Below, piece by piece: positions 1-37,884 of a stretch of 37,884 nucleotides of DNA. A program made the translations under genes and the position numbers. Position 1 is the first letter of the stretch; each line of letters begins with the position of its first letter. The stretch comes from Chthoniobacterales bacterium (lineage in GTDB: Bacteria > Verrucomicrobiota > Verrucomicrobiia > Chthoniobacterales > DYNR01): positions 1 through 37,884 of the forward strand of contig JAOAAX010000008.1 in NCBI GenBank assembly GCA_026418675.1, written 5' to 3'. The notes below the pieces were generated by a model. The model did no database searches. It had not been told where the DNA came from and was given only the letters and a program-made list of their open reading frames with translations.

Positions 1-2126
1 ACTCCTATACGGTGCGGGTGTTTGATCCATTTGTGCTTGGGCAGAATGTGACCATTAGCGGGCCGTCGCAGGTGGGAGTAGCTGGAGGAGCTTTTTCATT
101 CACGCCGATTGGGCGGGCGGATGCATATCGGCTCCGGGTGAGCCAGCCGTCAAGTGCGGCATGGGTGGAGGGGGCAGAGACGGGTGCGCGGATTATAGAT
201 GGGACGTCGGACAGCTATGCGCTGCGCCAGAGTGAGGTGGTGCGGACAGGTGAGTATGCGTTTCATTTGACGTTTCCCTCATTTGAGGACGGGGATCAAT
301 GGGTGGAGATTGCACGCGACATTGTGCCGACAGAGGGAAGCGAATTGGTCTTTTACGATTTGTTTCGATTTGTGACGACAAGTAGCCAACTGCTGGCGGA
401 GGTGAGCACGGATCAGGGCAATACGTGGCAAGTGGTTTGGTCGCGGAATGGGAACGGGGCGAATTCTTCGTCTGGCTGGGATAGATCGTTTCATCGCCGT
501 GCGTTGAGTTTGCGGGAATTTGCGGGGCGTCCGGTGCGGGTGAGGTTTTTGTTTGAAAGTGGGAATTCGGCTTATATTGGGACGAGTCTCAATGAGGGGG
601 TTTTTTTGGATGATGTTACTGTGACGAACGCGACGGAATTGGTGGATCAGACGGTGACGGAGCTTCCGGCGACTGCTACGGGGTTTGTATTGGATGAGCG
701 CACGGCGGGAGGGGCGCTGGCAGAGGGGCAGCGCTATGCGCTTCAGGTGCAGCCACGGGTGGGGCTGCGGTGGTTTGGGTATGGGCCGCCTTTTTGGTGT
801 GTAGTGAGTGGGACGGGTGGGGGAGGGCCTACACCGACACCGACACCGACGCCTACTCCTACGCCTACTCCTGTGCCTGATCGGGTTGAAGTGCGGGTGG
901 AGGGGAATGGGAGTGTGCGAACGAGCTGGGGGAATGCGCCATTGGTAGTTGGCAGGAATTACACGGTGAGTGCGGTGGCTAGGAGGGGGTATATCTTCAA
1001 GGGGTGGAGGGTTGGAGGGGAATATGTGAGCGGGGCAGCGCAATACCGGTTTACGTATGATGAGGGATTGAGTGAGTTGGTGGCCGTGTTTGTGGAGAAT
1101 CCGTATCCCGTGGTAGCAGGGCATTACAATGGGATAATGAAAGGGGGAGAAGGGGGATTGATGGAAGAGAGTGGTTTGATCATGGTGAGTTTGGATGGGA
1201 GTGGAGTGTTGAGTGGGGTGTTGCAGTATAAGGGACGGCGGTATGTGTTCCGAGGGCTGATGGATGGATTTGGGGAATGGGGGACGACGGTTGGGGGGAT
1301 GGAGCTGAGGTTGGGTATGGATTTTGAACGGGGTGAGATGGAGGCAGAGCTTCAGGTTGGGGAGGGTGAGAAGCTGGAATATCGGGGGAAGGGGAATAGG
1401 TATAGTGGTCGGGGAAGTGATTTGCATCCCCTTGGAGGGGCGCGTTTGAATGGTGTGGTGGAGGCAGAAGAGGGATGGGGATATGGGTATATGAGTGGAG
1501 TGGTGAATGGGCAGGGGCTTGTGAATGTGAGTGGGAAGATGGCGGATGGGAGCGTGGTGACGATGGGGGTGAGGGTGGTGAACCGAGGAGAGGGAGAGGA
1601 GTGGGTATGGCCGATGTATGTTGGGATGAATGGAGGGCGAGGGCTTGTGGCTGGGGAGGTGGAGGTAAGAGGGGAGAGAGGAGAGGAGGGAATGGAAGGG
1701 GAGATGGGGTGGTATCGTCCTGGAGGAGTTGGAGGGATGGGGGGATATGATGGGGAGGTTAAAGTGTATGGAGGGCGGTATGTGGCTGCGGGGCGAGGTG
1801 TGAGCTGGCTAAGTGGAGAGGGGAGCTCAGGGAGGTTTGCAGTGGAGGTGAGTGGGGGTGGAGTGGAGGAAGGGGTTCGAGCGGGGGGAGAATGGCCAGT
1901 GAATAATGTGCCGCGGTTTGAAGAGGGAGTTGGAAGAGGGTGGAGTTTGCAGTTTGTGGGAGTGAGTGGGCTGTTGAGGGGTAGTGCTGGAGTAGGAGGT
2001 GTGGTGGTGCGGTTTGAGGGGGTGGCGCTGCCGGAGGGAGTGGAAGTTGGAGGGAAGGAGTTGCGAGGGGGAGGGTTTTTCGTGACGAGTGGAAGGAGTG
2101 GGCGGATGGAGCTTGTGAAGGAGTGA
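1..2126 (+). CDS. Large secreted beta-rich protein, 5' truncated by the window edge
   Basis: The reading frame is open from the first bases of the window, so the gene begins upstream and the apparent GTG at 12 is probably internal. About 700 residues are visible. The first 270 or so look like an extracellular beta-sandwich region (jelly-roll/MAM-like, with alternating hydrophobic strands). A Thr-Pro repeat linker follows at about residues 273-287. Next comes a short module containing FKGWRVGGEYVSG, typical of InlB-B/listeria-type bacterial repeats. The last 340 residues are Gly/Glu/Val-rich beta-strand repeats with a YNGIM...SGVLQYKGRRYVFRG pattern, which I associate with large secreted verrucomicrobial proteins. 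No catalytic motif is seen. The gene ends before an intrinsic terminator and is convergent with the next genes. A surface or exported structural/adhesive role is inference. The C-terminal half is extremely G-rich. Confidence 0.75.
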   Translation, partial: SYTVRVFDPFVLGQNVTISGPSQVGVAGGAFSFTPIGRADAYRLRVSQPSSAAWVEGAETGARIIDGTSDSYALRQSEVVRTGEYAFHLTFPSFEDGDQWVEIARDIVPTEGSELVFYDLFRFVTTSSQLLAEVSTDQGNTWQVVWSRNGNGANSSSGWDRSFHRRALSLREFAGRPVRVRFLFESGNSAYIGTSLNEGVFLDDVTVTNATELVDQTVTELPATATGFVLDERTAGGALAEGQRYALQVQPRVGLRWFGYGPPFWCVVSGTGGGGPTPTPTPTPTPTPTPVPDRVEVRVEGNGSVRTSWGNAPLVVGRNYTVSAVARRGYIFKGWRVGGEYVSGAAQYRFTYDEGLSELVAVFVENPYPVVAGHYNGIMKGGEGGLMEESGLIMVSLDGSGVLSGVLQYKGRRYVFRGLMDGFGEWGTTVGGMELRLGMDFERGEMEAELQVGEGEKLEYRGKGNRYSGRGSDLHPLGGARLNGVVEAEEGWGYGYMSGVVNGQGLVNVSGKMADGSVVTMGVRVVNRGEGEEWVWPMYVGMNGGRGLVAGEVEVRGERGEEGMEGEMGWYRPGGVGGMGGYDGEVKVYGGRYVAAGRGVSWLSGEGSSGRFAVEVSGGGVEEGVRAGGEWPVNNVPRFEEGVGRGWSLQFVGVSGLLRGSAGVGGVVVRFEGVALPEGVEVGGKELRGGGFFVTSGRSGRMELVKE
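827..878 (+). repeat. Thr-Pro linker microsatellite inside the secreted protein
   Basis: Six-base units of the form ACNCCN repeat about eight times (TP)n. They encode a flexible Thr-Pro linker between the N-terminal beta domain and the GW-like module. The tract is locally C-rich on an otherwise G-rich strand. Repeat number could vary by slippage in steps that keep the frame. Confidence 0.8.
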
Positions 2127-2174
2127 AGGAGTGAAGGGGGGAGGAAGGGGGAGAGGAGAAAAGATTGAGCGAAT

Positions 2175-2211
2175 GGGCGGCGCGGGAGTGCTCGCCGCCT
2201 GTTTTGTTTTT
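2175..2211 (+). terminator. Rho-independent terminator of the secreted protein gene
   Basis: A GGCGGCG / CGCCGCC stem (2176-2182 with 2193-2199) encloses a 10-base loop and is followed at once by TGTTTTGTTTTT. It lies about 50 bases after the stop codon at 2126. The T tract is only on the + side, so it serves the rightward gene. The leftward genes ending at 2284 have no comparable U tract after this stem. Confidence 0.88.
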
Positions 2212-2283
2212 GGGGTTAATTGTAAAGTGCTTTGGAGGAGGAAGTAAGAGCGGGGCGAGGGGGGGAAGAAGAGGAAGGCTGGG

Positions 2284-2919
2284 TTATTGCTGGTTGAGGT
2301 AGCTGCGGATTTTATTGCGGAGGAGGTCGGGTTGGAGTGGGAGGTCGCCGAGGTAGAGTTGGAGGATTTCGGAAGCCTGTTGGTGGAGAGGATGGTTTGG
2401 GATGAGGGAAATTTCACCGAGCAATGGGAGCTTAATGGGTTCTGGCCGGTTGAGGAGGTCAGAGAATATAATTTCTGCTGGTTCGGGACCGGCGGTGAGG
2501 TTGAGAAGAGTTGGTTGGAGGATGTGGAAGTAATTGTCGGGTGTGAGGTTAACGGCGTGTTGGGTGAGTTCTGAGCGGGCTTCTTGTGGGACGTTGGGGA
2601 GTTGGGCGATGAGGTTTGCGGCGACTTGCTCATGCGGGAGTTCGGAGAGGAGCTGAGCGGAGAGGAAATCTTGCCAGTTAGCTGGACTGGATGAGGAGAT
2701 TGGTGGTGGTGGTGGAGTGAAGGATGGTTGGTTTTCGAGGGTAGGTGGGGGGCCGAGGTTGGGCGGTGAGGGGGAGGGTTTTGAAGTGGCTGCGATGGGA
2801 GTTGATGGGGGAAGGGTGGAAGGAGAGGACGGGGTAGGTTCTGTTAGGATGTAAATTGCTGTGAGGATGAGAGCGACGGATGCGAGTGCAATCAGGATGA
2901 TGCGAGGATGGAATTTCAT
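2284..2919 (-). CDS. Membrane-anchored hypothetical protein with Pro-rich linker
   Basis: 211 residues. An N-terminal hydrophobic segment (about residues 5-25, IILIALASVALILTAIYIL) acts as a signal anchor or signal peptide. A Pro/Ser-rich linker follows to about residue 80, then a helical C-terminal domain rich in Leu, Gln and Asn with no motif I recognise. It is the last of three leftward genes, 24 bases after the LamG-like protein, and is probably co-transcribed with it and with the glycoside-hydrolase-like gene. The periplasmic or extracytoplasmic location is inferred from the N-terminus. Function unknown. Confidence 0.7.
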   Translation of the reverse strand: MKFHPRIILIALASVALILTAIYILTEPTPSSPSTLPPSTPIAATSKPSPSPPNLGPPPTLENQPSFTPPPPPISSSSPANWQDFLSAQLLSELPHEQVAANLIAQLPNVPQEARSELTQHAVNLTPDNYFHILQPTLLNLTAGPEPAEIIFSDLLNRPEPIKLPLLGEISLIPNHPLHQQASEILQLYLGDLPLQPDLLRNKIRSYLNQQ

Positions 2920-2943
2920 GGTTTCTGCAGTTTCTATGCAAAG

Positions 2944-3765
2944 TTAAGGAAAGTGGTTAGGAGGGGAAAAGGAATTTGTTGACGATAGTTGGGAGTGGAG
3001 GGAAGCGATTTCTTCCGGCGAGAGCGCGCGTTGGAAGAGTGCGAGGAAGGAAAGGAGACCGGAGAAACCTTCGTTTGCTGGGCAGGGATCGTATGGGTAA
3101 TTGTGCCAGAGAGCCATGCTGCGTTGGGCGACGGTGAAGTCGGCACCATTTGGGCCGCCATCGAAGATGGGGCCTGCGAAGGGGAGGGGGTTTTGCCCTG
3201 GGACGGGGTGAAGTTTTCCGTCAACGTAAGCAGTGATGTATGAGCCGTCCCAAGTCATGGCAAAAGTGTGCCAGTTGCCGGGGGGTAGTTCGATGGGTGC
3301 TGTGGCGTAGGAGAAGCAAGCTGGATGGCCTGGGGTGTGGCCACCTTCCTTGGAGAGATAGGCGTGGAGTTGGAAACGGGCAGGGGAGCGGGAGTTGGTG
3401 AGGTGGTTGTATTTCCAGGTGCCGTTGTAAAAGAGTGCGAATTGGCGGCGGTGGTCGTGTTCGTTCCAGATTCCTGCGAGGAATTGCCAGGGGCGGTCGG
3501 AATCTGGGCAAGCTCGGATGATGAGGGTGAGGGGTTGGTAACCGTGGAAGTTGAGAGGGCCAAGGAGGTGGCGGGGGAGATGGAGCCAGCCGGGATAGGG
3601 GATTCGGATAGAAGGGGGAGAGCTCGAGGAGGGTGGGGATTTTTCGATTTTGGCGTGGTAAGGTGTGAGGGGAAAATAGTGCGGGGGGTTGGAAAGGAAA
3701 GGAGGGGTTGTCTCTCGGAATTCCCAACAAGCTAGTAACGCGTGCGAATTGAGGAAAGGAGCCAT
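2944..3765 (-). CDS. LamG / concanavalin A-like lectin-fold protein
   Basis: 273 residues. The segment WHTFAMTWDGSYITAYVDGK (about residues 181-200) is the hallmark strand pair of LamG/Laminin_G_3 domains. The C-terminal LSFLALFQRALSPEEIASLH is the usual last strand plus helix of that fold. The rest is consistent with a single jelly-roll domain covering most of the protein. No clear signal peptide is seen, and the N-terminus MAPFLNSHALLACWEF already looks like the first strand (LLACWEF). The gene starts 27 bases after the glycoside-hydrolase-like gene ends, so the two are probably expressed together. Carbohydrate binding or recognition is inferred from fold and neighbour, not from a motif. 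Confidence 0.8.
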   Translation of the reverse strand: MAPFLNSHALLACWEFRETTPPFLSNPPHYFPLTPYHAKIEKSPPSSSSPPSIRIPYPGWLHLPRHLLGPLNFHGYQPLTLIIRACPDSDRPWQFLAGIWNEHDHRRQFALFYNGTWKYNHLTNSRSPARFQLHAYLSKEGGHTPGHPACFSYATAPIELPPGNWHTFAMTWDGSYITAYVDGKLHPVPGQNPLPFAGPIFDGGPNGADFTVAQRSMALWHNYPYDPCPANEGFSGLLSFLALFQRALSPEEIASLHSQLSSTNSFSPPNHFP

Positions 3766-3792
3766 TTAAAAGGAAGTAAGGTAAAGAGGGAG

Positions 3793-5436
3793 TTAAGAGG
3801 ATGAGTTTAGGACGGAGTCTTCGAGGCCTGGGGATGGGGGTTGGCCGGGCCAGCTCCAGTAAGAGAGTTGGTAGAGGGAAGCAGCGTAAGGCATTTTTTC
3901 GACGGCGCGATAATTTTGAACAGCATCGGTGAATTTTTGAAGGTCTGTTTGGGAGATTGGGTCGGTTGGGAGGTTTTGGAGGAGGAGCCAACGGCGTGCC
4001 ATGATTTCCCAACCGATGGCAATGAGATGGAAGAGGCGGAGTCCGTAGTGCGCGGAGGTGAGAAGTGCTTGTGAGGTTTCCAGGGAATTGGTTTGGATTT
4101 TTTCGGCGAGGGAGAGGATGCGGTCGAAAAGGACAGCGGCTTGTTTTTTTTCTTCGATGGCCTTTTGGAGGAGGTTGGCCTTGTGGAGGAGGGAGAACAT
4201 TTCACTGAGTTGTCGGAGGCCGCCGAGGCGGTCGTCGCGCATCCAGAGCCAAGCGCAGTCGGGGTCTTGGAAGTTGCGGAGATGGGCGAAAGCTGGCACG
4301 GAGCGGCCGAGCCAAATGGCTTGCTCAGCGATGAGGCAAAGCTCGCGCATGGCATTAGCGGAGGTTGTGTCCATGCCGAGGTGAGAGGAGCAAACGGAGT
4401 AGAAGGCGTCAGCCTCGGAGAGGGAGGGGTTTTGGAACCAAGTGAGGAGAACACGGATGTTGAAGTTTGGCCAGAGTTCGTTTTGGAGGTAAGGGCCGAA
4501 CCAGCCGCCGCCGCGGGACCACGTCCAGAGGCCTACGATGAGAGGGGATTGGAGCCAGTGGCGGAGGCCGATTGGGTTGGGGACTTCCGGGAAGCCATCA
4601 ATGACGCCGCGTGCGATGTAATTGGGGAAGGCGCCTTTGCCTTCGTATTCGCGGGCGCATTGGACTTCGATGATCTGTGGATGGTTGCCGATACCGAGGC
4701 AGGGGTTAGGGAGGCAGCCGCGGAAGAAGTCGCCTGCGGTATGTTTGATAGAGAAGAGGAGGAGAGGGTGAGGTTGGATGGCATTGGTTACGCGGAGGTA
4801 GAATTCGGGGTTTGCGTGGAAGCGGTCCGAGAAGTAATCCCAAGTGCGGTAGATGAGCCATTTGCGGTGACGGATACAGATTTCTTCGCGGAGGAATTGG
4901 AGGAGGAGGGTGAAGCGGCGGATCATTTCGTCGCGGGAGATGGAATCGTCGTGCATGGGGACGGCTGTGTTGCCGCAGTGGTGAGGGGTGTCGAAGAGGT
5001 AGGTTTCGCCGACGCGAATAACGAGGCCGTCAATTTGAGGGAAGCGGAGGAAGATGGCATCGAGGAGCTTACGGTGGAGCTCGAGTGTGGCTTGGCGAGT
5101 GACGTCTATACGGCCTTTTTCGTCACAGAGTTGGGATTTGTTTTTTTCGACGAGGGATTTTGGGAGAACGAAGAGGTCAATATGATAGAAAATTTGGAGG
5201 TTGGCATTTTTTGCGGCTGCGATTTCTGCGTCGCGTTGGGCTTGAGCGGAGGAGAGCCAAGCTTGCTCTTCGGGGGAGGAGGGGAAGTTTTCGAGTGGGA
5301 CGCAGGCGTTGATGTGCTTAAGGACTTGGCCTGTGTAGCCGAGGGAGGCGAGGTAGGAGGGGTCGGTGAAGCGGGTTTGGAGAGGGGGTTCGCCTGGATT
5401 GTGGTGGACGAGGTCGAGGAGGAATCTGGTTTGCAT
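3793..5436 (-). CDS. TIM-barrel glycoside-hydrolase-like protein, family unresolved
   Basis: 547 residues. The sequence alternates hydrophobic strands and helices as in a (beta/alpha)8 barrel. Strand ends carry polar residues suited to sugar binding or catalysis: IDGLVIRVGETYLFD, IYRTWDYFSDRFH, IEVQCAREYEGKGAFPNY and LWTWSRGGGW. A helical region rich in Trp and Leu follows from about residue 360. This resembles large uncharacterised hydrolases from Verrucomicrobia and Lentisphaerae distantly like alpha-glucuronidase barrels, but I cannot assign a CAZy family. Glu in VGETY and Glu in QCAREYEG are candidate catalytic acids (inference). No signal peptide is seen, so it may be cytoplasmic. A LamG-like protein gene follows 27 bases downstream. 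The start has no Shine-Dalgarno sequence. Confidence 0.75.
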   Translation of the reverse strand: MQTRFLLDLVHHNPGEPPLQTRFTDPSYLASLGYTGQVLKHINACVPLENFPSSPEEQAWLSSAQAQRDAEIAAAKNANLQIFYHIDLFVLPKSLVEKNKSQLCDEKGRIDVTRQATLELHRKLLDAIFLRFPQIDGLVIRVGETYLFDTPHHCGNTAVPMHDDSISRDEMIRRFTLLLQFLREEICIRHRKWLIYRTWDYFSDRFHANPEFYLRVTNAIQPHPLLLFSIKHTAGDFFRGCLPNPCLGIGNHPQIIEVQCAREYEGKGAFPNYIARGVIDGFPEVPNPIGLRHWLQSPLIVGLWTWSRGGGWFGPYLQNELWPNFNIRVLLTWFQNPSLSEADAFYSVCSSHLGMDTTSANAMRELCLIAEQAIWLGRSVPAFAHLRNFQDPDCAWLWMRDDRLGGLRQLSEMFSLLHKANLLQKAIEEKKQAAVLFDRILSLAEKIQTNSLETSQALLTSAHYGLRLFHLIAIGWEIMARRWLLLQNLPTDPISQTDLQKFTDAVQNYRAVEKMPYAASLYQLSYWSWPGQPPSPGLEDSVLNSSS

Positions 5437-5438
5437 AA

Positions 5439-5454
5439 TAGTTTGCTAGTTTGC
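5439..5454. repeat. Tandem 8-bp repeat just upstream of a start codon
   Basis: TAGTTTGC occurs twice in tandem, 2 bases before the ATG of the glycoside-hydrolase-like gene. It falls where a ribosome binding site would be expected and contains no Shine-Dalgarno sequence on the coding strand. Whether it matters for translation is unknown. Confidence 0.5.
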
Positions 5455-5525
5455 GGGTAGAGATTGGTGGGTGGTTAGTGAGAGAGAGGTTCTGAGGGGA
5501 TGGGGAGTTGGCAGGAAATGGAGGG

Positions 5526-6281
5526 TTAGGGAGTTGGAGAGGGAGGAGGGGGAGGGGTTTCTGGTGGGTTGGGCTCTTGGGCTTTGCCAGTCATGGGGAC
5601 GAAACGGACGGGGAGGACGGCTTGCTGATGGAGGGAGCCCTCGCGTTTTTCCAAGAGGATGAGCTGCTGGAAAGCGTTGCCGACGGGGATGATCATTCTG
5701 CCGCCTTCGCGGAGTTGGGCGATGAGGGGAGGAGGAATTTCGTTGGGAGCACAGGTGACGATGATAGCATCGAAGGGGGCAGCTTCTGGCCAGCCGAGGT
5801 AACCGTCGCCGGTGCGGATGTGGACGTTTTTGTATCCGAGGCGCTGGAGGTTGGAACGAGCGAATTCGGCGAGGGGTTCGATGATTTCGATGGAGTAAAC
5901 TTCGGCGGCGAGTTCTGCAAGGATGGCTGCCTGGTAGCCGGAGCCGGTGCCGATTTCGAGGATGCGGTCGGTGGGTTTTGGGGCGATTTTTTCTGTCATG
6001 AAAGCGACGATATAGGGCTGGGAAATGGTTTGTCCGTGGCCGATGGGGAGGGGGTGGTCTTCGTAGGCTTCGGAACGGTATTTCTCTGGGACGAATTCGT
6101 GGCGGGGGACTTTGCGCATGGCGTTGAGGACGCGTTCATCGCGGATGTTGCGGGATGGGGGAATGAGTTGAGTTTCGACCATGCGGAGACGAGCAGCGAG
6201 GTAGGGGTCATCGGAGGCGTTGCCGTCTTGGGAGAAGAGAGGAGCAAGGGCGATCATGAGTTTGTAAAAATTCCGTAACAT
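5526..6281 (-). CDS. pcm: Protein-L-isoaspartate O-methyltransferase
   Basis: Repairs isoaspartyl residues in damaged proteins by SAM-dependent carboxyl methylation. The Rossmann SAM-binding motif ILEIGTGSGYQAAILAEL is clear. So are the upstream MRKVPRHEFVP and the GHGQTISQPYIVAFM substrate loop of the PCMT family, and later FDAIIVTCAPNEIP and GGRMIIPVG. From the chosen ATG the protein is 251 residues, somewhat longer than the family's usual 205-220. The extra is a short hydrophobic N-terminus and a Pro-rich tail. The frame stays open to 6335, but ATG at 6281 (MLRNFYK) or 6257 (MIALAP) fits the family better. Neither has a Shine-Dalgarno sequence. The hydrophobic N-terminus could be a weak signal sequence. 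It sits 237 bases after the VWA gene and probably has its own promoter. Confidence 0.92.
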   Translation of the reverse strand: MLRNFYKLMIALAPLFSQDGNASDDPYLAARLRMVETQLIPPSRNIRDERVLNAMRKVPRHEFVPEKYRSEAYEDHPLPIGHGQTISQPYIVAFMTEKIAPKPTDRILEIGTGSGYQAAILAELAAEVYSIEIIEPLAEFARSNLQRLGYKNVHIRTGDGYLGWPEAAPFDAIIVTCAPNEIPPPLIAQLREGGRMIIPVGNAFQQLILLEKREGSLHQQAVLPVRFVPMTGKAQEPNPPETPPPPPSPTP

Positions 6282-6518
6282 TTGGGTAAGCAGGAAGGAT
6301 TTGTGTAGTTTATTCGATGGGCATGGAAAATGCAAGAGAGAAAATTGGAGAATTTCTGGAAGGGGAGAAGGGAGGGCCGGTCCAGTAATAACGGGAAGGT
6401 TCGCAGGGGGAATAGGAAGGGGATTTGCCTAATGTTAACGTAGGGCTTGGGTGGCGTGAGAGGAGGAGTTAGGAAGTTTGTTCGGTTGGGGAGAGGAAAG
6501 GGGAACTTTCGGTGAGGA

Positions 6519-7577
6519 TTAACGGCCGGATTCGTTGTTTTCTCTGGTGATTTCGCGGATGCGGCCACCTGATTTTGCGGCGATTGGGCGGAGTTCTTTC
6601 AGGTCTTCGGGTTTTGCCTCGAAGGTGATGAAGTTGAAGGGGACGCGGGTTTGGGGATTGGCTTTTTGGACGGCATCAATGGCTGTGGAGATTTCTTTCC
6701 AGGGGATGTTTTCGAGGTTGCCGGTGATTCGCCATTGGAAGCTTCCGTCGCTGATGACATAGACGACATCTGGCTGGAGAGGGGCGGTGAATTCTAAAAT
6801 TCCGACAAATCCTTTTGGGTTGGAGATGACATCTTTGCCTGAGAGAGTGCCTGCTTCGGTCCACCTTTCTGTGATCCATTGGCGGACGGCTTCGCGGTTT
6901 TGGTCGTTGACGGGGACGAGTTCGTTGCGGAAGGGGAGGTAATTTTGGCTGAATTGGACGATTCCGAAGCGGGCGGTGAGGGGGAGTTTGTTGAGGAGTT
7001 CGAGGGTTTCTTCTTTGATACGGGACATTGGCATTCCGCTTTTTTCGGCTTTGTTGACGACGCTTTTCGAGATGTCGAAGAGGAGGAGGATGCGTTTGCC
7101 AGTGGATTGGATGCCCATGAAGCTAAAGCCTTCGCCGGATCCGCCGAGGCCACCTACGCCGGAACCGCCGCCGCCAACGCCTGCCGTTCCGAGGAGGCTT
7201 GTGGCTGCGTCGGAGACGATTTCTGCTGGGTCGAGTGGGAGCATTTGGTCGAGTGGGACTTTGGGGAGTTCTGGGAGAGCGAAGTTGGTTGGGCGGAGGC
7301 TTTGCAATTTGTCCGTGAAGGAGGGCTTGGGAGTCATGGCATCAAATTCGGCCATGTTCATTTTGTGATCGCGGACTTTGGCTGGGATGCGGATTTCCTT
7401 GCGTGCTTCGAATTGGGCTGGTGGACTGAAGAAATAGCGGGCGACGACGAGAGCACCTGCGAAGATGCCTGCGGCGAGATGGAGAGCGACGACAATGATG
7501 AGGATGGAGATGATGAGGCGGCGGCGTTGCTGCTTTTGGGAGCCTTGTTCGAGGATTGCTTCGAAGGTTTCTGGCAC
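6519..7577 (-). CDS. Membrane-anchored VWA-domain protein with TonB-like N-terminal helix
   Basis: 352 residues. A basic cytoplasmic N-terminus (QRRR) is followed by one membrane helix at about 21-45 (LIISILIIVVALHLAAGIFAG), a Pro-rich periplasmic stretch (about 50-120), a Gly-rich linker (134-149), and a von Willebrand factor A domain (about 161-345). The domain has a MIDAS motif DISKS at 168-172 and later YVISDGSFQW. The membrane helix carries a His (H33) in ALH context, like the conserved His in the TonB/TolA helix that contacts ExbB/TolQ. The gene directly follows exbB-exbD-exbD (44-base gap), where TonB or TolA would normally be. I infer that it is the motor's periplasmic effector, binding a partner through the metal-dependent VWA surface. 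Confidence 0.85.
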   Translation of the reverse strand: MPETFEAILEQGSQKQQRRRLIISILIIVVALHLAAGIFAGALVVARYFFSPPAQFEARKEIRIPAKVRDHKMNMAEFDAMTPKPSFTDKLQSLRPTNFALPELPKVPLDQMLPLDPAEIVSDAATSLLGTAGVGGGGSGVGGLGGSGEGFSFMGIQSTGKRILLLFDISKSVVNKAEKSGMPMSRIKEETLELLNKLPLTARFGIVQFSQNYLPFRNELVPVNDQNREAVRQWITERWTEAGTLSGKDVISNPKGFVGILEFTAPLQPDVVYVISDGSFQWRITGNLENIPWKEISTAIDAVQKANPQTRVPFNFITFEAKPEDLKELRPIAAKSGGRIREITRENNESGR

Positions 7578-7621
7578 GGGAGGAGAGGGATTTTGGGGTT
7601 TGAAGAGGGAAGGAGGGAGGT

Positions 7622-8071
7622 TTACATTTCCTGTTCGGAGGAGGTGTCTGCGAAGGTTACGCCTTTGATGCCTGCTTTTGCGACGCAGTTGAGGACGTCG
7701 ACGATGCGTTGGTGGGAGGCGTTGTCATCGGCTTGTATGGTAACGAGGGCTTCGGAGCGGTTTGCGTCGGCGCTTTCTTTGAAGCGTTTGAGTGTGCGGA
7801 GGAGTGTGGGGAGATCACGGCTGGAGGGGTCGTCCACGGGGAGGTCGTTGAGGACGATTTGTCCGTTGGCTTCGACAATGATGCGCTGTTCGTCTGGGAT
7901 GTCGAGGGGTTGCTCTTGAGGGACAGTTCCCGGGAGGCCGATGTCGATATCGCTTTCTTGCTTAATGGGCTTCGCTGTGACCATGAAGAAGACGAGGAGG
8001 AGGAAGACCATGTCAATCATGGGTCCCATTTGCATTTCGATGGTTTGAGAATCGCGGCGGCGAAGCTGCAT
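7622..8071 (-). CDS. exbD: ExbD/TolR biopolymer transport protein (second copy)
   Basis: 149 residues. A short cytoplasmic N-terminus is followed by one membrane helix GPMIDMVFLLLVFFMVTA. Its Asp is the conserved proton-carrying residue of ExbD/TolR. A periplasmic domain of about 105 residues follows with the usual beta-alpha pattern, ending ADDNASHQRIVDVLNCVAKAGIKGVTFA. It starts 18 bases after the first exbD ends and is followed 44 bases on by the VWA protein. With ExbB it should form the proton-driven stator and rotor in the inner membrane. Two unlike ExbD copies side by side suggest a mixed ExbD dimer inside one ExbB pentamer (inference). The leader is a run of C and T with no ribosome binding site. 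Confidence 0.93.
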   Translation of the reverse strand: MQLRRRDSQTIEMQMGPMIDMVFLLLVFFMVTAKPIKQESDIDIGLPGTVPQEQPLDIPDEQRIIVEANGQIVLNDLPVDDPSSRDLPTLLRTLKRFKESADANRSEALVTIQADDNASHQRIVDVLNCVAKAGIKGVTFADTSSEQEM

Positions 8072-8089
8072 GGGGGAGAGGGGGGCGAG

Positions 8090-8497
8090 CTATTTTTGGT
8101 AGGTTCCGAAGATGACATTGATGGCGCCAGCTTCACTTGCCATGCGCATGAATTCTTTGATTTTCTTGCCGGGAGTGGAAGCGTCGGCGCGGACGTAGAT
8201 GCGGAGAGGGGGGAAATCAATAAAGCGTTGTTTAAGGTAGGCGAGGACTTCGTCTTTGGAGGCGGGGCGTTGGCCGATGAAGTAATTGCCCTGGGCGTCA
8301 ATGCTAATGATGTCGCGGTTGGAGAGGTCCTCTGGGATGATGGCGTTAGAGGCGATGGGGAGGTTGATGTCCACTTTGATTTGTTCTTTGGAGATTTTGG
8401 TTGTGACCATGAAGAAGACGAGGAGGAGGAAGGTCATGTCTATCATGGGAGCGAGTTGGAAGCCAACTTCGTCGTCTTGTTTTTTGGGGAGGCGCAT
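8090..8497 (-). CDS. exbD: ExbD/TolR biopolymer transport protein (first copy)
   Basis: 135 residues from the chosen ATG. The open frame continues upstream to 8644, but that would overlap exbB by about 100 bases, and the family begins as here with MRLPKKQDDEVGFQLAPMID. The membrane helix APMIDMTFLLLVFFMVTTK has the essential Asp. The periplasmic domain ends EFMRMASEAGAINVIFGT. It lies 43 bases after exbB and 18 before the second exbD. The nucleotide stretch encoding the membrane helix is almost identical to that of the second copy (45 of 48 bases), although the rest of the proteins differ. Confidence 0.93.
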   Translation of the reverse strand: MRLPKKQDDEVGFQLAPMIDMTFLLLVFFMVTTKISKEQIKVDINLPIASNAIIPEDLSNRDIISIDAQGNYFIGQRPASKDEVLAYLKQRFIDFPPLRIYVRADASTPGKKIKEFMRMASEAGAINVIFGTYQK

Positions 8498-8540
8498 GGG
8501 AGGAGGTTTGAGTAGGAAGGGGGTGGATGAAGAGTTGGGA

Positions 8541-9410
8541 TTACGCTGGTGAAGCGTCGGTAGGGGCACCTTGTCCTGTGGGGTGGGCGTGGGAGAATTC
8601 AGCAGTAGCTCCCTCAAGCTTGAGTTCGCCGGAAAGGATGTCAATCATGAAGGTGACACGTTTTTGGATGTTGGAGATAGTCATGGTGAGCTTGTTGCGG
8701 AAGTAGAAGTAGAAGAACATGGCTGGGATGCCGACGATGAGGCCGGAGGCGGTGGTGATCATGGCTTCGCCAATGCCTCCTGCGAGGTCTTGGGGCTCGG
8801 AGCGGCCAGCTGCGAGCTGATCGAAGCTTTGGATCATGCCTGTGACTGTGCCGAGGAGGCCGAGCATGGGGCCGATGGTTGCGAAGACGTTGAGGTAGTT
8901 GACCCATTGCATGAGGCGGGTTTCTTCGTTAGAAAGGGTTTCAGCCGCGGCTTGCTCCATGGAGACTTTGTTGGCGAGGTCGCGCTCGAAGTTGACTTTG
9001 AGGAGCGCTGCGGCCATGGTGTTTGCAAAGACGGAAGGTTGGGCTTGGCAAAGTTGATAGGCGTTGGCGGCATCGCGCTGCTGCATGTATTGGCCCATGG
9101 CTTCGACTTGCGTTTTGGGGAGCATCTTAGAGGGATTGATTTGAATGAAGCAATAGACGGCGACAGCGACAGTGCCAATAGAGCAGAGGAGGAGAGGATA
9201 CATGAGTGGACCGCCGGCATTGAACAGGTCGAGTGCGGTTTTTTCCTTGACGGCTGGGGGAGGAGGGGCCGAAGTTGGGGTTTGGGATTGGGCAGTTTGA
9301 GCGGTTTGAGCGAGGGAAGGGGCAGCAAGGGCGATGCAGAAGGAAGCAAGGAGGGCGAGGAGGGCGAGTTGGGGGATGGGTTTTTGTGGCTGGGTGAGAG
9401 TGAAGTTCAT
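8541..9410 (-). CDS. exbB: MotA/TolQ/ExbB proton channel family protein with signal peptide
   Basis: 289 residues from the ATG at 9410. This start was chosen because it gives a clean signal peptide (LALLALLASFCIALAAPSLAQ) ahead of a Gln/Thr/Pro-rich linker. The frame is open further upstream but without a plausible leader. The core has three membrane helices: GPLMYPLLLCSIGTVAVAVY, then LNVFATIGPMLGLLGTVTGM, then GEAMITTASGLIVGIPAMFF. The last two carry the family signature (GLLGTVTGMI, TASGLIVGIPA). This is the pentameric channel part of a PMF-driven motor. A cleaved leader plus linker before helix 1 occurs in the longer ExbB proteins of several Gram-negative groups. Gaps of 67 bases upstream and 43 downstream fit an operon with the TPR genes, both exbD genes and the VWA gene. 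Confidence 0.93.
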   Translation of the reverse strand: MNFTLTQPQKPIPQLALLALLASFCIALAAPSLAQTAQTAQSQTPTSAPPPPAVKEKTALDLFNAGGPLMYPLLLCSIGTVAVAVYCFIQINPSKMLPKTQVEAMGQYMQQRDAANAYQLCQAQPSVFANTMAAALLKVNFERDLANKVSMEQAAAETLSNEETRLMQWVNYLNVFATIGPMLGLLGTVTGMIQSFDQLAAGRSEPQDLAGGIGEAMITTASGLIVGIPAMFFYFYFRNKLTMTISNIQKRVTFMIDILSGELKLEGATAEFSHAHPTGQGAPTDASPA

Positions 9411-9477
9411 GGATCGATAGCTGCAGCAGTTTTGCTTTTGGTGGAGGAGGGGGTAGGTTCGGGGTTGTGAGGGAGGG

Positions 9478-10641
9478 TTAAGGGATGGCGTTTTGGGCAT
9501 GGGTTTCATAGTCTTCTTGTTGGATTTCTTTGGGTAAGGATTCAAGGAAACGGGATGCTTTCTGTGCGTAGGGGGATTCTGGATAAATGGTTACGAGGTC
9601 GCGTGCGGCTTCGCGGGCCTGGGGGAGTTCGCCGTTGTGTTGGTAGAGCTGGACAGCGGACCAAAGGCCCTGGGATGCTGATTCGATTTCTGTTCCGAAG
9701 AATAGGTAAGGGAAGAGGTAAAAATCGAGAGCGCGGTTGTAGAGGCGGTCGCGTTCTGGGCGAATGAATTTATCTTCTTGCCAACGGGGATTTTTGGTTT
9801 CGAGGTTGCGGAGTTCTGATTCTGCAGCGGAGGCGAGGATGAGCTTGGATTCAATCAGGATGGCTGGGTCTTCGTTTTTTTCTGCAAGGGCTTCTGCCTC
9901 TGAGACAGCTTCTGCGGCGCGGCCGGTGGCGATGAGAGAGCGGAGGCGGCCGCTTTGGGCCAAGGCGCGGTCGGCTGAGTTCCAGGCATTTTTTTCGATG
10001 TTCTGGAAAATTTCAAAGGAGCGGGAGCGGATGGCTGGGTTTGGGTTTTGGAGCAAAAGGTTTGCGTAACGCAAGCCGACTTTTGCGGCGATGGAACGGG
10101 GGATGGGGAGGAATTTCTCATGGAAGCCCCAAAGGCGAGCTGCGGCAAATAAGTCTGGCTGGGAGGTGGGAGTGAGGAATTCTTTAAGTTCTGGAGTTAA
10201 GGCGAATTCGATGCGTTCGACTTCTGATCGGGGGATGGTGATAGTAGCAGGGGGTTGGCCGGGAATAACGATTTTTTGTAGGCGGATGACGCCAGCGTCC
10301 ATTCCTGCGATGGAGCCTTCTGCGGTTCGGCCGTTTCGGAGGAAAATGACGTCGAGATTTAGAGGGAGGGAGTCCTCTTCGCTTTGGGATGTAGAGGGAG
10401 GGGTGTGGGTTTGTGGGGTGGTAGGGGGAGCTGGAGGAGGGGTGAGGTTGGATGAGGGTTGCTGGGCTTGGAGGTTTGATGCGAGCAGGATTGCAGAAGC
10501 TGAGAGTAGGCAAAGAGGTGCGAGAAAGTTTTTGGAGGAGGGGCGGGCTTGGTGAGCGGCTAGTTTGTTTGAGGGAGAAAATGGGTGCAAAAGAGGAGGG
10601 CGTAGGGGTGACAGGAGAAGAATTAGGAGGCGGAAGAGCAT
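9478..10641 (-). CDS. Exported helical-repeat protein with N-terminal SH3-like strand region
   Basis: 387 residues. The N-terminus is hydrophobic in two blocks. The second (FLAPLCLLSASAILLASNLQAQ) looks like a signal peptide, but no later start codon precedes it, so the ATG at 10641 is used. A Pro/Thr-rich linker is followed by a small beta region (VIFLRNGRTAEGSIAGMDAGVIRLQK, continuing to a VERIEF end) that resembles an Sm/SH3-like barrel. Helical pairs of TPR type follow (about residues 190-380, ending with AREAARDLVTIYPESPYAQKA). It begins 6 bases after the large TPR gene and precedes exbB by 67, so it belongs to the motor cluster. A periplasmic scaffold or adaptor role, comparable with CpoB/YbgF of the Tol system, is inference. 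Confidence 0.8.
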   Translation of the reverse strand: MLFRLLILLLSPLRPPLLHPFSPSNKLAAHQARPSSKNFLAPLCLLSASAILLASNLQAQQPSSNLTPPPAPPTTPQTHTPPSTSQSEEDSLPLNLDVIFLRNGRTAEGSIAGMDAGVIRLQKIVIPGQPPATITIPRSEVERIEFALTPELKEFLTPTSQPDLFAAARLWGFHEKFLPIPRSIAAKVGLRYANLLLQNPNPAIRSRSFEIFQNIEKNAWNSADRALAQSGRLRSLIATGRAAEAVSEAEALAEKNEDPAILIESKLILASAAESELRNLETKNPRWQEDKFIRPERDRLYNRALDFYLFPYLFFGTEIESASQGLWSAVQLYQHNGELPQAREAARDLVTIYPESPYAQKASRFLESLPKEIQQEDYETHAQNAIP

Positions 10642-10647
10642 GAGGGA

Positions 10648-13600
10648 TTAGGTTTTCGGTGTGGGTTCTGGGTTTTGTTTGGGTTGGGGTTTTTCCTGCG
10701 GGGGGCCGCCTAAAGCTTGCAATCGTTGCTGGGCTAATTTAGTTTCTTCAAAATTTTGCAATTCTGAGGCGGCGAGGAGTTCTGCGTAGGTGCGGCGAGC
10801 TGCTTCGGTGTCGCGGAGTTTTTCGAAGGCTTCGCCGCTGCGGAGGTAAGCTTTTGCGACCCAGTCGCGCCAGCGGCCGTGCATGATGTAGATTCGTTGG
10901 AAATAAGGGACGGCGAGCTGGGGTTTGCCTTCGGCTAAATGGAGTTCGCCGATGCGGTAAAGGGCTTCTGCTTTGTCCCTGCCGGTGGCGGATTGGTCGG
11001 ATAAGAGAGATTCGAGAGTTTTTTTTGCTTCTTGGAATTGGTTACGTTTTTGTTCGATTTCGGCTTTAGCGAATAAGACGCGTGGAGTGTGACGGCTGCC
11101 GACGGTTTCTTTTAGGAAGCGCTGGAAGGTGGACATGGCATCGTCGAGGCGGCCTGTGCGGAGTTCAGCGAGGCCGATTTCAGCGAGGGCGCGATCTTTC
11201 TGAGGAGCACGAGGGTTCCAGCGGACGAGTTCGCGGAATAGTTGGAGAGCACCGATATCGTCGCCGATTTCGAGGCGGGCTTCAGCTAAATCTGCAAGGA
11301 TAGCTGGGCTTGTGGTTGAAGTGTCAACAGTTTTCGCTAATTCTAAAAGGACTTTCCGTGCACCGACGGGGTCGGAGCGTTTGCGAGCTTGGGCATCTGC
11401 CCAGCGGAGGCGGATGTCCATAGGGGAACCTTGTGGGAACTTTGAACGTAGATCAGATAAGCGCTGGAAATATTGGTTTTGGCCGTCTTCGCCAGGATAG
11501 AGTTTTTGGAGGGCAGAAAACATGTCCTCAACACCTTGGATGAGGGGATCGTTCCCCAATTCGGAGATAGCTTTCCAGTAGCGTTCTTTGGCTTCGTTTT
11601 CACGGCCTTGCTGGCGGTCGGCCCAACCGATTAGATAGATGGCTTCTGCGAGGCGCGAGCTTCGTGGGTTTTCATGTGCGAATTTTAGCAAGTGGTTTCT
11701 AAGGGCATCGTAGTCCTCCATGAGTTTGAGCGCTTTGGCAGTTTTGAAGACGCCCTCTTCGTAGAAGCGCGTTTTTTCTTTGGGGATAGCGGCATAGACT
11801 TGGATTCCTTCCTCGATGCGCCCTTCGTTTAAGAGTGCATCGCCGAGCAAAACCCTGGCCTCTGCTTCGTTTTCGTGGCCTGGGTGTTCTTCAAGGAAGG
11901 CGCGGAGTTCTGGGATGGAGGTTGCGAAGTCCATTTTGCTATGAGCAGCGTAAGCGCGGCGAAATTTCGCTGCGCCAGAAAAAGCACCGCTTGGGTGCTT
12001 TTTCAGGTAGTCGGAGAGGACTTTCCTCGATTCGTCGTATTTTTCTTGTAGGGAAAGTGCTACACCCAGCCAATAATGAGAGGCTTCCTGAAGATCGCTC
12101 TTGGGATATTTGCTTAAAAACTCTTCAAATTTTTTTGCTGCTTCGTCATTTTTTTCAGCGAGTAAATGAGTAAAAGCTGCCATGAAGGAGGCACGTGGAG
12201 CGAATTCTGAAGTGGGGAATTGGTTTAGGATTTGATGGAAGGTTTCGAAGCTTGCAGTGTAATCGGTGGTTTGTTGCTCGGCTACGCCGCGGAGGTAGAG
12301 GACAAGAGGGAGGGAGGGGGATTTTGGGAATTTGAGCTCGAATTCTTTTGCGGCGGCAATGGTTTTGTCATGGCGTGGTATGGCATTCCATGCTTGGACG
12401 AGAGCGACGGAGGCTTGCTCGACAATTGGGCTGGGTGGCATCGTGGCGAGCATGTCCTCGAGGATTAAGGCGGCTTCGCGGTGGCGTTCCATCGCCAAGT
12501 AAGCATTGGCCAAGCGGAACCTGAGAGCTGCATCGAAATTTCCGTCGGCTACGAGTTTTTGGAAGTTGTCAATTTCGCGCTCAACTTTAGCGATCATTTG
12601 GCCGACGAGGTATTTTTCGTAGGGATCGGCTTTTGGGTTAGCATCGAGGGCTTCCTTTCTGGATTTGAGAGCTTCGAGGCGGGCTTCTTGATGGCGGAGG
12701 ATTCGCTCTGCTTTCCAAATTCGTTGGAGGCAACGGATGGCTTTGCGGAGTTCGGCTTTTTCGAGGAAAGCGGCACCGAGCTGGAGGGTGAGGGTTTGGA
12801 AGGCAGCTACCTGTGCGTTTTGACCGATGTTTGGGAATTCTTGGACTACGACGGAGAGAGCGCGATCGAAGTTAGTAGGTTCCGATTCTGCAGCGCGAAG
12901 TAAGGAGTAGAGTTGTTGGACAGTAGCTCTTCCGCGATTGTCTTGAGAAAGGGAAGGCCTGAGTTTGTCGAAATAATCGGCGGCTTCTTGGAATTTTTCC
13001 TCGAGGAGGAGGCAAGAGCCAATGAGGATGCGGGCTTCTGGTAGGTAACGTGCCATTTTGTTTCGCATCAACCAGAAGGGGTTTTGGGGTTGAGCGTTTG
13101 GGAACTGAGCGAGGAATTGTTCGAAGCTCTGTCTAGCAGCAGTTGGCTGCTGTTGGCTCATTTGGCAAACACCGTTCCAGAAGAGCAATTCCTGTCGCTG
13201 AGGAGGATCGAGAGGAGGCTGGCAGGCTAAGGCAAGAGGGATTTCATTTGCAGCCGCAGCGAAGTTTTTGCTTTGGAGCAAGGCGATGCAAAGCGAGTAT
13301 CTGACTTTGGGGAGGAGATGGGCTACTTCGGGAGCAGAACCGTAGCTTTTCAGGAAAGAGGCATAGAAGCCGGCTGCGCGTGGCCAATCTTTTGCCTGAA
13401 AAGCGACGTCGGCTTCGACAATCAGCTCGTCGGCGGTTCGTGAGGAGGCTTCAGGGGGAATAGGAATTTCGCAGACGGGATTTTCTGATGGTTTTGCTTG
13501 GGATTGTTCGGCGGAATTCGCGACGGAATGGTTTCTGCTGGTGGTTTTGGAATTAGGGGTATTTTTTGGAGGGGTATTTTTTGGAGTTTGTGCCTCTGAG

Positions 13601-13695
13601 GGTTGGGGAGTTATTAATGAGGCAAAAAGCAACCCCAATGTCCAAAGGCAAAGGGATTTGCAGAGGCAAATCCAGATGGCACATTTGGCCGGCAT
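10648..13695 (-). CDS. Large exported tetratricopeptide-repeat protein (1015 aa)
   Basis: A signal peptide (residues 1-36, LCLWTLGLLFASLITPQPSEAQ) precedes a low-complexity Thr/Asn/Lys stretch. A run of TPR-type helix pairs then fills almost the whole protein, for example FQAKDWPRAAGFYASFLKSY, LAEKNDEAAKKFEEFLSKYP, LQEKYDESRKVLSDYLKKHP and TGRLDDAMSTFQRFLKETVG. The YP/HP ends before each new repeat are typical of the BamD/YbgF (outer membrane lipoprotein and Tol-associated) TPR subclass. The C-terminus is a Pro/Lys/Gln tail. It is the first gene of the ExbB/ExbD/VWA cluster and is followed by the next gene after 6 bases. No enzyme domain is seen. I infer a periplasmic protein-binding scaffold that works with the motor. 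Confidence 0.88.
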   Translation of the reverse strand: MPAKCAIWICLCKSLCLWTLGLLFASLITPQPSEAQTPKNTPPKNTPNSKTTSRNHSVANSAEQSQAKPSENPVCEIPIPPEASSRTADELIVEADVAFQAKDWPRAAGFYASFLKSYGSAPEVAHLLPKVRYSLCIALLQSKNFAAAANEIPLALACQPPLDPPQRQELLFWNGVCQMSQQQPTAARQSFEQFLAQFPNAQPQNPFWLMRNKMARYLPEARILIGSCLLLEEKFQEAADYFDKLRPSLSQDNRGRATVQQLYSLLRAAESEPTNFDRALSVVVQEFPNIGQNAQVAAFQTLTLQLGAAFLEKAELRKAIRCLQRIWKAERILRHQEARLEALKSRKEALDANPKADPYEKYLVGQMIAKVEREIDNFQKLVADGNFDAALRFRLANAYLAMERHREAALILEDMLATMPPSPIVEQASVALVQAWNAIPRHDKTIAAAKEFELKFPKSPSLPLVLYLRGVAEQQTTDYTASFETFHQILNQFPTSEFAPRASFMAAFTHLLAEKNDEAAKKFEEFLSKYPKSDLQEASHYWLGVALSLQEKYDESRKVLSDYLKKHPSGAFSGAAKFRRAYAAHSKMDFATSIPELRAFLEEHPGHENEAEARVLLGDALLNEGRIEEGIQVYAAIPKEKTRFYEEGVFKTAKALKLMEDYDALRNHLLKFAHENPRSSRLAEAIYLIGWADRQQGRENEAKERYWKAISELGNDPLIQGVEDMFSALQKLYPGEDGQNQYFQRLSDLRSKFPQGSPMDIRLRWADAQARKRSDPVGARKVLLELAKTVDTSTTSPAILADLAEARLEIGDDIGALQLFRELVRWNPRAPQKDRALAEIGLAELRTGRLDDAMSTFQRFLKETVGSRHTPRVLFAKAEIEQKRNQFQEAKKTLESLLSDQSATGRDKAEALYRIGELHLAEGKPQLAVPYFQRIYIMHGRWRDWVAKAYLRSGEAFEKLRDTEAARRTYAELLAASELQNFEETKLAQQRLQALGGPPQEKPQPKQNPEPTPKT

Positions 13696-13769
13696 TAAAT
13701 TTTGGTAATACAGCAGCTGGCGTAATAAAGGGGCAGAGTGGATTTGTGAAAAATTTGTAAAGAAGGGCG

Positions 13770-14732
13770 TTAGGAAAGGGGAGTTTTATGCTCTTGGACT
13801 GGAGGGGTTTTAGACTGTAATTCTTGTGCTAAGCGTTCGAGTTCTGGAACAGGGATGCCTGCTTTTCTAGCGGCATGGAGTGGGCGGAGCCAAATTGGCT
13901 CCAACTCGATGGTTTTGCCTGCCAACCAGTCGAGGAGGGTGGAGGGCATATAGTCGCCCATTTTGCGGGTATCTTCGATTTGCTGGTCAAGGAATTGTGG
14001 CTCGATGAGGAAGCCGTAGGCGTTAGCTACGGTTCGGATTTCTTCCATGAGGGCTTTGCAGCGTTTGAAGCCTTTGACGGATTGGAGGACTTGGTTGACT
14101 CCGACGCCGCCGAGGACAATCGTCAAACCATTGAAAGGGACGTTCCAAATTAGCTTTCGCCAACGGGCTTCTGCTAAATTGCTGACGCATTGGACATCGA
14201 GGCCGGCTTGCTGCCATCTGGCGGCGAGGTGTTCAAGCTCTGGGGTTGGGTTGCCGGTTGCCTGTCCTAATTTCATCCGTCCGTATCCGAAATGGCGGAC
14301 TTTTCCTGGTTCTATTCGATTGAGGCAAACGAAACAAAGGCCGCCAGCGATTTGATTTTTGGGGATGAAGGGGGCGAATTCCTCTTCGTTTCCCAAGCCG
14401 TTTTGGAGGATGAGGAGGCGTGAGCCTTGGTTGGCGAGGCGTTGGAGTTTTGGGGCGATTTGCTGATTTGCGGTTGCTTTTGTAGCCAGGAGGATCCAAT
14501 CGGCATGATCAACTTCGTCGAGAGATTGGAAGCAAGTGGGTTTATTTATGACAAGCTTATCCGTATTGCTAAGAATTTGGATTCCTTCGGTTTTTATTTT
14601 TTCGATTGCGGTTTGGACGATGAAAGCGACATCTGCGTTGGTGGTGGCGAGTTTGGCTCCGTAGAAGAGGCCTACTGCACCGGCTCCGACGACGACGATG
14701 CGCAACTTTTTCGAGGACAAGTTGGTGTCCAT
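13770..14732 (-). CDS. panE: 2-dehydropantoate 2-reductase (ketopantoate reductase)
   Basis: 320 residues, normal for the PanE/ApbA family. It reduces ketopantoate to pantoate with NADPH in pantothenate/CoA synthesis. The Rossmann motif RIVVVGAGAVGLFYGAKLA is at residues 10-28. ILLATKATANQQIAPKL and LLILQNGLGNEEEFAP are the family's second block, and the C-terminal domain begins with RWRKLIWNVPFNGLTIVLGG. The C-terminal helical part contains the expected YMPSTLLDWLAGKTIELEPIW. It lies between the toxin-antitoxin pair and the TPR cluster with gaps of 54 and 74 bases. Other pan genes are not in the window. The family also includes related reductases, so substrate identity is likely rather than proven. 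Confidence 0.9.
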   Translation of the reverse strand: MDTNLSSKKLRIVVVGAGAVGLFYGAKLATTNADVAFIVQTAIEKIKTEGIQILSNTDKLVINKPTCFQSLDEVDHADWILLATKATANQQIAPKLQRLANQGSRLLILQNGLGNEEEFAPFIPKNQIAGGLCFVCLNRIEPGKVRHFGYGRMKLGQATGNPTPELEHLAARWQQAGLDVQCVSNLAEARWRKLIWNVPFNGLTIVLGGVGVNQVLQSVKGFKRCKALMEEIRTVANAYGFLIEPQFLDQQIEDTRKMGDYMPSTLLDWLAGKTIELEPIWLRPLHAARKAGIPVPELERLAQELQSKTPPVQEHKTPLS

Positions 14733-14786
14733 TGAGAGGGGGTGCGAAAATCCCGCTCTTGTTGGGAGCTGAGCAGGATGGGAAAA

Positions 14787-15185
14787 TTATTTGCCGAGGC
14801 GCAATTGGGAGATGGAGCGAGTGGGGAGTTGGCTGAGGAGAGGGTCGTTGTGGACGAGGGTTGCTCCATGAATTTGAGCGGTTGCAGCGACGATTGCCTG
14901 GGAGAGCGGGAGTCGGGTTTTGATCTGCTCGCGAAGTTTCCAAGAGGCTTGAACGATTTGCATATCTACGGCTACAATGTCGAACATTTCCTCATAGGTT
15001 TCCCAATAAGTGGGGACTTTTGCGGCTGCGCCTTGCTTTTTTAAGAGCATGCCTAATTCCAACAAACTGAGTGCGCTGACGCAGATATCGTTTTCTAAAT
15101 CGGAGAGGAGGTGTTGGACTGTTTCTGCGCCATCTTCTTCGAAAACGTGGATGGCAAGTGCCGTGGTATCCAAACAATACTTCAT
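14787..15185 (-). CDS. vapC: PIN-domain (VapC-like) toxin with one acidic site residue replaced
   Basis: 132 residues, a typical PIN domain. It begins MKYCLDTTAL, where D6 is the first metal-binding Asp. E43 lies in SLLELG and D114 in LVHNDPLL. The third usual acid, the Asp in the common (P/A)DAxIAATA motif, is Gln here: LSQAIVAATA, Q96 (codon at 14898-14900). PIN toxins of this type cleave RNA, often tRNA, and are neutralised by the antitoxin encoded just upstream. The antitoxin stop is 3 bases before this start, the usual pairing. With three of four acids left, activity may be reduced or lost. Base composition differs from the surrounding chromosome. Confidence 0.87.
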   Translation of the reverse strand: MKYCLDTTALAIHVFEEDGAETVQHLLSDLENDICVSALSLLELGMLLKKQGAAAKVPTYWETYEEMFDIVAVDMQIVQASWKLREQIKTRLPLSQAIVAATAQIHGATLVHNDPLLSQLPTRSISQLRLGK

Positions 15186-15188
15186 TGA

Positions 15189-15422
15189 CTAGTCCTCCGA
15201 GTCGCGGATTTGCTGAACATCGGCAAGCACGCCGCTGCCCTTTGTGCGTTTGAGTCCCATGAGTTTTTTTCCGAGTTCACCGCGAGTTGGCAAAGGGCGA
15301 ACGATGACCGAACCATCTTGACCTTTTTCCCATTTGAGTCGCATTCCAATTTCCCACCCCATTTCGCGCATTAAGTCGGCAGGCAAGGTGACTTGGTTTT
15401 TTCCAGTAATTTTTGTTATCAT
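15189..15422 (-). CDS. vapB: AbrB/MazE-type antitoxin of the PIN-toxin pair
   Basis: 77 residues. The N-terminal swapped-hairpin AbrB fold is shown by KITGKNQVTLPADLMREMGW followed by GMRLKWE. The C-terminal tail (RGELGKKLMGLKRTKGSG onward) would wrap the toxin. It is first in a two-gene operon with the PIN toxin 3 bases on. Such antitoxins bind an inverted repeat in their own promoter. Upstream lies a 166-base AT-rich gap before ftsK that should hold the promoter. On the + strand this gene is C-rich over G for part of its length, opposite to its neighbours. Confidence 0.87.
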   Translation of the reverse strand: MITKITGKNQVTLPADLMREMGWEIGMRLKWEKGQDGSVIVRPLPTRGELGKKLMGLKRTKGSGVLADVQQIRDSED

Positions 15423-15588
15423 GGATATTGGGATGTAACTTGAAGTTTAAGAATTTTCAAGGCAAAGAACTACTTCGAAATTCTGAATTATCAAGGAGAA
15501 TGAAAGTGAAATTTTTTCCTTGAATTTAATGAATTATGGAGTTTTTTGGATATTTTTTGAAGTCTGGACGAGGTCTTTGGAGAAAAAG
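15423..15588. promoter_or_regulatory. AT-rich gap upstream of vapBC containing a hairpin
   Basis: This gap is much more A/T-rich than the genes around it. It holds an inverted repeat at 15491-15523 (TCAAGGAGAA paired with TTTTCCTTGA, one G-T pair, 13-base loop). It must contain the leftward promoter of the toxin-antitoxin pair and the end of the ftsK transcript. The hairpin could be an operator for the antitoxin or an ftsK transcript end, but no U tract follows it in the leftward direction, so a classical terminator is not supported. No firm -35/-10 pair is claimed. Confidence 0.45.
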
Positions 15589-18129
15589 TCAAAGGGAGTC
15601 TAAATCCACGAGGATTTCACGGTCTTTTGCGCCGTCTTTAGGACCCAAGATGCCACGCATTTCGAGGATGTCTACGACGCGTGCTGCGCGGGTGTAGCCG
15701 AGGCGTAGGCGGCGTTGGAGCATAGATGTGGAGGCTTTCCGTTCTTGTTTAATGATTTCGAGGCAGCGAGCAACGAGTTCTTCGTCTTCGGGGGTGACGT
15801 CTTCTTCTGTAATTTTATCTGAGGATAAGCGCTCCTGGATGCTTGCTTCGTAGGCTGGTTCCCCTTGGGAGGCGACGAAGTCCACGATCCGGCGCATTTC
15901 CTCGTCGGTTACGAGGACCCCTTGTGCGCGGATGAGTTTGGAGGTTCCGGGCGGCTGGTAGAGCATGTCGCCTTGACCGAGGAGTTTTTCTGCACCGTTT
16001 GTGTCGAGGATGACACGGCTATCTACTTTTGAGGCCACTTGGAAGGCGATGCGAGTAGGGATGTTCGCTTTGATAATGCCTGTGACGACGTCAGCCCGTG
16101 GGGTTTGTGTTGCGACGATCATGTGGATGCCTGCGGCTCGGGCCATTTGAGTGATGCGGGCAATAGCGGCTTCGACGTCAGCGGGGGCTGTTTGCATAAG
16201 GTCAGCGAGTTCGTCAATGATGACGACGATGTATGGCATGCGTTCAGGTATTGGGACGTCGTCCTCATCTTCTTTGGTGAGGGAATGGGAGGCGGAAGGG
16301 GGAGGTTCAGAGATGTTAGGAGTGGAGTGGGGCTGAGAGAAGTTTTCCGTTGAAAGATGGAGGGCTTGAGGATCTGAAGTTTCTTGAGTTGTTTCTGGGT
16401 TGTTACCAGTGGTTGGTAAGTCGAGATTCAAAGGATGTGCAAGGGAAGAGGAGCCGATTTTGCCTAGTTGGTTTTCTGAAGAGGATAAGCCTATCTTCTT
16501 TTTTTCAGTTTTTTCTTTATCAGTGGATAGGGCACGGGAGTTAAAGCTTGAGATGTTGCGGACTCCTGTTTGCGCGAAGATTTTATAGCGGAGTTCCATC
16601 TCCTCAATTACCCATTTTAGCGCAAGGAGGACTTTTTTCGGGTCAGTTACGACTGGTGTTACGAGGTGGGGGAGGCGGTTAAACAACTGGAGTTCGACGA
16701 CCTTAGGATCAATCATGATGAAGCGTAAATCTTCTGGGGAGTGGCGGAATAGGAGGCTAGCGACGATGGCATTGATGCAGACGCTTTTTCCGCTGCCGGT
16801 TGTGCCTGCGATCAGGCAATGGGGCATTTGAGAGAGGTCGCCGATGAGGGTGTTGCCATAGACGTCTTTTCCGAGTGCGAGTGGGAGGCGTGCTTTTGTG
16901 TTTAACCACTGCTCGCTTTCCAAGAGCTCGCGAAGGATGACTTTAACTTTCTTTGTGTTTGCGATTTCGATGCCGACTGTATCTTTTCCTGGGATTGGAG
17001 CGAGGATGTTGATGCGCTCGGCTTTTGTTGCGCGTGCGATGTCGCGTTCGAGTGCGGCGATACGGTCCACGCGGATACCTCTAGCCGGGTAAATTTCGTA
17101 GCGGGTGATTGTTGGACCCTTTGTTATATCACCTGGTTTTGCTTCAATACCGAACTCGATAAGGGCATCTAGAATTTTTTGTTGGACATCGAGGAGTTCT
17201 TGTGGGTCGGTTCGCTGGCCAGGGTCGTTTGGGATAGGGTCGAGTAGGTCAAGAGGAGGGAGCTGGTAATTTTCTAGCTGGACGGAGGAGAGTGGTGGTG
17301 TTTGTGTTTCGCTAGAGGATTTGGGCTTAACTTTTGGGACTGACGCATCTATAATTTTTGGTTCTGGGACGTGTTCCTCGCTTTCTGAGGTTTGTTTATC
17401 GGATTCGGTGGGAAGTTGAGGTTGGGATGTGGAGATTTTCTTGAGTTTTTTCTCTAATTTTTCTGTTTTTTTGAGGAGTTCCTGTTCTTTTTTCTTGAGG
17501 AGGTTGGGATCGTTGAGTTTTTGTTCGTTCTGGTGTTTGAGTTGTTTTAGCCAGCGCGAAGATTTGCGGAGGATTTGTCTGCAGAGAGTTATGGGGTGGA
17601 AGCCGAGTGCCAAGGTGAGGCTGAGGAAGTAGAGGGAGGCGGAGGCGAGGGTTGAGCCGACTGGGCCAAAAGAATTTCCGAAGGCGCGACGACCGAGCCA
17701 GTAACCGAAGAAGCCGCCGGTTCCGTGGGCGCGGAAGAAGTCTTCCCAATTTCTGAACCAATCCGGGTTAAGCTGGAGGAGGCAGGAAGCGCTGATGGCG
17801 TTAATGAGAATCCATGCGAATTTTTCTAAGATGGGGAGGTTTCGGTAGAGGATTTTGGCCGAGCCGAGTCCGATAAGACCTGCAGCTAGCCAGAAAGCGG
17901 CGAGGCCAAGGAAGAAATAAGCATAACCGCCGTAGAGTGCGCCGAAGATGCCGAGGAGGTTATGTGGTGGGTCGTTGGGGTTGGATGTGATGTTGATGAG
18001 AGGGGCGTTTGGAGGGATGTCGTTGACATCGTAGGAGATGAGGGAGAGCAAGAGGAGTATGCCGAGGAGGAGGGAGCAAAGCCCGAAAAATCGGCTGCTT
18101 GGCTGTTTATTGTTACGGCGACGATTCAT
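15589..18129 (-). CDS. ftsK: FtsK/SpoIIIE DNA translocase with an insertion in the motor
   Basis: 846 residues from the ATG at 18129, whose first bases overlap the larC stop (ATGA). Pumps chromosome ends at the division site. The N-terminus has several membrane helices (to about residue 180), then a charged coiled linker rich in Lys and Glu (200-280). The motor follows with PITRYE-like TITRYEIYPARGIRVDRI, Walker A CLIAGTTGSGKS (about 446-457 counted 8 residues longer), Walker B YIVVIIDELADLM and the ATQTPRADVVTGIIKANIP sensor block. The winged-helix gamma domain is at the C-terminus (ASTSMLQRRLRLGYTRAARVVDILE). Between the RNISSFNSR segment and Walker B lies about 95 residues of Ser/Thr/Pro/Asn-rich sequence where relatives have roughly 30. 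Confidence 0.95.
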   Translation of the reverse strand: MNRRRNNKQPSSRFFGLCSLLLGILLLLSLISYDVNDIPPNAPLINITSNPNDPPHNLLGIFGALYGGYAYFFLGLAAFWLAAGLIGLGSAKILYRNLPILEKFAWILINAISASCLLQLNPDWFRNWEDFFRAHGTGGFFGYWLGRRAFGNSFGPVGSTLASASLYFLSLTLALGFHPITLCRQILRKSSRWLKQLKHQNEQKLNDPNLLKKKEQELLKKTEKLEKKLKKISTSQPQLPTESDKQTSESEEHVPEPKIIDASVPKVKPKSSSETQTPPLSSVQLENYQLPPLDLLDPIPNDPGQRTDPQELLDVQQKILDALIEFGIEAKPGDITKGPTITRYEIYPARGIRVDRIAALERDIARATKAERINILAPIPGKDTVGIEIANTKKVKVILRELLESEQWLNTKARLPLALGKDVYGNTLIGDLSQMPHCLIAGTTGSGKSVCINAIVASLLFRHSPEDLRFIMIDPKVVELQLFNRLPHLVTPVVTDPKKVLLALKWVIEEMELRYKIFAQTGVRNISSFNSRALSTDKEKTEKKKIGLSSSENQLGKIGSSSLAHPLNLDLPTTGNNPETTQETSDPQALHLSTENFSQPHSTPNISEPPPSASHSLTKEDEDDVPIPERMPYIVVIIDELADLMQTAPADVEAAIARITQMARAAGIHMIVATQTPRADVVTGIIKANIPTRIAFQVASKVDSRVILDTNGAEKLLGQGDMLYQPPGTSKLIRAQGVLVTDEEMRRIVDFVASQGEPAYEASIQERLSSDKITEEDVTPEDEELVARCLEIIKQERKASTSMLQRRLRLGYTRAARVVDILEMRGILGPKDGAKDREILVDLDSL

Positions 18130-19418
18130 TTGTGTTCGGTGAGGAATTCCCACGCAGATTTAGCGGCGTCATAAACTTTATTGAGGGGGGTGTCGGTTAT
18201 AAGCGCGACCTGACTGCAACTTTCGTATTCGGGCTCGACCCGTAATAACTCGCCATTAAGGTAACCTAACTTCATACGGATTTGGCCGTAGGGTGTTGGA
18301 ACTTCTGTATATTTTCGACTTAATACTCTTCTTTGGCAAGTATGAAAGCGGATTCCGAAGGTGGAGGATTCGCGGAGGATGAGGTTGGAGATGAGCGTTG
18401 TTTGTTCAGGGGTGGTGATTGCATGGAGGATGAAGCCGGGGCGGCTTTTTTTCATGGTTGCAGGAGTGCACCAGGCGTCGAGCGCCCCTTTTTTGAGGAG
18501 GAGCTCGATGAGGTAGCCGATAATTTCTGGAGTGGAATCATCGAGGTTTGCACGGATTTCGACGACCTCTTGAGGAGGGGATTCGTCGTGGGAGTGAGAA
18601 ATTGGGGAGTTGAGGGAGGCTTGAGGGGAGCTGTGGAGATCGGGATGGGAGACGGTTAAAGGGAGACCGAGGAGGATACGGAGGGCGTTGGGGTAATCTT
18701 GAGGGTTTCTGGAGCCGGCACCGTAACCGACTTTTTCGATCTTCATGAGTGGCATGGGGCCGTAGTGGGTTACGAATTCAGCGAGAATAGCTGCGCCCGT
18801 TGGGGTTATGTGTTCGCCTTCTTGTTGGATTTGGCGAAGAGGGATGCCTTGGAGGATTTCGACGACAGCGGGGGTTGGGAGGGGGTATTGGCCGTGCTGG
18901 CAATGAGCTGTGCCGGTTCCTTCTTGTGGCCATGAGCTGAAGATTTGCGGCCAGCCAAGGAAATCGAGAGCGGCACACGTGCAGACGATGTCGGCGATAG
19001 AATCAAGGGCGCCGACTTCATGAAAATGGACGTTTTCCTCTGGAACTCCATGAATTTTGGCTTCTGCGATGGCGATGCGGCGGAAAAGGGAGATTGAGCG
19101 ATTCTTGACAGTTTCCGGGAGCAAACTCTGGTCCAGTAATTTACGGATTTGGGACCAGGTGGTTTTCGAGTGGGAGAGTGGGGAGTGTTCGCAAGCGAGG
19201 TCGGAGGAGTTGGGAAGAATTACATTGAATTTTTGGCAATTGATGCCGGCGCGGGAGACATTTTCGACTTTTAGTTCGATTTTTTGTGGCAGATTGAGGG
19301 CGTCCAAGGATTTTTGCAGGTGGGAGATGGGGACACCGATGTGGAGGAGTGCACCAACTGTCATGTCACCGCTGATACCTGCGGAGCAATCGAGATAGAG
19401 AACACCTTGTGCGGCCAT
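18126..19418 (-). CDS. larC: LarC, nickel insertion protein for the nickel-pincer nucleotide cofactor
   Basis: 430 residues from the ATG at 19418. Four earlier in-frame triplets of the family start (GVLYLDCSAGISGDM) show that the longer frame to 19457 is unneeded. LarC inserts nickel into the pyridinium dithiocarboxylate nucleotide in a CTP-dependent step, completing the cofactor of lactate racemase and related LarA enzymes. Seen here are the N-terminal DCSAGISGDM block, the FHEVGALDSIADIV segment, a His-rich low-complexity region (HSHDES) likely to bind metal, and VVEIRANLDDSTPEIIGYL in the C-terminal half. Both halves are in one frame, unlike lactobacilli where a programmed frameshift joins them. 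No larA, larB or larE is in the window. It overlaps ftsK by 4 bases, so the two are translationally coupled. Confidence 0.93.
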   Translation of the reverse strand: MAAQGVLYLDCSAGISGDMTVGALLHIGVPISHLQKSLDALNLPQKIELKVENVSRAGINCQKFNVILPNSSDLACEHSPLSHSKTTWSQIRKLLDQSLLPETVKNRSISLFRRIAIAEAKIHGVPEENVHFHEVGALDSIADIVCTCAALDFLGWPQIFSSWPQEGTGTAHCQHGQYPLPTPAVVEILQGIPLRQIQQEGEHITPTGAAILAEFVTHYGPMPLMKIEKVGYGAGSRNPQDYPNALRILLGLPLTVSHPDLHSSPQASLNSPISHSHDESPPQEVVEIRANLDDSTPEIIGYLIELLLKKGALDAWCTPATMKKSRPGFILHAITTPEQTTLISNLILRESSTFGIRFHTCQRRVLSRKYTEVPTPYGQIRMKLGYLNGELLRVEPEYESCSQVALITDTPLNKVYDAAKSAWEFLTEHK

Positions 19419-19550
19419 TTTAGTTAGATGTTTGCAAGTGCGTTTGGAGTCGCACAAGTAGAAATACGAATTTGGGGTAAGGTATGGAGGGAATAAATGT
19501 GGGGAGTTGCCGCTTGGCTGGAGAGGGGAATGTGCCTATGGAGTTTAGTA

Positions 19551-19593
19551 AAAAGGACTAAGTTATCTCTAAATGAGAGATGGGATAAGTTAG
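19551..19593 (-). terminator. Candidate terminator of the rpmI-rplT transcript
   Basis: A 12-base stem (19558-19569 with 19582-19593) has one mismatch, one G-T pair and a 12-base loop. On the minus strand it is followed by TCCTTTTTACT. It is about 180 bases beyond the rplT stop. The stem is not GC-rich, so strength is uncertain. Confidence 0.5.
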
Positions 19594-19649
19594 AGTTCCT
19601 GGAGTGAATTGATCGGAGGAATCTATGAAGGGGAGGGCGGTTTGAGAGA

Positions 19650-19721
19650 TCACCCGGCGCGCCTCCGGACGCGGTGAGAAGAGGAAGGAGAATTGGAGAG
19701 AGAAGAGGGCCGCGTCCGGAG
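19650..19721. repeat. GC-rich nested inverted repeat
   Basis: A perfect 12-base inverted repeat (CTCCGGACGCGG at 19663-19674, its complement at 19710-19721) spans a 35-base A/G-rich loop. Overlapping its left arm are the palindrome GGCGCGCC (19656-19663) and an outer TCACC / GGTGA pair (19650-19677). It looks like a REP-type or MITE-like element or a structured 3' region of the rplT mRNA. No second copy was noticed in the window. Confidence 0.55.
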
Positions 19722-19768
19722 ATTTTTGCGCTGTGGCAAAATACGGAAGAGGATATTAGCAGGAAAAG

Positions 19769-20173
19769 CTAGGGAATGGTAGTGGCTTTTTGGTGGGGGA
19801 GTATTTTAATCAGGTTAGCTGGGAGGGCTTGGCGAGCTTTTGCGACGATGGAGCGGAAGGTTTCGGGAGCAGAGATAGCGAGGTCGGCAAGGATTTTACG
19901 ATCGAGTTGGATGTTAGCGAGTTTGAGGCCTTGGATGAAGCGGTTGTAGGGGAGGCCTTCTGCACGAGCGGCTGCGTTGAGGCGGAGGATCCAAAGGCTA
20001 CGGAAGAAGCGTTTGCGGGTTTTGCGGTCGCGGTAAGCCCAATACTTAGCTTTCATGCGGGCATCTTTGGCATAGCGGAAGAGCTTTGAACGGCGGCCGC
20101 GGTAGCCTTTAGCTTCGGCAATGACTTTTTTTCTTCTCGCTCGACTAGCTGGGGAATTGGTTGCTCGAGGCAT
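19769..20173 (-). CDS. rplT: 50S ribosomal protein L20
   Basis: 134 residues. The family's N-terminus is plain (MPRATNSPASRARRKKVIAE, then GYRGRRSKLFRYA), followed by YAYRDRKTRKRFFRSLWI-like RDRKTRKRFFRSLWILRLNA and YNRFIQGLKLANIQLDRKIL. It binds 23S rRNA early in large-subunit assembly. It is about 15 residues longer than usual because of a C-terminal tail (LIKILPHQKATTIP). It follows rpmI after a long gap of 183 bases that contains a hairpin. In many bacteria L20 represses this operon by binding its mRNA, so the gap could be a regulatory site. There is no Shine-Dalgarno sequence before the ATG. Confidence 0.97.
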   Translation of the reverse strand: MPRATNSPASRARRKKVIAEAKGYRGRRSKLFRYAKDARMKAKYWAYRDRKTRKRFFRSLWILRLNAAARAEGLPYNRFIQGLKLANIQLDRKILADLAISAPETFRSIVAKARQALPANLIKILPHQKATTIP

Positions 20174-20254
20174 GGTTTTTGACAGGTATGGTTTGGAGTT
20201 TTTTGGCTAGCATGAATTTTTGGGCCACGGAAGAAGCTGGTTTGGGGTGGTCTG

Positions 20255-20283
20255 CTCTGTTAGTTATGGAAAGATCAACAGAG
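20255..20283 (-). promoter_or_regulatory. Hairpin in the rpmI-rplT gap, possible L20 control site
   Basis: A perfect 7-base stem (CTCTGTT / AACAGAG) with a 15-base loop lies in the 183 bases between rpmI and rplT. Such a long gap is unusual in this operon. L20 autoregulation through mRNA structure is known in Escherichia coli and Bacillus. Whether this hairpin takes part is inference, and there is no U tract to make it a terminator. Confidence 0.35.
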
Positions 20284-20356
20284 GGGCTTTGGTGGCAACG
20301 TGGGTTTGTCGTATGGAAATTTTTAGCTGTGAACGTGTTTGGTTAAGAGAAAAGGT

Positions 20357-20566
20357 TTACCCGATGAGGAGGCATTCTTTGATGCGGTTGACGACGGTTG
20401 GGCTGACCTCCGTTTGCTTGGCCAAGCGGCGTTTGCGCTTGGCGGATTTGGAGACGAGGAGGTGACGGCGCCCGCCGTGGTTGCGAAGGATTTTGCCACT
20501 TGCGGTGATTTTGAACCGCTTTGCGACGCCTTTGCGGGTTTTGCTTCGGGCAATGGGTTTTGGCAT
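20357..20566 (-). CDS. rpmI: 50S ribosomal protein L35
   Basis: 69 residues from the ATG at 20566. This start gives the standard N-terminus MPKPIARSKTRKGVAKRFK. The frame is open five residues further but those do not match the family. The middle GKILRNHGGRRHLLVSKSAKRKRRLA is the L35 signature. It precedes rplT, as usual, but infC (IF3), which normally leads this operon, is not next to it. The upstream neighbour is the class A PBP gene 105 bases away. The leader reads CTCCCCCT directly before the ATG, the reverse of a Shine-Dalgarno sequence. Confidence 0.96.
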   Translation of the reverse strand: MPKPIARSKTRKGVAKRFKITASGKILRNHGGRRHLLVSKSAKRKRRLAKQTEVSPTVVNRIKECLLIG

Positions 20567-20671
20567 AGGGGGAGATACCATAGGGAAAATGGTTGAAAAG
20601 TAAAGAGGAAAAATTTTTTGGAGATTGAGAGGATTTGATTTGGGAACTGGCGAGTGGAGGTTAGGCTGTTG

Positions 20672-22663
20672 TTAGAGGTAGGGTTGAGCAGCCGGGGAAT
20701 TGACGATTTCGATCCAGATGGGGAGGGCGGTTGCAGCGCCAGTTGCGTTGGGGAAGATGGTTTTGGGTTTGTCGAAGCCGACCCAGACGCCCGCGGTGAG
20801 GTTGCCTACGAAGCCGACGAACCAAGCATCGAAGAAGTTGTTGGTGGTTCCGGTTTTTCCGCCGCCGCCGACTTTATGGCCGAGGCGCGAGGAGGAAGCT
20901 GCAGTGCCGCGGGTGAGGACTTCCTGCATGGTCCAGCGGACGAAGGAAGCAGCGTAGGGGTCGAGGAGGGGGGTGCGGATCTGGCGGGAGGAATAGAGGA
21001 TGTTGCCGTCCATATCTGTGATTTTGCTGATAACGAATGGGTGGACTTGGTTGCCTTTGTTTGGGAAGGCGGTGATGGCGGAGACGAGACTGCGGAGGTT
21101 GGTTTCGAAGGCACCGAGGAAGATAGAGGGGTAGTTGGGGAGCTGGTCGGCGATGCCCGCGCGTTGGAGGAGGCGGATAAAGTTTTCAAGTCCTGCACGG
21201 AAGCCAGCACGAACGGCCATTGTGTTGCGAGAATAGATAACGATGTCTTCTACGGGGCGTGGGCCGAAGTAACGGCCATCGGCATTGGATGGATCGTAAG
21301 GACCGAATTTTCTGGGGACTTCGGATGGGGAGAGGCGGGCGTCGGAGATTCGGTCGGTAGGGGAGAGGCCAGCGGCGAGTGCCTGAGCGAGAAGGAAGGG
21401 CTTGACTACAGAGCCGGCCTGGCGCTGTGCGAAGTAGGCGCGGTTAAATTTGCTTGTGGAGTAATCGCGGCTGCCGACGACAGCGCGGACGGCACCGTTG
21501 CGGTTGTCTATGATGAAGACTGCGCCTTGGAGGGGTTCGTGGGAGTTTAAATAAGGATAACCTTGTCTATTTTCTATTTGGAGGAGGTGGTTAGCGAGAG
21601 CGGATTCTGCGGTGGTTTGGAGGGGGAGGTCGAGAGTTGTGTAGATGTTGAGACCTGCGTCTTCGATGCCGAGTTGATCGAGGATGGGCTCGAGTTCGCG
21701 GCGGACGGTATCCATGGCCCAACCGTCGGCGGTTGAGACAGGTGGGTTGGAGGAGAGAAGGAGAGGGGAGGAGGAGGCTTCTTGGGCTTCTGCGGGGCTG
21801 ATCCAGCCGAGTTCGAGCATGCGAGCGATGACGGAGTTGCGAGCTCGGAGGGAGGCTTCTGGGTCGTTGAATGGGGAGAGACGAGTTGGGCTGCGGATAA
21901 GGCCGGCTAGGAGAGCGGCCTCTGCGAGAGTGAGATTGCGTGCTGGTTTGTCGAAGTAAGTGAGGCTGGCGGTTTGGAGGCCGTAGCAACCGGAGCCGAA
22001 GTAAATGCGGTTGACGTAGCTTTCGAGGATTTCCTCTTTGGAGAGTTCGGTTTCGATACGGAAGGAGAGAGCTGCTTCGAGGAGCTTGCGGTGGTAGTTT
22101 CTTCCGCCGAGAGGGAAGCTGTTGCGTGCGAGTTGTTGTGTGATCGTGCTTCCACCCTGACGAATGCCACCGGCGATGAGATTTCTGAGTGCGGCGCGGG
22201 CGATGCCGATGGGATCTACACCGAGGTGGCGGTAGAAGCGTGCGTCTTCGCGTGCAAGGAGAGCTTTGATGAAGGATTCTGGGATTTCATTGTAGGGGAT
22301 GACGATGCGGTTTTCGCCGCTGTAGCGGCCGATGATTTGGCCATTGGCGTCGTAAACAACGGTGCGCTGTGGCATTTGGTGGAGTTCGGCGAGGTTGTAG
22401 CGCAGGGCCATGAGGTAGTAGATGACGCCGACGAGCGCATAGAGGAGGAAACAGGCGAATGCCAATTTGGCTAATATAGGGAGGAGGTGGCGTTTTTTTC
22501 TTTTGTGAGCTGGTGAGTGGTAAGGGTGAGGTGATTTTTGGCGGTTGAAGGATTGGGAGGTTCGGCGTTTTGAGATGGGGCGGTTGCTGAGGGAGCGCTG
22601 GATGACGGCTTGGAGGAGGTGAAGTGGGGGAGATTTTCTGGGGTTGGATGGGGGAGGCTTCAT
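20672..22663 (-). CDS. Class A penicillin-binding protein (PBP1A-type)
   Basis: 663 residues. Polymerises and cross-links peptidoglycan. A long basic Pro/Ser/His-rich cytoplasmic tail (1-58) precedes a membrane helix (about 62-86). The GT51 glycosyltransferase domain has EDARFYRHLGVDP (catalytic E139) and RQGGSTITQQLARN (168-181). The transpeptidase domain has SVVK (418-421, catalytic Ser), SRN (478-480) and KTGTTNN (603 onward). Its start overlaps the stop of the C39-like gene by one base (TAATG), so it is the last gene of a leftward operon with the RND pump and the glycine cleavage genes. The cytoplasmic tail is longer than in E. coli PBP1a. Confidence 0.95.
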   Translation of the reverse strand: MKPPPSNPRKSPPLHLLQAVIQRSLSNRPISKRRTSQSFNRQKSPHPYHSPAHKRKKRHLLPILAKLAFACFLLYALVGVIYYLMALRYNLAELHQMPQRTVVYDANGQIIGRYSGENRIVIPYNEIPESFIKALLAREDARFYRHLGVDPIGIARAALRNLIAGGIRQGGSTITQQLARNSFPLGGRNYHRKLLEAALSFRIETELSKEEILESYVNRIYFGSGCYGLQTASLTYFDKPARNLTLAEAALLAGLIRSPTRLSPFNDPEASLRARNSVIARMLELGWISPAEAQEASSSPLLLSSNPPVSTADGWAMDTVRRELEPILDQLGIEDAGLNIYTTLDLPLQTTAESALANHLLQIENRQGYPYLNSHEPLQGAVFIIDNRNGAVRAVVGSRDYSTSKFNRAYFAQRQAGSVVKPFLLAQALAAGLSPTDRISDARLSPSEVPRKFGPYDPSNADGRYFGPRPVEDIVIYSRNTMAVRAGFRAGLENFIRLLQRAGIADQLPNYPSIFLGAFETNLRSLVSAITAFPNKGNQVHPFVISKITDMDGNILYSSRQIRTPLLDPYAASFVRWTMQEVLTRGTAASSSRLGHKVGGGGKTGTTNNFFDAWFVGFVGNLTAGVWVGFDKPKTIFPNATGAATALPIWIEIVNSPAAQPYL

Positions 22664-23359
22664 TACCTTGGACGATAGAAGCGAATGGCTTCGATAGGAA
22701 AAGGGTAAAGGTTTGCGAGCGGGAGGGGAATGGGTTGATGGGATTGGGCTGGGTCGAGGACGAGGTAGTCGAAATTCTTTTTTCCGACGATGACGACAAA
22801 GTGAGTCTGGGAGGAGGGGAGGCGGATGCGAGCGATGACGGGATTTTGGCGGAAGAGGTTTAGATCGAGGAGGGCATAGGAAGGGAGGTTTTCGTAGTGA
22901 GGGAGGAGCTGGGTGGTGAGGGCTGGGTCGAATTCAGCGGCGTCTTCCCACCAAATCCGGCCGTTTTGGGTGTAGCCGCGCGGGTGATGGGTGAGGAATT
23001 GATTGAGGGAGGCTGGAGTAATATTGGCACCGCGGAAGGCTAGGACCATAGCGGCAGAAGCGACGGCACAGCCTTCCTGGGCGAGGGTGCCTGGAGTGTG
23101 GCCAAGGTAGTGGGATGCCCAGCGGGGATCGGTTTGAGAGAAGTGGGGAACCTTGAGTTGGAGTGTGAAGGGGAAGTAGAGACCGCCGGATGGAGGGAGA
23201 GGGCGCAGCTTGGTCCAGTGGGAGAACCAAGAGAGGGAAGCGATTGCGAAAGATATGAAGAGAGCAAAGGTGAAGAGGAGGGGATATTTTCGATATTGAG
23301 ATACATTTTTTTGTTTTTTTTTTTGTGGGAGTGGGTGTGATTGGAAGGGTCAGGGGCAT
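22663..23359 (-). CDS. C39-family peptidase-like protein, frame broken at an A11 run
   Basis: A membrane-anchored papain-like (C39) domain. The intact frame reads from the TM segment through HYLGHTPGTLAQEGCAVASA, where Cys is the presumed nucleophile, to THFVVIVGK (His) and YLVLDPAQS (Asp), ending in TAA that overlaps the PBP start. In that frame there is no ATG, GTG or TTG between the upstream stop and the TM segment. An ATG at 23357-23359, overlapping the RND pump stop by 10 bases, starts MPLTLPITPTPTKKK and enters the C39 frame exactly if one A is removed from the run at 23314-23324, giving 231 residues. The run could be a sequencing error, a phase-variable tract or a slippage site. Substrate unknown; double-glycine leader cleavage or a non-proteolytic role are both possible. 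Confidence 0.75.
23306..23324 (-). repeat. Homopolymer tracts A11-C-A7 at the start of the C39-like gene
   Basis: On the minus strand, 11 A (23314-23324), one C and 7 A (23306-23312) lie about 30 bases after the likely start codon. Loss of one A, or gain of two, in the longer run restores the full reading frame. Confidence 0.85.
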
Positions 23360-26300
23360 GAGGTGGATGTGGCAAGGGGGGATTGGGTAGTGGAGACAGA
23401 TGCGGGAGAGGTAGGGATGGGTTTTAAGATTTTGTGGAGGTCGTCGAGGACGCTGTAGAGGCAAGGGATGAGGAGCAAGGTGATGGTGGTGGCGAAGGCG
23501 AGGCCGAAGACGATGGCTTGTGCCATAGGTGCGAGGAATTGTTCCTGACCGCGGGTTGTGAAAGCGAGACTGAGCAGGCCAGCGATGGTTGTTGCGGTGG
23601 TAAGTAGGATGGGGCGAAAGCGGAGTTTGGCGGTGATGAGGATGGATCGCCAGCGGGTGAGTTTGTTGAGGTGGAGAGGTTGATGACGGGGGTTTGCCTC
23701 GGGGTCTTTGGAAGCGGTATGACGGAGACGGTTGATAAAGTCTACGAAGACAACGGAGTTGTTGACGACGATGCCTGCGAGGGCAATGGTGCCCATGAGG
23801 GACATGAGGCCGAGGGGGTTTCCAGTAATGAGAAGACCTAAGAGGACGCCAATGAGGCCGAAGGGGATGACGGACATGATGACGAGTGGCTGGAGGAAGG
23901 AATTTGTAATGACAGCAAGGAGGGTATAGATGAGGAGAAGAGCTACGACTGCGGAGAATTTCATGGCCTTGAGGCTTCGCTCAGTGTCGCGATTTTCGCC
24001 GGAAAGCTCGGCGCGGCAATCTGGATATTTTGGGAGGATTTCGTTTAACCAGGATTTGATGAGCTTGTTAGCAGCTCTTGGGGTGGTTACTCGTTCGTCT
24101 ACATCTGCGGAGACGGTTATGGCGCGCAAGGTATTTTTGCGTTTGATACGAGGGGAAATGGACTGAGGCTGGATGGTTGCGATTTGGTCGAGAGCAACTG
24201 GCTGCCCTTCGCGATTGAGGATTTGGAGGGAGTAGAAATTCTGCGGATTTTGAAGGAAGGTTTCCGGAGCTTTTACGCGGAGGATGACTTCGTCATTTCC
24301 CCATCGCAAGCGTGTGGCTTCGACTCCGCGAAAGAGTGCTTGAGTGGCGAGGGAAACATCGGTTGTATCGAGCCCAGCACGGATGGCAAGGGATTCATCA
24401 ATTTGGATAGAATACTCTGTTTTCCCTGGAGGGAAGTCGTTGGTTGGGTTGAGGATGCCTGGTGTGCTGGCGAGGCGTTGTTGGAGTTGTTGTGCGATTT
24501 CGAGGAGCTGAGGGAAATCTGGACCGCGGAGTTCGATATTGATGGGTTTGCCGACTGGGGGCCCACCTTCTTTTGGCTTGGCTGTGGCGGAAACGAACTG
24601 AGGGAATTCGGTGAGGATGCGTTGGATGTGGCGGGCGATGGTGGAGGGTTTTCTGGCGGCTGGATTTTCTTCGTCGAGATCAATGGTGATCATGGCGAGG
24701 TTTTCGCCGTATTCGAGGAACTGTTCTGTTGGGTCTAATTTTGCGCCGATGCGAGTGATGATGCCGAGGATTTCTTGGTTGGGGATTTCAGCGGCGATAC
24801 GCTCCTCGAGTTTGCTTACGACGGCTTCTGTTTGGCGTAGTGAGTAGTCGTGGGGGAGCTGCAATTTTACGATGAGGAGGTCGGCAAAATCAGTGCTAAA
24901 GAGTTTGAATGGGACGGCGCCAGTGGCGATGAGTGCGACGAGTGCGAAGAGAGCGGCGATGAAGGCGCCGATGCTCCAGTAGCGCCAACGCAAGCAAAGG
25001 ACGAGTGCGTCAAGGTAAAGGCGGATGATAAATTGGAGGAAGGAATCTACAGCTTGGCGGAGTTCTGCGTAAGTGAGGGAAATTGATTTGCGGAGTTTAC
25101 CGAAGAGGGAGGATGGGGATTGAGCGGCGATTTGTTCGGGGGTGGATCCGGGGCGGACGAAATCGGCGATATGGCTTGGGAGGACGAAGAAGGCTTGGAG
25201 GATGGAGAAGATCAAAGCTGTAATGACGACGAGTGGGACGATGGCAAGGAATTTGCCGATGATACCCTCGCCCCAGATGAGTGGGAGGAAAGCAGCGATG
25301 GTGGTGCTAACGCTACCTATGATTGGCCAGAAGACTTCTTTTGCTCCGTCAATTGCGGCTCTGATGGGGGAGAAACCGCTTTGGATAAGCCGGTAACAGT
25401 TTTCTGCCATGACGATAGCGTCGTCAACGACCATACCTAGAGCCATAATCAAGGCGAAGAGGGAGAGGAGGTTTATAGTGTTCTCTGACAAATAGAGAAC
25501 GATTAAGGCACCTGCAAAAGAGACGGGAATGCCAATTCCAACCAAGAGGGCGATTCGCCAATCCAAGAAGAGGAGAAGGAGGAGGGTTACGAGAATGAGA
25601 GCTTGGAGTCCATTTTGAGTGACGGTGTTGATTCGGGTTTTGATGAACTTGGTGCTTTCGCTGAGGACTTGGGTTTTGACGCCTTCTGGGAATTGAGAGG
25701 CTGCTTTACGGAAGATGGCTTTGCAGTTTTCTGCTGTCTGGATGGCATCGGCGCCTCTTTTTTTGACGATGGTGAAGGTTACGGCTGGACGGAGGTTTGC
25801 GCGGCCCAAGCGGCGTGGCCGCTCGGTTCCATCTATGAAAGTAGCGATGTCGGAGAGGTGGATGGTTCCTGCGCCTGGGATGTGGCGGATGGCGATTTTT
25901 GCGAGGTCATCTGGGGTAGTTGCTTCGCCTTGGATGCGGAGGATGCGGAGGCCATCGGCTGGTTCAATACGGCCTGCGGCGACATTGAGGTTTTTCCTAC
26001 GAATTGGCTCGATGATTTGTGGATAAGTTAATCCGAGTTGTTGGAGAATGCTGGGTTGGATTTCGATCCAGACTTCGCGGCGATCGAGTCCGTCAACGAG
26101 GACATTGGATACTCCTGGTTGGATTTTGAGTTCACTTTCGAGGTTTTTGAGGGTTTGGCGCAAGGAGAGGGGGTTGAGGCCTGGTGGGAAATAGACGGCA
26201 AAGGTGACGAGAGGGAATGGGATGTCGAAGGTTTCGACGATGGGTGGTTCGGCTGTGGAGGAGATTTTGGGCTTAGCTTTATCAACGGCCTGGCGGACTT

Positions 26301-26628
26301 CGTTGAGGACGGGTTCGATATTTTGGACTTCTGAATCAACTTCCAGGTAAACGGTGCAGATGAATTCTTCGCAAATTGCGCGCATGTCCACGATGCCTTT
26401 GACGTTACCGAGTTCTTCTTCGAGCGGGATAGCGATGGAGCGTTCGATTTCTGCTGGGATGCTGGTTTCTGTGTCAATGACGCTGACGGTGATGAAGTTG
26501 GTGCTGACGTCTGGGAAGAGGTCGAGCTTGAGGTGAGTTGTTGCGGCAAGGATTCCTGCTAAAAGGACGACGATCATGGAGAGGTTGGCGGCGACGCGAT
26601 TACGGACACTCCATTCAGCCAGAGACAT
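23350..26628 (-). CDS. RND efflux pump, inner-membrane transporter (AcrB/MdtB type)
   Basis: 1092 residues. Twelve membrane helices in two halves with two large periplasmic loops. N-terminus MSLAEWSVRNRVAANLSMIVVL, with the usual SVRNR entry to helix 1 and helix 4 GMVVDDAIVMAENCYRLI, whose Asp pair is the proton relay. PVSFAGALIVLYLSENTINLLSL and, in the second half, IPFGLIGVLLGLLITGNPLGLMSLMGTIALAGIVVNN are family blocks. It starts 28 bases after the adaptor gene ends. No outer-membrane channel gene is in the window. Substrate cannot be told: the helix 4 DD pair fits the drug/hydrophobe type rather than heavy-metal pumps. Its stop lies 10 bases inside the next gene. Confidence 0.96.
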   Translation of the reverse strand: MSLAEWSVRNRVAANLSMIVVLLAGILAATTHLKLDLFPDVSTNFITVSVIDTETSIPAEIERSIAIPLEEELGNVKGIVDMRAICEEFICTVYLEVDSEVQNIEPVLNEVRQAVDKAKPKISSTAEPPIVETFDIPFPLVTFAVYFPPGLNPLSLRQTLKNLESELKIQPGVSNVLVDGLDRREVWIEIQPSILQQLGLTYPQIIEPIRRKNLNVAAGRIEPADGLRILRIQGEATTPDDLAKIAIRHIPGAGTIHLSDIATFIDGTERPRRLGRANLRPAVTFTIVKKRGADAIQTAENCKAIFRKAASQFPEGVKTQVLSESTKFIKTRINTVTQNGLQALILVTLLLLLFLDWRIALLVGIGIPVSFAGALIVLYLSENTINLLSLFALIMALGMVVDDAIVMAENCYRLIQSGFSPIRAAIDGAKEVFWPIIGSVSTTIAAFLPLIWGEGIIGKFLAIVPLVVITALIFSILQAFFVLPSHIADFVRPGSTPEQIAAQSPSSLFGKLRKSISLTYAELRQAVDSFLQFIIRLYLDALVLCLRWRYWSIGAFIAALFALVALIATGAVPFKLFSTDFADLLIVKLQLPHDYSLRQTEAVVSKLEERIAAEIPNQEILGIITRIGAKLDPTEQFLEYGENLAMITIDLDEENPAARKPSTIARHIQRILTEFPQFVSATAKPKEGGPPVGKPINIELRGPDFPQLLEIAQQLQQRLASTPGILNPTNDFPPGKTEYSIQIDESLAIRAGLDTTDVSLATQALFRGVEATRLRWGNDEVILRVKAPETFLQNPQNFYSLQILNREGQPVALDQIATIQPQSISPRIKRKNTLRAITVSADVDERVTTPRAANKLIKSWLNEILPKYPDCRAELSGENRDTERSLKAMKFSAVVALLLIYTLLAVITNSFLQPLVIMSVIPFGLIGVLLGLLITGNPLGLMSLMGTIALAGIVVNNSVVFVDFINRLRHTASKDPEANPRHQPLHLNKLTRWRSILITAKLRFRPILLTTATTIAGLLSLAFTTRGQEQFLAPMAQAIVFGLAFATTITLLLIPCLYSVLDDLHKILKPIPTSPASVSTTQSPLATSTSCP

Positions 26629-26656
26629 TGGACAGATAGCTCCTTTCTTGCTTTTG

Positions 26657-27700
26657 TTAGGGGAGTAAGATGGTTTCTCCTTCCTCTAAACCTGCAAGGA
26701 TTGGATAGAGGCCAGAGACTTCCTTGCCTATGATGACTTCGGTTTTTTCCGAGGAGGATGGATTGGAAGGGGACAACCTGAGGACGTAAGCTTTTCCGTT
26801 TTCGAAACGAAGGGCGTTGGTTGGAAGGAAGATGGTGTTTTCGTAGAGCTGGGCGTCGAAGCTGACAGTTGCTGGGATGCCAGCGGGAAGGTTGTCTGTG
26901 TTTGGGAGGTCGCCTTCGACACGGAAGAGGCGAGTGCGTTGGTCAGCGGATGGGGAGATGCGGGAGACGTGAAATTGGAATTTTTTGTCTGGATTTGAAT
27001 TTAACCAGAGGGTGATTAGTTTTCCGATATGGAGGGAGGAAATTTCGTTTTCAGGGACGAAGAAGATTGCGCGGAGTTTGGAGAGGTCGAGGAGGCGAAA
27101 GACGGGCTGATTGGGTGCGATGGCATTGCCTGGGTTGGTGTAGCGGGCCTGGATTTTTCCTGCGAAGGGGGCGCGAATGGTGTGGCGGTTGAGGATTTCT
27201 TCGGCTTCTTGGAGTGCTGCTTCTTCGATTTTGGTGGTGGAGGCTTGAGCTTCGTATTGAGATTGGGAGATGGCGCGGCTTTCGAGGAGGCGACGGTATT
27301 CGGCGAGGAGGCGGTTGGCTTCGTCGCGGCGGGCGCGGGCTCGCTGGGCGGCGATGGAGGCGAGAGTGCTTTCGATTTGAGCGAGCGGTTGACCGGCTTC
27401 GACGGATGCACCGACGTCGACGTTGACGGTGAGAATTTTTCCTGCGACTTCTGCTGGGATGTCGGCGGTGGTGTAGGGTTCGAGTTCTGCCGGGTAAGAG
27501 AGTGAGCGGGTGAGGGAGGATCGGCGTGCGGTGATTTGGGCAGGGGGAGGCGGGACGAGTTGGGCGCGTTCGAGTTCGGCGCGGCGGCGTTCGCGGGCGG
27601 ATTGAGCGATGCGCTGGGTTGCGAGGAAAGCGAAAGCAACGAGGAGGAGGAGGGTGGAGAAGCCGAGGATGATTCTGCGAGTGCGTTTTGGGAGGGTCAT
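26657..27700 (-). CDS. RND efflux periplasmic adaptor (HlyD/AcrA family)
   Basis: 347 residues from the ATG at 27700, which shares its ATGA with the gcvP stop; the longer frame would overlap gcvP by about 80 bases. A signal anchor ([24 protein letters not shown]) is followed by the lipoyl half-motif ([22 protein letters not shown]), an alpha hairpin ([21 protein letters not shown] to [13 protein letters not shown]), the second lipoyl half ([20 protein letters not shown]) and the beta-barrel ([20 protein letters not shown]). No N-terminal lipobox Cys, so it is probably held by the uncleaved anchor. Pairs with the RND pump 28 bases downstream. Confidence 0.94.
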
Positions 27701-30615
27701 TCTGTGAGTTGAGTTTGAGGGATGGGGAGAGAGAGGGAATCGAAGTTGAGAAGGGATTCGGATGGGAGGCAAGTGCAAAAGACATGTTTATCGCCAAAGA
27801 CGTTGTCTACGCGGCTGGCATGGGGCCAGAATTTGTGTTCGCGGAGCCAAGGGGCCGGGTAAGCGGCGGTTTCGCGTGAGTAAGGGTGTGGCCAGTTGGA
27901 GGAGGTGACGCGGTGTGCAGGGTGTGGGGCATTTTTAAGTGGGTTATCGGTGCGGCTCCATTCGCCGGATTCGATTTTTTTCAATTCTTCATGGATGAGG
28001 AGCATGGCTTGGCAGAAGCGATCAATTTCTTTGAGGGATTCGCTTTCTGTTGGTTCGATCATGAGTGTTCCTGGGACTGGCCAGCTCATGGTTGGGGCAT
28101 GGAAGCCGTAGTCCATGAGTCTTTTAGCGATGTCTTCTACTTCGATACCTGCGCGGGTTTTCCATTCGCGGAGGTCGAGGATGCATTCATGAGCGACGAG
28201 TCCGTTTTTTCCGCGGTAGAGGATTTTGTAAGGGGGAGATAAGCGGGCTGCGATGTAATTGGCATGGAGGATGGAATGGGCACTTGCTGCGGCGAGGCCG
28301 TCAGGCCCCATCATGGCAATATACATCCAAGGGATGACGAAGATGCTTGCGCTTCCCCAAGGGGCAGCGGAGATGGTGCCAGCGGACTGTTGGCCACCGG
28401 TTGGGATGACTGGATGGGTTGGAAGGAAGGGGACGAGATGTTTTGCGACGCAGATGGGACCAGCGCCTGGGCCGCCGCCGCCGTGGGGGATGCAGAAGGT
28501 TTTGTGGAGGTTGAGGTGGCAGACATCGGCACCGAAGTCGCCAGGGCGGACGAGGCCGACGAGGGCATTCATGTTAGCGCCATCGAGATAGACTTGTGCG
28601 CCAGCTTCGTGGATGAGGTTGCAGACATCTGCAATGTTTTCCTCGAAGACGCCGTGAGTGGATGGGTAGGTGATCATGATGGCGCCGAGTTCGTTTCGAT
28701 GGGTTGAGATTTTTTGCTTTAGGTCTTCGAGGGAGATGTTGCCATCTGGGTCGCATTTTACTGGGACGACGCGGTAACCGGCCATGGCGGCGCTGGCTGG
28801 GTTGGTGCCGTGGGCGGAAGTTGGGATGAGGCAGATGTTGCGCTGGGGCTGGCCATTTGAGCGGTGCCAAGCACGGATGATGAGGAGGCCTGCGTATTCG
28901 CCCTGCGAGCCTGCGTTTGGTTGGAGTGAGCAGGCTGCAAGGCCTGTGATTTCGGTGAGCCAGGATTCGAGTTGAGCGAAGAGCTGGTGGTAGCCGCGGG
29001 CTTGGTGGGTTGGGGCGAAGGGGTGGATGCGCGCGACTTTTTCCCAGGTGAGTGGGAGCATTTCTGCTGTGGCATTGAGTTTCATAGTGCAGGATCCGAG
29101 AGGGATCATGGAGGTGGTGAGGGAGAGGTCGCGTGATTCGAGGCGGCGGAGGTAGCGGAGCATTTCGGTTTCGGTGTGGTAGGAATTGAAGACAGGGTGA
29201 TCGAGGAATGTGGACTCCCGGAGGAGAGAAGCGGGGACTTCGTCTGCCGGGTCGAGTTCGAGGGACTCGGGGTCGAAGTCAACGGGCTGTCCGAAGTTAA
29301 AGACTTGAAGGAGAGGGAGGAGGGAGGAGGTGGTTTCGTCGAGGCTAATGGTGACTTCGGAAGGGGAGAAGATGCGGAGGTTGATGCGGAAGTTTTCTGC
29401 GATGAGTTGGAGATTTTGTGCTGGGGTGTGGCCGAGGTGGACGTGGAGGGTGTCGAAGAATGGGCCTTTTGCGACGTTCCAACCGAGTTTGCGGAGTGCG
29501 GAGGCGAGGGTGCGGGTTTTGAGGTGGATGCGGTTGGCGATGGCTTTGATGCCTTGAGGGCCGTGATAGACGGCGTAGGAGGAGGCCATTACGGCGAGGA
29601 GGACTTGAGCTGTGCAGATGTTGCTTGTGGCTTTTTCGCGGCGGATGTGCTGTTCGCGGGTTTGGAGGGTGAGGCGGAGTGCTGGACGGTTGTCTGCATC
29701 GCGACTGATGCCGATGAGGCGGCCTGGGATACGGCGTTTGTTTTCGTCGCGAGTGGCGAGGAAGGCGGCGTGTGGGCCGCCGTAGCCGAGGGGGACGCCG
29801 AAACGTTGGGCGGAGCCGACGGCGATGTCGGCTCCCCATTCCCCTGGAGGTCGGAAGATAGCGAGTGCGAGAGGGTCGCAGCAGAAGACAGTTGGGATAC
29901 CTTCTTTGCGAGCAATGGAGAGGATGGTGGAGGGGTCGTAGATTTTGCCGAGGGTGTTTGGGTATTGGAGGAGGAGGCCGAAAGTTTCCGGAGGGAAAGA
30001 GAAGTCGGGGTTTTGAGAGGCGAGGATGGGGTCGAATTGGACAATTTTCCAGCGGTGTGGCTCTGCGCGTGTTTGGAGCAAGGCGAGGGTTTGTGGGTGA
30101 GCGAGGCGGTCGGCGAAGAAAAGGGAGCCTGGGCGTGCGGAGTTGCACATAGCCATGGCTTCTGCAGCTGCGGTGGCTTCGTCGAGGAGGGAGGCATTGG
30201 CGATTTCGAGGCGTGTGATGTCTGCGATGAGGGTTTGGAAGTTGAGGAGGGCTTCCATGCGGCCCTGGGAGATTTCGGATTGGTATGGGGTGTAGGCGGT
30301 ATACCAACCGGGGTTTTCGAGGACGTTTCTGCGGATGACGGGAGGGGTGATGCAATCGTAGTAACCCATGCCGATGTAGGAGGTGAAAATTTGGTTTTGG
30401 TCGAGGATTTGGCGGAGGTTTTCGAGGGCTTCTTCTTCGGAGCGGGCTGGAGGCAGGTTGAGTTGGTGATTGAGGCGGAGCGAGGGAGGAATGACTTTTT
30501 CGAGGAGTTCCTCGATGGAGGAGAAGCCGATGGTGGAGAGCATGTGGAGGACATCGGCTGGGCTGGTTCCGATGTGGCGTCGGGAGAATCGGCCTATGGA
30601 GTGGATGCTATTCAC
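27697..30615 (-). CDS. gcvP: Glycine dehydrogenase (decarboxylating), P protein
   Basis: 972 residues, single-chain form. PLP enzyme that decarboxylates glycine and passes the aminomethyl group to lipoyl-GcvH. N-terminus [21 protein letters not shown] and [20 protein letters not shown] are the family's first blocks. The PLP lysine is K705 in [20 protein letters not shown]. The Gly-rich loop and [21 protein letters not shown] follow. The start is GTG. It is 51 bases after gcvH, and its stop overlaps the RND adaptor start (ATGA), which is unusual for this pathway. A long rightward open frame on the other strand at 29176-30633 is a compositional shadow. Confidence 0.97.
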
Positions 30616-30666
30616 GGTTATTTGGAGAGGTAGTTTTAGGTTGGAGTGAATTCGAGCGAGGAGGTG

Positions 30667-31047
30667 TTAGTTTTTTAAGAGATCGAGGTAGTTTTGTGGT
30701 TTGAGGAGGGAGTTAATTTCTTCGGGATTGGTGAGGAGGATTTTGAAGAGCCAACCTTCGCCATAAGGGTCGGAGTTGATAAGAGCTGGGTTTGTTTGGA
30801 GACTGGAGTTGGATTCGAGGATTTGGCCGGAGAGAGGGGCATAGATGTCGCTTGCTGCTTTGACAGATTCGACGACGGCGACAGATTGGCCTTTGAGGAT
30901 TTTTTTGCCGGGTGGGGGAAGTTCGGCGAAAACGAGCTCGGAGAGTTGATTTTGGGCGTGGTCGGTGATGCCGATAGTTGCGATGTTGTCTTCGATTCGG
31001 ACCCATTCGTGGGTTTCGGTATAGAGGAGCTCTTGAGGTATGTTCAT
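30667..31047 (-). CDS. gcvH: Glycine cleavage system H protein
   Basis: 126 residues, normal length. Lipoyl-carrying shuttle between P, T and L proteins. The lipoylated lysine is K63 in VAVVESVKAASDIYAPLSG. The N-terminus LLYTETHEWVRIEDNIATIG and the NEDPYGEGWLFKI-like SDPYGEGWLFKILLT are family marks. Lies between gcvT (93-base gap) and gcvP (51-base gap) in the order T-H-P. No lipoyl ligase or L protein gene is in the window. The leader has no Shine-Dalgarno sequence. Confidence 0.97.
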   Translation of the reverse strand: MNIPQELLYTETHEWVRIEDNIATIGITDHAQNQLSELVFAELPPPGKKILKGQSVAVVESVKAASDIYAPLSGQILESNSSLQTNPALINSDPYGEGWLFKILLTNPEEINSLLKPQNYLDLLKN

Positions 31048-31140
31048 GTTGGAAAGGTTGGTTTGGGGTTAAATGGAGAATAGGGATGAAGTTTTGTGAT
31101 GAGGGAATCGTTGGGATGGGTTGAGCATAAATGGAGAGAG

Positions 31141-32241
31141 TTAACTAATTTTTTTGTAAAAGGGTTTTTTTACAACCTGAGCTGAGTAGAGCTTGTCACG
31201 GATTTGGACGAGCAGTTGGGTGTTTGGAGATGCGTATTGGATGGGGAGAGTTGCGAGGGCGATTCCGCGGTTGAGGGATGGGGAGATGGTGCCGCTGGTG
31301 ACGCCACTGATGACTTTTTGTTCGACGAGGATTTTTGATGCGTGGCGAGGTGGAGGAGAGTTTGGCTCGAGGAGGAGGGGAGAGAGGAGGCGAGAGATGC
31401 CATTTTGTTTTTGGATGAGGAGAGAGTTTTTTCCGATGAAACCGGGTTTTTGGAATTTGACGAATTGGGGGAGGTTGGCTTCGAGTGGGGTGATGTCTGG
31501 GGAGAGGTCTGTGCCATTGAGTGGGAATGCCATTTCGAGGCGTAGGGTGTCGCGTGCGCCGAGGCCGCAAGGCTGAGCACCGAGAGAGAGGAGGTAGTTA
31601 AAGAGTTGCTCTGCGAGGGAAGGAGTTGACTCCGAGGAGAAGATTTCAAAGCCGATTTCGCCTGTGTAGCCGGTTGTAGCGAGGATGAGGGAGCCGAAAG
31701 CTGTTTTGGATCGGAGGACAGAATTTCGAGGAGGCATGGGAGATTGGGTGAGCTTTTCCCAGATTGAGGGGGAGGCTGGGCCTTGAACGGCAAGTGCGAG
31801 GGAACGGTTGGAAGCGTCTTCAAAATGGACTCCGCTATCAGGAATTCTGTCTAGCATCCATTCTTTGTCTGAAGAAGTTGTGGAGGCGTTGACGACGAGG
31901 AGGAAGGAGGCTGCGTCGAGGCAATAGACGATGATGTCATCGAGTATTCCGCCGGATTCATTGAGGAGGAAAGTGTAGAGGGCGCGACCTGGTGGTAGTG
32001 ACTGGATGTCGTTTGTGAGGAGCGTATCGAGCCAAGATCGTGCAAGAGAGCCTGAGATGAAAAATTGGCCCATGTGAGAGATGTCGAAGAGGCCGACGTT
32101 GTTGCGGACGGCATGGTGCTCGGAGAGGATGCTTTTGAAGAAGACTGGGAGTTGCCAACCGGCGAATTGGACGAAGCGTGCGCCGAGGGATTGGTGGAGG
32201 TTTTTGAGAGGAGATTGGAGAGGAGAGACTGAATCGGACAT
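31141..32241 (-). CDS. gcvT: Glycine cleavage system T protein (aminomethyltransferase)
   Basis: 366 residues, normal length. Moves the methylene from lipoyl-bound aminomethyl to tetrahydrofolate. Family marks: QSLGARFVQFAGWQLPVFF, HHAVRNNVGLFDISHMGQF-like AVRNNVGLFDISHMGQFF, GALYTFLLNESGGILDDIIV-like ALYTFLLNESGGILDDIIV, ATTGYTGEIGFEIF and GARDTLRLEMAFPLNGTDLS. First gcv gene, 52 bases after argD. That gap is too short for a glycine riboswitch, so any such control would have to lie upstream of argD or be absent. The start ATG is preceded by an A/T/C-rich leader. Confidence 0.97.
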   Translation of the reverse strand: MSDSVSPLQSPLKNLHQSLGARFVQFAGWQLPVFFKSILSEHHAVRNNVGLFDISHMGQFFISGSLARSWLDTLLTNDIQSLPPGRALYTFLLNESGGILDDIIVYCLDAASFLLVVNASTTSSDKEWMLDRIPDSGVHFEDASNRSLALAVQGPASPSIWEKLTQSPMPPRNSVLRSKTAFGSLILATTGYTGEIGFEIFSSESTPSLAEQLFNYLLSLGAQPCGLGARDTLRLEMAFPLNGTDLSPDITPLEANLPQFVKFQKPGFIGKNSLLIQKQNGISRLLSPLLLEPNSPPPRHASKILVEQKVISGVTSGTISPSLNRGIALATLPIQYASPNTQLLVQIRDKLYSAQVVKKPFYKKIS

Positions 32242-32293
32242 TTATGAAGAAGATAGCAAGTTAGTTACGAATGGTTGGGCTTTAGGGTTTAGT

Positions 32294-33598
32294 TTAAGGA
32301 GGATTTGGAGTAAGTTGGGGCTGAGAGTTTTTTTGGGGGGGTGGAGTGGAAGGGTTGGTGGAGGAATAGGCGGAAAGGATTTTGCCGCAAATCTGGACCG
32401 CTTTTTGAATTTGCTGGGAAGTGACTGTAAGAGGGGGGAGAAAACGGACGACTTTATCGCCTGCCGGAACAAGGAGAAGACCATGTGAGATGGCTTTGAG
32501 GACGAAATTAGCGGCCGGCGATGTGGCATTTTCTGCTGGGAAATTTGGGGAGAGCTCGATGCCGAGCATGAGGCCGATGCCGCGGATGTCTGCGATGAGA
32601 GGGGATGAGAGGTTTGCGAGGGAATTTTTGAGTTCGGAACTGCGGAGTGCTACATTTTGGAGTAAGTTATCTTTTTCTATAGTATCAAGGACAGCAAGTG
32701 CAGCGGCACAGCAGACGGGGTTGCCGCCGTAAGTTGTGGCATGGGAACCGGGGTTGAGGAGGTTGTGGAGAGGGAAGCCACTGGCGATGGATTCGTTGCG
32801 GACCCAGAAAGCGCCAAGAGGGAAGCCGTTGGCGATGCCTTTTGCCCAACTGATGGCGTCTGGCTTGGCATCTGGTGCGATGGACTGCCATGCGCACCAA
32901 TGGCCTGTTCTGCCGAGGCCGCACTGGATTTCGTCATAGAGGAGTAATAGGTCGTGTTTGTCGCAGAGCTGTCGGAGGAAGAGGAGGAATTCGGGCTGAG
33001 CGGGGTGGATGCCGCCTTCGCCCTGAATTGGCTCGATGAGGATAGCTGCGACAGTTGGGTCAGCGGCGGCGTAGGTGATGGCGCGTTGGTCGCCGAAGGG
33101 GAGATGGAGGAAGCCATCGAGGAGAGGGGCGAAGCCAGTTTTGACTTTGTCCTGGCCGGTGGCGGAGATTGTGGCGAAGGTGCGGCCATGGAAACTGGAT
33201 GTGAAGGTAATGATTTTGAAGCGGCGTCCTGTGGCATTGCCGAATCGGCGGACGAGTTTGATGAGGCCTTCGTTAGCTTCTGCACCGCTGTTGCAGAAGA
33301 AGCAACGGCCGGATTGAGAGGTGATTTGGTTGAGGCGGGAGGCGAGGAGGGCTTGAGGTTCTGAATAGAAGAGGTTGGAACAGTGGACGAGGCGGTTGGC
33401 CTGGGAGGTTACCGCTGCTGAGACGGCTGGATGACAATGACCGAGGGAGCAGACTGCGATGCCAGAGGAGAAGTCGAGGTATTCGTTGCCATCGGTATCC
33501 CAGACGGAGGCTCCGGAGCCGCGGGAGATTTCAAGCGGGAAGCGGGAGTAAGTTGGGAGGATGAATTGGTCGTAAAGGGGTTGGCTTGGTGTGGACAT
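32294..33598 (-). CDS. argD: Acetylornithine aminotransferase family (class III, ArgD-like)
   Basis: 434 residues from the ATG at 33598. Earlier in-frame ATGs would run into the divergent gene and encode low-complexity sequence. PLP transaminase, probably N-acetylornithine/glutamate-semialdehyde in arginine synthesis. SGIAVCSLGHCHPAV and FFCNSGAEANEGLIKLVRRF are the cofactor-binding blocks, LIEPIQGEGGI and LLYDEIQCGLGRTG follow, and the PLP lysine is K253 in ISWAKGIANGFPLGA. The C-terminus has a low-complexity Pro/Gln/Ser tail of about 25 residues over G7 and T7 runs (coded as CCC and AAA), which may be ragged. Ornithine or GABA transaminases are alternatives. Divergent from surA. Confidence 0.9.
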   Translation of the reverse strand: MSTPSQPLYDQFILPTYSRFPLEISRGSGASVWDTDGNEYLDFSSGIAVCSLGHCHPAVSAAVTSQANRLVHCSNLFYSEPQALLASRLNQITSQSGRCFFCNSGAEANEGLIKLVRRFGNATGRRFKIITFTSSFHGRTFATISATGQDKVKTGFAPLLDGFLHLPFGDQRAITYAAADPTVAAILIEPIQGEGGIHPAQPEFLLFLRQLCDKHDLLLLYDEIQCGLGRTGHWCAWQSIAPDAKPDAISWAKGIANGFPLGAFWVRNESIASGFPLHNLLNPGSHATTYGGNPVCCAAALAVLDTIEKDNLLQNVALRSSELKNSLANLSSPLIADIRGIGLMLGIELSPNFPAENATSPAANFVLKAISHGLLLVPAGDKVVRFLPPLTVTSQQIQKAVQICGKILSAYSSTNPSTPPPQKNSQPQLTPNPP

Positions 33599-33756
33599 TT
33601 GATGGTGTTGTGGGGGTAAGGTAAGTTTAATGAGGTGGAGATGGCAAGAGAGAGGAGGAGGAGCGGTGTTGGCGAAGATGGGGAGAAGGGTGGGAAGAGG
33701 TGGGGTTGTTTGTGGGTGTGCTGGAAATGGATTGCAGAGGACAGAGGTGAGGTTGC
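33599..33756. promoter_or_regulatory. Divergent intergenic region between argD and the surA-like gene
   Basis: 158 bases between two divergently transcribed genes, so promoters in both directions are expected here. The sequence is strongly purine-rich on the + strand. I could not pick out a convincing -35/-10 pair in either direction. The surA-like ATG is preceded by AGGTGAGGTTGC, which could serve as a ribosome binding site. Confidence 0.5.
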
Positions 33757-34788
33757 ATGATGGGAAGTATGGAAAGAAAGTTGACAGTTTTTGCATTTGT
33801 GGTTTGGATTATGATTGGTTTTGAAGCGAAAGGGCAGGTGGTGGGAGATGGGGGTAATGGGGGTAATAGGTATCGGCTTATGGATGGGATAGCTGCGGTT
33901 GTGAATGGGGAGGTGATTACAATTTCGCAGTTACGAGAGTTGACGATGGCTCGGGAATTGGCGCTGAGAGAGATGATGAGCGGGGAGGAACTGAAGAGGG
34001 AGGTTGAGCGGATTCGGAAGCAGGCGCTGCAGGATTTAATAGACCGACAGTTGATTTTGCAGGAATTTCGTAGGCGTGAGTTTACATTGCCGGAGTATGT
34101 GGTTGAGGATCGGATTAATCAGATAATCCGCGAGGAGTTTGGAGGGGATCGGCAGACATTTTTGCGGACGATTCTTGCACAGGGATATACCTTGAGCCGT
34201 TTTCGGGAGGTTGAGCGGGAGAAGTTGATCGTGCAGGCGATGCGACAGGCGAACGTGAAGGATGACTTTGTTGTTACGCCGCAGCAAGTGAGGGAGTATT
34301 ATGTAAAGAATCGGCGGCAGTTTAGTGAGGAGGAGGAGATACGTTTGCGGATGATAGTTTTTCGAGGGGGTAAAGAGGGTGGAGAATTACCGACGTTGGA
34401 GGGTGGAGATAAGAAGAAGTTAGCGGAGGAGGTGCGCGCGAAGATAATAGGTGGGGCAGATTTTGTGCAGATGGCGCAGATGTATTCTGAGGATGAGACG
34501 ACAGCAGAGGCGGGTGGAGATTGGGGATGGATAGGTCGAGAAACTTTGGCTGAACCGCTGGCGAAGGTTGCTTTTGGTTTAAAAACGGGTGAGGTTAGCC
34601 CGGTGGTTAGTTTCGGGGGGTCGTATTATCTTTTGCTTGTGGAGGAAAGAAAGAATGCGCGCGTTAAGCCGTTAGAGGAGGTGCAGAAGGATATTGAGCG
34701 AACGCTCCTGTTTGAGCATCGGCGACGGGCACAGGAGCGATGGTTGGAGGGGTTAAGGAGGAAGGCTTATATTCAAATTTTTGTTTGA
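33757..34788 (+). CDS. surA: SurA-like periplasmic peptidyl-prolyl isomerase
   Basis: 343 residues. A signal peptide (RKLTVFAFVVWIMIGFEAKGQ) is followed by a SurA N domain (about 45-170) containing MDGIAAVVNGEVITISQL, LQDLIDRQLILQEF and VEDRINQIIREEFGGDRQTF. One parvulin-type rotamase domain follows (about 205-305): EEEIRLRMIVFRG, FVQMAQMYSEDETTAEAGGD with the usual Ser-Asp and Gly-Gly-Asp, and LKTGEVSPVVSFGGSYYLL. E. coli SurA has two such domains. It assists outer-membrane protein folding. Its stop overlaps the pdxA start (TGATG), the same surA-pdxA order as in E. coli. Three in-frame ATGs are possible (33757, 33760, 33769). Confidence 0.88.
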   Translation: MMGSMERKLTVFAFVVWIMIGFEAKGQVVGDGGNGGNRYRLMDGIAAVVNGEVITISQLRELTMARELALREMMSGEELKREVERIRKQALQDLIDRQLILQEFRRREFTLPEYVVEDRINQIIREEFGGDRQTFLRTILAQGYTLSRFREVEREKLIVQAMRQANVKDDFVVTPQQVREYYVKNRRQFSEEEEIRLRMIVFRGGKEGGELPTLEGGDKKKLAEEVRAKIIGGADFVQMAQMYSEDETTAEAGGDWGWIGRETLAEPLAKVAFGLKTGEVSPVVSFGGSYYLLLVEERKNARVKPLEEVQKDIERTLLFEHRRRAQERWLEGLRRKAYIQIFV

Positions 34789-35711
34789 TGGACTTAATGG
34801 GGGAACTGCCACGGATAGGAATAACGGCTGGAGATCCCGGGGGTGTGGGGCCAGAGGTAGTTGAGAAGGCACTTCGTGTGGTTGGTGATGGAAGAGAAAT
34901 GGGAGTAGAGTTTGTGCGAATAGGAGTGATGGAAGGCCGGGATAGCGGGAGAGCGACGTTGGAAGGTGCGCGGCTGGCACTTTCTGCACTTGAGGAAGCA
35001 ATGGAGGGTTTGCAAAGCGGGGAACTGAAAGGAGTTGTGACCGGACCCGTATGTAAGCGGACGATGAGGGAGGTGGGTTTTAAGTATGCCGGGCAAACAG
35101 AGTTTTTTGCTGAGCGGAGTGGAGTTGGGGTGAACAAGGTGAGTATGTTGTTTGGAGCGCGAGTGTGGGGTGTTGGGTTGGTGACAATTCATGAGGCGCT
35201 AAGGAGGGTTGCTAGCCTAGTGAGTGAGGAGCGGGTGGAGGTTGCCGGTAGGCATTTGGCGGAATTTTTGGTGTGGAGAATTGGGCGCAAACCGCGTGTG
35301 GCAGTTGCTGGGTTAAATCCGCATGCGGGTGAAGGTGGGGAATTTGGGGATGAGGAGATGCGGTTGATTGTCCCTGCGATTGAGAAATTGCGAGGGGAGG
35401 GAGTGGCGGAGTGGGAGGGGCCATTGGCAGGGGACAGTATATTTCCACTGATGTTGGGAGGCAAGTTTGATGGGATGTTGGCAATGTATCACGATCAGGG
35501 GTTGGGGCCTTTGAAGGCGGTTTTTTTTCATGAGGCGGTAAATGTTACGTGGGGGTTGCCGTTTGTGCGGTGTAGTCCGGACCATGGGACTGGTTTTGAG
35601 ATAGCGGGTAAGGGCGAGGCGAGTGCTGGGAGTATGGAGGCTGCTTTGAGGATTGCTGCGGAGCTTGTTGTTAAGCGGGTAGAAAAGATGAGTATGGTAT
35701 CGAGAATTTGA
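34788..35711 (+). CDS. pdxA: 4-hydroxythreonine-4-phosphate dehydrogenase
   Basis: 307 residues. NAD(P)-dependent step of DXP-dependent pyridoxal phosphate synthesis. RIGITAGDPGGVGPEVVEKAL is cut here to GITAGDPGGVGPEVV, the family N-terminus. Metal-binding histidines are H135 (TIHEALRR), H179 (NPHAGEGG) and H235 (AMYHDQGLGPLKAVFF). NVTWGLPFVRCSPDHGTGFEI-like TWGLPFVRCSPDHGTGFE is the C-terminal block. Start ATG at 34788 overlaps the surA-like stop by one base; a second ATG at 34797 is also possible. The longer frame to 34740 lies inside the upstream gene. No ksgA/rsmA follows, unlike in E. coli. Confidence 0.95.
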   Translation: MDLMGELPRIGITAGDPGGVGPEVVEKALRVVGDGREMGVEFVRIGVMEGRDSGRATLEGARLALSALEEAMEGLQSGELKGVVTGPVCKRTMREVGFKYAGQTEFFAERSGVGVNKVSMLFGARVWGVGLVTIHEALRRVASLVSEERVEVAGRHLAEFLVWRIGRKPRVAVAGLNPHAGEGGEFGDEEMRLIVPAIEKLRGEGVAEWEGPLAGDSIFPLMLGGKFDGMLAMYHDQGLGPLKAVFFHEAVNVTWGLPFVRCSPDHGTGFEIAGKGEASAGSMEAALRIAAELVVKRVEKMSMVSRI

Positions 35712-35862
35712 GTTGGGGTAATTGTTGTAGGGGATGGTGTTAGGGGAGATTTTCGCTGGAAGCACGGGAGCGTTTTTAATTTAATAGTGGAGAATTTTCT
35801 CGATAAATGGAAATTAACGCTTTGGAGAATATGGCTAAAAAAGAGGAGAGAAGCATCTTTTC

Positions 35863-37161
35863 GTGCCGGGGATGAGAGGTTTTTTGCGAGTGATTCGTGC
35901 GAAGCGGTTTGTGCCGGAAGCAGGGGTAGTGATGGAGGATGGGGCTGTGGTGGTGAGGGAAGGGCAGATAGTAGATTCCGGCAAGTGGCGGGATGTGAAG
36001 CGCCGGCATGGGGGGAATTGTGGGATAGAAGAGGAATTTGAGGATGGAGTGATATTTCCGGGGCTTATTAATTCGCATGCACATTTAGAATATACGTGTA
36101 TGAAGCGGGCGATTTTGCCGCCAAAGAGTTTTGCGAGCTGGCTTGAGCGGGTTGGGATGATGAAGCGGACGATAAGCGATTGGGAATTTTTGGATTCGAT
36201 TCGGGAAGGGATGGCTGAGGCTGTTGGGAGCGGGACGACGACAGTTCTTTCGATGCTTTCGATGCCGCAACTTTTGCCGCGAGTGGGAGAGGCTCCGTTG
36301 CGCGTATGGTGGTTTTATGAGTTAGCGGATTTGCGGCACCGGATTGCGACGGATGATTTGATAGCGGGAGCATTGATGTTTTTTGATCAGCAGGAGAAGG
36401 GGCTTGGCGGGGTTGGGCTGTCTCCGCACTCTCCGTATTTGGCATCGAGGGAGCTATACCGGTTGACGCAGTTATGTAGTTTGAGGCTTGGGATGCCATG
36501 GGCGACGCACGTTGCGGAATCTGCGGAGGAGTATGCGATGTTCTGTAGGCGAAGTGGTGAGTTGTTTGAGTTTCTGGTGAGTTTGGGGCGTGATATGAGT
36601 GATTGCATGGGGTTAACTCCGTTGCAGATTGTCTTAGGGGAGTTAAAGGAGATACATCGGGCGATTTTGATACATTTGAATTATTTGGATGAGCGGGATG
36701 AAGAGCTGTTGGAGTTTTTGGGGCGGAGGTTGATGCTAGTGCATTGTCCGACTTCGCACTTATTTTTTGGACACAAGCCGTTTGGGTGTCGGCGGATGGA
36801 GGAGCTTGGAGTGCCAGTAGCACTTGGGACGGATAGCGGAGCGACAAGGAGTTCGTTGGATTTGCGGAAGGAGCTGAGGGTATTTCTCCAGCGGAATGGC
36901 TGGATTGGGGCAGTGCAGGGATGGCGAATGGTGACGAGGGTTCCGGCGGTGATGCTGCGAATGGGTCCATATATTGGGCATTTACGGCCTGGAGCGTATG
37001 CGGATTTTGTTGTCTGGAAAGATCCTGGTGGTGAAGGGGAGGATTTTTTTCGTGGGCTTGTGGAGCAGGAGGAGGGGCCGATTGGGGTGTGGGTTGGTGG
37101 GATTAAGAGGGTGGAGAGAGACGGGGAAGTGAAATGGGGCGTCGAGGAAATGGATAAGTAA
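35863..37161 (+). CDS. Amidohydrolase (TrzA/ATZ/MTA-SAH deaminase-like)
   Basis: 432 residues from a GTG; ATG at 35872 is an alternative. Metal-dependent hydrolase fold: N-terminal small beta domain (MEDGAVVVREGQIVDSG), the HxH in VIFPGLINSHAHLEY, His in MPWATHVAESAEEYAM, His in LVHCPTSHLFFGHKPF, and the metal Asp in VALGTDSGATRSS. The C-terminal GHLRPGAYADFVVWKD closes the small domain, as in guanine/adenosine-type deaminases. Residues fit deamination or hydrolysis of a ring compound; aminodeoxyfutalosine deaminase of menaquinone synthesis is one possibility, not shown. It lies 151 bases after pdxA and 119 before murA. An AGAGGAG lies upstream but too far for a firm ribosome binding site. 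Confidence 0.85.
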   Translation: MPGMRGFLRVIRAKRFVPEAGVVMEDGAVVVREGQIVDSGKWRDVKRRHGGNCGIEEEFEDGVIFPGLINSHAHLEYTCMKRAILPPKSFASWLERVGMMKRTISDWEFLDSIREGMAEAVGSGTTTVLSMLSMPQLLPRVGEAPLRVWWFYELADLRHRIATDDLIAGALMFFDQQEKGLGGVGLSPHSPYLASRELYRLTQLCSLRLGMPWATHVAESAEEYAMFCRRSGELFEFLVSLGRDMSDCMGLTPLQIVLGELKEIHRAILIHLNYLDERDEELLEFLGRRLMLVHCPTSHLFFGHKPFGCRRMEELGVPVALGTDSGATRSSLDLRKELRVFLQRNGWIGAVQGWRMVTRVPAVMLRMGPYIGHLRPGAYADFVVWKDPGGEGEDFFRGLVEQEEGPIGVWVGGIKRVERDGEVKWGVEEMDK

Positions 37162-37164
37162 ATG

Positions 37165-37204
37165 GATAAATTTATCTAGTGGATGAAGAAGTCTATAAAA
37201 TGAG
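37165..37204 (+). promoter_or_regulatory. Palindrome and possible murA promoter
   Basis: A perfect 12-base palindrome GATAAATTTATC (37165-37176) begins 3 bases after the amidohydrolase stop. About 17 bases on is CTATAAAAT, which could be a -10 element for murA, with the palindrome overlying the -35 position. Such an arrangement would suit a repressor site. This is inference from a short, A/T-rich sequence. Confidence 0.3.
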
Positions 37205-37280
37205 GTGGAGAGAGGTAGAGTTTTTGATTGCAATTGGGGAGTGGGAGGTTTTAGGAGCGGGTAAAGAGGAGAGATAGAAG

Positions 37281-37884
37281 ATGGATAAGATATTGGTTCA
37301 TGGGGGGCGGAGGTTGCGAGGGAGTGTGCGAATCAGCGGGTCAAAGAATTCTGCATTGCCGATATTGGCTGCGTGTTTGCTGACACGGGAGCCGTGTGTT
37401 CTGCATCGGGTGCCTGATTTGAGTGATATACATTATATGCTTTCGATATTGGGGCAGTTGGGGTGTGAGGTTGAACGGGCGAGTGGGTCTGTGCGGATTA
37501 CAGCGAAGGAGGTTGCGACAGTTGCTCCTTATAACATCGTGAGGAAGATGCGGGCATCGGTGTGTTTGCTAGGACCATTGTTGGGGAGGGAAGGGGAGGC
37601 GACCGTTTCGCTACCGGGAGGATGTGTAATAGGGGAGCGACCGATTGATTTGCATTTAAAAGGTTTTGAAGCACTTGGGGCAGCGGTCAGCGTGAAGCAT
37701 GGGAATGTGCGGGTTTTGGCGCCGAAATTGCGTGGTGCGGAGATTAACTTGCGTGGGCGGTTTGGCTCGACTGTGCTTGGGACAGATAATGTGATGATGG
37801 CGGCAGTGTTGGCGGAGGGGAGGACAGTTATCGATGGGGCTGCGGAGGAGCCAGAGGTTGTGGATTTAGCGAATTTTTTAAATA
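37281..37884 (+). CDS. murA: UDP-N-acetylglucosamine 1-carboxyvinyltransferase, 3' truncated by window end
   Basis: The first 201 residues are present; the gene runs off the window. First committed step of peptidoglycan synthesis, adding enolpyruvate from PEP to UDP-GlcNAc. The visible residues match E. coli numbering: K22-N23 in ISGSKNSALPILAA, R91 in VRKMRAS, C115 in LPGGCVIGERPIDLHL and R120. C115 is the target of fosfomycin, so no natural Cys-to-Asp resistance change is present. The start ATG has AGGAG nine bases upstream, although such strings are common on this purine-rich strand. The gene may share a transcript with the amidohydrolase or use the promoter candidate just upstream. Confidence 0.96.
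   Translation, partial: MDKILVHGGRRLRGSVRISGSKNSALPILAACLLTREPCVLHRVPDLSDIHYMLSILGQLGCEVERASGSVRITAKEVATVAPYNIVRKMRASVCLLGPLLGREGEATVSLPGGCVIGERPIDLHLKGFEALGAAVSVKHGNVRVLAPKLRGAEINLRGRFGSTVLGTDNVMMAAVLAEGRTVIDGAAEEPEVVDLANFLN

Follow-up and report, generated by a model that had tools for sequence, protein, structure and literature searches.

The C39 bacteriocin-processing transporter peptidase is a peptidase fused to an ABC transporter. The gene treated here is C39-like, and it lies out of frame beside a run of 11 A. An A run of that length is described in tssM1 of C. rodentium, where the A11 sits 28 nt before the stop of the long ORF; RT-PCR products carry 10-15 A, frameshifting runs at about 20%, and slippage was demonstrated by ESI/MS and with reporters (PMC4256274). 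Frame breaks are also treated in the GeneTack survey of complete genomes, which takes singleton frame-shifted genes as likely cases of indel or sequencing error (PMC3711429).

A startless peptidase frame behind an A tract

The window, meaning the whole stretch of 37,884 nucleotides that was analysed, comes from a 2.34-Mb metagenome-assembled genome (MAG) in 131 contigs; the contig with the C39-like gene is number 120 of these. The features of the locus are as follows, in the order in which the minus strand is read.

23350..26628, minus strand: RND pump, the upstream gene (ACR_tran, PF00873), with its TGA at 23352-23350
23357..23359, minus strand: ATG that overlaps the stop of the RND gene; losing one base of the A tract would fuse its frame to C39
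23314..23324, minus strand: A11 tract (T11 on the plus strand)
23313, minus strand: C separating A11 from A7
23306..23312, minus strand: A7 tract
23304..23306, minus strand: second ATG, out of frame, right behind the A tract and close to the N-termini of the relatives' proteins
22663..23349, minus strand: C39-like peptidase frame, open, 228 codons, with its stop TAA at 22665-22663
20672..22663, minus strand: penicillin-binding protein, the downstream gene, with Transgly and Transpeptidase domains

Reading the minus strand in the C39 frame, the first ATG, GTG or TTG is the Met codon at 23049, downstream of the catalytic-type Cys, so the sequence-only reading was right that the frame has no start of its own. 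Its ATG at 23359-23357, over the region of the RND stop (TGA 23352-23350), and its A11-C-A7 tract are likewise there, and the frames read as it proposed: with A10 instead of A11, a product of 231 residues runs from ATG 23359. The remaining, third frame contains a TTG at 23375, which the opposite length change would fuse to C39; since a start codon arises with either direction of change, the exactness of the join to ATG 23359 carries less weight than that reading gave it. The second ATG (23304-23306) has one base in common with the in-frame GTA codon at 23304-23302. Downstream, the C39 stop and the start of the penicillin-binding protein overlap (TAATG), and the RND pump, the C39-like peptidase and the penicillin-binding protein probably form one operon.

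Other routes to translation were considered and set aside. For an in-frame start of non-canonical kind, no ATG, GTG or TTG was seen before the helix, and near the position where a start would be expected stands GTA, an unlikely start codon. The TGA of the RND gene shares the C39 frame, and reading through it has no support. Inspection by eye revealed no convincing slippery site for a ribosomal frameshift after ATG 23306.

Identity of the peptidase

The protein belongs to Peptidase_C39_2 (PF13529; E 7.3e-10, 40 bits against a cut-off of 24). It also passes narrowly the profile of the C39 transporter peptidases (PF03412; 24.9 against 22), but Pfam reports no ABC transporter domain in the 228-aa frame, so it is not a fusion of that type. 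An alignment of 18 sequences, the window's counted in, has 38 invariant columns, among them Q72, C94, H183 and D199, which we take to be the catalytic-type residues, Cys, His and Asp presumably being catalytic. The AlphaFold model (mean pLDDT 87.8) shows a long N-terminal helix at residues 19-46. Two Foldseek matches reach E <= 0.001, the C70 protease 6hqz and the C39-like 3erv, followed by the ComA/PCAT1 peptidase domains; TM-scores of the best PDB matches are modest (0.45 by query for 3erv). Profile and predicted structure thus both support the C39-like assignment made from the bare sequence. Judged by its sequence the gene is an ordinary conserved C39-like cysteine peptidase, and the model suggests that its product is probably anchored in the membrane via the single N-terminal helix.

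The locus in relatives

The C39-like gene was searched for in 97 genomes, this MAG and 96 relatives, none of them of the same genus, and was matched in 79 (78 of the 96 relatives). Loci were fetched from 77 of the 78 matching relatives; the one left out (G093) has a partial match in a 126-codon frame. Searching named genomes with only the window protein as query gave no relatives, and an alignment-based search gave 192 loci, of which the best 80 were used. These named loci, a set that overlaps with the 77, are mostly from Verrucomicrobiota of the Spartobacteria/Chthoniobacterales kind, including Chthoniobacter flavus Ellin428, with a few from other groups, all judged by their record titles. 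From them, and from searched genomes labelled as belonging to the same order, the window too is probably of this kind. At least one in-frame ATG, GTG or TTG precedes a reference column in 77 of 77 fetched relatives and in all of the best 80 of 192 named loci, some of these codons being there by chance. The window alone, among both overlapping sets, has a startless C39 frame. Within at most 260 nt before the reference column (L136 and L189 have shorter upstream DNA), the longest A/T runs in these best 80 of 192 loci are four of exactly 8, with none of 9 or more. A startless frame was thus seen in none of the other loci examined, and a run as long as A11 in none of the 80.

These counts bear directly on transcriptional slippage, by which a fraction of mRNAs would be brought into frame on the A11 and a minority of full-length peptidase would be made from ATG 23359 (or from TTG 23375 after insertion). 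A long A/T homopolymer (A11, 23324-23314) does lie between the frames, and the tract lengths required fall inside the 10-15 A spread reported for tssM1 (PMC4256274). As cited in PMC6260861, deletion predominates for E. coli RNA polymerase on A11 in vitro, but on the poly(A) runs examined in that paper's own reporters the enzyme gave no deletion slippage. Programmed slippage would further lead one to expect tract and break to be conserved, and in the relatives they are not (in-frame starts in 77/77 and 80/80, runs of at least 9 in 0/80, the latter two among the best 80 of 192): the broken frame occurs in no examined relative. With tssM1 as a close precedent, slippage is plausible in kind; as an account of the locus we rate it as rather improbable. 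A literature search found no paper on transcriptional slippage in Chthoniobacter, from which we claim no absence from print.

Slipped-strand phase variation, in which tract length would differ between cells and turn the peptidase on or off, meets the same distribution. A repeat tract does stand near the 5' end of the gene, at the frame break, the product is probably anchored in the membrane, and further long tracts break genes in this MAG (see below); against it, a comparable tract is present in 0 of the best 80 of 192 named loci, and the 97 genomes searched include no second member of the genus. Going by the sequence, we give phase variation only a slight chance.

Start positions in the relatives raise a different explanation, a start just after the tract, since damaged, which the sequence-only reading did not weigh. 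The true start would have been directly behind the A tract, at about GTA 23304-23302 or ATG 23306-23304, and a small change or an erroneous base would have removed it, in a recent pseudogene or through a consensus mistake; A11-C-A7 would then be an A-rich 5' leader. In the same-family genome and in 15 genomes of family f6, likely starts picked by eye precede the reference column by 34-46 codons, a range that includes the window's GTA (40 codons) but not ATG 23359 (58 codons); among more distant relatives, some show an ATG 50-59 codons ahead of the column. In the 18-sequence alignment (A1), six relatives (L005, L007, L010, L012, L014 and L018) begin with a Met that aligns to window residue 18, two codons past the GTA (residue 16). 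In the one same-family relative, G001, an A8 run lies 5' of the ATG, and 3 of the 19 other A-runs of at least 10 in the MAG (L063, L075 and L078) end at most 3 nt from a start codon, those of genes for an ABC ATPase, a protein with a SUI1 domain and, below its Pfam cut-off, a Cache-like protein. A damaged start accounts for the relatives' start positions better than a lesion in the tract does, but it requires an independent lesion, at one codon, next to a tract of just the sort at which two further genes of the MAG are broken. A-rich leaders are also not usual for genes of the window (mean A fraction 0.28, sd 0.11, 19 genes). We regard a damaged start as unlikely, yet as the strongest of the rival accounts.

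In flanks of at most 1.5 kb and 3 kb, the RND pump was not found beside the relatives' C39 gene, and the penicillin-binding protein was found beside it only at L004 and L136, apparently one contig; this neighbour occurs again in the sole same-family genome.

Long homopolymers elsewhere in the genome

Runs of A11 length are rare in the 2.34 Mb: counting both strands, there are 20 A-runs of at least 10, four of them exactly 11, along with 105 A-runs of exactly 9 (a non-A base on either side) and 23 G-runs of at least 9. Two conserved genes are broken at long homopolymers. An IcmF/TssM-like gene (L221) changes frame at a C23 (contig C50:2404-2426), with positions 6-189 of PF14331 matched before the shift of frame and positions 192-254, below the cut-off, matched in a different frame. 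Nine relatives have a match to it, with open frames of 1133-1268 codons in seven and of 827 and 815 codons in two whose matches lie at contig ends. A polytopic membrane protein without Pfam match (L224) changes frame at a G13 (contig C98:67657-67669); it is matched in 49 of 56 relatives, where most open frames have 556-785 codons and shorter ones have 336 (G019), 373 (G052) and 475 (G012). When the two halves of each gene were matched to relatives, they shared a single frame in 8 of 9 loci for the C23 gene and again in 8 of 9 for the G13 gene (L230 had no ORF2 match and L246 no half-A match).

Shorter runs and one long one behave otherwise. The window holds 20 T7 and three T8 runs; Pfam matches 17 of its 20 other proteins, and inspection noticed no split domain, a few profiles being matched only partly. 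One C17 run sits inside a frame that is open over its full 2.5-kb stretch. The frame trouble seen thus lies at long tracts, a pattern to be expected from mis-sizing, from real indels or from contingency loci.

A codon-usage test of frame across 42 other homopolymers scored one side as noncoding in 39 and was mostly uninformative, because one strand carries 14 of its 16 training genes. It placed L220 in the same frame, called L221 and L228 shifted, and missed L224, although homology shows the break there. The set of broken genes was accordingly restricted to the homology-backed L221 and L224, and L228 was not counted.

Among the runs listed, the longest of A or T is a T24 at contig C52:146713-146736 (L069), just 3' of a 225-codon frame. 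A C17 at contig C131:70893-70909 (L222) forms the extreme end of its contig, where the assembly may have stopped at the homopolymer.

A length lesion as the preferred reading

We judge it somewhat probable, from sequence comparison, that the C39-like gene is out of frame in this genome through a homopolymer-length lesion, either an assembly error or a real indel. The A11 may have been mis-sized in sequencing or assembly, or it may be a real indel carried by the lineage (or by part of the sampled population); the length of the A tract would have thrown the 5' end of the gene out of frame, and translation would begin at ATG 23359 through coupling to the 3' end of the RND gene. An error or plain indel is favoured because the startless frame was seen in this genome alone and because long homopolymers also break two further genes of the MAG that relatives keep in a single frame. 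On these grounds we infer that the frame break stems from an error or simple indel rather than from an evolved switch. A lesion in the tract, which we likewise infer in preference to one in the start codon, would account for the C39 break by the same kind of event as is seen twice more in the MAG.

Several observations count against the length lesion. ATG 23359, at 58 codons, lies outside the 34-46 range of the same-family and f6 genomes. The 11 codons from that ATG score -0.10 in codon usage, nearer the off-frame means (-0.35 and -0.44) than the coding mean (0.64), though the first 11 codons of nine known genes range from -0.32 to 0.87, a spread that keeps the score from being decisive. The T7 and T8 runs of the window show no visible gene breaks, and the C17 run lies within an open frame.

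The title of the sequence-only reading had the peptidase switched by its A11 run. An evolved switch at A11 is not supported: the startless frame was seen in this genome only, and the two other genes that break at homopolymers have one frame in relatives. That reading had also listed phase variation, slippage and homopolymer error as options; the relatives and the two other breaks favour error (or a plain indel), and phase variation keeps only a slight chance. In a broader version, long mononucleotide tracts of the lineage (A11, C23 and G13) would serve for contingency or slippage, and the membrane-anchored peptidase, a core component of a secretion system and a second membrane protein would each be made in only a fraction of cells or transcripts; this seems to us quite improbable. 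Should reads reveal mixed tract lengths at all three genes, the case would be one of contingency loci based on homopolymers within this section of the Verrucomicrobiota. The locus illustrates how one MAG's homopolymer may mimic a genetic switch; both relatives and the other tracts of the genome count against one here.

Comparison with known systems

The C39 locus resembles tssM1 in having an 11-A run between two frames of one gene (PMC4256274). It differs in that its tract stands at the 5' end, was not seen in relatives and is read from DNA sequence. Like the GeneTack singletons, the C39 break occurs at a poly-A/T tract and is shared by no examined relative; the survey covered complete genomes, whereas the present case comes from a MAG (PMC3711429). 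Within Peptidase_C39_2 (PF13529), the window protein has the Cys, His, Asp and Gln columns, and Foldseek pairs it with 3erv; it departs from that family in its predicted N-terminal helix, its lack of an ABC transporter domain, and a 5' end that, among the genomes examined, this MAG alone has out of frame.
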